Below the pieces are notes generated by a model. That model was given only the letters and a program-made list of their open reading frames with translations. It had not been told where the DNA came from and searched no databases. Positions 1 through 64,000 of a stretch of 64,000 nucleotides of DNA are shown one piece after another (position 1 is the first letter of the stretch; the number at the start of each line of letters is the position of its first letter). Where the stretch lies: NCBI GenBank assembly GCA_022827345.1, contig JAJDTB010000050.1:1-64000 (forward strand). Direction: 5' to 3'. A program made the position numbers and the translations under genes. The DNA comes from Gemmatimonadota bacterium (GTDB lineage Bacteria > Gemmatimonadota > Gemmatimonadetes > Longimicrobiales > Gaopeijiaceae).

Positions 1-250
1 TACATCCGAGAACGTTCGGCGGCGTCGATCTACATCCCGTTCAGGAAACACGAACTGATAAGGGAACAACAATCACCGTATGCGATGTAAGACTATTACT
101 ATCAACGCCTTACAACATCGTTGCCCATCGAGCCATTCCATCGCCCGTGAGAATCGGGGAGAGTCCACTGAAGGGATCACGGAGTGTACTCCACGCACTC
201 CCTCCGCGACCCCCCGTTTCCTGTCTTGACACCCAAAGGATGCAAAACGA

Positions 251-754
251 ATGTTACGAACTATGGACCAGTCCGGATTCGACACGCTGAAAGCCACACG
301 CGCCCTGGAAGCTGCGGGCTTCGATTCAGGGCAGGCGGAAGCCATGGTGACCGTCTTCGGCGGCGCGGTCGTCGGCAATCTGGCGACCAAATGGGACTTT
401 CGGGATCTGAAGGACGAGATCGGCGCGCTCCGCACCGAAGTGACCGGCACTATCGATGGCCTGCGCACCGAAACGACCGGCGCCATCGACGGCCTGCGCA
501 CTGAATTCGCTGGCAAGCTGGAGAAGCAGATCGGTGCCCTCCGCACCGAAATGACCGGCGCCATCGACGGCCTGCGCAACGAATTCGATGCCAGGCTGGA
601 GAAGCGGATCGGTGCCCTCCGCGAGGATTTGAGAAGCGAGATCGCCACGGTCCGATTGAGCGTGGAGAGTCTCCGAGCCTCCATGTACAGGCTGCTGCTC
701 GCCCAGGCCGTCTTGATCGTCAGCTTGATCCTGGGTCTGCAGCGACTTCTTTAG
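251..754 (+). CDS. DUF1640/CCDC90-like coiled-coil protein with C-terminal transmembrane anchor
   Basis: N-terminal FDTLKATRALEAAGFDSGQAEAMV...ATKWDFRDLKDEI resembles the DUF1640 pattern; repetitive LRTExTGAIDG coiled coil; C-terminal hydrophobic LLLAQAVLIVSLILGL. Confidence 0.75.
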   Translation: MLRTMDQSGFDTLKATRALEAAGFDSGQAEAMVTVFGGAVVGNLATKWDFRDLKDEIGALRTEVTGTIDGLRTETTGAIDGLRTEFAGKLEKQIGALRTEMTGAIDGLRNEFDARLEKRIGALREDLRSEIATVRLSVESLRASMYRLLLAQAVLIVSLILGLQRLL

Positions 755-770
755 GAGGCTCAGCCAACCG

Positions 771-3032
771 TTGAACAGACGCCGCAGGCGGTCGATCAGC
801 CGCGTGCCCGCCGTCCTGGCGTGCCTTTTTCTTGCACCCGCCCTCCTTGCGCTGGCTCCTCGGCCCGCATCGGCACAACTCGCTTCCAACGGGCGTATCG
901 ATCCGGACACGGTGCCCCGTCCGTCCCTCGAAGCCAGGCGGGCGACCTCGGCGATCACACTCGACGGCCGCCTGAGCGACGACGCCTGGACCCTGGCCGA
1001 TTCCACCAGGGGCTTCTTCTACGAGTCGATACCGAATCAGGGAACGCTGTCGGCGGAGCGTACCGTGGTGCGCGTCCTCTACGACGACCGCCACCTGTAT
1101 ATCGGCGCAACGATGTACGACAGCCGGGCCGACGCGCTGGTTTCGGCCGGGATGGAGCAGGACTTCGCCACCCAGGACTCGGACATCTTCGGGTTCGCGC
1201 TCGACACCTACCTGGATCGGCAGAACGCCTTCCTCTTCGCGGTGAATCCCGCGGGGGCGGTTTTCGACGCGCAGGCCTTCAACGACCAGCAGTCGGTGAA
1301 CCGCGCCTGGGAGGGCGAAATCGAGGTGTCGACGTCGGTGCACGACTGGGGGTGGGTGGCCGAGATCGCGGTCCCGATGACCACCCTCCGGTTCCGCGAG
1401 GCCGACGGGGCCCAGAGTTGGGGAATCAACTTTTCGCGGCGCATTCGGCGCATCTCGGAAGACTCCAACTGGGCCGCGCTCTCACGGCAGTTCCGCGTCT
1501 ACAAAATGTCGCGCGCCGGCACGCTGACCTCACTGCAGGGGCTGCGGCAGGGACGTAATCTCTGGGTAAAACCGTTCGTGAACGGGGTCAGCACCACCGG
1601 GTGGCGGACGCCATCGCCAGGTGAGAAGGTCGAAGGGGGATTCGACCTGAAGTGGGGCATCACCCCCCAACTCACGCTCGACGTCACCGCGCTGACCGAC
1701 TTTTCCCAGGTCGAGGTCGACGAACAGCAGATCAACCTGACCCGCTTTTCGCTCTTTTTCCCCGAGAAGCGCGACTTCTTCCTGGAGAACGAGGGGATCT
1801 TCGGCTTCCAGGACAATCGCGTGCGCAACTTCCGCACCGGGTCGGGGCCGCAGAACTTCAGGCTCTTTCACAGCCGCCGCATCGGCCTGTCGGCGGACCG
1901 GACGCCGGTACCCATCGCCGGCGGGGCCCGGCTTACCGGCCGCCTCGGGGGCTACGCCATCGGCCTCCTCAACATGCAGACCCGGGACGACCCCGGCAGC
2001 CCCGGCGAGAACTTCTCGGTCGTGCGGCTCAGGAAGAACATCCTCGGGAGCAGCGACATCGGGTTCATGTTGGTGAACCGCGAGGGGACCGGCGCGGAGA
2101 CGGCCGACTCATACAACCGATCGATCGGCGCCGACATGAATTTGCGGCTCGCCGGCGGGCGCATGCTCCTCAACTCGTATTTCGCGGCGACCGATGAGCC
2201 CGACGTGTCCGGCGACCGGGTGACGGGTGCTTTCGAGGTCGCGTGGCGCGATCCCGTGTGGGCCGCATCGGCGCTGCTGAAGACCGTGGGCGAGAGCTTC
2301 AACCCGGGGGTCGGCTTCGTGGGGCGCCGCGGGATCCGGCAGGGGTTCGTCACGCTGGGCGCTCATCCGCAGCCGGCGATTCCGCACGTTCGGGAGATCA
2401 ACCCCTACGTCGATGTCAACCTGTTTTCGGACACGGGGTGGGTGCTGGAAAGCCGCGAGATCCTGCCGGGGCTCGGGATCCACTTCCTCGACAGCAGCGT
2501 GCTCACCTTCGAGTACTCGGCGTCGTACGAGCGGCTGGCGGACGCGACGCGGATCGCGGGCGTGTCGGTTCCCGAGGGCGAGTACGACTTCGGCGCCTTC
2601 ACGGCCAGCTATCAGTCGAATCTGGGACGGAAGCTGGGCGGAAGGGTCTCCGTCACGCGCGGCGACTTCTTCGACGGCGACAGAACTTCGGTCACCGGGA
2701 GCGTCACCCTTCGACCCAGCGCCCATTTCTTCCTGCAGGGCACGGCACAGCGAAACCGCCTCACACTGGGCGGCAGCAGCTTCGACGCCAACCTCTTCGG
2801 CGGGCGCTTCCGGTACGCCTACAACACGCGCACCTTCCTGAGCGCCTTCGTCCAGTACAACGAGACCACGGACGAGGTGCAGACGAACCTCCGCTTCAAC
2901 CTCATCCACGCCCCGCTGAGCGACGTGTTCCTGGTGTATTCGGAGCGCCGCGACCGCACCCCCGAGCCCGGCCGGACCGCATTGACCGACCGGGCCATGA
3001 CGCTGAAGGTGACGAAGCTGCTGGCCTTCTGA
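771..3032 (+). CDS. DUF5916 / carbohydrate-binding family 9-like domain outer-membrane-associated protein
   Basis: 753-aa ORF with TTG start; signal peptide; 'ITLDGRLSDDAWTLADSTRGF...' CBM9-like N-terminus, 'FFPEKRDFFLENEGIFGF' typical of DUF5916, beta-rich C-terminus. Confidence 0.8.
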   Translation: MNRRRRRSISRVPAVLACLFLAPALLALAPRPASAQLASNGRIDPDTVPRPSLEARRATSAITLDGRLSDDAWTLADSTRGFFYESIPNQGTLSAERTVVRVLYDDRHLYIGATMYDSRADALVSAGMEQDFATQDSDIFGFALDTYLDRQNAFLFAVNPAGAVFDAQAFNDQQSVNRAWEGEIEVSTSVHDWGWVAEIAVPMTTLRFREADGAQSWGINFSRRIRRISEDSNWAALSRQFRVYKMSRAGTLTSLQGLRQGRNLWVKPFVNGVSTTGWRTPSPGEKVEGGFDLKWGITPQLTLDVTALTDFSQVEVDEQQINLTRFSLFFPEKRDFFLENEGIFGFQDNRVRNFRTGSGPQNFRLFHSRRIGLSADRTPVPIAGGARLTGRLGGYAIGLLNMQTRDDPGSPGENFSVVRLRKNILGSSDIGFMLVNREGTGAETADSYNRSIGADMNLRLAGGRMLLNSYFAATDEPDVSGDRVTGAFEVAWRDPVWAASALLKTVGESFNPGVGFVGRRGIRQGFVTLGAHPQPAIPHVREINPYVDVNLFSDTGWVLESREILPGLGIHFLDSSVLTFEYSASYERLADATRIAGVSVPEGEYDFGAFTASYQSNLGRKLGGRVSVTRGDFFDGDRTSVTGSVTLRPSAHFFLQGTAQRNRLTLGGSSFDANLFGGRFRYAYNTRTFLSAFVQYNETTDEVQTNLRFNLIHAPLSDVFLVYSERRDRTPEPGRTALTDRAMTLKVTKLLAF

Positions 3033-3041
3033 GCGGCCGCG

Positions 3042-5165
3042 CTAGCTGTCGCTCGTCATCCTCGGCTGTCCGCCGTACTCCTCGAACCACTTCATCAGGT
3101 AGAGCTGCGTGCGCATGAAGTTCGACGGCTTCGATCCGGTGCCGTGGGCCTCTTCGTAGAAGCGGAGCATCTTCGTGGGCACGCCGAGCTGCTTGAGCGC
3201 CTGGTAGTACTCCTCCGTCTGCGCCATCGGGGTCCGCAGGTCGTCCTCGCCGGTGATGAGGATCGTGGGCGTCGTCACGTTTTCGACGTACATGAGCGGG
3301 GAGTGCTCCAGGTACTTGTCCGGGTTGTCCCAGGGGTAGCCGTGGTAGCGGTAGTAGCCCCAGACGGTGATGTCGGCCGTGCCCGCGAAGCTCATCCAGT
3401 TGATGACCGGGCAGCGCACGCCGGCAGCGGCGAAGCGCGTGGTGTGGCCGATAACCCAGCTCGACAGGACGCCGCCGCCGCTGCATCCCGTGACGTACAT
3501 CTGGTCCTCGTTGACGTATCCGCGGTCGATGAGCGCGTCGACGCCGGCCATGAGGTCGTCGTAGTCGACCGACGGGTAGCCGTTGTCGATCGCGTTGCCG
3601 AAGTCGGTGCCGTAGCCGGTGCTGCCGCGGGGGTTGGTGTAGAGGGTGACGTAGCCATTGGCCGCGAAGTTCTGATACGGGTAGCTGAACCCGACGTTGT
3701 ACATCCCGTGCGGGCCGCCGTGGATGTGCAGGATGAGGGGGTAGGCCTGCCCGGGGTCGAAGTCCGGGGGCTTCACGATCCACCCCTGCACCTGCGTGCC
3801 GCCGGTGGACTCGTACCAGATCTCCTCCACGTCGCCGAGGCGCTTGTTCGCGAGGACATCGGCGTTGACCTCGGTGAGCTGGGTGATGGTGCCGGGGCTG
3901 CCGAGGTCGAAGGCCACGACATCGCCGGGCTCGTGCGGCGAAGTGAGGGTGCCGACGGCCTGCCCGCCGGATGTGGTCGAGGTGAGCGACAGCATGTGCA
4001 CGCCCTCGGTGACCTGGCTGACGTCGCCGCCGGTGGTTGCGAAGTGCACGTTCTGGGTGCCGCGGTCGCCGGCGGTGAAGAACACGCCGCGCGAGTCGTC
4101 GGACCAGTGCATGGCGCCGATGTCGCGGTCGAGATCGCCGGAGACGAGGCGGGCGTTGCCGCCGTCCGCGTCCATGACGTAGAGCTCGGTGGTCTTGTAG
4201 GTCTGCGAGGTCCACGGGAACCCGGTGTAGGCGACGCTGCGGCCGTTGGGCGAGACCGTCGGCCGCGCCCAGGGACCGCGCTCCGAGGTGAGCTGGCGGA
4301 TGTCCCCGCTGGCCAGATCGAGGGCGTAGATGTGCGACTCGCGATAGAGGTTGTCGGCGTCTTCCATGTTGCCGTCGAAGAGGAGGGTGCCGCCGTCGGG
4401 GGTCAGGTCGTAGCCGACGTTGCCCACGCCGGGCACGAAGGTGGAGCCCGCGTTCCACTCGCCGCTGGTGAGTTGCCGGGCGGTGCCACCGCCGCTGGGC
4501 ACGCGGAAGAGGTGGGTGAAGCCCTCTTCCAGGAAGCCGATGCGGTCGTACCGGTAGTGGATGCGGTCGATGATGCGCGGCGGCGGCGTCCAGTTCGCAC
4601 CCTCGGGGGGCGCGGGCAGGTCGATCGGCCACGGATTCGAGTGGGGCACGAGGCGCTGGAAGTAGATGTATTCGCCGTCCGGCGACCACTTGAAGTTGCT
4701 GGGCGTCTGCAGTTCGCGGGTGACCGGCGTGGATGACCCCTCGGCGTCCATCCACCGCACGTGGATCTGCTGTCCACCGGGCTCGCCCGGCGCGAGGTAT
4801 GCGATGCGCGTGCCGTCCGGAGACCAGCGCGGGCTCGACCCCTTCAGCAGGAACCGCTCGCGCCCGCCGTCGGCGTCCATGATCCGCACCTCCGAGTCGA
4901 AGCGGTCCTCCATCTTGTTCACCCACGACTTCGTGAAGACGATCTGCGTGCCGTCGGGCGATATCTGCGGATCGCCGACGCGCTCCATGTCCAGGTAATG
5001 CCCCACGGTCATGAGATCGTCGGCGGGGGTTTCCTGTGCGGTGGCCGGGGGTGGGGGGAGGAGGGCGGCCACGGCGGTTGCGGCTGCCACCGCCACGCAC
5101 GCTCGGGCCATCGCCCCGGTGAGAGGGATGCGACGGTTGAGGGACGCGGTGAGTCTGTTGCTCAT
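3042..5165 (-). CDS. S9 family peptidase (TolB-like propeller + prolyl oligopeptidase hydrolase domain)
   Basis: WSPDGTRIAYLAPG propeller repeats, HIHGGPHGMYNVGFSYPYQNFAANGY, nucleophile motif GCSGGG; start chosen at MSNRL preceded by AGGAG. Confidence 0.88.
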   Translation of the reverse strand: MSNRLTASLNRRIPLTGAMARACVAVAAATAVAALLPPPPATAQETPADDLMTVGHYLDMERVGDPQISPDGTQIVFTKSWVNKMEDRFDSEVRIMDADGGRERFLLKGSSPRWSPDGTRIAYLAPGEPGGQQIHVRWMDAEGSSTPVTRELQTPSNFKWSPDGEYIYFQRLVPHSNPWPIDLPAPPEGANWTPPPRIIDRIHYRYDRIGFLEEGFTHLFRVPSGGGTARQLTSGEWNAGSTFVPGVGNVGYDLTPDGGTLLFDGNMEDADNLYRESHIYALDLASGDIRQLTSERGPWARPTVSPNGRSVAYTGFPWTSQTYKTTELYVMDADGGNARLVSGDLDRDIGAMHWSDDSRGVFFTAGDRGTQNVHFATTGGDVSQVTEGVHMLSLTSTTSGGQAVGTLTSPHEPGDVVAFDLGSPGTITQLTEVNADVLANKRLGDVEEIWYESTGGTQVQGWIVKPPDFDPGQAYPLILHIHGGPHGMYNVGFSYPYQNFAANGYVTLYTNPRGSTGYGTDFGNAIDNGYPSVDYDDLMAGVDALIDRGYVNEDQMYVTGCSGGGVLSSWVIGHTTRFAAAGVRCPVINWMSFAGTADITVWGYYRYHGYPWDNPDKYLEHSPLMYVENVTTPTILITGEDDLRTPMAQTEEYYQALKQLGVPTKMLRFYEEAHGTGSKPSNFMRTQLYLMKWFEEYGGQPRMTSDS

Positions 5166-5325
5166 GGGGTGCTCCTGGGTTGCGATCCGTTTGGGCGGGG
5201 ATGTTCCGTGCGCTGTAGGCTGGCGGTCGGCGGTAGCCTCGCGCCGATGCGATGATAGTATTGGGTCAGCGCCCGCCACGCACCGCTGGAACGCCGCGCT
5301 TCATGATCCCGTTACGCCACTGCCC

Positions 5326-6207
5326 ATGAACATCCACCTGATCGACGGCACCTACGAACTCTTCCGGCACCACTTCGGGGCGCCGTCCGCCACTGATCGC
5401 GACGGGCGCGAGGTCGGGGGGATGCGGGGCGTGGTCGCGTCGCTGCTCGGCATGCTCGAGGCGGGCGTCACGCACATGGCCGTCGCGACCGACCACGTCA
5501 TCGAGTCCTTCCGCAACGAGATGTGGCCCGGCTACAAGACCGGCGACGGGATCGATCCGGCGCTGCTCGCGCAATTCCACCCGCTGGAAGAGGCGCTCGA
5601 AGCGATGGGCGTCCAGGTCTGGCCCATGGAGGAACTGGAAGCCGACGACGGACTCGCTTCTGGCGCCGCGCGCGCCGTCCGCGACCCCCGCGTCGAGCGC
5701 GTCTACATCTGCACGCCGGACAAGGATCTGGCGCAGTGCGTCGTCGGCGATCGCGTGGTGCAGTGGGACCGGCGCAGGGGCGAGGTGCGCGACGCAGGGG
5801 GCGTGGCCTCGAAGTTCGGGGTCCCGCCGGCGAGCATCCCCGACTACCTGGCGCTGGTCGGCGACAGCGCCGACGGGTTCCCCGGCGTTCCCGGCTGGGG
5901 AGCGAAGTCCACCTCGGCGGTGCTGGCCCGATACGAGCACCTGGAGAACATCCCCGGCCACTCGATGCGCTGGGACGTCAAGGTCCGCGGCGCGATGCGG
6001 CTGGCCGAGGCGCTGAGGGTGAACCGCGCGGCCGCCTTCCTCTTCCGCGATCTGGCCACGCTGCGGGACAGCGCCGTTCTCTTCGAGGATGTCGATGAGC
6101 TTGAGTGGCGCGGCCCCGAGCCCGGTTTCGAGGCGCTGGCGGAGCGTCTGGGCGCGCCGGGGTTGTGGCGGCGGGCCAGGCGGTTGCTGGACAAGCGCGG
6201 GGCATGA
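5326..6207 (+). CDS. 5'-3' exonuclease (flap endonuclease / Pol I N-terminal-like), stand-alone
   Basis: MNIHLIDGTYELFRHHFGAP..., TPDKDLAQCV, LVGDSADGFPGVPGWGAKS helix-hairpin-helix motif. Confidence 0.88.
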   Translation: MNIHLIDGTYELFRHHFGAPSATDRDGREVGGMRGVVASLLGMLEAGVTHMAVATDHVIESFRNEMWPGYKTGDGIDPALLAQFHPLEEALEAMGVQVWPMEELEADDGLASGAARAVRDPRVERVYICTPDKDLAQCVVGDRVVQWDRRRGEVRDAGGVASKFGVPPASIPDYLALVGDSADGFPGVPGWGAKSTSAVLARYEHLENIPGHSMRWDVKVRGAMRLAEALRVNRAAAFLFRDLATLRDSAVLFEDVDELEWRGPEPGFEALAERLGAPGLWRRARRLLDKRGA

Positions 6208-6232
6208 CCTCCACCGCTTTGTCATGTTTATA

Positions 6233-6260
6233 TTACATTATGTCAACTACTGTTTACATA
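6233..6260. repeat. TTACATTATGTCA-N8-TTACAT element (copy 1 of 3)
   Basis: TTACAT at 6233 and 6254 (21-bp spacing), inverted half-site between; convergent junction. Confidence 0.6.
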
Positions 6261-7699
6261 CCCGTCGTCCGCAAGATCCACCCTGCGATCAACTCCATCG
6301 TTTCCACCGACCACGTTTCCTCGATGTTCGCGTATTCCGACGGCGCGCCCGTTTCCGAGTGCTGAAAGAGGTGGTTCTGGTCGGGTAGCGCGTGGATCTC
6401 GTAGCTGGTGTTGCCGCCGCGCTGCAGCGCCGCTTCGATCTCGCGCAGGTTCACCTCGTAGGGGACCTGGAGGTCCTTTTCGCCGTTGATCGCCAGCACC
6501 GGCACGGTCACCTGCTCCAGCGTGGGAGCGGGATCGTAGGTCAGGAAGTAGCGGAACCAGGGACTGTTCACCTGCTGCACCTGCATCTGTACGATGCGGT
6601 CGAACGACGCTTCGTCGGTGATGCCCTGCTGGGCGCGCTCTGCCTCGGAGAGTTCCCCGAAGGCCGCCCGGGCGACATCGGCGATCATCTCCGCCGCCCG
6701 TTCCGGATCGCTTTCCGTCTTGAGGATCTCGTATATCCGCCGCTGCTGGGCCTCGCTCTCGGCGATCTGTTCCTCGGTTGCGCCGCCGGCCCGCGCGATC
6801 AGGGCCCCCTGCGCATACAGGATCTCCTCGCCGGTGATGCCCGGCCCCGCCATCAGCACGATGTAGCTGACGTCGTCCGACTCGACGGCCACGATCGGCG
6901 CGATCAGGCCGCCCTCCGAATGTCCCGCGAGACCGATCGCACCCTGGTCGACATCGGTGCGGGTCTTCAGGTAGGCCACGCCGGCGAGCACGTCCGAGGC
7001 GTGGTCCTGCGAGGTGGCGGTGGCAAAGTTGCCGGTGGATGAGCCCACGCCGCGGTCGTCGAAGCGCAGCACCGCGATCCCGCGGCGGGTCAGGTGATCG
7101 GAGAGCACGAGGAAGGGCCGGTGCCCCATCAGCGCCTCGTCGCGATCCTGGGGGCCCGAGCCGCTGATGAGGATGACGGCCGGGAAGGGGCCGCCATCTT
7201 CGGGCCGCGTGAAGGTGCCCGCCAGGACATGGCCGCCATCCGGATTCGGATAGCTGACCTCTTCGACGTGGTAGGGAAGCGGCTCCTCGGGGTTCTGGGG
7301 TCTGGCCGGGCCCGCGGCTTCCTCCTCCGACACCCGCTCGAGCGCGAGGGGGAGCGCGTTGCCGGCCTGGGTGAACGTGCCGTCCATCGCTTCGCCGCCG
7401 TCCGAGAGGGTGCCCTCGTAGGAGCCGGCGATCATCGGCATCGACACCGAGATCGTCGCTCCGGTGACGGTCGTGGAGGCGACCGGAATTGCCGCGTTGC
7501 CCTGGTCGATCGAGTACATGACGGCACTCAACGCACCGTCCTCGGTGGTGACTTCAAGGCGCATGCGGAGCTCGGCGCCGCCGATACTGATTGCGCCCAT
7601 CCAGTTGCCGACGAAGGCCGCCGGACCCGGATCCTGGGCGGTTGCTGCGCCTCCCAGGGGCGCGAGGGTGATGGTGATGCAGGTCACGAGAGTCCTCAT
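6254..7699 (-). CDS. secreted alpha/beta hydrolase (dienelactone hydrolase/acyl peptidase-like)
   Basis: PAVILISGSGPQDRDE, LRFDDRGVGSSTGNF, GLAGHSEGGLIAP nucleophile elbow; signal peptide from MRTLVTC. Confidence 0.85.
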   Translation of the reverse strand: MRTLVTCITITLAPLGGAATAQDPGPAAFVGNWMGAISIGGAELRMRLEVTTEDGALSAVMYSIDQGNAAIPVASTTVTGATISVSMPMIAGSYEGTLSDGGEAMDGTFTQAGNALPLALERVSEEEAAGPARPQNPEEPLPYHVEEVSYPNPDGGHVLAGTFTRPEDGGPFPAVILISGSGPQDRDEALMGHRPFLVLSDHLTRRGIAVLRFDDRGVGSSTGNFATATSQDHASDVLAGVAYLKTRTDVDQGAIGLAGHSEGGLIAPIVAVESDDVSYIVLMAGPGITGEEILYAQGALIARAGGATEEQIAESEAQQRRIYEILKTESDPERAAEMIADVARAAFGELSEAERAQQGITDEASFDRIVQMQVQQVNSPWFRYFLTYDPAPTLEQVTVPVLAINGEKDLQVPYEVNLREIEAALQRGGNTSYEIHALPDQNHLFQHSETGAPSEYANIEETWSVETMELIAGWILRTTGM

Positions 7700-7874
7700 T
7701 CGCGGCGTCCTTGAGGTGGTGGGTTTTCCATTCGGTTTTCGTTGTGTCACACGGTATTCTTCATGATCGTTGCCCGCGACTAACACTAACGGACCTGGCG
7801 CGGATTCTGTCGCTGATACCAGGGGTCGTCGAGAATCCGCCGATCCGTTACCCAACACTACCCGGGAGATCCCA

Positions 7875-8381
7875 ATGACCTTCATCGCCCGCCGCCGCCA
7901 CCTCTTCGTCCTGGGCATCGCCGCCGTTGCGGTCGTGATGGCCGCACCCCAATTCGCCTCCGCGCAACAGCGTCCCGGGGGCGGGTTCGCCAACAACCCG
8001 GGAGTGCGGTTGTGGAATACGCTCGATCAGCGGTTCGACGGCTTCGCGGAGCAACTCTCGCTGACGGAGGCCCAGACGCTCGGCATCTCCCTGCTAGTCG
8101 AGAATTTCCGCGAGGAGAACAAGGGCGCCCTCGGCCGCTACGAGACGATGATGGCCGAAATGCGGAACCGGGCGCGCGGTGCGAGATCCGGAGGGGCGCG
8201 GGCCGGTCAGCGGCCGCCGAACCGTCAGGGGATGCGGGGTGCGGGTGGAGCATTGCGGGAGATCCTGCAGGAACTCGGTCCCGCCTTCGAGGCGCTGCAC
8301 ACCGACGTCACGGCAATGCTGGAGGACGACCAGGCGGATCGGATGCGCGAACTGCTGGCGCGGCAGCGTCCGGGGGGTTAG
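7875..8381 (+). CDS. small secreted Spy/CpxP-like helical protein
   Basis: Signal peptide ending ...QFASAQ; LSLTEAQ..., repeated LLxxxQ helices; start MTFIARRR after GGGAGATCCCA. Confidence 0.45.
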   Translation: MTFIARRRHLFVLGIAAVAVVMAAPQFASAQQRPGGGFANNPGVRLWNTLDQRFDGFAEQLSLTEAQTLGISLLVENFREENKGALGRYETMMAEMRNRARGARSGGARAGQRPPNRQGMRGAGGALREILQELGPAFEALHTDVTAMLEDDQADRMRELLARQRPGG

Positions 8382-8499
8382 TCCCGGCAGATCGCGTCCG
8401 GGCCAGGCGGGTCGGGTTGGACCGGGTCCGGGTGGAGCGAGTCCGGATCGAGCGAGTCCGGGCGGCAGGCGACGCTGGTTTGGGCTGATCCGCGAGGGC

Positions 8500-11400
8500 T
8501 CAAACCTTCGCCAGGCTCACCTTCCCCTTCCCGAACACCTTCTCCAGGGCCCGGATCGTGTCGCGGTCCGGCCTGACCTTCAGCGTGCGCGAACGCAGCC
8601 GCGGCGACCGAGTCCCGTTTACCGCGCCGACCACCACCTCGACCGGGGCCGCCCCTGCGCGCTCCTCCATAACCGCGCGGGCCTTCCCGAAAGCGCCCTC
8701 GGCAAGCTCCCCGTCCGGGTCCACCGCGATCCGCACCGCGATCCGGCCGCTGCCCGGCACCTGCTTGAGCGGTTCGGCCGCATCCAGGAACACCGGCGGG
8801 TCCTCCTCGTCGCGGTCCCGGTCGCTCACCTTGCCGCGCAGGAGGACCACCGCGTCGGTTTGCAGGGTGTCCCGGCAGGATTGCCAGACGTCCTTGAAGG
8901 CGAGCACCGTCGCCGTGCCCTGGAAGCTCTCGACGGTGACCTTGCCCCACTCCGAGCCGTCGCGCCTTGAGATCTGCCGCGCGACCGCGGTGACCACGCA
9001 CGCCATCTCGACCGTATTGCCCGCCCGCCGCTTGAGTGCGCCGGCATCCAGCTCGTCGAAGACGCGCACCACTTCGCGATAACGGTCGAGCGGATGCCCC
9101 GAGATGAAGAACCCCAGCGCTTCCTTCTCGCGGGCGAGGCGGTCGCGATCCTCCCACTCGGGCACGGTCGGGAGCTCCGGCTTCGGGCGCTCGACCCCCA
9201 TCGCCTCGCCGAAGAGCGACGCCTGCCCCATCTCCCTCTCCTGCAGGCGCGCCACCGCTTCGCCGAAGGCGGCGTCGAGCCCCGCCAGCATCTGCGCGCG
9301 GTGGCCGAACGAATCCAGCGCTCCGGACGCGATCAGCGCCTCGCAGGCGCGCTTGTTCAGGGCGCGCGTGTCGATGCGCTCGAGGAAGCCGAAGAGGCTT
9401 TCAAAGGGGCCGCCCTCCTCCCGCGCCGCCAGGATCGACTGCACGCCCGCGCTCCCCACGCCCCGCACGGCGCCCAGGCCGAAGCGGATGGTGGCGTCCC
9501 CGACCACAGTGAACTTCCAGCCGCTTTCGTTGACATCGGGGGGCAGGACCACCAGGCCGTCGTCCAGTCCCGGCAGGTGGCGCCCCAGGTCGCGGCACTC
9601 GCCGATGTACTTCACGACATCGTCGGTCTTGTCGAGCACCGACGAGAGCAGGGCGGCCATGAAGTCCGCGGGGTAGTAGCGCTTCAGCCACGCGGTCTTG
9701 TATGAGAGCAGCGAGTAGGCCGCGGAGTGCGACTTGTTGAAGCCGTAGCGGCCGAAGGTCTGGATCTGGTTGGCCAGTTCCGCGGCCGTGTGGCCAGCGA
9801 GCCCGCGGTCGACCACCCGCTCCTTGAAGCGCCCGAGCTCAGCCTCGATCAGCTCGGCGTCCTTCTTGCCCATCGCCTTCCGCAGCACGTCGGCCTCGCC
9901 CATGGAATAGCCGGCAAGGTCGTTCGCGATCAGGATCACCTGCTCCTGGTAGACGATGATTCCGTAGGTGGTGTCGAGGATGTGCTCGAGCCCCGGCGCC
10001 GGATAGGTCACATCCTGCCTGCCGAGCTTGCGCTGGATGTACTTGTCGGTCATTCCGGAATCGAGCGGTCCGGGGCGGATCAGCGCGTTCGTGGCGACGA
10101 GGTCGTCGAAGCGGTCGCAGCGCATCGCCCGCAGCTTGTCGAGCGCCAGGTTCGACTCGAACTGGAAGACGCCCGAGGTGCCGCCGCTGGCCAGCATCGC
10201 GTAGACGCCGGGGTCGTCGAGGGGGACGTCGTCCATGGCGTCCGACTGGAAGACCGCGCCCGTCTCCGGATGGCGGAACTCGCCGAGCCGTGCCTTCACC
10301 GAATGCACCGCGTCGTGGATGACAGTCAGCGTCTTGAGGCCCAGGAAGTCCATCTTGAGCATCCCGGCGTCCTCGAGGCAGTTCATGTCGTACTGCGTGA
10401 CGATGTCCGGCCCGTCCTCGCCATCGGCCCCGGCCGAGCCCCGGCTCCCGTTCCTCCCGCCCTTGGTCTGCGTGCAGATCGGCACGTAGTCCTGGAGCGG
10501 CCCCGGTGCGATCACCACGCCCGCCGCATGTACCGACGCGTGGCGCGACAGCCCTTCGAGCGTGACCGAGTAGTCGAAGAGGCGCTTGTGGCGCTCGTCG
10601 GACTCGTAGAGCGCCTTGACCTCGCGGAGCTTCTCCACGGCCTGCTGGACGGTGTAGGCCTGCCCCGGCTGGTTGGGGATCATCTTCGCGATCCGGTCGG
10701 TCTCGCCCACCTCGAAGCCGAGGACGCGGCCCACGTCCCGGATGACCGCGCGACTTTTCATGGTCCCGAAGGTCACGATCTGGCCGACGGCGTCGCGCCC
10801 GTACTTCCTGCGCACGTACTCGATCACCTCGCCCCTGCGCTCGTAGCAGAAGTCGATGTCGATGTCGGGCATCGAGATGCGGTCGGGATTGAGGAAGCGC
10901 TCGAAGATGAGGCCGTAGCCGATCGGATCGAGGTCGGTGATCCGCAGCGCGTAGGAGACGAGCGAACCCGCGGCCGATCCGCGGCCCGGACCGACGGGGA
11001 TGCCCTGTTCGCGCGCCCAGCGGATGAAGTCCCAGGTGATGAGGAAGTAGCCGGCGTAGCCCGTCTTGAGGATGACGTCGAGTTCGTAGCGCAGGCGTTC
11101 CTCGATCTCGTCGGGGAGGGGATCGCCGTAGCGCTCCCGGGCGCCGGCCTCGGCGAGGTGGACGAGGTAGTCGTTGTCGTCGCTGAAGGGGTCGGGGAGC
11201 GGGAAGCTCGGCAGGTGGTACTTCTTCTCGAAGGTGAGCGAGACCTCGTCGGCGATCTTCAGGGTGTTTTCGATGACGTCGGGGCGGTCCGGGAATGCCG
11301 CGGCCATCTCGTCGGGGCTTTTGAAGTAGAGGCCGTCGTCGTAGCGGAGGCGGTCCTCGTCGTCGTGGTTCTTGGCGGTGCCGATGCAGACGAGGATGTC

Positions 11401-12054
11401 GTGGGCGTGGTGATGCTCGTGCTGGAGGAAGTGGGCGTCGTTGGTTGCGACCACGGGGAGGCCCAGCTCTTCGGCCATCGCGAAGATCCGCCGGTTGTGT
11501 TCGGCCTGGCCGGGCGTGCCGTGGGCCTGCACCTCGAGGTAGTAGCGGTCGGGAAAGGTGTTCGCGTACCAGTCGGCGACCTCGCGCGCCATGTCGTCGT
11601 TGCCGGCCGTGAGGTGGCGCGCAACCTCGCCCGCCATGCACGCCGATGTGACGATCAGGCCGTCGGAATGCCGGGCCAGCGTCTCCCGGTCAAGGCGCGG
11701 GCGGTAGTAGAAGCCCTCGGTGTACCCGATCGACGACAGCTTGATGAGGTTGCGGTAGCCCTCCAGGTCCCGGGCCAGGACGACCAGGTGGTAGTGCGCC
11801 TTGCCCCCCTGGCCGGAGCGCGTCCGCTCACGCCGGTCGCCGGGCGCAACGTACGCCTCCATCCCGATGATCGGCTTGATGCTTTCCTTGCGCGCGATCT
11901 TCTGGAAGTTCCAGGCGCCGTACATGCACCCGTGGTCGGTGAGCGCCAGCGCCGGCATCTCGTATTCCTTCGACTTGCGAACCAGGTCCCGCAGGCGGTT
12001 CGCGCCGTCGAGGAGGGAGTATTCGGAGTGGGTGTGGAGGTGGACGAAGGACAA
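8500..12054 (-). CDS. dnaE: DNA polymerase III subunit alpha
   Basis: 1184 aa; PHP domain MSFVHLHTHSEYSLLDGANRL; PDIDIDFCYERRGEVI; GPGRGSAAGSLVSY; GRYGFNKSHSAAYSLLSYKTAWLK. Confidence 0.97.
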   Translation of the reverse strand: MSFVHLHTHSEYSLLDGANRLRDLVRKSKEYEMPALALTDHGCMYGAWNFQKIARKESIKPIIGMEAYVAPGDRRERTRSGQGGKAHYHLVVLARDLEGYRNLIKLSSIGYTEGFYYRPRLDRETLARHSDGLIVTSACMAGEVARHLTAGNDDMAREVADWYANTFPDRYYLEVQAHGTPGQAEHNRRIFAMAEELGLPVVATNDAHFLQHEHHHAHDILVCIGTAKNHDDEDRLRYDDGLYFKSPDEMAAAFPDRPDVIENTLKIADEVSLTFEKKYHLPSFPLPDPFSDDNDYLVHLAEAGARERYGDPLPDEIEERLRYELDVILKTGYAGYFLITWDFIRWAREQGIPVGPGRGSAAGSLVSYALRITDLDPIGYGLIFERFLNPDRISMPDIDIDFCYERRGEVIEYVRRKYGRDAVGQIVTFGTMKSRAVIRDVGRVLGFEVGETDRIAKMIPNQPGQAYTVQQAVEKLREVKALYESDERHKRLFDYSVTLEGLSRHASVHAAGVVIAPGPLQDYVPICTQTKGGRNGSRGSAGADGEDGPDIVTQYDMNCLEDAGMLKMDFLGLKTLTVIHDAVHSVKARLGEFRHPETGAVFQSDAMDDVPLDDPGVYAMLASGGTSGVFQFESNLALDKLRAMRCDRFDDLVATNALIRPGPLDSGMTDKYIQRKLGRQDVTYPAPGLEHILDTTYGIIVYQEQVILIANDLAGYSMGEADVLRKAMGKKDAELIEAELGRFKERVVDRGLAGHTAAELANQIQTFGRYGFNKSHSAAYSLLSYKTAWLKRYYPADFMAALLSSVLDKTDDVVKYIGECRDLGRHLPGLDDGLVVLPPDVNESGWKFTVVGDATIRFGLGAVRGVGSAGVQSILAAREEGGPFESLFGFLERIDTRALNKRACEALIASGALDSFGHRAQMLAGLDAAFGEAVARLQEREMGQASLFGEAMGVERPKPELPTVPEWEDRDRLAREKEALGFFISGHPLDRYREVVRVFDELDAGALKRRAGNTVEMACVVTAVARQISRRDGSEWGKVTVESFQGTATVLAFKDVWQSCRDTLQTDAVVLLRGKVSDRDRDEEDPPVFLDAAEPLKQVPGSGRIAVRIAVDPDGELAEGAFGKARAVMEERAGAAPVEVVVGAVNGTRSPRLRSRTLKVRPDRDTIRALEKVFGKGKVSLAKV

Positions 12055-12060
12055 CGGCCG

Positions 12061-13554
12061 CTAGCGCCTCGTCATGATCGTGTAGCCGGCTCCGGTGTCG
12101 TAGCGAAGCGTCGTCGCGGCCTCGCCGCTGCCTTCGAAGGTCAGCAGGGCCTCGCCCTGGCTGAAGGTCATGCCGCCCCGGAAGTCGAGGTTGTTGGCCT
12201 CCTGACCTTCCTCCGGGATCTCCTGGTCGGCCATCATGATCATGGTTGCGGTGAGGCCGTCTTCGCCCGCCGCGATGCGGACGGCCGCCTGGCCGGCTCG
12301 GGCGGGCCCGCCGTACACCCCTTCGAACCAGGCCGGGTCGCCGTCGAATTCGAGCGGTTCCGGGGTGGCGTCGCCGACCATCGCTTCGATGATCTGCCGC
12401 GCCAGGTCGGCGGGACTGGGTGGCCCGGCGGTGTTTACCAGGACCACGACCGCGAGGTCTTCGTCGGGGAGGTAGAGCGATTCGGAGAGGAAGCCGTTGA
12501 TGCCGCCGCCGTGATGGATCGCACTGTGCCCCCTGATGTCGCTGACGGCGATGCCGAGGGCGTAGCGGAGCCTGGTCCCGTCGTTGAGGTCGCCGGGTTC
12601 GATCAGCTGCGCGTAGGACTCGTCGGTGAGCACTTCGCCGCCATGCAGCGCGCCGAGCCAGGTCGCCAGGTCACCCGCGCTGGAGCAGAGCGAGCCCGCG
12701 GCGAAGGGGATGTTGTGGACGATGAATCCCTTGTGCACCAGTCCGTTCTCATCGACGTCGTAGCCGGTGACCTTGCCCTCGTGGATCTCGGTCTCGCTGC
12801 AGTAGTGGGAGTGGTCCATCCCCAGGGGCGCGAAGATCCGCTGCTCCACATAGTCCTCGTAGCTCATGTCCGAGGCGTCCTCAAGGATCATGCCCGCGAG
12901 GTAGAAGGCGGAGTTGTTGTAGATCTCGTGCTCACCGGTCGCGAAATCGAAGGGGTGGGCGGCGACCAGCGCGAGCAGGCTGTCGCGGGGGACGCGCCGC
13001 ACGAAGTAGGGCCGGGCCTCCGCCATTTCGGTGTAGCCGCGGATCCCCGAGGTGTGGTCGAGGAGCTCACGCACCGTGATGCGGTTCCCCTGGGTCGGAA
13101 AGTCGGGGAGGTAGTCGGCCATGTCCGCATCGAGGTCCACGAGGCCCTGTTCCTGCATCTGGAGAAGCCCCGCCGACGTGAACTGCTTGGTGACCGAGCC
13201 GATCTCGTACATCGCGTCGGCGGGAGTGGGGACCCGCAGTTCGACATTCGCCCAGCCGTAGCCCCGAATCGCCACCGTTTCGCCGCCGTGCACGACAGCG
13301 ACCGACGCGCCGGCGATCTGACCTTCCCGCACCGGCGCCATCATGATCTCGTCGATCGCCTCGACGTGCGCCGCGTGGCCGGGGTTGCCGTAACCGACCC
13401 CTTCAGCCCCGTGTTCGCCCACGCTGCCTCCGGCGCTTGCGTCGCCTGCCGGCGCCGTGCAGCTCGAGGCTAGCACCACCAGCGCGAAGAAGGCGGCGAT
13501 CGGGTGGGCGAGTTGGCCCAAGTGGCAGGTGCTGCCTGGTTGCTCGTGCTGCAT
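12061..13554 (-). CDS. serine hydrolase, class C beta-lactamase family
   Basis: SVTK, YNN and HHGGG motifs; lipoprotein-like signal ...LASSCTAPAG. Confidence 0.88.
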   Translation of the reverse strand: MQHEQPGSTCHLGQLAHPIAAFFALVVLASSCTAPAGDASAGGSVGEHGAEGVGYGNPGHAAHVEAIDEIMMAPVREGQIAGASVAVVHGGETVAIRGYGWANVELRVPTPADAMYEIGSVTKQFTSAGLLQMQEQGLVDLDADMADYLPDFPTQGNRITVRELLDHTSGIRGYTEMAEARPYFVRRVPRDSLLALVAAHPFDFATGEHEIYNNSAFYLAGMILEDASDMSYEDYVEQRIFAPLGMDHSHYCSETEIHEGKVTGYDVDENGLVHKGFIVHNIPFAAGSLCSSAGDLATWLGALHGGEVLTDESYAQLIEPGDLNDGTRLRYALGIAVSDIRGHSAIHHGGGINGFLSESLYLPDEDLAVVVLVNTAGPPSPADLARQIIEAMVGDATPEPLEFDGDPAWFEGVYGGPARAGQAAVRIAAGEDGLTATMIMMADQEIPEEGQEANNLDFRGGMTFSQGEALLTFEGSGEAATTLRYDTGAGYTIMTRR

Positions 13555-13562
13555 GATTACCC

Positions 13563-14603
13563 CTACTCGATGCAATTGAATGAATTCAGGATTTCTTCGA
13601 GCTGAATCATGTACTCGTACTTGTCGCGGGAAGGCGCGTAGAGCCAGGCGTCGATCATGTACATGCGCTGCTGGCCCGCACAGGTGATTGCCCGGGTGAT
13701 GAACGGGCCGGCGGCCGGATACGAATCGGGCGGATTCTGCCAGACGGCCTGGACCCTGTAGACCGGCCTGCCCCGATGCTCGGCCGGCCCCGCGATGATC
13801 ACCTCGCGGTTCAAGACCTGGGGATAGTCGTAGTATTGGTCGACGACCCTTGCTCTCCACTCCAGCAGCGCCTCCTCGCCGATCCCCTCGGGGACCGGGC
13901 TCTGCCAGGTGACGGAGATCTGGCGGATCAGTTCCGACGGGTCCGGGTTGTCGTTGCGGAAGATGTGCACGGAGTCCTGCAGGCTGTATCGGTAGACCTC
14001 GGGCACGAGAAGGCTGAACCCGTGATCGTCCCTGAGGGTCCTGACGAGCGCCGTGTCCGGCCCCGTCACGAACATTCGGGCGAGCACCCATTCCCGGAAC
14101 TGGCTGTCGTAGACTGCGGCGAGTTCCGGGAGTATTCGCTCGACCACCCGGGCATCCTCGTCCAGGTCGGTGTCCTCTTCCAGGATGATCAGGTTGACGA
14201 GCTGTTCGCGTCCCCACACTTCCTCGACCTGAATGAGCTGCGGCGGAGCGACGGGCTCGTCCAGTTCGGCCAGCGGCGCTGCCATCCACGGGTCCGACAC
14301 CTTGCCGATGAGCAACAGCTGTCGAAGCCGGCGCAGTCGGGCCCAGGCCTCGTCGGCGGGCTCCTGGTAGCTGACCCGGAAGGTGCGTTCGTCCCGAACG
14401 GTGAAGACCGTGGGGCCGAGGATCGACAGGGCGGCGGGACCCACGTCGTCCCACAGCTCCGGCGAGGCGGTCACCACGATGGCGTGGACGTCGCCCATTG
14501 CCAGGGGCAGGGTGTCGCAGGCCCCCGAGCCGAGGACCACGCCGCCCGCCAGGGCGACTGCAGCCATCCGGTTTCCTGATACTCGGCTGCGCATATGCTT
14601 CAT
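13563..14603 (-). CDS. DUF4837 family lipoprotein
   Basis: Lipobox-like GSGACDTLPLA; long ORF, resembles DUF4837 (LPEVYRYSLQDSVHIFRNDNPDPSELIRQISVTWQ). Confidence 0.65.
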   Translation of the reverse strand: MKHMRSRVSGNRMAAVALAGGVVLGSGACDTLPLAMGDVHAIVVTASPELWDDVGPAALSILGPTVFTVRDERTFRVSYQEPADEAWARLRRLRQLLLIGKVSDPWMAAPLAELDEPVAPPQLIQVEEVWGREQLVNLIILEEDTDLDEDARVVERILPELAAVYDSQFREWVLARMFVTGPDTALVRTLRDDHGFSLLVPEVYRYSLQDSVHIFRNDNPDPSELIRQISVTWQSPVPEGIGEEALLEWRARVVDQYYDYPQVLNREVIIAGPAEHRGRPVYRVQAVWQNPPDSYPAAGPFITRAITCAGQQRMYMIDAWLYAPSRDKYEYMIQLEEILNSFNCIE

Positions 14604-14679
14604 TCCCCTATATTGGAAATTCGAGCCGGCGCGAGGTGTGCCGGACAGATAGACTAAAGCACTGGAGGGGCTCCGGTCC

Positions 14680-15204
14680 ATGGCGCGGCAATCACTCCCA
14701 CTGGCGCACACACTCCTCGTCCTTGTCGCAGCTGGCCTGCCGCTCGCCGGGTGCGCTTCCGGCGGTGTGTCCGAAGCCCCCGCAGATCCGGCCGGGTCTG
14801 CCGCTCCGGCCCCCGAAGACGCGCCCGCCGCACCCGCCGCCGAAACACCGGACCCCCCTCCTGATGCTACACCTGAAACTCCTCCAGGTGGCATCTTCAC
14901 CAACGCGCAGGCGCGGCGGGGGCGCACCGCCTTCGACGAGGTCTGCTCCGAGTGCCACACCACGAGCGAGTTCCGCGGCCGCACCTTTCAGCGCACCTGG
15001 GGACGGCGCACGGTCTACTCGTTCTTCCGCACCATCCGCTCCACCATGCCCGACGACAATCCGGGGGGACTCGAAGAGCAGATCTACCTCGATGTCGTCT
15101 CGTACATTCTGAGCATGAACGGACACGACGGCGGGGCGGCCGAGCTGGGTGCGGATTCGCCCATGCGCGAGGTTCGCATCGCGCCGCCGGAATCGTCGCG
15201 TTGA
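14680..15204 (+). CDS. c-type cytochrome lipoprotein
   Basis: Lipobox LAGCASGG, Pro/Ala linker, heme motif CSECH, distal Met region YILSMNGHDGG. Confidence 0.82.
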   Translation: MARQSLPLAHTLLVLVAAGLPLAGCASGGVSEAPADPAGSAAPAPEDAPAAPAAETPDPPPDATPETPPGGIFTNAQARRGRTAFDEVCSECHTTSEFRGRTFQRTWGRRTVYSFFRTIRSTMPDDNPGGLEEQIYLDVVSYILSMNGHDGGAAELGADSPMREVRIAPPESSR

Positions 15205-16589
15205 GCCGGGTGGACGGCGGAGGGGGTCGGGAGCCCCTTGCGGATGCGTCTGCGGCGCGGGTCGCTGGGAAGCGGAGAGCGGTAGACCGCCGCCGTTTCA
15301 TGAAGGCGGCCGCGGCGGGAGCGGGCGCCATCCTCGCGGGAGCCCGACCCCAGGCGGCCGGTGCGGATGCGCCATCCGCCAGCCCCGGCCCGGCTGCGAC
15401 CTCCGCCCCCTGGGTGCGCACCCGCCAGACCCCCGATATCGCCGTCGTCGGTGCCGGTGCCTTCGGTGCCTGGACCGCGCTCCACCTCCAGCAGTCCGGC
15501 GCGCAGGTTACCCTCGTCGACCAGTACGGCCCTGCCAATTCCCGCGCGACCTCGGGCGGTGAAACCCGGGGCGTCCGCACCGGATATGGCGGCCATCCCC
15601 ACGAGCTCCTGTGGATGAGTTGGGCCAAGCGCGCCATCGAGAAGTGGAACGCATGGGACGAACAGTGGCAGGACATGCTCCTGCCGCGCGTCTTCTTCAC
15701 CACCTCGGACCTGATCATGCGGGACGAGTGGACGGACTTCATGGAGGACACGCGCAGGAATTGGGACGAATTGGGCATCCGCCACGAGGTCATCGACGCG
15801 GACGAGGTCCGGCGGCGCTGGCCCGTCATCGACGTGACGGACATCACGGTCGCGCTCCGGGAAGAGGACGCGGGCGTTGTGCGGGCCCGCCGCGCAATTG
15901 AGTCCGTCGCGCGGGTGTTCGAGCACGAAGGCGGCCAGGTGCGGATCGCGCGGGCCGGGATGGGCGGCGCGACCAACCGCAGGCTCAACGCGCTTGGCCT
16001 TCAGCCAGGCGACGATCTCTCCGCCGGGACCTATGTCTTCGCCCTTGGACCCTGGTTCCCCAAAGCCTTCCCGGAACTGATGGGCGACCGGGTGCGCATC
16101 CCCATCGGGCATGTCGTCTACTTTCGTACCCCGCCCGGGGACAACAGCTACAGCTATCCCAACCTGCCCAGCTACAACTTCCCCGGCGTGACCGGCTGGC
16201 CGGCGCTCGGCTCCGACAACCGCGGCTTCCGCGTCAGGACCGGCGGACGGGGCGGGGAGAACGATCCCGACACCAGCCGCCGCTGGCTCGAACCGGATGA
16301 GCTGGAGCGGCCGCGCGCCTTCGTGGCCCAGCGTTTCCCCGGGCTGGCGAACGCGCCGATCAGCGAGACGCGCGCCTGCCACTACGAGATCTCGACCACC
16401 CGCAATTTCTTCTTCGACCACCACCCGGACTACGACAACGTCTGGTTCGCCGGGGGAGGATCGGCCGAGGGGTTCAAGTTCGGGCCCGTGATCGGCGAGT
16501 ACCTGGCCGGCAGGGTACTCGGGACCGAGACCGACGCGGAGCTGATCGAGGCGTTCCGCCTGTGGGTGGAGGAGCCCGAGGGGCGCTGA
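15201..16589 (+). CDS. Tat-exported FAD-dependent oxidoreductase (DAO / sarcosine oxidase-like)
   Basis: RRRFMKAAAAGAGAILAGA Tat-like signal; DIAVVGAGAFGAWTALHLQQSGAQVTLVDQ Rossmann motif; TTG start overlapping the previous stop is my best guess. Confidence 0.8.
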   Translation: MSRVDGGGGREPLADASAARVAGKRRAVDRRRFMKAAAAGAGAILAGARPQAAGADAPSASPGPAATSAPWVRTRQTPDIAVVGAGAFGAWTALHLQQSGAQVTLVDQYGPANSRATSGGETRGVRTGYGGHPHELLWMSWAKRAIEKWNAWDEQWQDMLLPRVFFTTSDLIMRDEWTDFMEDTRRNWDELGIRHEVIDADEVRRRWPVIDVTDITVALREEDAGVVRARRAIESVARVFEHEGGQVRIARAGMGGATNRRLNALGLQPGDDLSAGTYVFALGPWFPKAFPELMGDRVRIPIGHVVYFRTPPGDNSYSYPNLPSYNFPGVTGWPALGSDNRGFRVRTGGRGGENDPDTSRRWLEPDELERPRAFVAQRFPGLANAPISETRACHYEISTTRNFFFDHHPDYDNVWFAGGGSAEGFKFGPVIGEYLAGRVLGTETDAELIEAFRLWVEEPEGR

Positions 16590-16657
16590 TAGGGGCACGA
16601 AGATGCTGACAGGGGGTCGGCGGGTGTCCCAAGGGATATGTGTGGACGGATCGTTTC

Positions 16658-16690
16658 GTGAAAATCCGCAATTGACTTGAGGATTTTCAC
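16658..16690. promoter_or_regulatory. inverted repeat GTGAAAATCC-N13-GGATTTTCAC overlapping a putative promoter of the ATPase gene
   Basis: Perfect 10-bp arms; TTGACT (16672-16677), 16 bp, TACTGT (16694-16699), ATG at 16705. Confidence 0.6.
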
Positions 16691-16704
16691 GTTTACTGTT
16701 CTCC

Positions 16705-17916
16705 ATGCTCATCGACCGACCAACACCCATCGAGCGGATTCACCAGGCGCTTTCGGCCCATCCGGTCGCAGCCCTGACCGGACCGCGGCAGTGCGGCAAG
16801 ACCGCGCTGGCCCGGGAAATCGCCGCCCGCGCGGAGCAAGCCACATACTTCGATCTCGAAGAGCCTTCGCACCGCCGCCGCCTGGCCACCCCCGAACAGG
16901 CACTCGGCCGACTCCAGGGGCTTGTCGTCATTGACGGAGTGCAGCGGTCGTCCATGCTCCTGCGGACGGTCCGGATTCTGGTGGACTGGACCGGCAACGC
17001 GGCGCGCTTCCTCCTGGTCGGTAGCGCGGCACACTCGTGGAACAAGCGTGTGTCGGAGTATCTGGCGGGCCGCGTCGGACTGGTGGATCTGGGCGGTCTC
17101 GACCTGGGCGAGGTGCCGCCGGCCGATTGGCGAAGGCTGTGGCTGCGCGGCGGTTTCCCGCGGTCCTACCTCGCGAATCTCGACGGCTCGGTGACCTGGA
17201 GGCGGGACTACATCCGCACCTTCCTGGAGCGGGATCTGCCGCAGCTCGGGATCACCATCCCCGCGGAACGGCTGCGGCGCTTCTGGACCATGATCGCCCA
17301 CTCTCACGGTCAGGTCTCGAACGCCGCGGAACTCGCCCGCTCCCTCGGAACCAGCGCAGGGACGGCCCGAAACTACCTGGACCTTTTCGTCGGGACGCGC
17401 ATGGTTCGGCTGTTGCCGCCGTGGTTTGAGAACATCCGGAAGCGCCAGGTGAAGTCGCCCCGGGTTTATGTCCGTGACACCGGCATCCTGCACACCCTCC
17501 TCGGCCTGGCCGGCGAGGAGGACGTCGCGGGCCATCCCAAGGTCGGGGCGTCATTCGAGGGGTTCGCGATCGCACAGCTCCTGGCGGCGTTCGACTCGCG
17601 GGACGCCCGTTTCTGGAGAACACACGGAGGCGTGGAGCTGGCGCTGCTCGTCCGTCACCGGGGAGCGCGTTTCGGCTTCGAGTGCCAGTTCGCGGATGCA
17701 CCCGTCGCAACCCGCCGGATGCGGACGGCGCTTCGCGATCTGGCGCTCGATCACATGTGGATCGTGTATCCGGGGGAGGAGGTCTATCGTGTGGACGACC
17801 GGATATCGGTGCTCCCCGTCTCGCATGTTCAGGACAAGGCCCGGGAACTGATGCGGCGCCTGATGGAGGACGGGCGGCCATGGAATGACGGCATTCCGTT
17901 TCATCGGTACATTTGA
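16705..17916 (+). CDS. AAA (AAA_14) ATPase with DUF4143 C-terminal domain
   Basis: Walker A GPRQCGKTALAR; YFDLEEPSHRRRL; LWLRGGFPRSYLA; WRRDYIRTFLERDLPQLGI; FEGFAIAQLLA; FWRTHGGVELALLV. Confidence 0.88.
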   Translation: MLIDRPTPIERIHQALSAHPVAALTGPRQCGKTALAREIAARAEQATYFDLEEPSHRRRLATPEQALGRLQGLVVIDGVQRSSMLLRTVRILVDWTGNAARFLLVGSAAHSWNKRVSEYLAGRVGLVDLGGLDLGEVPPADWRRLWLRGGFPRSYLANLDGSVTWRRDYIRTFLERDLPQLGITIPAERLRRFWTMIAHSHGQVSNAAELARSLGTSAGTARNYLDLFVGTRMVRLLPPWFENIRKRQVKSPRVYVRDTGILHTLLGLAGEEDVAGHPKVGASFEGFAIAQLLAAFDSRDARFWRTHGGVELALLVRHRGARFGFECQFADAPVATRRMRTALRDLALDHMWIVYPGEEVYRVDDRISVLPVSHVQDKARELMRRLMEDGRPWNDGIPFHRYI

Positions 17917-17982
17917 TTCTGACGGTCCGGTCGACACGGGCCGCCGAATTGAAAGCCTGCAAATGAGGACCTGGGAAGCACG

Positions 17983-19590
17983 ATGCGCATGAAACTCCGG
18001 ACCCTGCTGCTCATTCTCGGCCTTGGCGCGGCTGGCCCGTTTGCGGGAAGCGTCCCGCTTGCGGCACAGGCCGGCACCACCACCCAGGCTCGGGTCGACC
18101 CCGCCGCGGACGCCCTGCCCGCTGCCGTCTTCCTCCCCGATGCCCGCGACCCCTTCGAGGGTTTCGACGCCTTCATGGCGCGGATCATGGAAGACTGGCA
18201 GATCCCCGGGGTCGCCGTCGGCGTGATCCACGACGGCGAGATCGTGCTGGCCAGCGGATTCGGCCTCCGCGACGTCGAGAACCGGCTTCCGGTCACCGAG
18301 CACACGACCATGGCGATCGGCTCCAACAGCAAATCCTTCACCGTGACGATGATGGCGATGCTCGTGGACGATGGCAGGCTCGACTGGGACGAGCCGGTGC
18401 GCGATTTCCTCCCCGACTTCCGCCTCTACGACGAATTCGCGACCGCCGAGATGACGCCGCGCGACCTCGTCACCCACCAGTCCGGGCTGCCGCGCCACGA
18501 CAACGTCTGGTACGGACGCGCCGCGACCCGCGAGGAGATCTTCGCGAAGCTGCGCTACCTGAAGCCGAACGCGTCGTTCCGGAGCCGCTACCAGTACCAG
18601 AACCTCATGTTCATGACGGCCGGCTTCCTCACCGAACGCCTGACCGGGAAGGACTGGAGCGACCTGATCGACGACCGCATCTTCACCCCCCTGGGCATGG
18701 ACCGGTCCAACACCTCGGTGGACGACTCGCCCGGCTCCGGGGACTTCGCCTACCCGTACATCCTGCGCGACGGCGTGCTGCACAAGGTCCCCTTCCGCAA
18801 CCTCGACGAGGTCGGCCCCGCCGGGTCGATCAACTCGAACGTGGTCGAGATGCTGGCCTACATCCAGACGCACATCGAAGGCGGTGCCTACAACGGCACG
18901 CGCCTCATCTCGGAGGAGAGTTCGGCGCAGATGCAGACGCCCCAGTTCGCGATGCCGGGCGAATCCGAGCACCCCGAGGTGGGACCGGTCAGCTACGGGC
19001 TGGGCCTGCGCGTGGGCACCTACCGCGGCCGCAAGATGGTGCAGCACGGGGGCGGCATCGACGGCTTCATCTCGTCGATGTCGTGGCTCCCGCGCGAGAA
19101 GATGGGCGTGATGGTCCTCACCAACCGCTCCGGCGGCATGAACCCCGCGCCGATCATGGTCGCCTACAACGTGTACGACCGGCTGCTCGGGCTGCCGGAA
19201 ATCGACTGGAACGCGCGCAACCTCGAGGAGCGGGATGAGCAGGAGGCGCGCGCCGCGGAGTCCGCGGCAGAGATGCTCGCCAAGCGGGTGGAAGGAACCA
19301 GCCCCGGCCACGCTCTGGAGGCGTACGCGGGACGGTATCATCATCCGGCGTACGGAGACATGGTCGTGGCAGCCGCCGGCAATGGCCTCACCATCTCTTA
19401 CGACAACGACTTCGTGCTGGAGCTCGCGCACTTCCACTACGAGGTCTTCCGGATCACGTCGCTGCCCAACATGGTGCCGGCGACGGGACTGGTCACCTTC
19501 ACCACCGACTCGGACGGCGCCGTCAGCCAGGTCGCAATCCCCTTCGAGCCCAACGGGGCGGACATCGTGTTCGATAGGGTGGAGGGGTGA
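17983..19590 (+). CDS. serine hydrolase, class C beta-lactamase family
   Basis: SNSK, YQN, QHGGG motifs; signal peptide; C-terminal beta domain. Confidence 0.88.
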   Translation: MRMKLRTLLLILGLGAAGPFAGSVPLAAQAGTTTQARVDPAADALPAAVFLPDARDPFEGFDAFMARIMEDWQIPGVAVGVIHDGEIVLASGFGLRDVENRLPVTEHTTMAIGSNSKSFTVTMMAMLVDDGRLDWDEPVRDFLPDFRLYDEFATAEMTPRDLVTHQSGLPRHDNVWYGRAATREEIFAKLRYLKPNASFRSRYQYQNLMFMTAGFLTERLTGKDWSDLIDDRIFTPLGMDRSNTSVDDSPGSGDFAYPYILRDGVLHKVPFRNLDEVGPAGSINSNVVEMLAYIQTHIEGGAYNGTRLISEESSAQMQTPQFAMPGESEHPEVGPVSYGLGLRVGTYRGRKMVQHGGGIDGFISSMSWLPREKMGVMVLTNRSGGMNPAPIMVAYNVYDRLLGLPEIDWNARNLEERDEQEARAAESAAEMLAKRVEGTSPGHALEAYAGRYHHPAYGDMVVAAAGNGLTISYDNDFVLELAHFHYEVFRITSLPNMVPATGLVTFTTDSDGAVSQVAIPFEPNGADIVFDRVEG

Positions 19591-19698
19591 TGTAAGCCCG
19601 CCCTTGCGGGGCCGATGTAACTCTCCGTCCCGGGCGGGCGTAGGTGGCAGGACAGGGCGGCGACGAGCGCGGCGCCCCTTCATCGCCCTCGCGGGCGG

Positions 19699-20535
19699 GT
19701 GCAGGTGGTGGAAATGAGGTACTTGATGGGTTGGAAGAGGCCGGTGTCGCGGAGCGCGGCGCCCCTGTCATCGAGCACCGGGCGCCTTGCCAGGCAGTTG
19801 CGCCTGCGGGAGACGGCGGTCCTGGTGCTGGGCGTGCTGCTTCTCCTGGCGGCCGCTTCATCGCTTTCGGCGCAGGTCGGGGCCACGCTCCGCGGCGTGG
19901 TGCGTTCCGGGGTAACGGGAGAGGTGATCGCCGGCGCGGTGGTGCAGATCGTGGGAACGCGGGCGATGACCACCACCGACGACGACGGCCGCTACGCCAT
20001 CCTGACCGTGCCGATGGGAGAGTCGGTCGTGCGCGTCACGCACAGCGACCATGTGGGCCTGGTGGACCGGCTGCACGTGGAAAAGGCGGCGGTGATCCGG
20101 CACGACTTCGAGATGATGCCGCCCGCCTACGTGCTGGAGGAGCTGGTCGCGCGTGCGATGAGGGGGGTCGAGATCCCCGATGCCGCCATCGACGGCAGCG
20201 AACTCGAGAGCGGGCGCGGTGTGCGCGAGGTGCTGAGCGGCGTGACCGGAGTCACGCTGTTCAGGACCAGCGGCGCCGTGGGTGCCGGATACTACCTGCG
20301 GATTCGCGGCGCGAAGAGCTTCCACTTCAACCAGCACCCGGTCGTCTTCGTCGACGGCGTCAGGGTGCGGGCGCTGGGGACGGCCGGCGGACTGGGCGCG
20401 CTCGAACTCATCAACGCGGGATCGATTGCGCGGATCGAGGTCCTGAAGGGACCGGCGGCGGGGGCTGAGTACGGGCCGGATGCGGCGGATGGGGTGGTGC
20501 TGATTACGACGCGAAGGGGGAAGGGTCAACGCTGA
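19699..20535 (+). CDS. CarboxypepD_reg-like + TonB-dependent receptor plug domain protein (no beta-barrel)
   Basis: ATLRGVVRSGVTGEVIAGAVVQIVGTRAMTTTDDDGRYAI; plug-type IARIEVLKGPAAGAEYGPDAADGVVLITTRRG at the C-terminus; exact start uncertain. Confidence 0.7.
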   Translation: MQVVEMRYLMGWKRPVSRSAAPLSSSTGRLARQLRLRETAVLVLGVLLLLAAASSLSAQVGATLRGVVRSGVTGEVIAGAVVQIVGTRAMTTTDDDGRYAILTVPMGESVVRVTHSDHVGLVDRLHVEKAAVIRHDFEMMPPAYVLEELVARAMRGVEIPDAAIDGSELESGRGVREVLSGVTGVTLFRTSGAVGAGYYLRIRGAKSFHFNQHPVVFVDGVRVRALGTAGGLGALELINAGSIARIEVLKGPAAGAEYGPDAADGVVLITTRRGKGQR

Positions 20536-20569
20536 TCGAGGACAGCTGCGGCGCACTGTAAACTCTGAT

Positions 20570-20597
20570 TTACATTATGTAAGGTCTACTTCACATC
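20570..20597. repeat. TTACATTATGTAA-N8-TCACAT element (copy 2 of 3)
   Basis: Same 21-bp half-site spacing as copies at 6233 and 30446; convergent junction. Confidence 0.6.
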
Positions 20598-20601
20598 CGA
20601 A

Positions 20602-20632
20602 CGGGGTCGCCGCAACTCGCGCGGCGACCCCG
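20602..20632. terminator. GC-rich hairpin in convergent junction, possible bidirectional terminator
   Basis: Perfect 12-bp stem CGGGGTCGCCGC / GCGGCGACCCCG, 7-nt loop; no T-tract on either side. Confidence 0.45.
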
Positions 20633-20657
20633 TCCGTCCTGCCGTTCGGGTCTTTGA

Positions 20658-21980
20658 TTACCCGATGTTCTCGTTGCCCTTCCTTTCCACTTCAGGCAAC
20701 TGGAAGCACGTCAGATTCCCGTACTCGGCTCCGGTCTGATCCAGCCCGTTGGGATGGATCGATCCCGGGTCGCCCAGGAACGGGATGTTGAACCGCAGCA
20801 TGTCGTGAAGACGGTGTCCGCCCAGCACGAACAGCTGACGGCGACGTTCCTCCTTGACCAGATCCATGATCTCGCCCGCCCCGACAGACGCCGTCACGGC
20901 TGGGAGCATCGCCGCTTCGCGAAGTCCGTTGATCTTGGCAAGCGCTCCGTCGACATCGCCCTGCATGGCCAGAGCCTCGGCCTCGTACATGCGGGCCTCG
21001 TGCCAGTGGACCAGCGGCAGAGGGTCGCTCCTGGAGTTGTACTTGTCGTGGTAGTACAGGACAGTCGCGAAATCCGCCGCCTGAGTTCCGTCGGTCTTGA
21101 CGTTGACGCGAGAGTCCGGAACGCCGTCACCATCGGTCGGCATTCCGTCCGCGCCGATCGTCAGGTTCTGGTAGTTGTCGGCCACCGATCCGTGCGCGCG
21201 GAACCCGGTGGGCGCGTTCAGGCGCTCGAAGTAGTAGTTGTACCGCCGTGATTCCGCGGCATCGCGTGTAACTTCAACGACGAATCCATCCGGGATGTTG
21301 CCCGCATCTGCCAGCGCGCCTGCGAAATCACCCTTGGCGATGCGAACACGCGCGCGTCCCAGTTGGCCCTGCATGGTCAGCGTTGCGTCGCCGGCCGCCT
21401 GTGCCAGCGATATCGCGTTGCCGAAGCGCTGCTCTGCCTCGGCCTGTACCTGGGCGGGTGTCAATTCCGCACCGCCGTCGATGGCCATGCTGCAGAAGCC
21501 CTCGCCCATGGCGACCAGTGGAAAAGCACCCCACGTGGCAGCGGTTGCCTGGAGCGCAGCGAGGTTCGAGACATCCTCGAAGCCGGACAGTCGTGCTGAC
21601 ACGTCCTCCGACTGGAAGCGCGCCGTGTGCAGGGGCGTGAACATCGGATAGCCCCAGCCGCCGCAGGTTCCCTGCGCGTAGCCGGCATCGCTGGCGTAGA
21701 TCTTCCGCTGGCCCCAGTTCCTCATGGTGAGGTTGCCGGAGGTCGGTACGTATTCATCCGAGTGGTGAGCGGAGCCCGCCACGTACTGGTTCCAGCTGCA
21801 CTCGACCTCAGCCACCACACCCGTTGTAAGCACGTCCGCGAGTGACGCGTTGTCCAGCGCTTCCTCCAGCACCTTTCCAGGGACATGGACCTCGAGGATC
21901 TCATCCAGGCTGCACCCGGAGAGCACGAGGGATGAAGCGGCGAACAGGGCCGCACCAATCAGCCTGTTTCTTGCTTTCAT
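20658..21980 (-). CDS. RagB/SusD family nutrient-uptake lipoprotein
   Basis: SLVLSGCSLDEILEVHVPGKV lipobox; SusD-like ARMYEAEALAMQGDVDGALAKINGLR, HRLHDMLRF; directly downstream of a SusC gene. Confidence 0.88.
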   Translation of the reverse strand: MKARNRLIGAALFAASSLVLSGCSLDEILEVHVPGKVLEEALDNASLADVLTTGVVAEVECSWNQYVAGSAHHSDEYVPTSGNLTMRNWGQRKIYASDAGYAQGTCGGWGYPMFTPLHTARFQSEDVSARLSGFEDVSNLAALQATAATWGAFPLVAMGEGFCSMAIDGGAELTPAQVQAEAEQRFGNAISLAQAAGDATLTMQGQLGRARVRIAKGDFAGALADAGNIPDGFVVEVTRDAAESRRYNYYFERLNAPTGFRAHGSVADNYQNLTIGADGMPTDGDGVPDSRVNVKTDGTQAADFATVLYYHDKYNSRSDPLPLVHWHEARMYEAEALAMQGDVDGALAKINGLREAAMLPAVTASVGAGEIMDLVKEERRRQLFVLGGHRLHDMLRFNIPFLGDPGSIHPNGLDQTGAEYGNLTCFQLPEVERKGNENIG

Positions 21981-21999
21981 TTTCTTCTCTCCTTGTGGT

Positions 22000-24900
22000 C
22001 TAGAAGGTGAACCGGAGGGTGGACGTGAAGCGGGTCGTCTGCGGCCATCCCTCCTGCAGATAGCCGTTGAGCCCGAAGTTGGCCGGATGCATGTGCGACC
22101 GCTCGATGTCCATGACCGGGTGCCCGAAGGATTCGGTCGTCCTCTGCCAGAGGGTAAAGACGTTGTCCACCGAGGCAGTCAATGCGACACGGCTCGCCCA
22201 CATCATTTCGGCCACGGAAGCCGGGAACGTATATGATGCCGAAACCGTTCGGAGCTTCATGAAAGACCCGTCGACGACGCCTGACTGGGCCAAACCTTCG
22301 GCCCCGAGCGCCTCGTACCCGAGAAGAATCGGGTCGGTACGTTCCAGGATCGCTCTGGAATTGATGAAGAAGCGGTGCTGCGCGCTGACATCGCCCAAGC
22401 TCATGTGGTGTCCGCCCACATAGTCGACCAGGGCATAGAGAGACAGGTTCGGGCCGATGCGAACGTTGGTGTACAGTCCCGCCTCGATGTTCGGAATGGG
22501 CTGGCCCCAGTAGACCTCGGGCGCACCATCGCATGGCACCGCGGAGCCATCGCCCCACGAGAAATTGGAGTCGCCGATGGTCTCACCGCCTTCGCACATC
22601 AGGTTCGTCGCGACGTTCCGGCCGCTCGATCCATCGAGGGTTGCGTTGACCACCCTCTTGTAGAACATCGACCCGAGAGGGAAGCCCTCGACATGGAACT
22701 GCCGGTTGAGGCTTGAGGAGCTCTGAACGATCGGCGGCTGGCCGCCCAGGTCGGTGACCTCGTTTTCGAAGGTGGAGAAGGTGGCTCCCAGATCGACGCT
22801 CAATGCATCCGAACTGAACACGGCACCGTTTACGGCAACCTCGACGCCCCTGTTCTGGATCTCGCCGATGTTTCTGAACTGCACCCCGGGGAATCCCTTG
22901 GATGGAATCACCGGAACCCGCACCAGGGCGTCGTTCGTGGTCTGGGTATAGGCGGTGAACTCGATCCCGATCAGGTCGCCCATCAGCCCGACATCGAACC
23001 CCACTTCCAGCTCCGTGCCAACTTCGGGCTTCAGATCCGGGTTGCCGATGTTCTCCGGAGTGAGGACCGAGGCACCATCCGGGCCTACGGTCGGCGTGTA
23101 TGTCTGAATCGCGTCGAAGACATCGGGCTGCTTCCCTGCCTTACCCCACGCAGCCCTGAGCTTCATCGTGTTGACTCCGCTCAGCATGTCCTGGAAGAAG
23201 GCCTCGTCGCTGATCACATACGACCCCGAGAGCTTGGGATAGACCACGAAGTCGAAATTCTTGCCGAAGGCGCTGTTGTCGTCCCCGCGGACCGCCCCCG
23301 TCAGGAAGAGACGGTCGCCCCACGCGATCTGCTCCTGAACGAAGACTCCGAAGGTCTTGTTTTCGAAGAAGTCCTCTTCGGCCCGCTTCTCCGAACCCGA
23401 GGAAACCGTCTCGAGCGCTTCGACGGGGAACGTCTCGCCGTGCGCGAGCGTCGACGACTCCCGGCGCTGGTAGTATTGCACACCACCGGACGTGGTCAGG
23501 CTCAGGTTGTCGCCGAAATCAAAGATCCCATTGGCCTGGTAGTCCAGCGAGAAGTAACTGGTGTTTTGACTGATGACCGTCTTGCGGCCCCAGGGCGTGA
23601 ACTGTCCGATGTTGCCGGTGGCCCGATAGAGTTCGGAGTTTCTCACGCCGCTGAAGTCACCGCCGACGACCGCACGCTGGGTGAACCAGTCGTAGGGCCG
23701 GTGGTTGACCTGCAGGGAAAAGGTCGTCCGATCCACATGCTGGAAGCCCTCGATTTCGTCTTCGTAGGCTTCGGGCAGATATGCGATGTAGCCACGATAC
23801 GGACCGTCGATGCGGCTGGGCGCAGCCATGTCGCCCGCTTCGCACCCGGGCGCGGGACAGGCCCAGATGATGGCGGTCGGCAGCGGCTGCTGCGCGGACG
23901 CCGACTGCGCCGTGCTCCGGATCGCTCCGAGCCCGAAGTCCAGCTGCAACCGGTCCGAAGGCGTGTAGGTCAGGTTGGCGCGGCCGCTCATGCGGTTTTT
24001 CCAGTTGTACTCCACCACCCCCTCGTCCCGGTCCCAATCGGCGGAAACATAGTAGGTGATCTGCTGGGAGCCGCCCGTGACATCCGCCCCGTAGGACTGC
24101 GCGTGCCCGGCCTGGAACCACTCGTTGCCGTACACGTCGCGATCGATCTCGAGCACGTTGAAGGACGAGACCGTGCCCGGGGTGCACTTGAGGCGCTCGT
24201 CGACATCGACCGTCTGGGACACGCCGTTGCACTGGTACCACACGTCCGGAAACATGTTGTAGACGTCCGGATAGAAGTTGGCGCCCTGCTTCATCGTCAC
24301 ATTGATGCGCGGCGCGCCGGTGCGGCCCCGCTTGGTGATGATGTTGATCACGCCGTTGGACGCTTCCGTTCCGTAGAGGGTCGCCGCTGCCGGCCCCTTG
24401 ATGATCTCGATGTTCTCGATCTCGTCGGGATTGAAATCGCCCAGGCGGGATGGCTGGGAATTGCTGCGGAACCCGGTGCCCCCGAAAGCGCCGCTCGCCT
24501 CGTCGCCGTTGACCCTGACGCCGTCCACGTAGATCAGGGGCTGGGCGCCCAGTGACAGGCTCGCGATGCCCCGGATCCTCGTGGTTCCGCCGGTGCCGAC
24601 TTCACCGCTGCTCAGCGACACACGCACACCTGGTACGGAAGCGCTGATCATCCGCTGGAGATCGACGCTGGGTGCCAACTGCTCCAGCTGTGCGGCATCG
24701 ACCTGGCCGACGACGTTTCCGACCGCTCGGGCCGTCTGCTCACCCACGACCCCCGTAACCACGATCTCGTCGAGCGAAATCGCCGTTTCCTGGAGTTCGA
24801 TCGTCACCGCCTCCCCGGCGGTGGCCGTCGCGGTGGCCTCCTGGTACCCGATCATGATCGCACGCACGGTGACGCTTGCGCTGGGCGCGTTCAGGATCAG

Positions 24901-25125
24901 GAAGCGGCCCCGGTTGTCGGTGAGGCCCCCCAACTCGGTGCCTTCGATCAGCACCTGGGCGCCGGCAAGCGGACGCTGCGTGGCCCCGTCGACCACAGTC
25001 CCGGTGATTGTGTTTTGCGCGGACATCGGTGCGAATCCCATGGCGAGGGCCATGAGTACCGCAGCCGAGCCCGCGGCCACTCGCCCAGGTGTAAGCCTGG
25101 GTCTCGAACGTGAAGTCGGTCTCAT
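22000..25125 (-). CDS. SusC/RagA family TonB-linked outer membrane protein
   Basis: NTITGTVVDGATQRPLAGAQV; plug IENIEIIKGPAAATLYGTEASNGVINIITKRG; C-terminal RFTSTLRFTF. Confidence 0.95.
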   Translation of the reverse strand: MRPTSRSRPRLTPGRVAAGSAAVLMALAMGFAPMSAQNTITGTVVDGATQRPLAGAQVLIEGTELGGLTDNRGRFLILNAPSASVTVRAIMIGYQEATATATAGEAVTIELQETAISLDEIVVTGVVGEQTARAVGNVVGQVDAAQLEQLAPSVDLQRMISASVPGVRVSLSSGEVGTGGTTRIRGIASLSLGAQPLIYVDGVRVNGDEASGAFGGTGFRSNSQPSRLGDFNPDEIENIEIIKGPAAATLYGTEASNGVINIITKRGRTGAPRINVTMKQGANFYPDVYNMFPDVWYQCNGVSQTVDVDERLKCTPGTVSSFNVLEIDRDVYGNEWFQAGHAQSYGADVTGGSQQITYYVSADWDRDEGVVEYNWKNRMSGRANLTYTPSDRLQLDFGLGAIRSTAQSASAQQPLPTAIIWACPAPGCEAGDMAAPSRIDGPYRGYIAYLPEAYEDEIEGFQHVDRTTFSLQVNHRPYDWFTQRAVVGGDFSGVRNSELYRATGNIGQFTPWGRKTVISQNTSYFSLDYQANGIFDFGDNLSLTTSGGVQYYQRRESSTLAHGETFPVEALETVSSGSEKRAEEDFFENKTFGVFVQEQIAWGDRLFLTGAVRGDDNSAFGKNFDFVVYPKLSGSYVISDEAFFQDMLSGVNTMKLRAAWGKAGKQPDVFDAIQTYTPTVGPDGASVLTPENIGNPDLKPEVGTELEVGFDVGLMGDLIGIEFTAYTQTTNDALVRVPVIPSKGFPGVQFRNIGEIQNRGVEVAVNGAVFSSDALSVDLGATFSTFENEVTDLGGQPPIVQSSSSLNRQFHVEGFPLGSMFYKRVVNATLDGSSGRNVATNLMCEGGETIGDSNFSWGDGSAVPCDGAPEVYWGQPIPNIEAGLYTNVRIGPNLSLYALVDYVGGHHMSLGDVSAQHRFFINSRAILERTDPILLGYEALGAEGLAQSGVVDGSFMKLRTVSASYTFPASVAEMMWASRVALTASVDNVFTLWQRTTESFGHPVMDIERSHMHPANFGLNGYLQEGWPQTTRFTSTLRFTF

Positions 25126-25247
25126 AGAAACTCTCCTTTGTTGATGTGAGACCCTCTCTGCCAGACGGGGGCCAAGATACGCTTTCGCAAGTCCCACCTG
25201 CAACCAGTACGCTTGGGTGTATACAATACGCAGTCAAAAAACGACCC

Positions 25248-27620
25248 TTACGACGGCACTACGCGGTAGTCCGCCGGCGGCTCTGCCCCGATCAGATGCT
25301 CGACGAAGTAGTCCCAGCGGCGTCGGATGTAGTACGGATCGCCGCCCGCTCCGTGGTTCAGGTTCGGCAGGATGAGCATGTCGAAGGTGCGGTTCGCCTT
25401 GATGAGGGCGTCCACGACCTGCATGGTGAGCGCCGGGCTGACGTTGTCGTCCATCTCGCCGTGGATCAGCAGCAGCTTCCCCTTCAGGTTCGCGGCGTGG
25501 GTCGTGTTGGCCTGCTGGATGTAGTTGGCGCCGTCCGGGTCCATCAGCCCGTGGTAGAGCTCGCCCCAGAGCGCAATGTAGCCGCGCTGGTCGTGGTTGC
25601 CGGCGCCCGAGACCGCGACCTGGTAGAAATCGGGCTGGGTCAGGATGGCGTGGGTCGACATGTATCCACCGCCCGAAAAGCCGTAGACGCCGACGCGGTC
25701 GAGGTCCATCCAGGGACGGGATGCGGCGAGCTGCTTCATCGAGGCCACGTGGTCGGCAAGGCCTCCCGCGTCCTGCAGGTTGCCGTATGAGAAGTTGTGG
25801 AAGGCTTTCGAACGCAGCGGCTTGCCGAGGCCGTCGAGAACCACGACGACGGCACCCAGTTCCGCCGTGGCCTGTGCATCCCAAAGGACCCTCGACAGGG
25901 GATCGGCGACGCTCTTGGGCACCCAGGCGGTCTGGGGACCCGGGTAGACGTAGTCGATCACGGGGTAGACGGCGTCCGGGTCGAAGCCGGTGGGTTTGAC
26001 GATCAGGCCGTAGAGGTCGGTGACGCCGTCCCGCGCCTTGGTCACAACCGTTTCGGGGGGGCTCCATCCCAGGGCTTCGAGGCCGTCCAGGGAGCCGGTC
26101 TCCAGGGTCATCACAACCGAGCCGCTCCGGTCGCGCAGGACGGTGACCGGTGCCGTATCGATGCGGCCGTGGGTGTCCACGAACCAGGCGCCGCCGGGGC
26201 TGGCCGTGACGAGGTGGTGGGAGTCCTCGGGCGTGAGGCGGCGCACCGCTCCGCCGTCCAGTCCGACGCTGTACAGCTGCATGTAGTAGGGGTCGCCGTC
26301 CTCGCGTCCGCTGCCGGTGAACCACACCGTGCGCGTCCCCTCGTCGACATGCAGAACCTCACGGACCAGCCAGGGACCGCTCGTCACCTGGCGCTTCAGG
26401 TCGCCGCTGCGCCCGTCGTACAGATAGAGGTGGCCCCATCCGTTGCGTTCGGACCACCACAGGACCTCGTCGCCGCCACCCAGCACGCGGACGTTGGGCC
26501 GCGACGCGAGAGACGGGGTGGCCTCGCAATAGGTCGCGCAGCTTTCCTCGATGATCGTGCGTACCTCGCCGGTCGCCGGATCGGCGACCTCCAGGCTCAC
26601 GGCCTTCTGGCCTCTTGTGAAACGAAGGGTGTAGAGGCCCGATCCGTCATCCGCCCACCACACGTTCTGGAAGGTGAAGGGCGACTGGAAGATGGAATTG
26701 AGCGGATCCGCGTTCAGCCGCGTGACCGCGCCCATCTCCGTGTCCACGATGACCATGTGGGCCATGGGGATGACGGAATCACCAGGCAGCGCGTACCGGT
26801 ACGCGTGGTGCCGCGGCCGCTTCGAGCCGTCCTCGGGGGCGCCCTGCACGAGGTGCATCTCCTGGACGCCGCGCTGATCGAGTTGGTGCGTGGCCACGTA
26901 GCGGCCGTCAGGCGACCAGAGCGCGGCGGGCGGTACGGGGATGCCGAAGCGGCGGATCGTCACCGCCGACGTGTTGCCCTCGGGGCTGGACCCGTAGTCC
27001 CAGTACGGCTCGCCGTCGTCGGTGAGCTGGACCCCCTCATCTTCGCCGGCGGTTCGAACCCGGAGATTGTGGTCGCGGGTGAATAGCGCTCGGGTCCCAT
27101 CGGGCGACACGAGTTCCGCCGCGCTGAATTCGGTCGACGCATCGCGTTCGGTGCAGGTATAGTCGGCCAGGTCGCACCGCCATTTCGCCGCGCCGATGTC
27201 CAGCTTCAGCGCGCCGCCGCCGTCCAGAAACTCGAAGGTGTCGAAAGGCATCCGCGTCGGGTCGTACGAGGTATCCGCCGCCGCGGAGAGGGTGGCCGCA
27301 AGACGGCCGTGGTCGAAGGCATCGCGCCGCGTCCGGGCCGCGGGGTCGACCAGGATGAAGCGCTCGCCGTCCCCGGTGCGCACCCGGTACCAGAACCGGT
27401 CGGAGCCGGCGACCCATGCCACCGGGCCGAGCGGCACCCCGGTCAGCAGGCGCCCCGCGTTGCCAGGCAGAAACTGCTCGGCCCGCGCATAGTCGGCCGC
27501 CGTGACGACGGGACGGGTCGTCGATCCCTGGCCGTCCGCGGAACCTGCCGCGCCGAGGAGATGGGCGAGGACAAAAGCCGCGGACGCGGCGACCCGTCGA
27601 ATGCCGTTTCCTTGCAACAT
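25248..27620 (-). CDS. S9 family peptidase (DPP-IV N-terminal propeller)
   Basis: WSPDGRYVATHQLDQRGVQEMHLV; VIDYVYPGPQTAWVPKS; GVYGFSGGGYMSTHA; DNVSPALTMQ, LPNLNHG. Confidence 0.92.
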   Translation of the reverse strand: MLQGNGIRRVAASAAFVLAHLLGAAGSADGQGSTTRPVVTAADYARAEQFLPGNAGRLLTGVPLGPVAWVAGSDRFWYRVRTGDGERFILVDPAARTRRDAFDHGRLAATLSAAADTSYDPTRMPFDTFEFLDGGGALKLDIGAAKWRCDLADYTCTERDASTEFSAAELVSPDGTRALFTRDHNLRVRTAGEDEGVQLTDDGEPYWDYGSSPEGNTSAVTIRRFGIPVPPAALWSPDGRYVATHQLDQRGVQEMHLVQGAPEDGSKRPRHHAYRYALPGDSVIPMAHMVIVDTEMGAVTRLNADPLNSIFQSPFTFQNVWWADDGSGLYTLRFTRGQKAVSLEVADPATGEVRTIIEESCATYCEATPSLASRPNVRVLGGGDEVLWWSERNGWGHLYLYDGRSGDLKRQVTSGPWLVREVLHVDEGTRTVWFTGSGREDGDPYYMQLYSVGLDGGAVRRLTPEDSHHLVTASPGGAWFVDTHGRIDTAPVTVLRDRSGSVVMTLETGSLDGLEALGWSPPETVVTKARDGVTDLYGLIVKPTGFDPDAVYPVIDYVYPGPQTAWVPKSVADPLSRVLWDAQATAELGAVVVVLDGLGKPLRSKAFHNFSYGNLQDAGGLADHVASMKQLAASRPWMDLDRVGVYGFSGGGYMSTHAILTQPDFYQVAVSGAGNHDQRGYIALWGELYHGLMDPDGANYIQQANTTHAANLKGKLLLIHGEMDDNVSPALTMQVVDALIKANRTFDMLILPNLNHGAGGDPYYIRRRWDYFVEHLIGAEPPADYRVVPS

Positions 27621-27777
27621 CGCCGGACTTCTCCCATTTCTGTTTAGATGCCGACCGCGGGTTGGGGCGAGCGACGCCCGCCCGATGTCAAACGCTCGGG
27701 CGAAGATGCGTGTCCACGGGAGTGTGCGCTACTCAAGCCGCCGGGACTCGCCGCCCGCCCCTCAACGGAGGTCACTG

Positions 27778-30414
27778 ATGATCCGCCGCACCACCGCCAA
27801 CTCACGTCTCTGCCTCGTGCTCACGATGGCTCTGGGCTTCCTGCTCCCGCCGGCCACAAGCGGCCCCGCCGCCGCCCAGGAAGAGGGCAGCATCAAGGTC
27901 GGAGGCCCGGGCTCCGCCAACTTCGATCTGGCGGCCCGCTTCGCCCCGTACAAGATCAGCGACCTGGTCCATTCCCTCCGCGTGACGCCACGCTGGATCG
28001 AGGACACGGACCGCTTCTGGTACGAGTGGGAGACTTCAAACGGCCGGCATTTCTACCTCGTCGATCCGGGACAGGGCACGAAGACCGAGATCTTCGACAA
28101 CGACCGCATCGCCGCGGAGCTGACCCGCATCACGCGGGATCCGTGGGACGCGCAGCACCTGCCCATCCGCGCGATCCGCTTCACCGGACCCAACACCATC
28201 CAGTTCGACGTGCAATCGTCGCAGGAAGAGGAGGTGGAGGAGGACGAGGACGAGGAAGATGTCGAGGAGGAGGACCAGGAAGACGAGCAGCAGCGCGGGC
28301 CGCGTCGGCCCAGGACTCGCAACATCGTCCACCACTTCGAGTACGACGTCACCACGAGGACGCTGCGCGAGCTCGAGGACTACGAGGAGCCGGACAGCCA
28401 CCCGAACTGGGCGAGCGTATCGCCGGACACGGCGTGGGTCGTCTTCAGCCGCGAGTTCAACCTCTGGATGATGAGCTACGAGGAGTACATGAAGATCGTC
28501 GACGCGCGGCGCGGCAAGACGGGTGACGAGGCCGAAGAGGCGGAAGAGGATGTCGAGGTCGAGGAGATCCAGCTCACCACCGACGGCGAGAAGGACTTCA
28601 GCTGGGGCTCGCAGGGCCGCGGGCAGAACGACGAGGAGACCGAGGAGGAGCACAAGAAGCGCCAGTCTTCGGGGACAACCTGGTCTCACGACTCGCGCTA
28701 CTTCGCGCTCACCAGACAGGACCGCCGCGAGGTGGACCATCTGTGGGTCGTTCACGCGGTGGGCAACACGCGTCCCAAGCTGGAGAGCTACCGGTACGAG
28801 ATGCCGGGCGAGGAGAACGTCACGCAAACCAGCCTCCACGTCTTCGACATGGAGTCGCGCGAGATGACGCAGGTCGACGACGATCCCTGGAAGGACCAGC
28901 GCATGGGGATCTTCAATGCGCCGGGACAGGGCGGCGGCGGGTTCTTCTTCTTCGGAGGGGGCGGAGGAGCGGGGCGCGCCGAGCCCAACATCACGAAGTG
29001 GCTGTCGGACAGCAGCAGCGAGCTCTACTTCTGGCGCCGCAGCCGCGACCAGCACCGAGTCGACGTGATGAGGGCGGACCCGGCGACCGGCGAGGTCACC
29101 GCCGTGATCGAGGAGCGCCTGAACACGTACGTGGAGCACCAGACACCCCGCCGCCTGGAGAACGGGGACCTCATCTGGTGGTCGGAACGGGACGGGTGGG
29201 CGCACCTCTACCGTTACGCGCCGGACGGAACGGTCCGCGCTCGTCTTACCGAAGGCCCCTGGCACGTCGACGCATTGATGGGAGTGAACGAGGAGGGCGG
29301 ATACGCGGTTCTGCGCGGTAACGCGCGCGAGGAGGGTGAGGACCCGTATTACATGCACCTGTACCGCGTAGGCCTGAACGGCAGCGGCCTGACGCTGCTC
29401 AACCCCGGCAACCAGGACCACCAGGCCGTCGTGTCCGAGTCCGCGCGCTACTTCGTGGACAACTATTCACGCGTCGACACCAACCCGGCTTCGACGCTCT
29501 TCGACGCCTCCGGACGCCGGATCATGGACCTGGAGACGGCCGATCTATCCGCGCTCGAGGCTGCCGGCTACCAGTACCCCGAGACGTACCAGGTGAAGGC
29601 CGACGACGGGGTGACGGATATCTACGGCGTCATGTACAAGCCATACGATTTCGACCCTGCGAAGAAGTACCCGATCGTCGCCTACGTATATCCCGGGCCG
29701 CAGACCGAGTCGGTGTCGAAGTCCTTCTCGCTGAACTCGACCGAGCAGGCGCTCGCGCAGTTCGGGTTCATCGTCATCACGATCGGGAACCGCGGCGGCC
29801 ATCCGGATCGCTCGAAGTGGTACCACAACTACGGGTACGGGAACCTCCGCGACTACGGCCTGGCCGACAAGAAGGCCGGGATCGAGCAGCTCGCCGACCG
29901 CCACGGCTTCATCGACATCGACCGGGTGGGGATCTACGGGCACTCCGGCGGCGGCTTCATGTCGACCGCGGCGATGCTCGTCTATCCCGACTTCTTCAAG
30001 GTGGCGGTGTCGTCGGCCGGGAATCACAACAACGACGTCTACAACGCCAACTGGTCCGAGAAGCACGACGGGGTCAAGGAGGTGAAGGACTCGACCGGCG
30101 CCGTCACGGGCTTCGAGTACGACATCGACCGGAACTCGGACATCGCGGCGAACCTGAAGGGACACCTGCTGCTGACCACGGGGGATGTGGACAACAACGT
30201 CCACCACGCCGGCACCTTCCGCATGGCCGAGGCGCTGATCCGCGCGAACAAGCGCTTCGACTTCTTCATCTTCCCCGGCCAGCGCCACGGCTTCGGGAAC
30301 ATGAGCAACTACTGGTTCTGGCTGCGAGCGGAGTACTTCGTGAAGCACCTGCTGGGCGACGATGAGTGGAACGTGGACATCCTGCAGCTGCAGGGGGATC
30401 AGCCGAAGGGGTAG
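27778..30414 (+). CDS. S9 family peptidase (DPP-IV-like) with acidic and Gly/Phe insertions
   Basis: GIYGHSGGGFMSTAAML; VAYVYPGPQTESVSKSF; GDVDNNVHHAGTFRMAEAL; RHGFGN; start MIRRTTANS with signal peptide. Confidence 0.92.
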   Translation: MIRRTTANSRLCLVLTMALGFLLPPATSGPAAAQEEGSIKVGGPGSANFDLAARFAPYKISDLVHSLRVTPRWIEDTDRFWYEWETSNGRHFYLVDPGQGTKTEIFDNDRIAAELTRITRDPWDAQHLPIRAIRFTGPNTIQFDVQSSQEEEVEEDEDEEDVEEEDQEDEQQRGPRRPRTRNIVHHFEYDVTTRTLRELEDYEEPDSHPNWASVSPDTAWVVFSREFNLWMMSYEEYMKIVDARRGKTGDEAEEAEEDVEVEEIQLTTDGEKDFSWGSQGRGQNDEETEEEHKKRQSSGTTWSHDSRYFALTRQDRREVDHLWVVHAVGNTRPKLESYRYEMPGEENVTQTSLHVFDMESREMTQVDDDPWKDQRMGIFNAPGQGGGGFFFFGGGGGAGRAEPNITKWLSDSSSELYFWRRSRDQHRVDVMRADPATGEVTAVIEERLNTYVEHQTPRRLENGDLIWWSERDGWAHLYRYAPDGTVRARLTEGPWHVDALMGVNEEGGYAVLRGNAREEGEDPYYMHLYRVGLNGSGLTLLNPGNQDHQAVVSESARYFVDNYSRVDTNPASTLFDASGRRIMDLETADLSALEAAGYQYPETYQVKADDGVTDIYGVMYKPYDFDPAKKYPIVAYVYPGPQTESVSKSFSLNSTEQALAQFGFIVITIGNRGGHPDRSKWYHNYGYGNLRDYGLADKKAGIEQLADRHGFIDIDRVGIYGHSGGGFMSTAAMLVYPDFFKVAVSSAGNHNNDVYNANWSEKHDGVKEVKDSTGAVTGFEYDIDRNSDIAANLKGHLLLTTGDVDNNVHHAGTFRMAEALIRANKRFDFFIFPGQRHGFGNMSNYWFWLRAEYFVKHLLGDDEWNVDILQLQGDQPKG

Positions 30415-30445
30415 GAACGCATAACGTAGGAGTGACAAGCAGGCA

Positions 30446-30473
30446 TTACATTTTGTAATGTTTGCCTTACATT
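30446..30473. repeat. TTACATTTTGTAA-N8-TTACAT element (copy 3 of 3)
   Basis: TTACAT at 30446 and 30467 (21-bp spacing); CATTACA-TTT-TGTAATG palindrome; convergent junction. Confidence 0.65.
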
Positions 30474-30504
30474 GTGAGATTGTGCGGGGGCTGGGTTAGC
30501 CGCG

Positions 30505-32118
30505 TCAGCACCCCAGCTCCCGCCAACCCCGCTCGCACCCCAACGCACGCAGCGCCTCCGGGTCGCGTTCGGTCACCGGCCCCTTGCTGCCCCGCAGCAC
30601 GATCGGAAGCTCGGCGAGCGGCGGGGCCGCACGGGCCAGTTGTCCGCCAGAGTCCGCCCGCAACGCCTCCAGGTTGGCGCACCCGGGCGCGAAGCCCAGG
30701 CCGCACGCCCGCTGGAACTCCCCGGCCGCGCCCCGAAGGTTGCGGTCCTTCTCGGCCATGAGGATGCCGAACTCGTTGCAGGCCCAGCCGGATCCGCGGT
30801 CGCAGTAGGCCTGCTGCATGATGCCGGCGTAGTCGCAGGCGCGCTCGCTGCCGGCCTCGCAGGCCTCCCGCCAGAAGGGGTAGTACTGGCCGGGGTGGTT
30901 GTCGCCGAGCGCGCCGGTCAGGCTCAGGGTGGTGAAGATGGCGGCCCACAGCCCGACCGTCGCGATGCGCCGCTTCGTGGGAACCGAGCCGGTTGCCGCC
31001 GCCCAGGCCGCACCCAGCCTCGGCGCGAGCACCGTCGCCGCGCGATCGAGTGCCGGCGCCATGAGGTTGAGGATCGGCACCGGCAGCAGCTTGTCGTAGA
31101 AGGGCGGCGCGCCGACCGCGTTGAGGACGTAGACGCTCGCGATGACGCCCGTCCCGTAGAGCACGCCGAAGATTACGCGCCCCAGCTCGGAGCGGGGCGA
31201 TGTCGCAGGGTCGGTGAAGAGCAGGTGCAGGCCCAGGAAGACCGCGATCGGGATGTAGGCGTCGTAGAAGAAGTACTCGCCGGTGATCCCGAGGTACGCG
31301 GCGCTGAAGCCCCAGATGGTCAGCACGGCGGGCAGCGTCATGGTGGCGACGCCGAAGAGAAGCTGGCCCGGAAGCGCGGCGAGGAAGATCACCGCGAAGA
31401 TGAAGGGGGGCAGGTATTGGCTCTGGGCGATCTCCACACCCATGGTGATCCCCGTCGAGCCGGTCGCGATCAGAGCGAGCGATGCCACGGCAAGGGCGAA
31501 GGCCGAGGGGTTGAAGATGTGTCGCGCCTTGCCCCCGACGTCGCGCCGGATGAACTCCTTGCCGACGTAGACCAGCAGGATCATCGCCAGCTGCAGCAAG
31601 AACCACGAAGGGCGGAACCAGAGGAACAGGTTGACGCTGAAGACCACCGGCACCGGGCCGAAGCCCGCCGTGTAGCTCCGCCGGCGCGTCCAGCTGAAGA
31701 GCGCCTCGAGGGCCACCGCGAGGATGAGCTGGGCCAGGATGAGGGGCGCGAATTCGTACACGGGCCTGAAGAACCAGCCCCACCAGACCAGAACCGTCCC
31801 CTGTGCCAGCAGCTGGACCCAGTGCGGCCTCACGGCGCGGAAGTCGAGCGTCAGGGCCTCGCCCGGCCGGCGGCGCCTAGCGGCCAGCCAGATCGTCCAG
31901 GCGAGAATGCCGGCCGGCGCACAGATGAATGACCAGACGAGGCCCGGTGTGGCCCGGACCCCCGGGAACAGCAGGAAGGCCGCCAGCGCCGCAGCGAGAA
32001 CGACCGGCAGGAGCAGGGGCCCCGGCCGGCCGGAACCGGTCGCCGCCTCCCTTGGGTTCGCCGTTACCCGCCCGGCCGACCCGCGCCCGGCGGTCACGCC
32101 GTCCACCTCGTCACGCAC
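30505..32118 (-). CDS. NqrB/RnfD-like polytopic membrane protein with Cys-rich Sel1-like C-terminal domain (paralog 1)
   Basis: VYVGKEFIRRDVGGKARHIFNPSAFALAVASL; YDKLLPVPILNLMAP; C-terminal CEAGSERACDYAGIMQQAYCDRGSGWACNEFG...CGLGFAPGCANL. Confidence 0.6.
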   Translation of the reverse strand: MRDEVDGVTAGRGSAGRVTANPREAATGSGRPGPLLLPVVLAAALAAFLLFPGVRATPGLVWSFICAPAGILAWTIWLAARRRRPGEALTLDFRAVRPHWVQLLAQGTVLVWWGWFFRPVYEFAPLILAQLILAVALEALFSWTRRRSYTAGFGPVPVVFSVNLFLWFRPSWFLLQLAMILLVYVGKEFIRRDVGGKARHIFNPSAFALAVASLALIATGSTGITMGVEIAQSQYLPPFIFAVIFLAALPGQLLFGVATMTLPAVLTIWGFSAAYLGITGEYFFYDAYIPIAVFLGLHLLFTDPATSPRSELGRVIFGVLYGTGVIASVYVLNAVGAPPFYDKLLPVPILNLMAPALDRAATVLAPRLGAAWAAATGSVPTKRRIATVGLWAAIFTTLSLTGALGDNHPGQYYPFWREACEAGSERACDYAGIMQQAYCDRGSGWACNEFGILMAEKDRNLRGAAGEFQRACGLGFAPGCANLEALRADSGGQLARAAPPLAELPIVLRGSKGPVTERDPEALRALGCERGWRELGC

Positions 32119-32158
32119 CCTTGGCAGTCCGCCAATCCGGCACTTACGGACACGCCCA

Positions 32159-33697
32159 TCAGCAGCCCAGCTCCTCCCACCCCCGCTGGCACCCCAGCGC
32201 CCGCAGCGCCTCGGGATCCCGCTCGGTGATCGGCCCCTTGCTCCCCATCAGCACAATGGGCAGTTCCGCCAGAGGGGGATCGCCGCGCCGGAAACCGGTG
32301 CCCTGGGCGATCCGGGCATCCCCCGTCGCCAGCAGTTGCAGGTTCTGGCAGCCCGGCCCGTACTCGCGCCGGCACGACCGCTCGAACTCGCCGCCCGCGC
32401 CGACGAAATCGCGGTCCAGCCGCACCAGCAGCACGCCGAATTCGTTGCACGCCCAGCCTGATCCCAGGTCGCAGAAGTTCTGCAGCATCACGCCGGAGTA
32501 GTTGCACGCCCGTTCGCTGCCCGCATCGCAGGCATCGCGCCAGAACGGGTAGTACTGGCCGGGGTGATTGTCGCCGATGGCGCCTGCGAAACTCATGGTC
32601 GCGAAGGCCGTGCCCCAGATCCCCACCGTCGCGACGCGGCGCCGGCCGCCGCCGGGGGTCTGCAGCCTCCCGACCAGCGAAGGAAGTCCGCGCCCCAGGG
32701 CGTTCGCCGCGCGGTCCAGGCGCGGTGCGAGCAGGTTGAGGATCGGGACCGGCAGCAGCTTGTCGTAGAAGTTGGGCGCGCCGATCGCGTCCAGCATGGC
32801 GGCGCTGGTCAGGACGCCGGTGCCGTAGATGAGGCCGAAGAGGATACGCCCGCCATCGGAGCGGGGAGAGGTGGCCGGATCGGTGAAGAGCAGGTGCAGA
32901 CCCAGGAAGACCGAGACCGGAATGAACGCGTCGTAGAAGAAGTAGATCCCGGTCAGCGAATGGTAGAGCAGGCCGAAGCCCATGATGGTGAGCACGGCGG
33001 GCACCGTCATCATCGCCACCCCGAAGATGAGCTGCGCCGGGACGGCGGCCAGGAAGATCACCAGGAACATCTGCGGCGGGATGAACTGGCTCTGGGCGAT
33101 CTCGATCCCGAAGGTGATCTCCGTCGATCCGGTCGCGATCAGCGCCACCGCCGCGACCGACAGCGCCAGCGCCGACGGGTTGAAGATGTGCCGCGAGCGC
33201 CCGTCCAGTTGCCAGCGGATGAACTCCTTGCCCGCGTAGACCAGCACCACCATCGCGAACTGGAAGAAGAACCACGGCCCGGTGAACCACAGGAAGAGGT
33301 TGACGCTGAAGATCACCGGAATGACGCCCAGGCCCGCGGTGTACCGGCCCCGCCGCGTCCACGCGAACAGCCCCTCGACCGCCACCGCCAGGAGCAGTTG
33401 TGCAAGGATCATCGGTGCCCACAGCGGCACCATGTCCACGAACAGGCCCCACCACACCAGCAGCGCCCCCTGCGCCAGCGTCTGCATCCAGTGGGGCGTG
33501 CGGAGGACGAATTCCAGCGTCAGGCTCTCGCCCCGGCGGCGCCGCGATGCGAACAGCCATCCCGTCCACGCCAGGATCCCCGCCACAGCGGCGACGAAGG
33601 TCAATAAAGCGCCCGGCGTGCCCCGGACACTCGGGAGCAGGAGGTAGGCCGCGAGACCCGCCGCGACCCCGACCGGCAAAAGGAGCGGGCGCAGCAA
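32159..33697 (-). CDS. NqrB/RnfD-like polytopic membrane protein with Cys-rich Sel1-like C-terminal domain (paralog 2)
   Basis: Near-colinear with the 30505-32118 product (GKEFIRWQLDGRSRHIFNPSALALSVAAVALIATGSTEITFGIEIAQSQF...). Confidence 0.6.
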   Translation of the reverse strand: MLRPLLLPVGVAAGLAAYLLLPSVRGTPGALLTFVAAVAGILAWTGWLFASRRRRGESLTLEFVLRTPHWMQTLAQGALLVWWGLFVDMVPLWAPMILAQLLLAVAVEGLFAWTRRGRYTAGLGVIPVIFSVNLFLWFTGPWFFFQFAMVVLVYAGKEFIRWQLDGRSRHIFNPSALALSVAAVALIATGSTEITFGIEIAQSQFIPPQMFLVIFLAAVPAQLIFGVAMMTVPAVLTIMGFGLLYHSLTGIYFFYDAFIPVSVFLGLHLLFTDPATSPRSDGGRILFGLIYGTGVLTSAAMLDAIGAPNFYDKLLPVPILNLLAPRLDRAANALGRGLPSLVGRLQTPGGGRRRVATVGIWGTAFATMSFAGAIGDNHPGQYYPFWRDACDAGSERACNYSGVMLQNFCDLGSGWACNEFGVLLVRLDRDFVGAGGEFERSCRREYGPGCQNLQLLATGDARIAQGTGFRRGDPPLAELPIVLMGSKGPITERDPEALRALGCQRGWEELGC

Positions 33698-33700
33698 CCG

Positions 33701-34621
33701 CTACGCGCCCTTCGGCCTGCCCGGATGGACGGAAACGATCTCCACCGCGCCCGAGCGGCCCGCATCGCCGTAGCGGAAGAAGGCGTCCGCCGGTGACAGC
33801 ACCCGGATGCTGCGGATCTCGTCCGGGTTCTGGTTCAGAAGGATGGCGGCCACGTCGGCGGGGAGCGACGGAGGCTCCAGGACCGCCATCTCGGTCATCA
33901 GCGGCGGCGAATAGACGATGACGCCGTCCAGCGCCAGCAGCACCGGCCGGCACCCGGTTCCCGTGAGCATGACTTCCTGCACCGATGGACGCCGGCGCGA
34001 GGACTCGATGCAGAAGGTGACACCATCGATGCCTCCCTTCTGACGGATGCGCAGCCGCGGCGGCGCCTTGGACTTCAGCACCTCCAGCAGTTTGTTGGTG
34101 CGCTCGGCGGCTTCCGCCACCGTGGTTGGCGACAGGAAGTCGGAGCGCCGTCCGATGGTGGCCGCTTCGCGCTCCAGTCCGGTGACCGTCCGCACCTCGA
34201 CCCCCTCCAGGGCGATCGCCTGGGGCGTCAGCCGCACCTCCCAGACCTCGCCCGGCACGATTTGCACCGCCTGCCGGATAGCCTCATAGCCGTGGCGGTG
34301 CACCGCCACGATCTGCACCCCGCGCGGCACCGCCTCGAGCACGAAATACCCGAGCTCGTCGGAGATGCTGCCGACATCCAGATCCGGCAGGTGGACGATC
34401 ACGCCCGCGACCGGCAGCCCCGACTTCGCGTCGATGACCTCACCCTCGACGCTGATCTGCGCCGCAACCGAGCCGGGTATCAGGGCGAGCAGCGCGGCAG
34501 CCGATCCTGCGATCAGGGCATAAAGCAGCGCGGGGACACCGCCGACCAGCGCCGGCAGCGCCCCCGCAACAAGACGGAACCGCCCCCCGGGACCAGGTCG
34601 CCGGAGAGCGGTTCCGAACAT
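33701..34621 (-). CDS. CarboxypepD_reg-like + TonB plug-like protein without barrel
   Basis: ISVEGEVIDAKSGLPVAGVIVHLPDLDVGSISDELGYFVLEAVPRG; C-term IRSIRVLSPADAFFRYGDAGRSGAVEIVSV. Confidence 0.65.
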   Translation of the reverse strand: MFGTALRRPGPGGRFRLVAGALPALVGGVPALLYALIAGSAAALLALIPGSVAAQISVEGEVIDAKSGLPVAGVIVHLPDLDVGSISDELGYFVLEAVPRGVQIVAVHRHGYEAIRQAVQIVPGEVWEVRLTPQAIALEGVEVRTVTGLEREAATIGRRSDFLSPTTVAEAAERTNKLLEVLKSKAPPRLRIRQKGGIDGVTFCIESSRRRPSVQEVMLTGTGCRPVLLALDGVIVYSPPLMTEMAVLEPPSLPADVAAILLNQNPDEIRSIRVLSPADAFFRYGDAGRSGAVEIVSVHPGRPKGA

Positions 34622-34643
34622 TGTTACACCTTTCCTCGCCCCG

Positions 34644-36008
34644 CTACACGCTGATGCAGAGGCTGGAGACCTTCTCGTTCACCTGGCACTCGTCGAGCGC
34701 AATCGGCATGCAAGAGGCCCGTCTCGCGACTGTCGCCTTATAGACAACGCCGCCCCCGTCCAGGTGCGGGTGGTTCCAGCGGTGCAGATCCCAGAGACGC
34801 CGGCCTTCCAGCCACAGCGTGAGGTGCCGCTCGCGGTCGAGGATGTCCCACCCCGACATCGAGGTCATGTTGGCCCCGCCGCCGTCGCCCCCGGTGATCG
34901 AGCCGATCGTGCCGTCGGACTCGAGCGGATCGAGTCCATGGTGCGCCCGCGCCTCGTTGATCTTGGCCATCGCGGTGGCGAGGTCACCATTCAGCAGCGC
35001 CGCCTCGGCCTCGATCAGGCGCATCTCCGTACCCTTGACGAGCGGAATGTCGTCGTCGCGGGTCGGGTATTTTTCCTGGCGGTAATGAATGGTCTCACCG
35101 TCGGCCCCGTTGCCGCTGGCGCACCCGCTGCCCGACGCCGAACAGTCCGTCCACGGCGTGCGGGGATCGCCCGCGCCGACGATGCCTGCCAAGGTCCCCC
35201 AGGCCGAGATTTCGTGACGGCCGTGAGTCTCTTGCCAGATCTGACTTTCTTCCCGTCCGGAGTTGGACGAATACTCGGCGCTGAAGACGAAGTCCGTGGG
35301 CACCTTCGACGCGTGGGTCACCGCGGTTGCGAAGTCGCCCATGCCCATGTGCACCTGTGCCAGGCCGCCCGTGGCCGCGTTCACAACGTCGGAACGCCCT
35401 GCCGAGCTGCCGTGTTGGGCCGCCCTCTCCAGCAACGCGACCGCGCGCTGGAATGCCGAGTTGCGATCCATGGCTTCACCGGTGTCTATCTCGCCCGCCG
35501 GTCCGGGGGTCTCGTCGGTGTAGGGCTGGCTGAACACCACCTGGCAGAAGGTCTCTCCGAACCAGCGGTTGGCCAGTCCGCCAAAGAGGTGGGCCCGCGC
35601 GGTCTCGGCGTTACCGTCGTACTGGTAGCCCTCGATGCCCTGCATCCGCAGGAGCCCGCCTTCGGCCACCCAGCGGGCGCGCTGCACGGCGCCCCAGAAC
35701 CCGTTCGCGTCCTCCGAGTCGAACAGACCCCTGCGGTAGCGGCCCGTCGCAAAGTAGCTTCCGGAGCCCACGACCTCGTCCGAGAGAATCGCCGTGGTGA
35801 AGGACATGTTGTCGTAGCCGACGGAGAAGTCGGCCGACATCCCGGTCACCAGGGACGAGACCCCCTGCGCCGTGTTGAGGTCCTCGTCGAGGATCCGGCC
35901 GGGGTTCTTCACGTCGAAGATGCTCTCGTCGCAGCCGGTTGAAACAAGCGCCGCAACAAGGGCGCCCATGTACAACCGGCGAACTTTTATTGTCTGCATG
36001 ATTCGCAT
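34644..36008 (-). CDS. RagB/SusD family lipoprotein
   Basis: Lipobox LVSTGCDESIFDVKNPGRILDED; LTLWLEGRRLWDLHRWNHP; MRLIEAEAALLNGDLATAMAKINEAR. Confidence 0.88.
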   Translation of the reverse strand: MRIMQTIKVRRLYMGALVAALVSTGCDESIFDVKNPGRILDEDLNTAQGVSSLVTGMSADFSVGYDNMSFTTAILSDEVVGSGSYFATGRYRRGLFDSEDANGFWGAVQRARWVAEGGLLRMQGIEGYQYDGNAETARAHLFGGLANRWFGETFCQVVFSQPYTDETPGPAGEIDTGEAMDRNSAFQRAVALLERAAQHGSSAGRSDVVNAATGGLAQVHMGMGDFATAVTHASKVPTDFVFSAEYSSNSGREESQIWQETHGRHEISAWGTLAGIVGAGDPRTPWTDCSASGSGCASGNGADGETIHYRQEKYPTRDDDIPLVKGTEMRLIEAEAALLNGDLATAMAKINEARAHHGLDPLESDGTIGSITGGDGGGANMTSMSGWDILDRERHLTLWLEGRRLWDLHRWNHPHLDGGGVVYKATVARRASCMPIALDECQVNEKVSSLCISV

Positions 36009-36017
36009 CCTCTCCGG

Positions 36018-39000
36018 CTAGAAGTCGACCTGAACCGACAGCAGGAAGCTGCGGATCGGGGGAAGGTTGTAGTACTCCTGCCGGAATAGCACTTCGGCCG
36101 AACCGTCTTCGAAAGCTTCGGGATCCACGCCTTCGAAATCGGTCCGCGTGAAGAGATTCCTGCCCTGCAGCCGCAGCGTCGCCGCACGGATGTTCCCGGG
36201 CAGGATGTCCTCGGGCACCCGGTAGCTGAGTGACGCCGAGCGGATCTTGAAGAAGTCGGCCGGCTGGGTCCACATGCCGTAGCGAGTGACCGAGCGGTCG
36301 CAGAGGGCGCGCTCGCCGGCAGTCAACTGGTCCGTCCGTCCGTCCGCGATGGCTGCCACGGTTTCGCGGCACAGGGGCCACACGCGCCGCCGGGCGTTCT
36401 GGTAGGCGGTGCCCGAAGACAGCCAGTGTCCACCCATCCCCTCGCCCACCACGTCGAAGGTCAGGCGCTGCGAGAGCGTCATGGTGGTGCTGATTCCGTA
36501 CGTGTACTTGGGCGTGGTCGATCCCAGGCACTGGTCCTCGTAGCGAGGGGCCGCGCCCACTTCGTCCGGGTTCTGGACGCGATCTTCACAGAAGGCCGGA
36601 AGCGGGAAGTACACCATCTCACCGACCGTGCAGCCCTGGCCGATGAAGCCGTTGCCGTCGAAGGAAACGCCGTTGGACAGCTCGGACGTGCACTCCACGG
36701 GTGCCCGCACGTAGTTGCGCCAGCCGATGTTGATGTTCTCCAGGTCGCCCAGATCGATTACCCGGGACTCGCTCGTGGACAGCCTGAGGCCCACGTCCCA
36801 GCTGAGCCGGGTCGACGTCAGCATCGCGAGATTCACGAACGCTTCGTGCCCTGCGTTGCTCACCTCTCCGACGTTCTCGAGCTGGTTGCCGACGAATCCG
36901 CCGGAGGGAAGCTGGGTGACCGGGATCAGCGCATCGAAGGTGTTCTGCTTGAAGTACTGGTATTCGAAGCCGATCCTGCCGTCGAAGGTGGATCCCTCGA
37001 AGCCAAGCTCCCATTCACGCGTTCGTTCGGGACCCAGAAGCGGATTGCCCAGGTTGTCGGGCGTGACGCCGGGCTTTCCGTTGTCGCCCGCCACCGACGC
37101 CCACGTGCGTGCCGCATCGAAGAGCCCGGGCGCCTTGCCGGAGTCGCCGAAGGCGCCGCGCAGCTTCAACGTGCCGAAGCTCGCCGGGAAGAAGCCCTCG
37201 TCGGAGATGACGTAGGAGAAGGAACCCTTCGGGTACGTCTCCAGGCCGAAATCCTGCCCGAACGCGGAGTGCCCGTCCACGCGCACGCCGCCCGTCAGGA
37301 ACAGCCGGTCGCCGATCCCGATGACCTCCTGCAGGAAGAACCCTCCGCTGGTCACGGTGCTGTTGACCTCGAAGGCCTCGGTGATCGCCCCGGACTGCAG
37401 GATCTTTGCGCCGGGTCCGGCGAAGTCGTCGCCGAAACCGTTGGTGCCGGTCACGAAGTCGTTGTAGAGCTGGCCGCCGAGCGAGGTCGTCGACGAAAGG
37501 CCGAAGATGTTCCGGTCCATGGTGCCGGCATAATCCAGCGTAAGCTTGCGGAAGGTCCGCTCATCGGTCTCCCGGTTGCCGCCCTGCACGTAGAAATAAC
37601 CCCACGGCCGTTCCTCGAAGTACTCGTTGCGAACCCAGTCGATCCCGGTGTTCAAACGATGGTTCATCCCTTCCGTGGGGTTCCACAGGATGTTCACGCC
37701 GCTGGTGAAGTGGTCGTTGATGTTGGTGATGTCCATGTCGAGGAGCTTGCCGTCCTCGTCGTTGGTGTAGTCGGCGCCGCCGCGGAAGACGTTGAGAAGC
37801 AGCCCCTCGGCGTTGTTGCCGTCCGGAACCCAGGTCACGTTGCGGTGCGCATAGAAGCTGTTGAAGCGGATGTCCAAATCCTCGGCGGGAGCGAACGAGA
37901 AGTTGCCCCGGATATTCCAGGTCTCCTGGCCCTGCTCGGGACGCGCCACGCCGTTGTCATCGACGCCGGTGTCGAAGACGCCCGACTCGGCGCCCCACTT
38001 CGCGGACACGAAGTAGTTCATGCGCTCGGCGCCGCCGCGAACCGACAGGTTGTAGGCCTGCAGGGTACCGTTCTTGAGCCAGGAACCGCTTGCGGGACAG
38101 CTCGGATCCGCCGGGAACTGCGGGTCACCACCGGGGAAGTTGTCGTCGCCGGTGAAGTTGCAGTTGTTCATCCCCAGCCCGGTGGGGTTGACGTCGGGAG
38201 CAGGTCCGATGTGACCGAGCGTGTTCAGACCCTGGTCGACGGTGAGCGACCATGCCGGCGCCCCGGCGACTCCACGCTTGGTGAAGATCTGGATCACGCC
38301 GCCGGCGGCCTCCGTCCCGTACAGGGTCGTCGCCGCGGCGCCCTTGATCGTCTCGATCCGCTCGATGTCGGCCGGATTGATGTCGTCGAAGGGGTTGGTC
38401 TGCTGGTTGGCCTCGTCGGAGTGGATCACGCCGCGTTCGCGAATCCGCACGCCGTCCACGTAGACGAGCGGCGAGTTGCTGAACGACACCGAGTTGTTGC
38501 CGCGCAGCTTGATCGTCGACCCGGCGCCCACCTGTCCGCCGTTGGTCAGGACCGTCACGCCCAGCGCACGGCCCTGCAGGATGTCGGCCACGTTGGAGAT
38601 CGGCGCGGACTGGAAGGCCTCCTCGTTGATCTGGCTCACCGAGTTGCCGATCTCGCGCCTTCTGGCGGCGCCGGCCGTCCCGGTAACGATGACACCCTCG
38701 AGGCTGATCGCCTCCGAGCGCAGCTCGAAGTCCTGGATCGCGGCGTCGCCGGCCGTGACGGTGACTTCGGCGGTCAAGGTCGTGTAGCCGATGTACTGCA
38801 CCTGAACGGTGTGCGTGCCCGCACCCACGTTCGGGAGCAGATACCTGCCCACGTTGTTGGCCAGAACCCCGATGTTCAGTTCGGGAATGGCGACCTGGGC
38901 GCCGGGAATCGGCTGCCCGTTGGTCGCGCTTCGCACCGTGCCGGTGACCGTGCCGGTCTGCGCCGCGAGGGGCGCCTGGACCGTACCGATCAGAACGGCG

Positions 39001-39071
39001 GCGGCGAGAAGCGGCAGGGCGGTCCGGCCGGCCGCCCGTCTGAAGCTTCCTGGTGACATAAATGCCTCCAT
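36018..39071 (-). CDS. SusC/RagA family TonB-linked outer membrane protein
   Basis: GTVTGTVRSATNGQPIPGAQVAIPELNIG; IERIETIKGAAATTLYGTEAAGGVIQIFTKRG; start at MEAFMSPG (39071) or MSPG (39059). Confidence 0.95.
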   Translation of the reverse strand: MEAFMSPGSFRRAAGRTALPLLAAAVLIGTVQAPLAAQTGTVTGTVRSATNGQPIPGAQVAIPELNIGVLANNVGRYLLPNVGAGTHTVQVQYIGYTTLTAEVTVTAGDAAIQDFELRSEAISLEGVIVTGTAGAARRREIGNSVSQINEEAFQSAPISNVADILQGRALGVTVLTNGGQVGAGSTIKLRGNNSVSFSNSPLVYVDGVRIRERGVIHSDEANQQTNPFDDINPADIERIETIKGAAATTLYGTEAAGGVIQIFTKRGVAGAPAWSLTVDQGLNTLGHIGPAPDVNPTGLGMNNCNFTGDDNFPGGDPQFPADPSCPASGSWLKNGTLQAYNLSVRGGAERMNYFVSAKWGAESGVFDTGVDDNGVARPEQGQETWNIRGNFSFAPAEDLDIRFNSFYAHRNVTWVPDGNNAEGLLLNVFRGGADYTNDEDGKLLDMDITNINDHFTSGVNILWNPTEGMNHRLNTGIDWVRNEYFEERPWGYFYVQGGNRETDERTFRKLTLDYAGTMDRNIFGLSSTTSLGGQLYNDFVTGTNGFGDDFAGPGAKILQSGAITEAFEVNSTVTSGGFFLQEVIGIGDRLFLTGGVRVDGHSAFGQDFGLETYPKGSFSYVISDEGFFPASFGTLKLRGAFGDSGKAPGLFDAARTWASVAGDNGKPGVTPDNLGNPLLGPERTREWELGFEGSTFDGRIGFEYQYFKQNTFDALIPVTQLPSGGFVGNQLENVGEVSNAGHEAFVNLAMLTSTRLSWDVGLRLSTSESRVIDLGDLENINIGWRNYVRAPVECTSELSNGVSFDGNGFIGQGCTVGEMVYFPLPAFCEDRVQNPDEVGAAPRYEDQCLGSTTPKYTYGISTTMTLSQRLTFDVVGEGMGGHWLSSGTAYQNARRRVWPLCRETVAAIADGRTDQLTAGERALCDRSVTRYGMWTQPADFFKIRSASLSYRVPEDILPGNIRAATLRLQGRNLFTRTDFEGVDPEAFEDGSAEVLFRQEYYNLPPIRSFLLSVQVDF

Positions 39072-39160
39072 CTTGAGGGGAAAAAGCGGTGACGCATCTG
39101 CGCGTCGCCGAAACAACCTTCTGGACAGTGGGGGTTTTCGCAAGTTCGGTGGTCTCACGA

Positions 39161-39652
39161 TCAACGCCCGATCGGGATGACGATCCTGATTCCCGGCACG
39201 AGCTGGTCGGTCAGATCGTCGTCGGTATTGAGATCGGTGTTCTCGCTTCCTTCGAACCCCAGGTAGGCCAGCGTCGCCACTCCGCCGACCAGGGCCGTCG
39301 TGAGGAGCATGCTGCGCGTGTGGCTGGCATCCTTCCGTTCCAGCGCGACGATCGACTCCAGGGGGAGCCGAACCTGGCTGTGCGCCGTGGGGCTCGTGAG
39401 CAGGAATGTTGCCGAGTCACCGCTGAGCTCGATGAACCGGCCGTTGATCAAACCCTGGTTCCCGCTGGCGAAGGAGATGTACCGGGCCAGCTCCTCGGGT
39501 GCCAGGCGCATCCGCACCCTTTGCTGGGAGGGCAGTTCTTCGACGCGGGCCGTCTGATAGGTGGCGCAGGCGGTTCCAAAGAGGAGCAGGAGCGCAAGCG
39601 CTGCGGGACGAACGGCAAATCTCCGGATGAGGTCTGGCAATCGCGGCATCAT
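39161..39652 (-). CDS. small lipoprotein of unknown function
   Basis: LLLLFGTACATYQTARVEELPSQQ lipobox; central SLESIVALERK; hydrophobic LTTALVGGVATLAYLGF. Confidence 0.6.
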   Translation of the reverse strand: MMPRLPDLIRRFAVRPAALALLLLFGTACATYQTARVEELPSQQRVRMRLAPEELARYISFASGNQGLINGRFIELSGDSATFLLTSPTAHSQVRLPLESIVALERKDASHTRSMLLTTALVGGVATLAYLGFEGSENTDLNTDDDLTDQLVPGIRIVIPIGR

Positions 39653-39850
39653 TGGTGCGGCCTGGCAGGGGTTTAAGCGGGTATGCTGGTTGTGCTGCGG
39701 CGGTGTGGGGGCCGCATGTAATCTATTCGGGCTCGGAACAATAATGTGACACTTCCTGGCCGGCCCGGTGTCAGCGGCCGTCCCGACCAGAATCGACATC
39801 GGCCGCCGCAGTCAACACGGCGAGCCCGCCGAACCGCGGAATCCCGCCCC

Positions 39851-41137
39851 TCACGACCCCACCCTCGATGCGGCCTCGACCTCATCGAAGACGGCACCCG
39901 GATCCTCCAGCAGCGATGCCTCCGCACCCTTCAGGTAGCGGTCGAAGAAGGCCACCGTCAACGCATTGATGATCTCGTAGCCGCGCACCGGATCGATCCC
40001 GGGAGACGCTCCCGGGATGAACAGCACCAGGTCCGAGAAGCTCCCGTGGTTCGTCCCGGCGATGGTGATGTCGTACCAGTCCCCCCTCGAGGCGGCCTTG
40101 AGCCTGGCGTCCGTCTCCCTCACGTGGGCCATGAGGCGCTCGAACGCGTCGTTGTAGTCCGCGATCGAGTCCGGGTCCTCGAAGGGCGGGGTCTCGGCAA
40201 CCACATCGCCGTGCATGAGCATGAAGGGCCGCGAGGTCCCCTGCGCGGGCGCGACCCCGAAAAGCTGCCCGTCGTGGTCGATCGCTGCCTTGACCCGCTC
40301 GTCGACGGCGCTCATCTCGATGGAGTTCGCGCCGCCGAAGGACCACCCGTACATCCCGATCCGGTCGAGGTCCATCCGCCCCGCGAGAGGGCCGCCGCCC
40401 GCGTTCATCATCTCCAATTGGTCGATCACGAAGGCGGCGTCGGCATTCCATTCGGGAAAGACGTGCTCGTCCAGGTAGTCCCAGCCGCCAACCGCGTCGC
40501 TGTACAGATCGCCTGTGCCTTCCGGAAAGGTGAGCGTGTCCGCAACGACCGACGAGCCGTCCGGCAGGAACTGCGTCTTGTTGAAGCCGTTGTGGCCGAC
40601 CGACACCACGACGTAGCCGTGGCTGGCCAGTTCCTCGGTGGTGAAGGTGCTGGTGAAGCGCGTCCAGCCGCCGCCGTGGCTGTACACCAGGACCGGAAAC
40701 GGGCCCCGGGCCGGTGCCGCATCCTGGATCGCATTGGTGCGCACGTGGGTCACCGGGACGAAGTCCTGTCCGTCGCCGAACTCGGCCATGTCCTGCACGT
40801 ACATCGCGCCGCCCTCGCCGGCATCGTCGGTGGGATACCACACACGCACGGCGACGGAGCGCAGGTCGTCGGGATCCCGCGTGAAGCGTTCGGGGCGGCT
40901 CTCGTCGGTCCACCGGTACTCGGTCATGCCGATGGCGTGGGGGCCGGTGGGCGCTGCGAACGGCCACTCGGGGATTTCGGGCGGGGCCTGGGTCTCGTCC
41001 CCGGACCCAACGTCGGCCCCGTCCGCGGACGCTGCTTCGGCCTCGCCGTCGGGTGGTGCCGCGTCGCCGGCACAAGCCAGGGTGATGCCCGCACCCGCAA
41101 ACGCAAGCAGGGCCAGCGATGAGAGCAATCGATTCAC
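39851..41137 (-). CDS. alpha/beta hydrolase, PAF-acetylhydrolase/dienelactone hydrolase-like lipoprotein
   Basis: VLVYSHGGGWTRFT, RIGMYGWSFGGANSIEMSAVD, TNHGSFSD; GTG start overlapping upstream gene end. Confidence 0.82.
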   Translation of the reverse strand: MNRLLSSLALLAFAGAGITLACAGDAAPPDGEAEAASADGADVGSGDETQAPPEIPEWPFAAPTGPHAIGMTEYRWTDESRPERFTRDPDDLRSVAVRVWYPTDDAGEGGAMYVQDMAEFGDGQDFVPVTHVRTNAIQDAAPARGPFPVLVYSHGGGWTRFTSTFTTEELASHGYVVVSVGHNGFNKTQFLPDGSSVVADTLTFPEGTGDLYSDAVGGWDYLDEHVFPEWNADAAFVIDQLEMMNAGGGPLAGRMDLDRIGMYGWSFGGANSIEMSAVDERVKAAIDHDGQLFGVAPAQGTSRPFMLMHGDVVAETPPFEDPDSIADYNDAFERLMAHVRETDARLKAASRGDWYDITIAGTNHGSFSDLVLFIPGASPGIDPVRGYEIINALTVAFFDRYLKGAEASLLEDPGAVFDEVEAASRVGS

Positions 41138-42678
41138 GATGACCCTCCGGGGGTGGCCGCCGAGGGGAACGCCCCATCCCCCGGCAGCGGCGCCCGCAGC
41201 CGCACGAAGAGCAGGTTGCGCACCCGGCCGCCGCCCACGCGCAACCCCGTAACCACGCCGCCCGCACCCCGCTCGAAGCGGATCTCGCGCATCCACCACC
41301 GGTCCGTGGCGAACTCGTCGGCCGCGCGCGGCTCCAGCGCGATCGCGCCGTGGCGGATGTGGTGCGCGACGAGCCCGCCCTCGCCGGCGGCGACGTGGTA
41401 GAGCGCATCCAGTTCGGGGCTGTAGTAGGTGCCCGCGTATCCCGCAAGCACGGCGGGGCCGGGCGTCTCCGGTGGCGCGGCATCGGTCGCCGGGGCCGGA
41501 GCGCCGCCCTCATCCCCCTGCTCCTCGGGGAAGGAACCGGCGAGTACGACATCGGCGACGTCGCGTGCCCGGCCGGCCGGATTGCCGTTGGCCACGTTGG
41601 TGAGCACGACCACGCCCGTCTCGACCTCCGGGAACCAGTAGACCTGGGTTCGGAAGCCCGCGTCGGCGCCGCCGTGCCCGATGGTGCGCAGCCCGCGGTA
41701 CTCGCCCGTCGACAGCCCGTGGGCGTAGGGGATCGTGTCGCCGCTGTTGAGGATCCCGCGCTGCTTCATCGTGGCCATCACCTCGGGGCCGCCGACCGTC
41801 TCGTGGCGGAAGTTGTCGAGCCAGCGCGCGAGGTCGTCGGCGGTGGTGAAGAGACTGGTGGCGCCGGCGTTGGCGTAGCTGAGGACGGACTTGGTGAAGC
41901 GTGGGGCGCCCGGCTGCGCCGCCGCATCGCCGGCATCGTCGCCCGCGGAGACCGGCGCATACGAGTACGCCCGGTTCGGCACCATGTGCCGGTGATCGTC
42001 GTGGAAGTGGGTGCGGTCCATGCCGAGGGGCCGGAAGATGCGCGACGCCGTGAAGTCGACGAAGGACATCCCGCTCGCCGCCTCGACGACCTGCGCCATC
42101 AGGGTGTAGCCCATGTTGGAGTAGAGGTACTCCGAGCCCGGGACGAAGTTGAGCTCGCGCTGGCGGGCCATGAGGCCGAGGATCTGCCCGGTGGTGATGA
42201 CGTCGTCGAGCCGCCAGCCCGAAATGCCGAGAAGCTGCCACTGGTCGCGGATGCCGCTGGTGTGGTGGATCAGCTGGCGGACGGTGGTGGGGTGATCGAA
42301 GTCCGGCACGAAGTCGAGGTGCTGCTGGACGGGGTCGTCGAGACCGAGCGCGCCGTCGGCGGCGAGCATGGTGACGGCCATCGCGGTGAACTGCTTCGAC
42401 ACCGAGGCGACGTGGAAGACGGTGGCGGGGGTGACGGGGACGCCGTGCTCGATCTGGGCGTGGCCGTAGCCGCGGGAATAGATGATGTGGCCGTCGCGGA
42501 TGACCGACACCGAGGCGCCGGGGGAGCCGGGGCGGTCGAGGTCGGCGAAGACGGCGTCGATGCCGCGCGCCAGGGCCGGGGAGACGGGGCGGTCGGGGGC
42601 GCAGGCGGTCAGGAGGGCGGCGGCGAGCAGGGCGGCAGCGGTGACGGGGAGCCTTCGGGCGGGCGCGTTCATCTCCAC
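41134..42678 (-). CDS. serine hydrolase, class C beta-lactamase family
   Basis: SVSK, YSN, GHGGADAG motifs; lipobox LLTACAPDR. Confidence 0.88.
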   Translation of the reverse strand: MEMNAPARRLPVTAAALLAAALLTACAPDRPVSPALARGIDAVFADLDRPGSPGASVSVIRDGHIIYSRGYGHAQIEHGVPVTPATVFHVASVSKQFTAMAVTMLAADGALGLDDPVQQHLDFVPDFDHPTTVRQLIHHTSGIRDQWQLLGISGWRLDDVITTGQILGLMARQRELNFVPGSEYLYSNMGYTLMAQVVEAASGMSFVDFTASRIFRPLGMDRTHFHDDHRHMVPNRAYSYAPVSAGDDAGDAAAQPGAPRFTKSVLSYANAGATSLFTTADDLARWLDNFRHETVGGPEVMATMKQRGILNSGDTIPYAHGLSTGEYRGLRTIGHGGADAGFRTQVYWFPEVETGVVVLTNVANGNPAGRARDVADVVLAGSFPEEQGDEGGAPAPATDAAPPETPGPAVLAGYAGTYYSPELDALYHVAAGEGGLVAHHIRHGAIALEPRAADEFATDRWWMREIRFERGAGGVVTGLRVGGGRVRNLLFVRLRAPLPGDGAFPSAATPGGSS

Positions 42679-43724
42679 TCCTCCACGATGTCCTGCGCGA
42701 TCTTCCCGAGCGTCTCTTCGAGCTCGAAGAAGCTGCCCGTGCTCTGGTTGGTGAAGACCGAGATGATCGTGGGTCCGCCCTCGTAAAGCAGGATGCCCAC
42801 GTCGTTGCCGGCGTACGGGGGCCAGTCGCCCGTCTTGTGGGCTACGGTGACGCCCTCGAAGCGCACCATGCGCGGCAGTCGCGTTGTATAGAATTGCGCG
42901 GCCATGATATCAACCATCTCGTCGCCGGCGGCCTGGTCGGCCAACTCGCCCTCGAGGATCTGCTCCAGCAGGCGCCCCATCTCCTCGGCCGTCGTGCGCC
43001 CGAGCCAGATCGTCGAGTCGCCCTCGATCGCGAAAAAGCGCTCGGCGGCCCCCTCGTCCGACGGGAATCCGCGCTCGAATACCTCGCGCTCGGTGAGCGA
43101 CGCGTTCGCCGGGTCGGTGCGGATCCAGGTCTCGAGGAAGAGCCGGTGGGTGGTGTGCTTCAGGCGCGTCTGCTCGTAGCCGCCGGCCGCGAGCATTTCG
43201 TTCACCCGGTCCATCCCCACCAGGTCGATCACCATGTCCGTCGCGGTGTTGTCGGAGGTGATGATCATCTGCGTGACCAGCCCGCGCAGCGTCGGATTCA
43301 GCCCGGGCGCGAAGGTCTGGATGAGCCCGCTGCCACGCCTCATGTCGTCCGCCTCGACGGTGTGGCGCGCGTCCAGGTCGAGGCGACCCTCGGCGTGGTC
43401 CTGGAACGCCTTCACCATGATCGGGATCTTGATCACGCTGAGGGTGTTCATGGGGAGGTCCGGCCGGATCGCGATCGTCCTGCCGGTGGGAATGTGCTTC
43501 GCCCACAGCGAACTCGTTGCGTCCAGGGTGGCGAGGCGGGCTTCGACGCGCGCGGCAAGGTCGTCGGCGCCCGCGGGAACGTCAGCCCCGGCGGCATCGG
43601 CATCGGCTCCGCCGGCGGTGTCCGCGGACGGGGTGCAGGCCGCCGAGGTCAGGGCTCCGGCAGTGAGCAGGGAGAGGAGGAGGAGGGAGGGCGGCCGCTC
43701 GGCCGCGGCGAATACCGGACGCAT
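42669..43724 (-). CDS. class A beta-lactamase-like serine hydrolase
   Basis: SVIK (SxxK), SDNTATD, HKTGD motifs; lipobox TSAACTPS. Confidence 0.8.
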   Translation of the reverse strand: MRPVFAAAERPPSLLLLSLLTAGALTSAACTPSADTAGGADADAAGADVPAGADDLAARVEARLATLDATSSLWAKHIPTGRTIAIRPDLPMNTLSVIKIPIMVKAFQDHAEGRLDLDARHTVEADDMRRGSGLIQTFAPGLNPTLRGLVTQMIITSDNTATDMVIDLVGMDRVNEMLAAGGYEQTRLKHTTHRLFLETWIRTDPANASLTEREVFERGFPSDEGAAERFFAIEGDSTIWLGRTTAEEMGRLLEQILEGELADQAAGDEMVDIMAAQFYTTRLPRMVRFEGVTVAHKTGDWPPYAGNDVGILLYEGGPTIISVFTNQSTGSFFELEETLGKIAQDIVEEWR

Positions 43725-43894
43725 GGGGTGTCTCCTGCTGCGGTTTCGGGGGAAGGACATAGTCGGCACGGCGCAGGGGGCGGGCAAGCGCTCGGCGCCC
43801 CGGGCGAGCAAGCGCGGCGCCGAGGGCGGGCATGCGCTCGACGCCGCGTCGGGCCACCCTTTGCGGGCAGGCCTTCGGAGCGGCAGCTTGGGCA

Positions 43895-43910
43895 TGTGAA
43901 CCATTTCACA
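43895..43910. promoter_or_regulatory. CRP/FNR-type operator-like palindrome TGTGAACCATTTCACA
   Basis: Matches TGTGA-N6-TCACA; divergent promoter region, 26 bp before ATG at 43937. Confidence 0.5.
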
Positions 43911-43936
43911 ATCCGGCCCCAGCCAGGAGCCCTTCC

Positions 43937-44974
43937 ATGCAAAACGACGCTGCAGCCGCGCGCGGACCCTCACGACCGGGCTCGACCGCGCCCTGTACCG
44001 CCACCCCTCTGCCGATCGCCCGGACCCTCCGATCCCGCACGGCCCGCTTCGCCCTCGCCTGTCTCGCGGCCGCCCTCTTCGCCGCCGCGGCCCCCATCGC
44101 CGCCCAGGACACCGACCCCGGCGCCGCTGCCGCCGCCCGCCTCGTCATCCTCGGCACGGGAACCCCCAACGCCGACCCCGAGCGCTCCGGCCCGGCGCTG
44201 GCCGTCGTGGCGGGCGGCCGCGCCTACCTCGTCGACGCGGGCCCGGGGATCGTTCGCCGCGCGGCGGCCGCGGCCCGCGACCACGGCATCGAAGCGCTGG
44301 GGGAATCCCGGCTCGACCGCCTCTTCATCACGCACCTGCACTCCGACCACACCGTCGGGCTACCCGACGTGATCTTTTCCCCGTGGGTGCTCGATCGCCC
44401 GGAGCCCATCCGCATCTTCGGCCCGCCGGGCACCGCCGACATGGTTCACCACATCCAGGCCGCCTGGCGACAGGACGTCCACATGCGCCTCTTCGGTCTG
44501 GAGCCGCGCGACGCCAACCGCGACGCCTACCTGTCGCCCGTCACCGAGACCACCGGCGGCCCCGTCTACGAGGACGACAACGTGCGCGTTACCGCGATTC
44601 CCGTCCTGCACGGGTCATGGCCGCACCCGCTCGGCTACCGCTTCGACGCCGGCGGCCGCTCGATCGTGATTTCGGGTGATGCGCGTCCCAGCGAGCCGCT
44701 CGTCGAGGCCTGCGACGGCTGCGACATCCTGGTCCACGAGGTCTACTCGGCGGAAGCCTTCAAGACCCGCCCGCGGTTGTGGCAGAGATACCACGCCGAC
44801 TCCCACACCTCGACCGTCGAGCTTGCCGAGATCGCCGCGCGGGCGCGCCCCGGACTCCTGGTCCTGTATCACCAGCTGTACTGGGGCGCCACCGACGAGG
44901 ACCTGCTGCGCGAGATCCGGGAAGCCGGCTACACGGGCCGCGTGGTCTCGGCGGCCGATCTGGACGTGTACTGA
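43937..44974 (+). CDS. MBL-fold metallo-hydrolase (RNase Z/arylsulfatase-like)
   Basis: LVILGTGTPNADPERSGPA; FITHLHSDHTVGLPDV (HxHxDH); ISGDARPSEPLVEA; LLVLYHQLY; signal peptide. Confidence 0.88.
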   Translation: MQNDAAAARGPSRPGSTAPCTATPLPIARTLRSRTARFALACLAAALFAAAAPIAAQDTDPGAAAAARLVILGTGTPNADPERSGPALAVVAGGRAYLVDAGPGIVRRAAAAARDHGIEALGESRLDRLFITHLHSDHTVGLPDVIFSPWVLDRPEPIRIFGPPGTADMVHHIQAAWRQDVHMRLFGLEPRDANRDAYLSPVTETTGGPVYEDDNVRVTAIPVLHGSWPHPLGYRFDAGGRSIVISGDARPSEPLVEACDGCDILVHEVYSAEAFKTRPRLWQRYHADSHTSTVELAEIAARARPGLLVLYHQLYWGATDEDLLREIREAGYTGRVVSAADLDVY

Positions 44975-45007
44975 GCGGGCGGTGACGGGTCCTACCGGCC
45001 CCCCCCA

Positions 45008-45043
45008 TTTGTCGGCCACATTTGCCTGATTTTGGCCAACAAA
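45008..45043. repeat. 30-bp dyad element, copy A (TTT-GTCGGCCACATTTGCCTGATTTTGGCCAAC-AAA)
   Basis: 11-bp arms with 1 mismatch; 51 bp before copy B. Confidence 0.75.
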
Positions 45044-45059
45044 GCCTATGAGGTGGCCG

Positions 45060-45093
45060 TTGTCGGCCAAATCCGCCTGTTTTTGGCCGACAA
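45060..45093. repeat. 30-bp dyad element, copy B (TT-GTCGGCCAAATCCGCCTGTTTTTGGCCGAC-AA)
   Basis: Perfect 12-bp arms TTGTCGGCCAAA / TTTGGCCGACAA, 10-nt centre. Confidence 0.8.
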
Positions 45094-45140
45094 ACTCGGG
45101 TAGCGTCGGAGGCGGCTGATCCCGGTTGTGCCAGCGATCC

Positions 45141-46145
45141 CTACCCGGCCGACCCCGGCGCCGGATCGTCCGCCTTCAACCGAGCGATCCGCCGCACCAG
45201 GCGGTCCCGCCAGGCGGCGAGCTCCGCGACCGCTCCCTCCCCGTACATCGCCGTGGTCCCGGCCGCGATCGTCTCGATGACATCCTCATCGAACGCCGGC
45301 GCCGCGTCGAGGTCTTCCCACATGGCGCGGTAGGCGTCGCCGTACATCCGGAAGTAGCTGGCGACACCCCCGTCGGCGTTCGCGTGGCCGGTCCCGAACG
45401 GCCCCATCAGCGCCCAGCGCAGGCCGAGCCCGTCGCGCATGACCGTATCCACCACCTCGGGCGAGGCCACCCCCGCGCCCACAAGCGAGACCGCTTCGCG
45501 CAGCAGCGCCGCCTGCAGCCGGTTGAGGACGAACCCGGGCGCGTAGCGGTCGAGCACGACCGGGGCCATGCCGGCCAGGCGGAGCAGCGCGAGGGTGGAA
45601 GCCGTGACTTCGGGGCGGGTCTCCTCGCCCGCGAGCACCTCGACCAGGGGGATCACGTGGGGCGGGTTCACCGGGTGCGCCACGATGCAGCGCGCCGCTC
45701 CCGGCAGCCCCCGCGCGATCTCCGTCATGTCGTTCGCCGACGTGGAGCTGCCCAGCACCACATGGGGGGCCGCCGCCTCGTCCAGGGTGCGGTAGATCGC
45801 TTGCTTCGCCGAGATGGCCTCGGGGCCGCTCTCCTGGACGTAGGTCGCCCCGTCCAGCGCCTCCTCGAGGGTCGCACAGCGCGTGATCCGGTGCTCTTCG
45901 GCCTGCGCCTCGGTGAACGTGTAGAGGCCCAGGTGCACGTCGGCCGCCGCGGAAGCGCGGGCCCACTCCAGAGCGCGGTCCAGCTGCCCCGGGTCGGGAT
46001 CGAAGGCGCGGGTCGGGAATCCCGCGCGCGCAAACACGCGAAGCCAGCTCCTCCCGACCACACCCGTGCCGACTACGGCGACCGTGCCGGGTGAGCCGGC
46101 GGCGGCGCCGGGCGACGCGGGGCCGGACGCTGAATCGATGGACAT
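45141..46145 (-). CDS. 3-hydroxyacyl-CoA dehydrogenase family protein (carnitine/gulonate dehydrogenase-like)
   Basis: VAVVGTGVVGRSWLRVFARAGFPTRAFDPD; SSTSANDMTEIARGL; HPVNPPHVIPLVEV; PGFVLNRLQAALLREAVSLV. Confidence 0.88.
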   Translation of the reverse strand: MSIDSASGPASPGAAAGSPGTVAVVGTGVVGRSWLRVFARAGFPTRAFDPDPGQLDRALEWARASAAADVHLGLYTFTEAQAEEHRITRCATLEEALDGATYVQESGPEAISAKQAIYRTLDEAAAPHVVLGSSTSANDMTEIARGLPGAARCIVAHPVNPPHVIPLVEVLAGEETRPEVTASTLALLRLAGMAPVVLDRYAPGFVLNRLQAALLREAVSLVGAGVASPEVVDTVMRDGLGLRWALMGPFGTGHANADGGVASYFRMYGDAYRAMWEDLDAAPAFDEDVIETIAAGTTAMYGEGAVAELAAWRDRLVRRIARLKADDPAPGSAG

Positions 46146-46227
46146 CCTGGTTCCTTCCCGGCGCTTCCCGCGCTCGGCGCGGTGATACTCCCCTCGCGCG
46201 TGCGCCCGCAGACGTGAATACTGTTAC

Positions 46228-46264
46228 GACAAGCCCACGCTACACGCGGATCGTCGGGCTTGTC
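46228..46264. promoter_or_regulatory. operator-like inverted repeat GACAAGCCC-N19-GGGCTTGTC in divergent promoter region
   Basis: Perfect 9-bp arms, 28-bp centre-to-centre spacing, ends 26 bp before the BKACE start. Confidence 0.5.
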
Positions 46265-46290
46265 ACACAAATCTGCACCCGGACTCGCCC

Positions 46291-47256
46291 ATGCCCAACC
46301 TTCACGACCGCTGGAACCACGCCGACGCCTTCGAATACCTCGCGCGCGTCGGCCGCATGCCCCCCACGATCATCTGCGTCGCCTGCAACGGCGGAATCCA
46401 GGGCAAGGAGTCGAATCCGAATCTGCCCGAGACGCCCGAGGAGATCGCCGAATCGGTCCGCGGCGCCTACGAGGCCGGGGCGTCGATGGTGCACGTCCAC
46501 GCGCGGCAGGCCGAATTCCCCACGCGCCCCGCCATCACCACCGAACGCTGGCTGGAGGTCAACGCGAAGATCCGCGAGGCCTGCCCGGAGATCATCATCA
46601 ACGACACGACCGGCGGCGGCCCCGGCATGACCAACGAGGAGCGGCTGCAGTGCCTGGACGCACGTCCCGAGGTCGCCTCGCTCAACCTGACGCCGGACAT
46701 GAGCCGATTCAGGATCCCGGCCCGTCCGGCGCCCCTTCCGGATCCGCGGCCCGAGATCATCTACGACGAGTGCCTTCCCTTCTCGTACCACCAGATCAGG
46801 CACTTCGCCACCGAGATGAAGGCCCGCGGGATCAAGCCGGAGCTGGAGACCTATCACCCCGGCGGCGGCTGGGTCATCCGCTACCTGATCGACGAGGGGC
46901 TGGTCGAGAAGCCGTACTGGATTCAGACCGTCATGGGGTATCAGACGTCCAGCCTTCCCACCGTCGACAACGTGCTCCAGATCATCCGCGAATTTCCGGA
47001 GGATACCGTCTGGCTGACCTCCGGCATCGGGCCCCATCAGCTGCCGATGACGACGCTGTCCACCATCCTCGGCGGACATGTGCGCGTGGGACTCGAGGAC
47101 AACGTCTACTATCGCCGCGGCGAAAAGGCGAAGAGCAACCGGCAGCTGGTGGAGCGCGCGGTGCGCATCATCCACGAACACAACCGCGAAGTGGCCACTC
47201 CCGCCCAGGCGCGCGAGATGCTGAACCTCTCTCCGACCCCTACGGCCTATGACTGA
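46291..47256 (+). CDS. BKACE / 3-keto-5-aminohexanoate cleavage family protein (DUF849)
   Basis: PPTIICVACNGGIQGKESNPNLPETPEEIAESVRGAYEAGASMVHVHAR; PEIIINDTTGGG; GGHVRVGLEDNVYYRRGEKAKSNRQLVERAVRI. Confidence 0.93.
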   Translation: MPNLHDRWNHADAFEYLARVGRMPPTIICVACNGGIQGKESNPNLPETPEEIAESVRGAYEAGASMVHVHARQAEFPTRPAITTERWLEVNAKIREACPEIIINDTTGGGPGMTNEERLQCLDARPEVASLNLTPDMSRFRIPARPAPLPDPRPEIIYDECLPFSYHQIRHFATEMKARGIKPELETYHPGGGWVIRYLIDEGLVEKPYWIQTVMGYQTSSLPTVDNVLQIIREFPEDTVWLTSGIGPHQLPMTTLSTILGGHVRVGLEDNVYYRRGEKAKSNRQLVERAVRIIHEHNREVATPAQAREMLNLSPTPTAYD

Positions 47257-49192
47257 CCGACGCCCGATGACGACTGACCCGCGCCCCATTTCAGCCCTGC
47301 TGGCAATCGCGCTCCTCACGGCCGCATGCGGGCCCACCGACACCGGAACCGGTGCAGGCGCCGGCACCACCGTCGACGCCACCGACATCGAGGGCCCCTT
47401 CCCCCGCCCCGAAGGCACCTACGAGGTCCGTCTCGACCCCACCCATATGGTCCCGATGCGCGACGGCGTCCGGCTCGCCACCGACCTCTACTTCCCCGAG
47501 GGCGCGCCCGAGCCCCTCCCCGTCATCCAGATCCGCACGCCGTACAGCAAGATGCCCCATCGCCGCGAGAACTCGGCGGCACGCTGGTTCGCCAGCCACG
47601 GCTTCGCGGTCGCGGTCCAGGACATGCGCGGCAGATTCCAGTCCGAGGGCGAGTACTTCGTCTCGCGCGACGACCGCCGCGACGGCTACGACATGGTTTC
47701 GTGGCTGGCCGAACAGCCCTGGTCGAACGGCCGCATCGGCACCTACGGGTGTTCGTACCTGGGCGAGAACCAGATGCAGCTCGCCGCCACCCGCCACCCG
47801 AATCACGCGGCCGCGCTGCCGCAGGCGGCCGGCGGCAGCCTGCGCTACTTCGGCGTCATCTTTGGCGGCGTGACCGAAATGGCCGCGAGTCTGGGGTGGT
47901 TTCGCGGCGCCGGCAGCAAGGTCTTCTACCGCATCCCGCCGGGCACGCCCCGCGACGTGATGCTCCAGGTCGAGGAGATGATCAACCCGGCGCCGGATCC
48001 CGGCGAACTCGACTTCCAGGCCGCGTGGCGGACGCTGCCCTACATCGACATGCTGAAGGCCGCCGGCGCACCGCCCACCGACTTCGAGGACTTCGTGTCG
48101 CACGAGCCCGGCGATCCCTGGTGGGACCACATCGGCTACGTCACCCCCGACGACCGCTTCGACGTCCCCGCGCTGCACGTCAATTCCTGGTACGACCTGG
48201 GCGTTGGCGAGACGCTCAAGCTCTTCAACCTGCTCAGCGACAACGCCGAGTCCGAACGCGCCCGCGACAACCAGTTCGCCATCATCTCCCCCACCGACCA
48301 CTGCACCTCCGAGATCGCCACCTCCCGCACCGTCGTCGGCGAGCGCGACCTCGGCGATGCCCGCCTCGACTACTGGAACATCTATCTGCGCTGGTTCGAC
48401 CACTGGCTGCGGGACGGCGGCGACAGCGCAGAGGGCACCGACTTCGACATGCCGCGCCTCCAGTACTACCTGATGGGCGCAAACGAGTGGCGCACGGCCG
48501 ACTCCTGGCCCGTCGAGGGCACCGAGTTCCGCCCGATGTATCTCCACAGCGGCGGCAGCGCCAACACCCGCGACGGCGACGGCCGCCTGTCCTGGGACGC
48601 CCCCACAGCCGACCAGCCCGCCGACGTCTTCACCTACGACCCCGACGACCCCGTTCCCACCATCGGGGGCCCTGTCTGCTGCACCGGCACCGCCGATGCC
48701 CCCGCCGGCGGCTTCGACCAGTCCGCCGTCGAGGACCGCGACGATGTCCTCGTCTACACCTCCGAACCGCTCACCGAGGCGCTGGAGGTCACGGGGCCCA
48801 TCGAACTGGTGCTGTACGTGTCATCCGACGCGCGCGACACCGACTTCGCGGCCAAGCTGGTCGACGTGCATCCCGACGGCACACCCATCAACGTCCAGGA
48901 GGGCATCCAGCGCGCCCGCTACCGCGAGGGCTACGGCCGCAAGGTGTGGATGGAGAAAGACCAGGTCTACGAAGTGCGTATGGATCTGCAAGCGACGGCG
49001 AACCGGTTCCTGGCCGGGCACCGCATCCGCCTCGAGGTCACTTCGTCGAGCTTCCCCCGCTGGGAGCGCAACCTGAACACGGGCGGCAACAACTACGACG
49101 AGACGGAGTGGGTGGTGGCGCGCAACTCGGTGCATCACGCCCCGGGGCTGGAGTCGCATGTTGTGCTGCCGGTGGTTCCGGAAAGGGAGTAG
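47249..49192 (+). CDS. CocE/NonD family hydrolase (X-Pro dipeptidyl-peptidase S15-like)
   Basis: MRDGVRLATDLYFPEG; VAVQDMRGRFQSEGEY; GTYGCSYLGENQ; overlaps the BKACE gene end by 8 nt. Confidence 0.9.
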   Translation: MTDRRPMTTDPRPISALLAIALLTAACGPTDTGTGAGAGTTVDATDIEGPFPRPEGTYEVRLDPTHMVPMRDGVRLATDLYFPEGAPEPLPVIQIRTPYSKMPHRRENSAARWFASHGFAVAVQDMRGRFQSEGEYFVSRDDRRDGYDMVSWLAEQPWSNGRIGTYGCSYLGENQMQLAATRHPNHAAALPQAAGGSLRYFGVIFGGVTEMAASLGWFRGAGSKVFYRIPPGTPRDVMLQVEEMINPAPDPGELDFQAAWRTLPYIDMLKAAGAPPTDFEDFVSHEPGDPWWDHIGYVTPDDRFDVPALHVNSWYDLGVGETLKLFNLLSDNAESERARDNQFAIISPTDHCTSEIATSRTVVGERDLGDARLDYWNIYLRWFDHWLRDGGDSAEGTDFDMPRLQYYLMGANEWRTADSWPVEGTEFRPMYLHSGGSANTRDGDGRLSWDAPTADQPADVFTYDPDDPVPTIGGPVCCTGTADAPAGGFDQSAVEDRDDVLVYTSEPLTEALEVTGPIELVLYVSSDARDTDFAAKLVDVHPDGTPINVQEGIQRARYREGYGRKVWMEKDQVYEVRMDLQATANRFLAGHRIRLEVTSSSFPRWERNLNTGGNNYDETEWVVARNSVHHAPGLESHVVLPVVPERE

Positions 49193-49305
49193 CCGATGGG
49201 ATCGTGGGTGGTGGGGAACGCAACCCTTTCCGCAAGTGTAACAACTAAGATGATAGGACATGGGCCAAATACGGGAATCAGGCCAAAGGACGGAGGGGTT
49301 CGGAT

Positions 49306-49731
49306 ATGACACAGAGAATTGCGACGAGACGCGGGAGATTCACGAACGCCGCCCTGCTCGTGGCCGCTGCGCTGTTGACACTCGGTGGAGCGATCTCCTG
49401 CGCGTCCAGCGGAGAAGACTCGCTTTCCACCCGCGGCAGCGGTGACATCACCCGCGAGGAGCTCGAAGCCACCTCCGTGAACGACGCAATGGAGGCGATC
49501 TCACTTCTCCGGCCGCGGTGGCTCAGAGCCCGCCCGGCACGCACCCCCAACGACCCCATTCCCGTCGTGGGAGTGGTGATCGACAACATGGCCCGGGCCA
49601 CGCGGGACGATCTTGCCTCGCTGCCGATCGGCCAGGTGGAGCGGATCACCTTCTTGAGCGCGGCGGACGCCACAATCCGGTTCGGCACCGGGTACACGGG
49701 CGGGGCCATCATCGTCACGACACGGAAGTAG
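49306..49731 (+). CDS. small lipoprotein with TonB-plug-like C-terminus
   Basis: Lipobox GGAISCASSGE; GQVERITFLSAADATIRFGTGYTGGAIIVTTRK. Confidence 0.6.
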   Translation: MTQRIATRRGRFTNAALLVAAALLTLGGAISCASSGEDSLSTRGSGDITREELEATSVNDAMEAISLLRPRWLRARPARTPNDPIPVVGVVIDNMARATRDDLASLPIGQVERITFLSAADATIRFGTGYTGGAIIVTTRK

Positions 49732-49905
49732 CCCCGCAGAGGGCCGGCCGACCGGCTGCCGGCAGGCCGCGCTGCCGAGAAGCGTCCCCGCGCGGCACGC
49801 CCGGACATTGCCCCGCAGGGGGCCCATGGCTAGAATGCGCACGCCAAAATGGCGACATTAGTCAGGCTTCTTTCGTTTCATGCCACCAGCCTTCGGGCGA
49901 GGACA

Positions 49906-50934
49906 ATGACGCGGCTTACCACAGGTCAATCTTTCAACACAATCAGCGCTGTGGGCTTCCTGGCGGTCGTAATGATCGCTGGAGGATGCAACCCGGCTCC
50001 GGGGATCGCCCGGGGCGAGATGCTCTTCGACACCTGCTCTCCCTGTCACGGGGACGACGGCGCCGGCGACCAGGAACTCGCCGCTCCGGCGATCGCGGGG
50101 GCGTCCGACTGGTACATGACCTACCAGATCGAGAAGTTCCAGAACGGCGTGCGCGGGTATCACTACACCGACGCAGAGGGGCTGCGCATGCGTCCCATGT
50201 CGAGGGCGCTGTTCGCGGACCGGGGCGACATCGAATCGGTTGTCGAATACGTCTTCTCGCTCCCGATCCCCGATCCTCCGGCCACCGTCGAGGCCGACGC
50301 CGCGGCGGGAGAGGCGGAGTACGAGGCATTGTGCTCAAACTGCCATGGAGTCGACGGCCGCGGAGTCGATTCGCCGGTGCCGGAACTCCGTGCCCCCTCG
50401 GTGCTTCACCTGAACGACTGGTACATCGCCTCGTCGCTGCGGAAGTATCGGGACGGGGTGCGCGGGGCGGCGCCTGGAGACGGTGCGGGCGCGGTCATGC
50501 GCGGCCCCATGGCCGGGATGTCCGACGAGCGGATCGACAACGTGACCGCCTACATCATGAGCATGCAGCGCCTGCCGCGCCGGATCCCCGGTCCGCCGCC
50601 CGAGCCGCTGCCGGAGCTGATCGTCGACGCCTCGATCCTGCCGGAGGGCGTCACCGTGGAGATGGCCCGCGAAGGCCAGGAGATCTTCCACGGCGAAGGC
50701 ATCTGCGTCACCTGCCACCTGCGCGGCGGCGAGGGCGGGCCCCTGGCTCCGAGCCTCACCGACGCGACATGGCTCAACATCGACGGCGAATACGAGTCGA
50801 TCGTCGACATCGTCATGACCGGCGTCCCGCAGCCGGTGGAGCACCCGGGCCAGATGCTCGCCCGGGCCGGAACCTCGATCACCGACGACCAGGTGCGCGC
50901 GGTCGCCGCCTACGTCTACACCCTAAGCCGCTGA
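49906..50934 (+). CDS. multi-domain (triheme) cytochrome c lipoprotein
   Basis: Three heme motifs CSPCH, CSNCH, CVTCH; lipobox IAGGCNPAPG; heads the oxidase operon. Confidence 0.9.
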   Translation: MTRLTTGQSFNTISAVGFLAVVMIAGGCNPAPGIARGEMLFDTCSPCHGDDGAGDQELAAPAIAGASDWYMTYQIEKFQNGVRGYHYTDAEGLRMRPMSRALFADRGDIESVVEYVFSLPIPDPPATVEADAAAGEAEYEALCSNCHGVDGRGVDSPVPELRAPSVLHLNDWYIASSLRKYRDGVRGAAPGDGAGAVMRGPMAGMSDERIDNVTAYIMSMQRLPRRIPGPPPEPLPELIVDASILPEGVTVEMAREGQEIFHGEGICVTCHLRGGEGGPLAPSLTDATWLNIDGEYESIVDIVMTGVPQPVEHPGQMLARAGTSITDDQVRAVAAYVYTLSR

Positions 50935-50937
50935 AAC

Positions 50938-51123
50938 ATGGAAGAGAAAGCGACCCCGGATACACCGACCCACGCGGAGCTCGCGGCGCAGATCCCGCCC
51001 GCTCCCGCGGACGAAGTCAATGACGCCATCGTCTTCGCCAGGAAGACCATGATGATCACCCTCCTGCTGGCCGTGGGCTTCATCGGCGCCGCCGTCGTCT
51101 GGACCTTCGTGCTGCAAACATGA
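50938..51123 (+). CDS. small single-TM protein of the cytochrome oxidase operon
   Basis: 61 aa with one TM (MMITLLLAVGFIGAAVVWTFVL); stop overlaps next ATG (ATGA). Confidence 0.65.
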   Translation: MEEKATPDTPTHAELAAQIPPAPADEVNDAIVFARKTMMITLLLAVGFIGAAVVWTFVLQT

Positions 51124-51866
51124 ACAGATTCTTCGACTTCTTCGAATTCAGCTGGTTCGAGCCGCTCATCGAGGTGGGTTCGTCCTATGCGGAGCAGATC
51201 GACGGGCTCATCCTGACGGTGCTGATCATCGTGGGGGTGTGGTTCCTCGCGGCCGAGTACGTCTTCCTGCACTTCATCCTCAAGTTCCGGGCGAAGCCGG
51301 GCCGGCGCGGGGAGTACATCGACGGGAAGAACAAGCGCCACAAGCGGTGGATCACGATTCCGCACCTCTGCGTGCTGGTCTTCGACATCCTGATCATCCT
51401 TGTCTCCTTCCGGGTCTGGCACGACATCAAGATGGACCTGCCCGAAGATCCCGACGCGGTGGTGCGGGTGATCGGCCAGCAGTGGGCGTGGACCTTCCAG
51501 CACCCCGGCGCCGACGGCGAGCTCGACAGCCCCGACGACATCTTCACCGTGGACGAGCTTCACGTCGAGAACAACAAGACCTACCACTTCGAGCTTCAGG
51601 CGACGGACGTCCTGCACAGCTTTTCGGTGCCCGTATGGCGCATCAAGCAGGATGCCATCCCCGGACGGACCATCACGGGGTGGTTCGAGCCCACCAGGAC
51701 GGGCGAATTCGATGTCCAGTGCGCCGAGATCTGCGGTTTCGGGCACGGCGTCATGGCCGCCAGGGTGATGGTCGAAGACGCGGAAACACACGCAGCCTGG
51801 GTGGCGGCGAACACGCCTGTCGCGGCGGCTTCGGCCCCCGCGGGCGCCACGCCAGCCTCCCAGTAG
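51120..51866 (+). CDS. ctaC: cytochrome c oxidase subunit II
   Basis: VIGQQWAWTFQHPG; CuA motif CAEICGFGHGVM. Confidence 0.95.
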   Translation: MNRFFDFFEFSWFEPLIEVGSSYAEQIDGLILTVLIIVGVWFLAAEYVFLHFILKFRAKPGRRGEYIDGKNKRHKRWITIPHLCVLVFDILIILVSFRVWHDIKMDLPEDPDAVVRVIGQQWAWTFQHPGADGELDSPDDIFTVDELHVENNKTYHFELQATDVLHSFSVPVWRIKQDAIPGRTITGWFEPTRTGEFDVQCAEICGFGHGVMAARVMVEDAETHAAWVAANTPVAAASAPAGATPASQ

Positions 51867-51898
51867 CGAGATAAGAGAGAGACGGAGGACCGAGAGAG

Positions 51899-53617
51899 AT
51901 GGTTGAGCCTGCGGTCGATCTGACACACGGACACGCCCACGACGACCATGCCGACCATGGTCCCCAGGGCTGGCTGAAGTACCTGTGGTCGACGGACCAC
52001 AAGGTCATCGCCATGCAGTACATGTTCACCGGCATGTTCATGGCCCTCATCGGGGGCTTCATGGCGTACGTCTTCCGGATGCAGCTGGCCTTCCCCGGAA
52101 TGCCGGTGCCCGGATTCGGGATCGTGTCGCCGGGCGAATACAACGCGTTGGTGACCAACCACGGCACCATCATGATCTTCTGGGTGGCCATGCCCGTGCT
52201 GCTGGCCGCCTTCGGGAACTTCCTGATTCCGCTCATGATCGGGGCGGACGACATGGTCTTCCCCAAGATCAACCGCCTCTCCTTCCAGGTCTTCTTCGTC
52301 AGCACGATCGTGATCCTGGCGTCGCTCGTGGTGGAAGGAGGTGGCTTCGCGGGAGCCTGGACCGCCTACCCGCCGCTCTCGGCGGATTCCACCTACAACC
52401 TCACGCCGCTGGGGAGTACCCTGTGGGTCATTGGGGTGGGACTGGAGTTCGTGGCCTTCCTCCTTGGCGGGATCAATTTCATCACCACCCTGATGAACTC
52501 GCGCGCTCCCGGGATGCGCGCCTTCGACATCCCGATTGTCGTGTGGATGATCGTCGTCGCCAGCATCCTCTTCATGATGTCGGTCGGCCCGCTGCTGGCC
52601 GGCGCGATCATGCTGATCTTCGACCAGACGATCGGCACCGGCTTCTACAACCCGGCCACGGGCGGCGACCCGATCCTCTGGCAGCACCTCTTCTGGTTCT
52701 TCGGGCACCCCGAGGTGTACGTCGTGCTGCTCCCCGCGATGGGCGTGGTGATCGAGATCATCACCACCTTCGCGCGCAAGAAGCTCTTCGCCTACCGCAC
52801 GGTGATCTTCACGATCGTCGCGACCGGCGTCCTCAGCTTCTTCGTCTGGGCGCACCACCAGTTCATCGCCGGAATTGATCCACGGATGGCGAACATCTTC
52901 ACCATCACCACGCTCTTGATCTCGGTGCCCATCGCGGAGCTGTGCTTCATCTACATTGCCACGCTCTACGGCGGGTCGATCACGCTATCGACGCCCATGC
53001 TTTGGGGGCTTGCCTTCGTAGCCGAGTTCCTGATCGGGGGCGTAACGGGGATCTTCCTGGGCGCGGCGGGTGCGGACATCTACTTCCACGACACCTACTT
53101 CGTCCTTGCCCATTTCCATTACACCTTCTTCCCGATTGCGATCATAGGGACCTTTGCGGCCTTCACCTACTGGTTCCCGAAGATGTTCGGGAAAATGATG
53201 GACGAACGGCTCGGGAAATGGCACTTCTGGCTCACGATCATCCCCTTCAACATGATCTTCATCCCGCTCTTCGTGCTCGGGATGGGCGGCCAGCACCGCC
53301 GGATCTACAACTACACGCACTTCCCCGAGCTGGCCATCGACATCTTCCAGGACATGCGCATCGTGGCGACGGTTTCGCTGCTGATCATGCTCGCCGCGCA
53401 GTTCATCTTCTTCTACAACTGCTGGAAATCGTGGCGCTCGAAGGAAAAGGCTCCCAGGAACCCCTGGAAGGCCAACTCGCTCGAGTGGACCACCGAATCG
53501 CCCCCGCCGCACGGCAACTGGCACCCCGACCGGATGCCGGTGGTCTACCGGGGCCCCTACGAGTACAACGTGCCGGGCCGCGAAGACGACTACTGGCCGC
53601 AGAACGAACCCAAATGA
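51899..53617 (+). CDS. ctaD: cytochrome c oxidase subunit I
   Basis: WLKYLWSTDHKVIAMQYMFTG; WQHLFWFFGHPEVYVVLLPAMG; HDTYFVLAHFHYTFF. Confidence 0.97.
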   Translation: MVEPAVDLTHGHAHDDHADHGPQGWLKYLWSTDHKVIAMQYMFTGMFMALIGGFMAYVFRMQLAFPGMPVPGFGIVSPGEYNALVTNHGTIMIFWVAMPVLLAAFGNFLIPLMIGADDMVFPKINRLSFQVFFVSTIVILASLVVEGGGFAGAWTAYPPLSADSTYNLTPLGSTLWVIGVGLEFVAFLLGGINFITTLMNSRAPGMRAFDIPIVVWMIVVASILFMMSVGPLLAGAIMLIFDQTIGTGFYNPATGGDPILWQHLFWFFGHPEVYVVLLPAMGVVIEIITTFARKKLFAYRTVIFTIVATGVLSFFVWAHHQFIAGIDPRMANIFTITTLLISVPIAELCFIYIATLYGGSITLSTPMLWGLAFVAEFLIGGVTGIFLGAAGADIYFHDTYFVLAHFHYTFFPIAIIGTFAAFTYWFPKMFGKMMDERLGKWHFWLTIIPFNMIFIPLFVLGMGGQHRRIYNYTHFPELAIDIFQDMRIVATVSLLIMLAAQFIFFYNCWKSWRSKEKAPRNPWKANSLEWTTESPPPHGNWHPDRMPVVYRGPYEYNVPGREDDYWPQNEPK

Positions 53618-53657
53618 CGAGTCCTATGCCAATGCATGACAGCGTGAGGCCGAACGC

Positions 53658-54227
53658 ATGAGGCCGATCGCAACAACACGCGCCGCCACCGGAACCGCTA
53701 CCGGCAAGCTGGCGGTGTGGTGGGTCCTGGCGTCCGAAGTCGTGATCTTCGGGGGGCTGCTGGCCTCCTACGTCATGTTCCGGCTGGGCCACCCCGAGTG
53801 GGCGGACGCCGCGGCGGTCACGAACACCTGGATCGGCGCCTTCAACACCTGGGTGCTGCTCACCTCGAGCCTCACGGCGGTGCTCGCGCACCAGGCCGCC
53901 GAGAGGGGCGACGGCAAGCAGGCCGCGAAGTACCTGTATTGCACCATCTTCGGCGCGCTTGTCTTCCTTGGCGTCAAGACGTACGAGTGGTGGTACGAGA
54001 TCAGCCACGGCTACACGATCACGTCGAACGGCTTCTGGGCGTTCTACTACACCGCCGCCGGCCTGCACGCCTTCCACGTGATCGCGGGTGCGGTGATCAT
54101 GGCCTTCGTCGCCCGGGACGCCGCGAAGGGCCGCGAACTCCACCGGGTCGAGTTGATCGGGATCTACTGGCACTTCGTCGACATCGTCTGGATCTTCCTG
54201 TTCCCCCTGCTCTACATCGCGAAATAG
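53658..54227 (+). CDS. ctaE: cytochrome c oxidase subunit III family (copy 1)
   Basis: LGVKTYEWWYEI; GLHAFHVIAGAVIM; YWHFVDIVWIFLFPLLYI. Confidence 0.9.
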   Translation: MRPIATTRAATGTATGKLAVWWVLASEVVIFGGLLASYVMFRLGHPEWADAAAVTNTWIGAFNTWVLLTSSLTAVLAHQAAERGDGKQAAKYLYCTIFGALVFLGVKTYEWWYEISHGYTITSNGFWAFYYTAAGLHAFHVIAGAVIMAFVARDAAKGRELHRVELIGIYWHFVDIVWIFLFPLLYIAK

Positions 54228-54230
54228 CTC

Positions 54231-54959
54231 ATGGCCGGTCACTCGGAAGACACGGGATTCTTCGGCAACCACTACGTGAGGGTCTACGTCGTGCTGCTGG
54301 TTCTGCTGGCGGTGAGCATCGTGGGGCCATTTGTGGGCGAAGGGCTGAACAGACAGGTCGAGGTTTTCGGGCGGACGTTCAGTCTCGGCATCGTCATCAC
54401 GCTGATCACGGCATTCGGGATCGCGGTCGTCAAAGCCTGGCTCGTGATCAAGAACTTCATGCACCTTACGATCGAGCGGGTGGTGCCGAAGCTCTTCCTG
54501 GCCGCGTCGGTGCTGTTGCTGGCCCTTTTCTGGGGCGGCGTGGCGCCGGATGTGCAGTTGCACTCGGGACGGATGTGGGAAAACGACGCCGCCCAGGCCG
54601 CCGTCGACCGCGGGATCGCGGAGCCGGAGGAGCACGCCGAGGAAGAGCACGTTGAAGAGGGTGATCACGCCGAAGTGAGCTACGCGGGGCTGGTGCCGAC
54701 GGCCAAGACGACGGCGAACCTGTTGCCGGGCGGCTACAACTTCGTGCACGCCGCCTTCTGGACGGTGGTCGTGCTGGTGGCGATCGGCACCAACGCCGTC
54801 GCGATCATCCTGTCGATCGGGATTCTGCTGCTGGCGCTGGAGACGCTGATGAAGATCCCGATGCTGCAGCGGATGGTGGGGCCCATGCTGGAGAAGTTGA
54901 TGCGGCTGCCGGGCGTTGGCAGGATCCGCAAGCTGTTGCCGGGTGGCCAGGAGGCTTAG
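54231..54959 (+). CDS. cytochrome c oxidase subunit IV-like protein with extra C-terminal membrane domain
   Basis: VVLLVLLAVSIVGPF...IAVVKAWLVIKNFMHL; acidic His-containing linker EEHAEEEHVEEGDHAE; extra C-terminal hydrophobic segment. Confidence 0.75.
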   Translation: MAGHSEDTGFFGNHYVRVYVVLLVLLAVSIVGPFVGEGLNRQVEVFGRTFSLGIVITLITAFGIAVVKAWLVIKNFMHLTIERVVPKLFLAASVLLLALFWGGVAPDVQLHSGRMWENDAAQAAVDRGIAEPEEHAEEEHVEEGDHAEVSYAGLVPTAKTTANLLPGGYNFVHAAFWTVVVLVAIGTNAVAIILSIGILLLALETLMKIPMLQRMVGPMLEKLMRLPGVGRIRKLLPGGQEA

Positions 54960-54968
54960 GAGGACGAT

Positions 54969-55565
54969 ATGTCCGCGCAGGCGAGAGTCATTCCGTTCCG
55001 GCCCCGGCCGCACAGGGCGAAGAAGATCGTGTCCAACGGCGTGCTTGGGATGATTCTGTTCGTCTTCGTCGAAATCATGCTCTTCGCGGGATTCATCTCG
55101 GCCTTCGTGATCATCAAGGCGCGCGCCGTCGGGTCGGTGTGGCCGCCGCCGAATCAGCCACGGCTGCCCTTCGCGGAGACGGCGGTCAACACGACCGCGC
55201 TGATTGCGAGTGGGGTCGCGCTGCTCATCGCGCACACGATGTTCCAGCGCGGCAACCGCGACATCCGGACCCTGCTGGCGTCGGCGACCGTTCTCGGCGC
55301 CACCTTCGTGGCGCTGCAGGGGGTGGAGTGGCTGGCGCTGATTCAGGAGGGACTGACGATCACGTCGTCGACCTACGGCGCCCTCTTCTACACGATCATC
55401 GGGGCGCACGCCCTGCACGCGGTCGCCGCGATTGCGGCGCTGGGATGGGCGTTCGCGCGGCTGCTGAGCGATCGGCTGACGAAGGAGGCCATGTCGACCG
55501 TGGCGCTCTTCTGGTACTTCGTGGTGCTGGTCTGGCCCTTCCTGTACTTCCAGGTGTATCTCTAG
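54969..55565 (+). CDS. heme-copper oxidase subunit III family protein (copy 2)
   Basis: VEIMLFAGFISAFVI; LQGVEWLALIQEGLTI; GAHALHAVAAIAALGWAF; FWYFVVLVWPFLYFQVYL. Confidence 0.87.
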   Translation: MSAQARVIPFRPRPHRAKKIVSNGVLGMILFVFVEIMLFAGFISAFVIIKARAVGSVWPPPNQPRLPFAETAVNTTALIASGVALLIAHTMFQRGNRDIRTLLASATVLGATFVALQGVEWLALIQEGLTITSSTYGALFYTIIGAHALHAVAAIAALGWAFARLLSDRLTKEAMSTVALFWYFVVLVWPFLYFQVYL

Positions 55566-55567
55566 AC

Positions 55568-55849
55568 ATGGCAAATCGCAGCGACAGGATCCGGTGGGGC
55601 TGGCGCGCGGCGCTGACCGGAGCGGCGCTCGCCCTGGTGGTGACGGCCGCCTTCCCCGACACCCTGCACGCCTGCCCCGTGTGTTTCGACCGGGACGACG
55701 AGGCGCGGATCGCCTTTCTCGCCACGACCGGCCTGCTGACCCTGTTGCCGCTCGGCCTGATCTTCGGGACCGGCGCGTGGCTGCGGAAGCGGGCGCGGGA
55801 GATCGCCGAAGAAGAGCGGCGGGACGGGGAGTGGGAGCGGGAGGAGTAG
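55568..55849 (+). CDS. small CPVC-motif membrane protein at the end of the oxidase operon
   Basis: 93 aa from MANRSDRIRW; HACPVCFDRDDEARIAF followed by TM segment. Confidence 0.6.
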   Translation: MANRSDRIRWGWRAALTGAALALVVTAAFPDTLHACPVCFDRDDEARIAFLATTGLLTLLPLGLIFGTGAWLRKRAREIAEEERRDGEWEREE

Positions 55850-55860
55850 CGGGGCCGCTC

Positions 55861-56418
55861 TCACCGTGCCAACGCGGCCTCCAGTCCCTCGATGAAGACG
55901 GGATCGCCTTCCGGGATCGGGCCGACCCACGAGAACGCCACGGCTCCGTCCCGGTCGATGACCACCGACGTAGGCAGCCCGCGGGCGAGGAAGACCTCCC
56001 GTGACACGGCCTCGGGATCGAGCGCGATGTCGTACTCGACGCCGAATTCGTGGACGAACTCGACCACCGCGGCCGAGTCGGCGGTCAGGTCGACGGATAC
56101 GCCCAGGATGCGCAGGCCGCGATCGCGGTACCGTTCGTAGACGGATTGCAGGTAGGGCGTCTCTTCGCGACATGGGTGGCACCAGGTCGCCCACAGGTTG
56201 ACGAGCAGGATCTGGCCGCGATAGTCCGTGAGCGAGACGGGGTTGCCGTCTTCGAGGGCAATCGCGGTGAACGCGGGGGCCGGGTCGCCGCGACGTAGGG
56301 TGGCTTCCTCGGAAGGGATGCAGGCCGGCACTAGCACCGCGAGGGCCGCGGCTACGGTTGGGAGCAGGCGCGGCCGGGCTCGGCGGCGGGCCTGTGGCGA
56401 TGTCCCGCGCACCGTCAT
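55861..56418 (-). CDS. TlpA/ResA-like thiol-disulfide redoxin lipoprotein
   Basis: LVNLWATWCHPCREETPYLQSVYERY; lipobox LVPACIPSEE. Confidence 0.93.
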   Translation of the reverse strand: MTVRGTSPQARRRARPRLLPTVAAALAVLVPACIPSEEATLRRGDPAPAFTAIALEDGNPVSLTDYRGQILLVNLWATWCHPCREETPYLQSVYERYRDRGLRILGVSVDLTADSAAVVEFVHEFGVEYDIALDPEAVSREVFLARGLPTSVVIDRDGAVAFSWVGPIPEGDPVFIEGLEAALAR

Positions 56419-56897
56419 CCCCCCGGCGGCGTGATGAAGTCGGTCCGCAGCGGTCCCACGCCGTGGACCTGCACGACCGTCTCGCCCTCGGCCCACATGT
56501 AGGCGGGCACCCCCGCGGCGATCGCGAGGTAGCTGCCAGGGCCATACTCCGTTGCGGTGTCGCGGTCCAGCGTCTCGCCGATCCCGACGAAGAACCTGCC
56601 CGAGAGCACCGTCATGTGCTCGGTGATCGGGTGGGTGTGCGGCCCCAGCTCGAACCCGGTGTTGACCTTGAGGCGGAAGACGAAGGGCCCACCCGCGCCG
56701 GAATCTCCGTAGAGCGCGAGGTACTGCATGCCGTTGTTGGGCTCTCCCCACGGGAGATCGGCACCGTGGTGGAAGACGTTTTCGTCCGATTCTTGGGCCT
56801 GGACGGGCGCGGGGGCAACAAAGGCGGCAACGGTCAGCAGGGCCAGGACGGGAAACGCACAGACGGCGGGGCGGCGCACCGTTGAAGGATGGCTCAT
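56415..56897 (-). CDS. secreted cupin-domain protein
   Basis: FELGPHTHPITEHMTVLSGRFFVGIGE; signal peptide; 4-nt overlap with the TlpA-like gene. Confidence 0.85.
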   Translation of the reverse strand: MSHPSTVRRPAVCAFPVLALLTVAAFVAPAPVQAQESDENVFHHGADLPWGEPNNGMQYLALYGDSGAGGPFVFRLKVNTGFELGPHTHPITEHMTVLSGRFFVGIGETLDRDTATEYGPGSYLAIAAGVPAYMWAEGETVVQVHGVGPLRTDFITPPGG

Positions 56898-57043
56898 TGG
56901 GACTTTCCTGTGTCTGTTTGGGTCGGCGGGCTGGGGGTGCTCGCCAGTCGGGAGAGCGGGCCTCGGGAAAGATAGCCCGCCCTTGCCCGCGTCGCCTCGC
57001 CACAGCGATGCTTACCCCTCTTTCACCTTGAGGAGTCGACGCC

Positions 57044-59608
57044 GTGAAGAAGATGCCGCCCTGGGCGCGCCGCACACGCCCGCACGCTACCGCATGGGCC
57101 ATTTGCGCCCTCTTTGTGACCGCCGGACTGCTGGTCCCGGAACCCGCTTCCGGCCAATGGCGCAATCGCTATCCGCACGTTCAGGGATACGGTCACCACG
57201 TCTACCTCGAGGGATACGAACTCCCGATTCTGAACGCCGGACCCATCGATCCGGCTCCGGCTCCCGACGGCCGCCACATCGCCTTTGCCGCGCGGGGGTG
57301 GATCTGGATCATGGACCTCGAGACCGAGACGGCCCGCCAGCTCACAAGCGGCCGCGATCTCGATTCGCGCCCGGCGTGGCACCCGTCCGGCGACCGCATC
57401 GCCCTCGTGCGCGACAACGACCGGGACACGCGCATCGTCGTGGTTGACGCGGCATCGGGCGCCGACCTCCGCACCATCGACACCCCCGCGATCGACCTCG
57501 ATCCCGCGTTTTCGCCGGATGGCGGCACGCTCTACTACACGTCGGGCCAGGCGGGCACCCTCGACATATGGGCGATGGACCTCGCGTCAGGCGAATCGCG
57601 CGCGCTCACCGCCGACCCCGGCATCGAACTCAAGGCCCAGCCGCGGGCGGACGGCAGTTTTCTCGTGCTGGCCAAGTCGGGGGGCAACCGCGTCGAACTG
57701 CGCACCCCCGGCGGCGATGAAGCGTACGTGCTCAGCGCGGGGAGCATCGCCTCGATGGCGCGCCCGGCCCTCTCGCCGGACGGCAACACCTTCGCGCTCA
57801 ACTGGCCCACGCAGGACGGATGGGATCTCCGCGTTCACGACCTCGCCCAGCCCGGGCCCGCGGTGCTGCTGACGAGCGGCGGCCTCCCCCTCACCCCCGC
57901 CTGGACCGCCGACGGACAGTGGATCTACTACTCCGAGGCCGACGACGACGAGGTCATGCACCTCAAGCGGATCCGGCCGGTCGGCGGGCCTGCCGAGGCC
58001 GTGGAAGTGCGCGCCTGGGAGTGGGCGGCGGGCACCGCACGCCTGCGGATCCGGACGACCATGAACGGGTCCACCGCGCTGGCTCCCACGCGCCTCAACG
58101 TTCTCGACGACAGCGGACACCCCGCCGTGCCCGACCGGGAAGGCATCCACTTCGACGGCGCCAACGGGCGGGTCTTTTTCTACAGCCCCGGGCTGATCGA
58201 GGTCACGGTTCCGGCGGGCGAGGTCACGGTGTCGGCCGTGCAGGGGCTCGCGACGCCGGAGGCCACGGCCACGGTCAACGCAGCGCCGGGGTCCACGACC
58301 GATGTCGCCCTCGAGCTGACCTCCGTCTGGGACGCGCGGGCCGCCGGATGGGCCTCGGGCGATCATCACTTCCACCTCAACTACGGCGGGCAGACCAACC
58401 TCGACCCCGCGGACATGGTCGCGAAGATGCGGGGCGAAGCGCTCGACATGGCCTCGCCGCTCCTCGCGAACCTGCACAACCGCTACGAGGATCAGCATCT
58501 GTGGGGGTGGGAGAAGTCGGACGCCTCACCCTTCATCCGCTTCGGCCAGGAGATCCGGTCGCACTTTCTCGGGCACATGGGATTGATAGAGACGACGGAG
58601 CTGCACTGGCCGTGGGTTTGGGGGCCCGGCTACGAGGTGTATGGGACGGACGACCGCACCAACATGGAAGTCCTCGATTTCGCGCACGCGCAGGGCGGGC
58701 TCGGGTACTACGTGCACCCGGTGTCGGTGCCGGATCCGTTCGCGGAGGGGGGCGCGGGCGGCGTTCCCGTCGAACTGGTGGCCGATGCGGTGATGGGCGA
58801 TGTGGACGCGCTCGAGGTGATCTGTCTGTGGAGCAGCTCCCCGGGGACGTCCGCGCTGTGGTACAGGTTCCTGAACCTCGGGGTGCCGGTTGCGCCTTCC
58901 GCCGGGACCGATGTGATGCTCAACCTGTATCGCACGATGGCGGTGGGGACGACGCGCGTTTACGTGCACACCGGCGAGCAGCTGAACTGGCCCGCCTACA
59001 TCGAGGGGCTGCGTGAAGGGCGCTCCTTCGTGACCAACGGCCCCTTCCTCGAATTCGAGGTTGGCGGGGCGGGGCCCGGCTCCGTGACGGGGGCCGGCAC
59101 GGCGGCGTGGACGCTCGATCTCGCCACGGCCACCTCGGTCGACACGGTCGAGATCATCGTGAACGGGCGCGTGGTGGCGTCCCATCCGGGCATGCAGTCG
59201 CCCGGTCGGCGCAGCTATTCCGGCGAGATCGAGCTGCCCACGGGCGGTTGGGTGGCCGCGCGGGCCCGCGGCGGGGCGACACGGTGGCCGGCGATGGACG
59301 AGGCATCCTTCGCGCACACGGCTCCCGTGTGGATCGGGGCGCGGGGCAGCACGGACCCCGATGTCCGGCGCGAGGCGGCCGATGAACTGCGCGACATCCT
59401 CACGGCGTCCGTTGCGCGGCTGCGAATCGGGTATGGCGGTGCGGAGATCCCGCGCCTGGAAACCCGCTTCGCCGAGGCGATGGAGCGGCTGAACAGGCTG
59501 GCCGACGGGCCGGGCGGGGCCGGGCCGGCGAGTTCCGCGTCGGCGCGCGACTCCGATGGCGCCGGCGCGGCCGCACCAACCCGGTCGGAGAGTCCCAACA
59601 GCCGATGA
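57044..59608 (+). CDS. TolB-like beta-propeller + CehA/McbA (PHP-type) metallohydrolase
   Basis: GTG start; APDGRHIAFAARGWIW propeller; SGDHHFHLNYGGQTNLDPADMVAKM; GEQLNWPAYIEGLREGRSFVTNGPFLEFEV. Confidence 0.85.
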   Translation: MKKMPPWARRTRPHATAWAICALFVTAGLLVPEPASGQWRNRYPHVQGYGHHVYLEGYELPILNAGPIDPAPAPDGRHIAFAARGWIWIMDLETETARQLTSGRDLDSRPAWHPSGDRIALVRDNDRDTRIVVVDAASGADLRTIDTPAIDLDPAFSPDGGTLYYTSGQAGTLDIWAMDLASGESRALTADPGIELKAQPRADGSFLVLAKSGGNRVELRTPGGDEAYVLSAGSIASMARPALSPDGNTFALNWPTQDGWDLRVHDLAQPGPAVLLTSGGLPLTPAWTADGQWIYYSEADDDEVMHLKRIRPVGGPAEAVEVRAWEWAAGTARLRIRTTMNGSTALAPTRLNVLDDSGHPAVPDREGIHFDGANGRVFFYSPGLIEVTVPAGEVTVSAVQGLATPEATATVNAAPGSTTDVALELTSVWDARAAGWASGDHHFHLNYGGQTNLDPADMVAKMRGEALDMASPLLANLHNRYEDQHLWGWEKSDASPFIRFGQEIRSHFLGHMGLIETTELHWPWVWGPGYEVYGTDDRTNMEVLDFAHAQGGLGYYVHPVSVPDPFAEGGAGGVPVELVADAVMGDVDALEVICLWSSSPGTSALWYRFLNLGVPVAPSAGTDVMLNLYRTMAVGTTRVYVHTGEQLNWPAYIEGLREGRSFVTNGPFLEFEVGGAGPGSVTGAGTAAWTLDLATATSVDTVEIIVNGRVVASHPGMQSPGRRSYSGEIELPTGGWVAARARGGATRWPAMDEASFAHTAPVWIGARGSTDPDVRREAADELRDILTASVARLRIGYGGAEIPRLETRFAEAMERLNRLADGPGGAGPASSASARDSDGAGAAAPTRSESPNSR

Positions 59609-60276
59609 CCGCACGCCGTTACGACGAGGAAGAGGTCGCGCTCATCCTGCACCGGGCGGTCGAGGCGGCCGCGCGCGACCAGGAGGGCGGCACGAGTGCG
59701 GGCCTGACGCTCGCCGAACTGAAGGAGATCGCCGGCGAAGCCGGGATCGATACGGCCCGGATCGAGGAGGCGGCCACTTCGCTGGAAGTTCGCCGCGATG
59801 GGGCGCTGACCTCATCATCCGTCGGCTTGCCCCCTACGGTGCAGATGGAACGGGTCGTCCCCGCAAGGCTGGACGACGACCTCCTCCCCCAACTACTCGA
59901 CCTGATTCGCACGGAGTTCGCGCGGCAGGGGATCGTGGAGGAGGTTCTCGGCGGCTTCGAATGGCGCGCGCGCAGCGTGATGGGCGGGCGCTACGTGTCG
60001 ATTCGCGGCGAGGGGGACTCGACCCGCGTGCGCGTGCTCGGCAACTATCGCGACGGGTTGCTGACGTTCGCCTTCGGGCCGGGGCCGATTCTGGGGGTCC
60101 TGGGGGGGCTGCTCGGCGGCGCTCTCAGCGGCGCGAACCCCATGGTCGTCATCCCGGCCGGGCTGCTGGCGTGGGCAACGGCGCTCGTTCCGTGGCGGGC
60201 CCTCTTCGGGCGAGAGCGGAAGGCGCTGCGGCGGGTGCTTGACGCGATCGAGCGGCGGCTGCGGGAGCGGCCATGA
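59605..60276 (+). CDS. conserved hypothetical protein, two hydrophobic segments
   Basis: RRYDEEEVALILHRAVEAAARDQ...; ATGA overlaps both neighbours, so probably translationally coupled. Confidence 0.7.
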   Translation: MTARRYDEEEVALILHRAVEAAARDQEGGTSAGLTLAELKEIAGEAGIDTARIEEAATSLEVRRDGALTSSSVGLPPTVQMERVVPARLDDDLLPQLLDLIRTEFARQGIVEEVLGGFEWRARSVMGGRYVSIRGEGDSTRVRVLGNYRDGLLTFAFGPGPILGVLGGLLGGALSGANPMVVIPAGLLAWATALVPWRALFGRERKALRRVLDAIERRLRERP

Positions 60277-61244
60277 TCCGCCGGCGGCGCGGGGCCGCCA
60301 TCCCGTTGTGTCTGCTGGCGCTGCTGGGATGCGGCTCCGACACGCCGACCGTCCCTCCCCCGCCACCCCCCGACCCCCTCCCGCAACCCATCGCGATCCC
60401 GGCCCGGGGCACCGATGACACCTTCGACATGGCGACGTGGAACCTCCTCAACTTCGGGTCCACCGGGCTGGGACCGTCGGACGAAATCCTGCAACTCGCG
60501 CGCATTCGCGACGTGATCCTGGGCACCGATGCCGACCTGTGGGGCGTTCAGGAGGTGTCGAGGGCGAGCGCGTTCGAGAGTCTGCTGGCCAACCTTCCCG
60601 GCTACGGGGGCCTGCTGGTGAATGACACGAGCGTGGTCGGCGGGACCGGTTCCTACACCGGGGGCGAGATCAAGGTCGGACTGATCTTCAAGTCGTCCGC
60701 GGTGGAGGTGACCGGGGCGCGGGTCATCCTCGCCGAGCTGGACTACGAGTTCGCCGGCCGTCCGCCGCTGGAGGTGCGTGTCCGATTGAACCATGCAGGT
60801 GTCTCACGCGAAGCGGTCATAATCGTGCTGCATGCGAAGGCCAACCAGGATGCCACTTCGTGGGCGCGGCGCGCCGCGGCCGGCGAGGGCCTGAAGGCGC
60901 ACCTGGAGTCGACCCTCGCCGACGACATTGTGCTCGTCCCCGGCGACTGGAACGATGACATGGACGAGTCGATCACCTCGGGACGCGACACCCCGTACCG
61001 GCCGCTCGTCGACGCCGGCCCCGACTGGGTCTTCCCCACGGCCGAGCTCAGCACCACGGGCGAGACCTCGATCCTCGGCTACGACGACGTGATCGACCAC
61101 ATCCTCGCGTCGGACGAGATCATGGCGTGGTACGAGGCCGGGTCGGCGCTCGTCTACCGGGTCGACGAACACATTCCCGACTACGAAGACACCACGAGCG
61201 ACCACCTGCCGGTGCTGGTGCGGTTCAGGCTGCCGCCGAACTGA
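60273..61244 (+). CDS. endonuclease/exonuclease/phosphatase family lipoprotein
   Basis: FDMATWNLLNFG; DLWGVQEVSR; VPGDWNDDMDE; TSDHLPVLVRF. Confidence 0.88.
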   Translation: MIRRRRGAAIPLCLLALLGCGSDTPTVPPPPPPDPLPQPIAIPARGTDDTFDMATWNLLNFGSTGLGPSDEILQLARIRDVILGTDADLWGVQEVSRASAFESLLANLPGYGGLLVNDTSVVGGTGSYTGGEIKVGLIFKSSAVEVTGARVILAELDYEFAGRPPLEVRVRLNHAGVSREAVIIVLHAKANQDATSWARRAAAGEGLKAHLESTLADDIVLVPGDWNDDMDESITSGRDTPYRPLVDAGPDWVFPTAELSTTGETSILGYDDVIDHILASDEIMAWYEAGSALVYRVDEHIPDYEDTTSDHLPVLVRFRLPPN

Positions 61245-61259
61245 GGCGCCGGCCGACCA

Positions 61260-62567
61260 TCATTCCGCGGGGGCGACCCGGCCTCCGGGCACCGTCGCGA
61301 GCAGGAGCACCGCCGCGACGCCCGCCATCGCCGCACCGAAGACGAACGGGGCCGCCGGGCCGAATCCCTGCCAGCCGAAAAGCCCCTCCCACAGCACGCC
61401 GGCCAGCACCGAAGCCGGGAGGGTGGCGAGGCCGATCGCAGCCGCGTAGCCTCCGTAGGCCGTCCCGCGTCGAACGGCTGGCACGAGGTCCGCGACCAGC
61501 GCCTTCGCCGCGCCCGCCGCCAGTCCGTGATAGCAGCCGTACAGCAGGTACAGCACCGTCACGTGCACGACCGTGTCCGCGAGCGCAAAGCCGAGGTAGA
61601 CCAGCGCGTACAACCCCCACGCCGCCGCCACGACCCGCTTGCGGGGGATCCGGTCGGCCAGCGCTCCCGCGGGGGTCGACACCAGCGTGTAGACCACGTT
61701 GAAGGCGAGGAGCAGCCACAGGATTCCGACCACCGACAGGCCCCGCTCCTGCGCCCTGAGCACGAGGAAGGCATCCGCGGAGTTGCCAAGCTCGAAGATC
61801 ACGGAGCAGACGACGAATGCCGCGAAGCCCCGGCCGAGCCCGCGCAGGCCGAGCCGAGGACGGCTGACGCCGGCAGGGCTGCCGCCCTGGTCGTCCCGGG
61901 CGTCCCGAGCCTCGCCGGCCTCGCCCTTCGCCCCGACATCCCGCGCCCCCACCGCGAGCACCACCACCCCGAGAAACGCGGGAACCAGGCTCCACAACAC
62001 CAGGTTGCGGAACGTCCCGGCCTCGAGCAGCGCCCCGCCGCCCTGCACCTGCTGCACCACCCAGATCGATACCGCGATCCCGACTACGGCGCCCGCGGTA
62101 TCGGCCGCCCGGTGCAGCCCGAAGGCGAGGCCGCGCCGCTCCGGCGGCGTCGAATCGGCGAGGAGCGCGTCGCGGGGGGCCGTGCGCACCCCCTTCCCCA
62201 CCCGGTCCCCCACCCGGATCGCCGCGATCGCCCCCCAGGTCGCAGCGAGCAGGTAGAACGGCTTCGCCAGCGCCGAAATCGCGTACCCGGCGACCGCCGG
62301 CCACTTGCGGGTCTGCAGCCGGTCCGACAGCCACCCCGAATACAGCTTGAGGATGCTCGCGCTCGCATCGGCCAGACCCTCGACGACGCCCACGGCCCAA
62401 ATCCGCACCCCCAGCACATTCGAGAGAAAGAGCGGCAGGACGTTGAGGAGCATCTCGCTCGACACGTCGGTGAGGAAGCTCGTGCCGCTCGCGGCCCAGA
62501 CGTTCCGGTGGAGGCGGGGCTTCGGGGAGGCGGATCCGGGTCCGGATGGGGCGGGTGGCTTGTTCAT
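61260..62567 (-). CDS. MFS transporter
   Basis: SSEMLLNVLPLFLSNVLGVRIWAVGVVEGLADASASILKLYSGWLSDRLQTRK; 10-12 TM; start at MNKPPAP. Confidence 0.9.
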   Translation of the reverse strand: MNKPPAPSGPGSASPKPRLHRNVWAASGTSFLTDVSSEMLLNVLPLFLSNVLGVRIWAVGVVEGLADASASILKLYSGWLSDRLQTRKWPAVAGYAISALAKPFYLLAATWGAIAAIRVGDRVGKGVRTAPRDALLADSTPPERRGLAFGLHRAADTAGAVVGIAVSIWVVQQVQGGGALLEAGTFRNLVLWSLVPAFLGVVVLAVGARDVGAKGEAGEARDARDDQGGSPAGVSRPRLGLRGLGRGFAAFVVCSVIFELGNSADAFLVLRAQERGLSVVGILWLLLAFNVVYTLVSTPAGALADRIPRKRVVAAAWGLYALVYLGFALADTVVHVTVLYLLYGCYHGLAAGAAKALVADLVPAVRRGTAYGGYAAAIGLATLPASVLAGVLWEGLFGWQGFGPAAPFVFGAAMAGVAAVLLLATVPGGRVAPAE

Positions 62568-62644
62568 GGAGCCGTGCGGGGTGGAACTCGTGGAGTGCGA
62601 CGCCTTGCCTAATGATAGCCGGTCGCGGGAGCGAAGGGTCCGTT

Positions 62645-62678
62645 TTGTCCGCCAATAAGGGGCAAGAATGGCGGACAA
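62645..62678. repeat. 30-bp dyad element, copy C (TT-GTCCGCCAATAAGGGGCAAGAATGGCGGAC-AA)
   Basis: Perfect 10-bp arms with compensated C/G change relative to the other copies; 51 bp before copy D. Confidence 0.78.
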
Positions 62679-62695
62679 CGACCGTGCGGACGGGT

Positions 62696-62729
62696 TTGTC
62701 GGCCAAGATGGGGCAATATTGGCCGACAA
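62696..62729. repeat. 30-bp dyad element, copy D (TT-GTCGGCCAAGATGGGGCAATATTGGCCGAC-AA)
   Basis: Perfect 11-bp arms TTGTCGGCCAA / TTGGCCGACAA. Confidence 0.82.
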
Positions 62730-62832
62730 GCTTCCGCCTCGAACCGCTACGGCTCCCTTCATCAGAGAAGCTCGACCATCGGAGTGACCCTTGTGAGATT
62801 ACTGACTGTCAACTCGGACGCTCGCGCGCACG

Positions 62833-63663
62833 ATGCCTGAAGGCCGCCTGATCCGGAGCAGCCGTATGCCCGTTCGCGATGTGAAGAAGCAAGCGCTGGC
62901 GCACATCCTGCTCACGCGTGACCCCGGGGTGACCCGGATTCGAAAGCGGACCCAGAGCATCGGTCGGCGTCTACTCGACACTTCCACACACATCCGCGAG
63001 CCCAACTTCACCGCGATCGATCCCGGCGACCTTTCATTCCTGTTCGCCGCCTACGACGCGCGGTTCATGGACGGGATCTGTGGACAGCTGCTCGGCCCGG
63101 ACGGGGTGACGTTTCGCCTCTCCAGCAGAATGACGCGCGCGGGCGGGAAGACGACGCGCTTCCGGCGCCCGGATGGAGGAGCCCGTTACGAGATCGCCGT
63201 GGCCACTTCAATCCTGTTTGACGGATTCGGAGCGGGAGATCCGAATGTGACTGTGTGCGGGCTGCCCTGCCGCCACCGGTTGGAGGCATTGCAGCGGCTG
63301 TTCGAGCACGAACTTGTCCACCTCGCGGAATGGCTGTGCTGGGACGAGAGCCACTGTGCCCGTAGCCGCTTTCAGGATATCGCCTCCCGGTTGTTTCTCC
63401 ACCGAGCGCATACGCACGAGCTCATTACCCGCACAGAACGGGCCGCAAGCCTCGGGATCACCGTCGGCAGCCGTGTGACGTTTCCCTATCGGGGACAGCT
63501 GCTGCAAGGGCGCGTCAACCGGATCACCAAGCGTGCTACGGTACTGGTGGAAGACCCGGAGGGCGAGCGCTGGTCCGACGGGCGGCGATACGTGCGGTAC
63601 TACGTACCCCTCGCGCAACTCCGCCCGTCTGACCCAGTCGTGGTTTCCGAACAAGAGCGGTAG
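62833..63663 (+). CDS. SprT-like zinc metallopeptidase with C-terminal SH3/Tudor-like segment
   Basis: LQRLFEHELVHLAEWLCWDESHCARSRFQDIA (HExxH plus downstream His); C-term GSRVTFPYRGQLLQGRVNRITKRATVLVED. Confidence 0.75.
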   Translation: MPEGRLIRSSRMPVRDVKKQALAHILLTRDPGVTRIRKRTQSIGRRLLDTSTHIREPNFTAIDPGDLSFLFAAYDARFMDGICGQLLGPDGVTFRLSSRMTRAGGKTTRFRRPDGGARYEIAVATSILFDGFGAGDPNVTVCGLPCRHRLEALQRLFEHELVHLAEWLCWDESHCARSRFQDIASRLFLHRAHTHELITRTERAASLGITVGSRVTFPYRGQLLQGRVNRITKRATVLVEDPEGERWSDGRRYVRYYVPLAQLRPSDPVVVSEQER

Positions 63664-64000
63664 TCATCTCGGCGACGGAAATCAGTGGTATGACGGAGGC
63701 CGCGGCGAGCATGGTCGGGGGGAGGTCGGCGACTATCTCGGAAGAGCGCCTTGACGCCAGCTTGAGGTTTGCCAACAAATCTGTTGCCAACAATTCTGCT
63801 GGGGAAAGTGGATGACTGGTCTTGTCTGGTGTTCTGCGTGAGGGTCGGCGAGTTCGAGTCGCTCCTTGAGACACTGCGCGAGAAGTCTTTGCGCTAGGTA
63901 TCGATCAACTCGCTGTGCTGATCCGCGAGTCGCCCGCAGCCGACCACCTACTCCCGCTCACGACCGCGCTCGAACTGGAAATGGGGGAGGAGCCGCAGGT

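What the first reader, a model, noticed from the sequence alone, without database searches (positions are those of the whole stretch)
16705..17916. DUF4143 ATPase with apparently degenerate catalytic motifs in both domains
Sequence shows VVIDGVQ (GAC GGA) where DUF4143-type ATPases normally have VIDEVQ/VIDEIQ, so the Walker B catalytic Glu is Gly. The C-terminal nuclease-like signature, normally ELDLL...FExK, reads ELALLV...FECQ, losing the Asp and Lys. Walker A (GPRQCGKTALAR) is intact. This predicts nucleotide binding without normal hydrolysis or cleavage, i.e. a sensor or regulatory role.
Basis: partly seen in the sequence, partly recalled or inferred. Interest (0 to 1): 0.7.

Follow-up and report, generated by a model that had tools for sequence, protein, structure and literature searches.

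The report
Decaying copy of candidate defence ATPase
This gene is one of about 19 copies of a common but unproven bacterial defence-type ATPase-nuclease in this genome, and it has lost key residues of both active sites because the whole protein is losing constraint, more likely a dying copy than a new sensor.

Summary
ORF 16705-17916 (+, 403 aa) is AAA_14 + DUF4143 (PADLOC PDC-S01) with an intact Walker A but G78 for the Walker B Glu, A313 for the nuclease Asp and Q328 for the nuclease Lys. In 204 aligned relatives these positions are E 202, D 200 and K 195. The 11 closest relatives (63-74% identical over full length) all keep them.

The sensor/regulator reading is not supported. The query breaks 31 of 202 columns invariant in those 11 relatives (each of them breaks 0-8), spread over all three domains. 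Its branch has dN/dS 0.23 against 0.07 (2dlnL 26), while neighbouring genes stay at 0.04-0.10. Its -10 box is weak. The nearest genome (94-95% identical flanks) lacks the gene at this site, and sister genomes show deletions or relics of the same gene. Best reading: a copy in early decay. Against this, the frame is open and omega=1 over the whole branch is rejected.

In passing: these genes carry a promoter-spanning palindrome (CCTTGAAAATCC-N13-GGATTTTCAAGG) across phyla, and it often survives as a scar when the gene is lost. That points to autoregulation or self-recognition and is more interesting than the original finding.

The parts
16705..17916 (+). AAA_14-DUF4143 (PDC-S01-type) ORF, 403 aa, with degenerate catalytic motifs
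16780..16803 (+). Walker A G26PRQCGKT33, intact (following T34 is A)
16936..16938 (+). codon 78 GGA (Gly) in place of the Walker B Glu
17263..17415 (+). helical / winged-helix-like segment, residues 187-237, in the AlphaFold2 model
   Evidence: weak MarR-type match 207-255 (E 0.034)
17572..17574 (+). codon 290 Ala, Glu in all 11 close relatives
17641..17643 (+). codon 313 GCG (Ala) in place of the PD-(D/E)xK Asp
17686..17688 (+). codon 328 CAG (Gln) in place of the PD-(D/E)xK Lys
17851..17913 (+). C-terminal tail (residues 383-403), not homologous to relatives' C-termini, shared with the flank of the gene-less G009 site, low model confidence
16657..16691 (.). 35-nt inverted repeat CGTGAAAATCCGCAA-TTGAC-TTGAGGATTTTCACG (15-nt arms, one mismatch) around the -35 region
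16672..16677 (+). -35 TTGACT at the palindrome centre
16694..16699 (+). weak -10 TACTGT (3/6, spacer 16), ends 5 nt before the ATG; the positional relatives in G019, G004 and G002 have 4/6 with spacer 17
16590..17852 (.). segment absent from the corresponding site of the nearest genome G009 (L249 10260-10270)
14952..16589 (+). left neighbour: FAD-dependent oxidoreductase (DAO)
17983..19590 (+). right neighbour: beta-lactamase-family serine hydrolase + DUF3471

Best explanation
The gene is a copy of the AAA_14-DUF4143 ATPase/PD-(D/E)xK family (PDC-S01) in a Palauibacter-like Gemmatimonadota genome that has recently come under relaxed selection and is in early decay. Its encoded protein probably still folds and may bind nucleotide, but is predicted to be unable to couple ATP hydrolysis to nuclease action. 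Shown here: the residue losses, the excess of changes at conserved positions over the whole protein, the raised dN/dS on this branch only, absence of the gene at this site in the closest relative, and deletions or relics of the same gene in others. Inferred: loss of activity, recent onset, and that deletion is the likely end. The intact ancestor most likely worked as a nucleotide-switched nuclease, plausibly in defence, that controls its own promoter through the palindrome (inference; validation is pending for most candidates of this kind according to PMC12988326).
For: 31/202 columns invariant in 11 close relatives are broken (others 0-8), and 8/91 in 23 relatives (others 0-2). Losses spread over all domains. 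Codon model: omega 0.234 on this branch against 0.070, 2dlnL 26.3, P 3e-7; two control branches not raised. Flanking genes own-G009 omega 0.04-0.10. Relative rate: own is closer to G002 by neighbouring genes (DAO 84% against 76-78% to G019, G004, G008), but its DUF4143 is 73% to G002 while G002-G019 are 83%. G009, with 94-95% identical flanks, lacks window 16590-17852. G013, G015 and G016 keep only the palindrome, and G001 keeps the palindrome plus gene fragments. A truncated relic of a closely related copy sits at G000:C26:135758-135972 (86% to window 16611-16825) and in G009:C14. Weak -10 box.
Against: The frame is open over 403 codons and GC3 is unchanged (0.814). Omega = 1 for the whole branch is rejected (2dlnL 22.2). 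Walker A, D77, E285, E311 and E326 are kept. The AlphaFold2 model is confident (pLDDT 93.9), though its alignment favours that. The palindrome arms are well kept. Absence of stops is uninformative: only 1.6-2.5 are expected for the inferred relaxed period.
Confidence: 0.72

Rival explanations
1. Pseudoenzyme: the protein keeps nucleotide and DNA binding and acts as a sensor, repressor or dominant partner of its active paralogues. For example, it could bind the palindrome without cutting.
For: Open frame, intact Walker A, intact fold prediction; omega = 1 rejected; palindrome arms kept; about 18 other DUF4143 loci in the genome could be partners.
Against: Private to one genome; constraint lost throughout the protein rather than at active sites only; gene absent in the nearest relative; weakened promoter.
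Confidence: 0.17
2. Active enzyme with shifted catalytic residues: other acidic residues (D77, E311, E326) carry out the chemistry, so the motif loss is only apparent.
For: D77, E285, E311 and E326 are kept. Walker B Gly also occurs in one otherwise intact paralogue, L011.
Against: No relative among 204 shows this combination. L011's Gly is private to this genome too; G009 and G020 orthologues have Glu. No compensating change is evident.
Confidence: 0.07
3. Assembly or strain-mixture artefact of a metagenome-assembled genome.
For: Related records are metagenome-assembled genomes; two paralogues in this genome carry private Walker B E-to-G changes.
Against: 31 changed invariant residues in an open frame with normal GC3 cannot be read errors. 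Flanks continue collinearly with relatives.
Confidence: 0.03

Closest known systems
PDC-S01 (PADLOC phage defence candidate; AAA_14 + DUF4143, ATPase fused to PD-(D/E)xK)
   Same: Domain order, length and fold; PADLOC model PDLC04790 matches residues 10-376 at 3e-73. PMC12988326 describes PDC-S01 as an ATPase fused to a PD-(D/E)xK domain and as the fourth most common defence across prokaryotes, with validation pending for most PDCs.
   Different: Walker B Glu and the nuclease Asp and Lys are lost here.
Positional relatives in G002, G008, G019 and G004 (same gene neighbourhood, 71-74% identical)
   Same: Same subfamily, same palindrome promoter, next to DAO and/or the beta-lactamase-family gene.
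   Different: All catalytic residues intact and omega low. In G019/G004 the gene lies between bla and the Plug gene, not between DAO and bla.
PABY2304 Walker-type ATPase of Pyrococcus abyssi (PDB 2qen; STAND-type AAA ATPase)
   Same: Best PDB fold match, E 1.2e-07, TM 0.47 by query length.
   Different: 13% identity; no evidence here of the same function.

Membership tests
AAA_14-DUF4143 / PDC-S01 | AAA_14 and DUF4143 domains in one protein | tested here: met
   Pfam over both cut-offs; PADLOC PDC-S01
AAA_14-DUF4143 / PDC-S01 | Walker A GxxxxGK[TS] | tested here: met
   G26PRQCGKT33
AAA_14-DUF4143 / PDC-S01 | Walker B hhhhDE | tested here: not met
   D77-G78; E in 202 of 204 relatives
AAA_14-DUF4143 / PDC-S01 | PD-(D/E)xK residues D and ExK | tested here: not met
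   A313 and E326-C-Q328; D in 200, K in 195 of 204. By descent it is a member; as an active enzyme of this kind it fails.
AAA_14-DUF4143 / PDC-S01 | anti-phage activity | not testable with these tools
   no experiment available; validation pending for most PDCs (PMC12988326)
Conserved pseudoenzyme | same degenerate residues kept across species | tested here: not met
   only in this genome among 204 relatives; nearest genome lacks the gene at this site
Conserved pseudoenzyme | rest of protein under normal purifying selection | tested here: not met
   omega 0.23 against 0.07; 31/202 invariant columns broken
Pseudogene | disrupted reading frame | tested here: not met
   403 codons open; hence 'early decay', not pseudogene
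Pseudogene | relaxed purifying selection | tested here: met
   but omega = 1 over the whole branch rejected

The most novel reading that the evidence does not exclude
AAA_14-DUF4143 (PDC-S01) genes travel as a unit with a dedicated, subfamily-specific palindrome that spans the promoter, with a near-leaderless start. The protein recognises this palindrome as operator or self-mark, and gene loss tends to leave the palindrome behind because one deletion end lies just beyond it. In this setting the degenerate copy could be a binding-only regulator of palindromes left by lost copies in the same genome.
Probability: 0.3. Interest if true: 0.68.

Novelty: new member of a known kind. Interest (0 to 1): 0.36.

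Why it matters
Motif loss in an isolated ORF is often read as a new regulatory role; here comparative data show that general loss of constraint explains it better. The useful by-product is for PDC-S01, described as one of the most common but unvalidated defence candidates: its genes carry a shared palindromic promoter from Gemmatimonadota to Pseudomonadota, Verrucomicrobiota, Chloroflexota and others, and leave palindromic scars when lost. That gives a concrete DNA ligand with which to test the family's biochemistry.

Tried and rejected
Sequence search of the PDB with the query found nothing useful; the profile gave only generic AAA matches and a weak MarR-type match. NCBIfam: no family. A spaced palindrome pattern in the window was mis-spaced and found nothing. 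First locus extraction ignored strand and was redone. Absence of stop codons as evidence of function was dropped: only 1.6-2.5 are expected. Considered and dropped: that the Gly at Walker B is a conserved variant of a sub-lineage; the only other case (L011, same genome) has Glu in its 97% and 93% identical orthologues. Considered: that the gene inserts next to pre-existing palindromes; gene fragments in G001 and presence in both own and G002 favour loss for those cases, but insertion is not excluded elsewhere. Literature: DUF4143, COG1373 and AAA_14 gave no functional study.

Full report
WHAT IS THERE. ORF 16705-17916 (+) encodes a 403-residue protein with AAA_14 (20-136) and DUF4143 (175-327) domains. 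It matches PADLOC's PDC-S01 models, best E 3e-73. PDC-S01 is described as an ATPase fused to a PD-(D/E)xK domain and as the fourth most common defence across prokaryotes, with experimental validation pending for most such candidates (PMC12988326). The genome has 19 DUF4143 loci. Relatives of the query with organism names include Candidatus Palauibacter and other Gemmatimonadota metagenome-assembled genomes, so the window is from a Palauibacter-like genus (inference).

OBSERVATION. Walker A is intact, but position 78 is Gly, 313 Ala and 328 Gln. In an alignment of 204 members, E78 is present in 202, D313 in 200 and K328 in 195. All 11 closest relatives (63-74% identical over full length; 64-75% over matched segments) are canonical. 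No other member combines losses in both domains in this way.

DECAY OR PSEUDOENZYME. Three tests separate the two. (1) Breadth: the query breaks 31 of 202 columns that are invariant in the 11 relatives, and 8 of 91 invariant in 23; each relative breaks 0-8 and 0-2. The breaks lie in the AAA domain (13/71), the linker and winged-helix part (8/71) and the nuclease part (10/60). Catalytic positions are not significantly preferred (P = 0.11). (2) Rate: a codon model (GY94, F3x4, nine sequences) gives omega 0.234 on the query branch and 0.070 elsewhere, 2dlnL 26.3; the branches to G002 and G008 are not raised; omega = 1 over the whole branch is rejected, 2dlnL 22.2. The value would fit roughly the last fifth of the branch being neutral (inference). 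Neighbouring genes between own genome and G009 have omega 0.04-0.10. (3) Distribution: in G009, whose flanks are 94-95% identical, window 16590-17852 is missing between DAO and the beta-lactamase-family gene. All three favour decay. The open frame and the rejection of omega = 1 keep a pseudoenzyme possible.

HISTORY OF THE LOCUS. G002 has the gene at the same place; G008 has it beside DAO; G019 and G004 have it between the beta-lactamase-family gene and the Plug gene. G013 and G015 lack the gene at the DAO/bla site but keep the palindrome. At the bla/Plug site G016 keeps only the palindrome, and G001 keeps the palindrome with short gene fragments. In the own genome, contig C26 holds a 215-bp relic, 86% identical to window 16611-16825 including the promoter, and G009 has the same relic. 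Own contig C32 has a lone palindrome where G009 has an intact 66% identical relative. Loss of this gene is therefore frequent in the genus.

PALINDROME. A 35-nt inverted repeat (16657-16691) surrounds the -35 TTGACT; the -10 ends 5 nt before the ATG in the query and in the G002, G019, G004 and G021 relatives, which implies a leaderless or near-leaderless mRNA (inference for the transcript). The query's -10 is TACTGT, 3/6; G021's relative has TATAAT. Over 199 upstream regions, 46.7% have an inverted repeat of score 9 or more against 0.8% of dinucleotide-preserving shuffles (score 14 or more: 9.0% against 0.0%). Many sequences are related, so these are not independent. The same core, CCTTGAAAATC...GATTTTCAAGG, appears in relatives from records named Pseudomonadales, Deltaproteobacteria, Opitutales, Spirochaetia and Roseiflexus/Chloroflexi. 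Other subfamilies have their own versions (TTGAAATATGA, TTGCAATATCGG). An operator for the protein's own winged helix is the simplest reading (inference). The scars at sites found by synteny or by G009 comparison (G013/G015, G016, G001, own C32) all begin a few bases beyond the right arm, whereas G009 lost the palindrome as well; the number is too small for a claim.

STRUCTURE. AlphaFold2 with 61 window and locus sequences gives pLDDT 93.9 and pTM 0.92; residues 396-403 are disordered. Best PDB match by fold is the STAND-type ATPase 2qen. The last 21 residues are not homologous to relatives' C-termini and continue into DNA shared with the gene-less G009 site.

VERDICT. The most useful lead is the palindrome unit of PDC-S01 genes.

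Noticed in passing
16657-16691 and upstream of relatives (e.g. L164, L174, L175, L185, L205, L026): DUF4143 genes in several phyla share a palindrome (ATAATCCTTGAAAATCC-N13-GGATTTTCAAGGATTAT and variants) that spans -35 and -10 and ends a few bases before the start codon.
   Followed up: partly
L250, L251, L261, L262, L316: Gene-less sites that keep the palindrome, one with gene fragments: probable scars of lost DUF4143 genes; the missing segment begins just after the right arm.
   Followed up: partly
L314 (G000:C8:29403), L315 (G000:C47:94273): Lone palindromes with near-perfect arms but a changed -35 centre; at the C47 site G009 carries a distant (33%) DUF4143 gene in the same interval.
   Followed up: partly
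L278 / G000:C26:135758-135972: Truncated relic of a closely related copy, preceded by what looks like the 3' end of another copy (RRLMEER, stop); shared with G009:C14.
   Followed up: partly
L011 (G000:C75): Second DUF4143 paralogue in this genome with a private Walker B Glu-to-Gly change; the rest is intact, and G009 and G020 orthologues have Glu.
   Followed up: yes
L016 and L059 (ORF at reverse position 8056): Subfamily with the nuclease Lys replaced (V/M) and ExK reading DVV/DIM in two genomes, pairwise omega 0.07: a better candidate for a conserved nuclease-dead member. The L016 ORF also lacks Walker A.
   Followed up: partly
L119 (G015:C189) and L121 (G019:C394): 97% identical pair with K32T, E285K, E311G and K328T: another catalytically degenerate DUF4143 lineage, shared by two genomes (pairwise omega 0.26).
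   Followed up: partly
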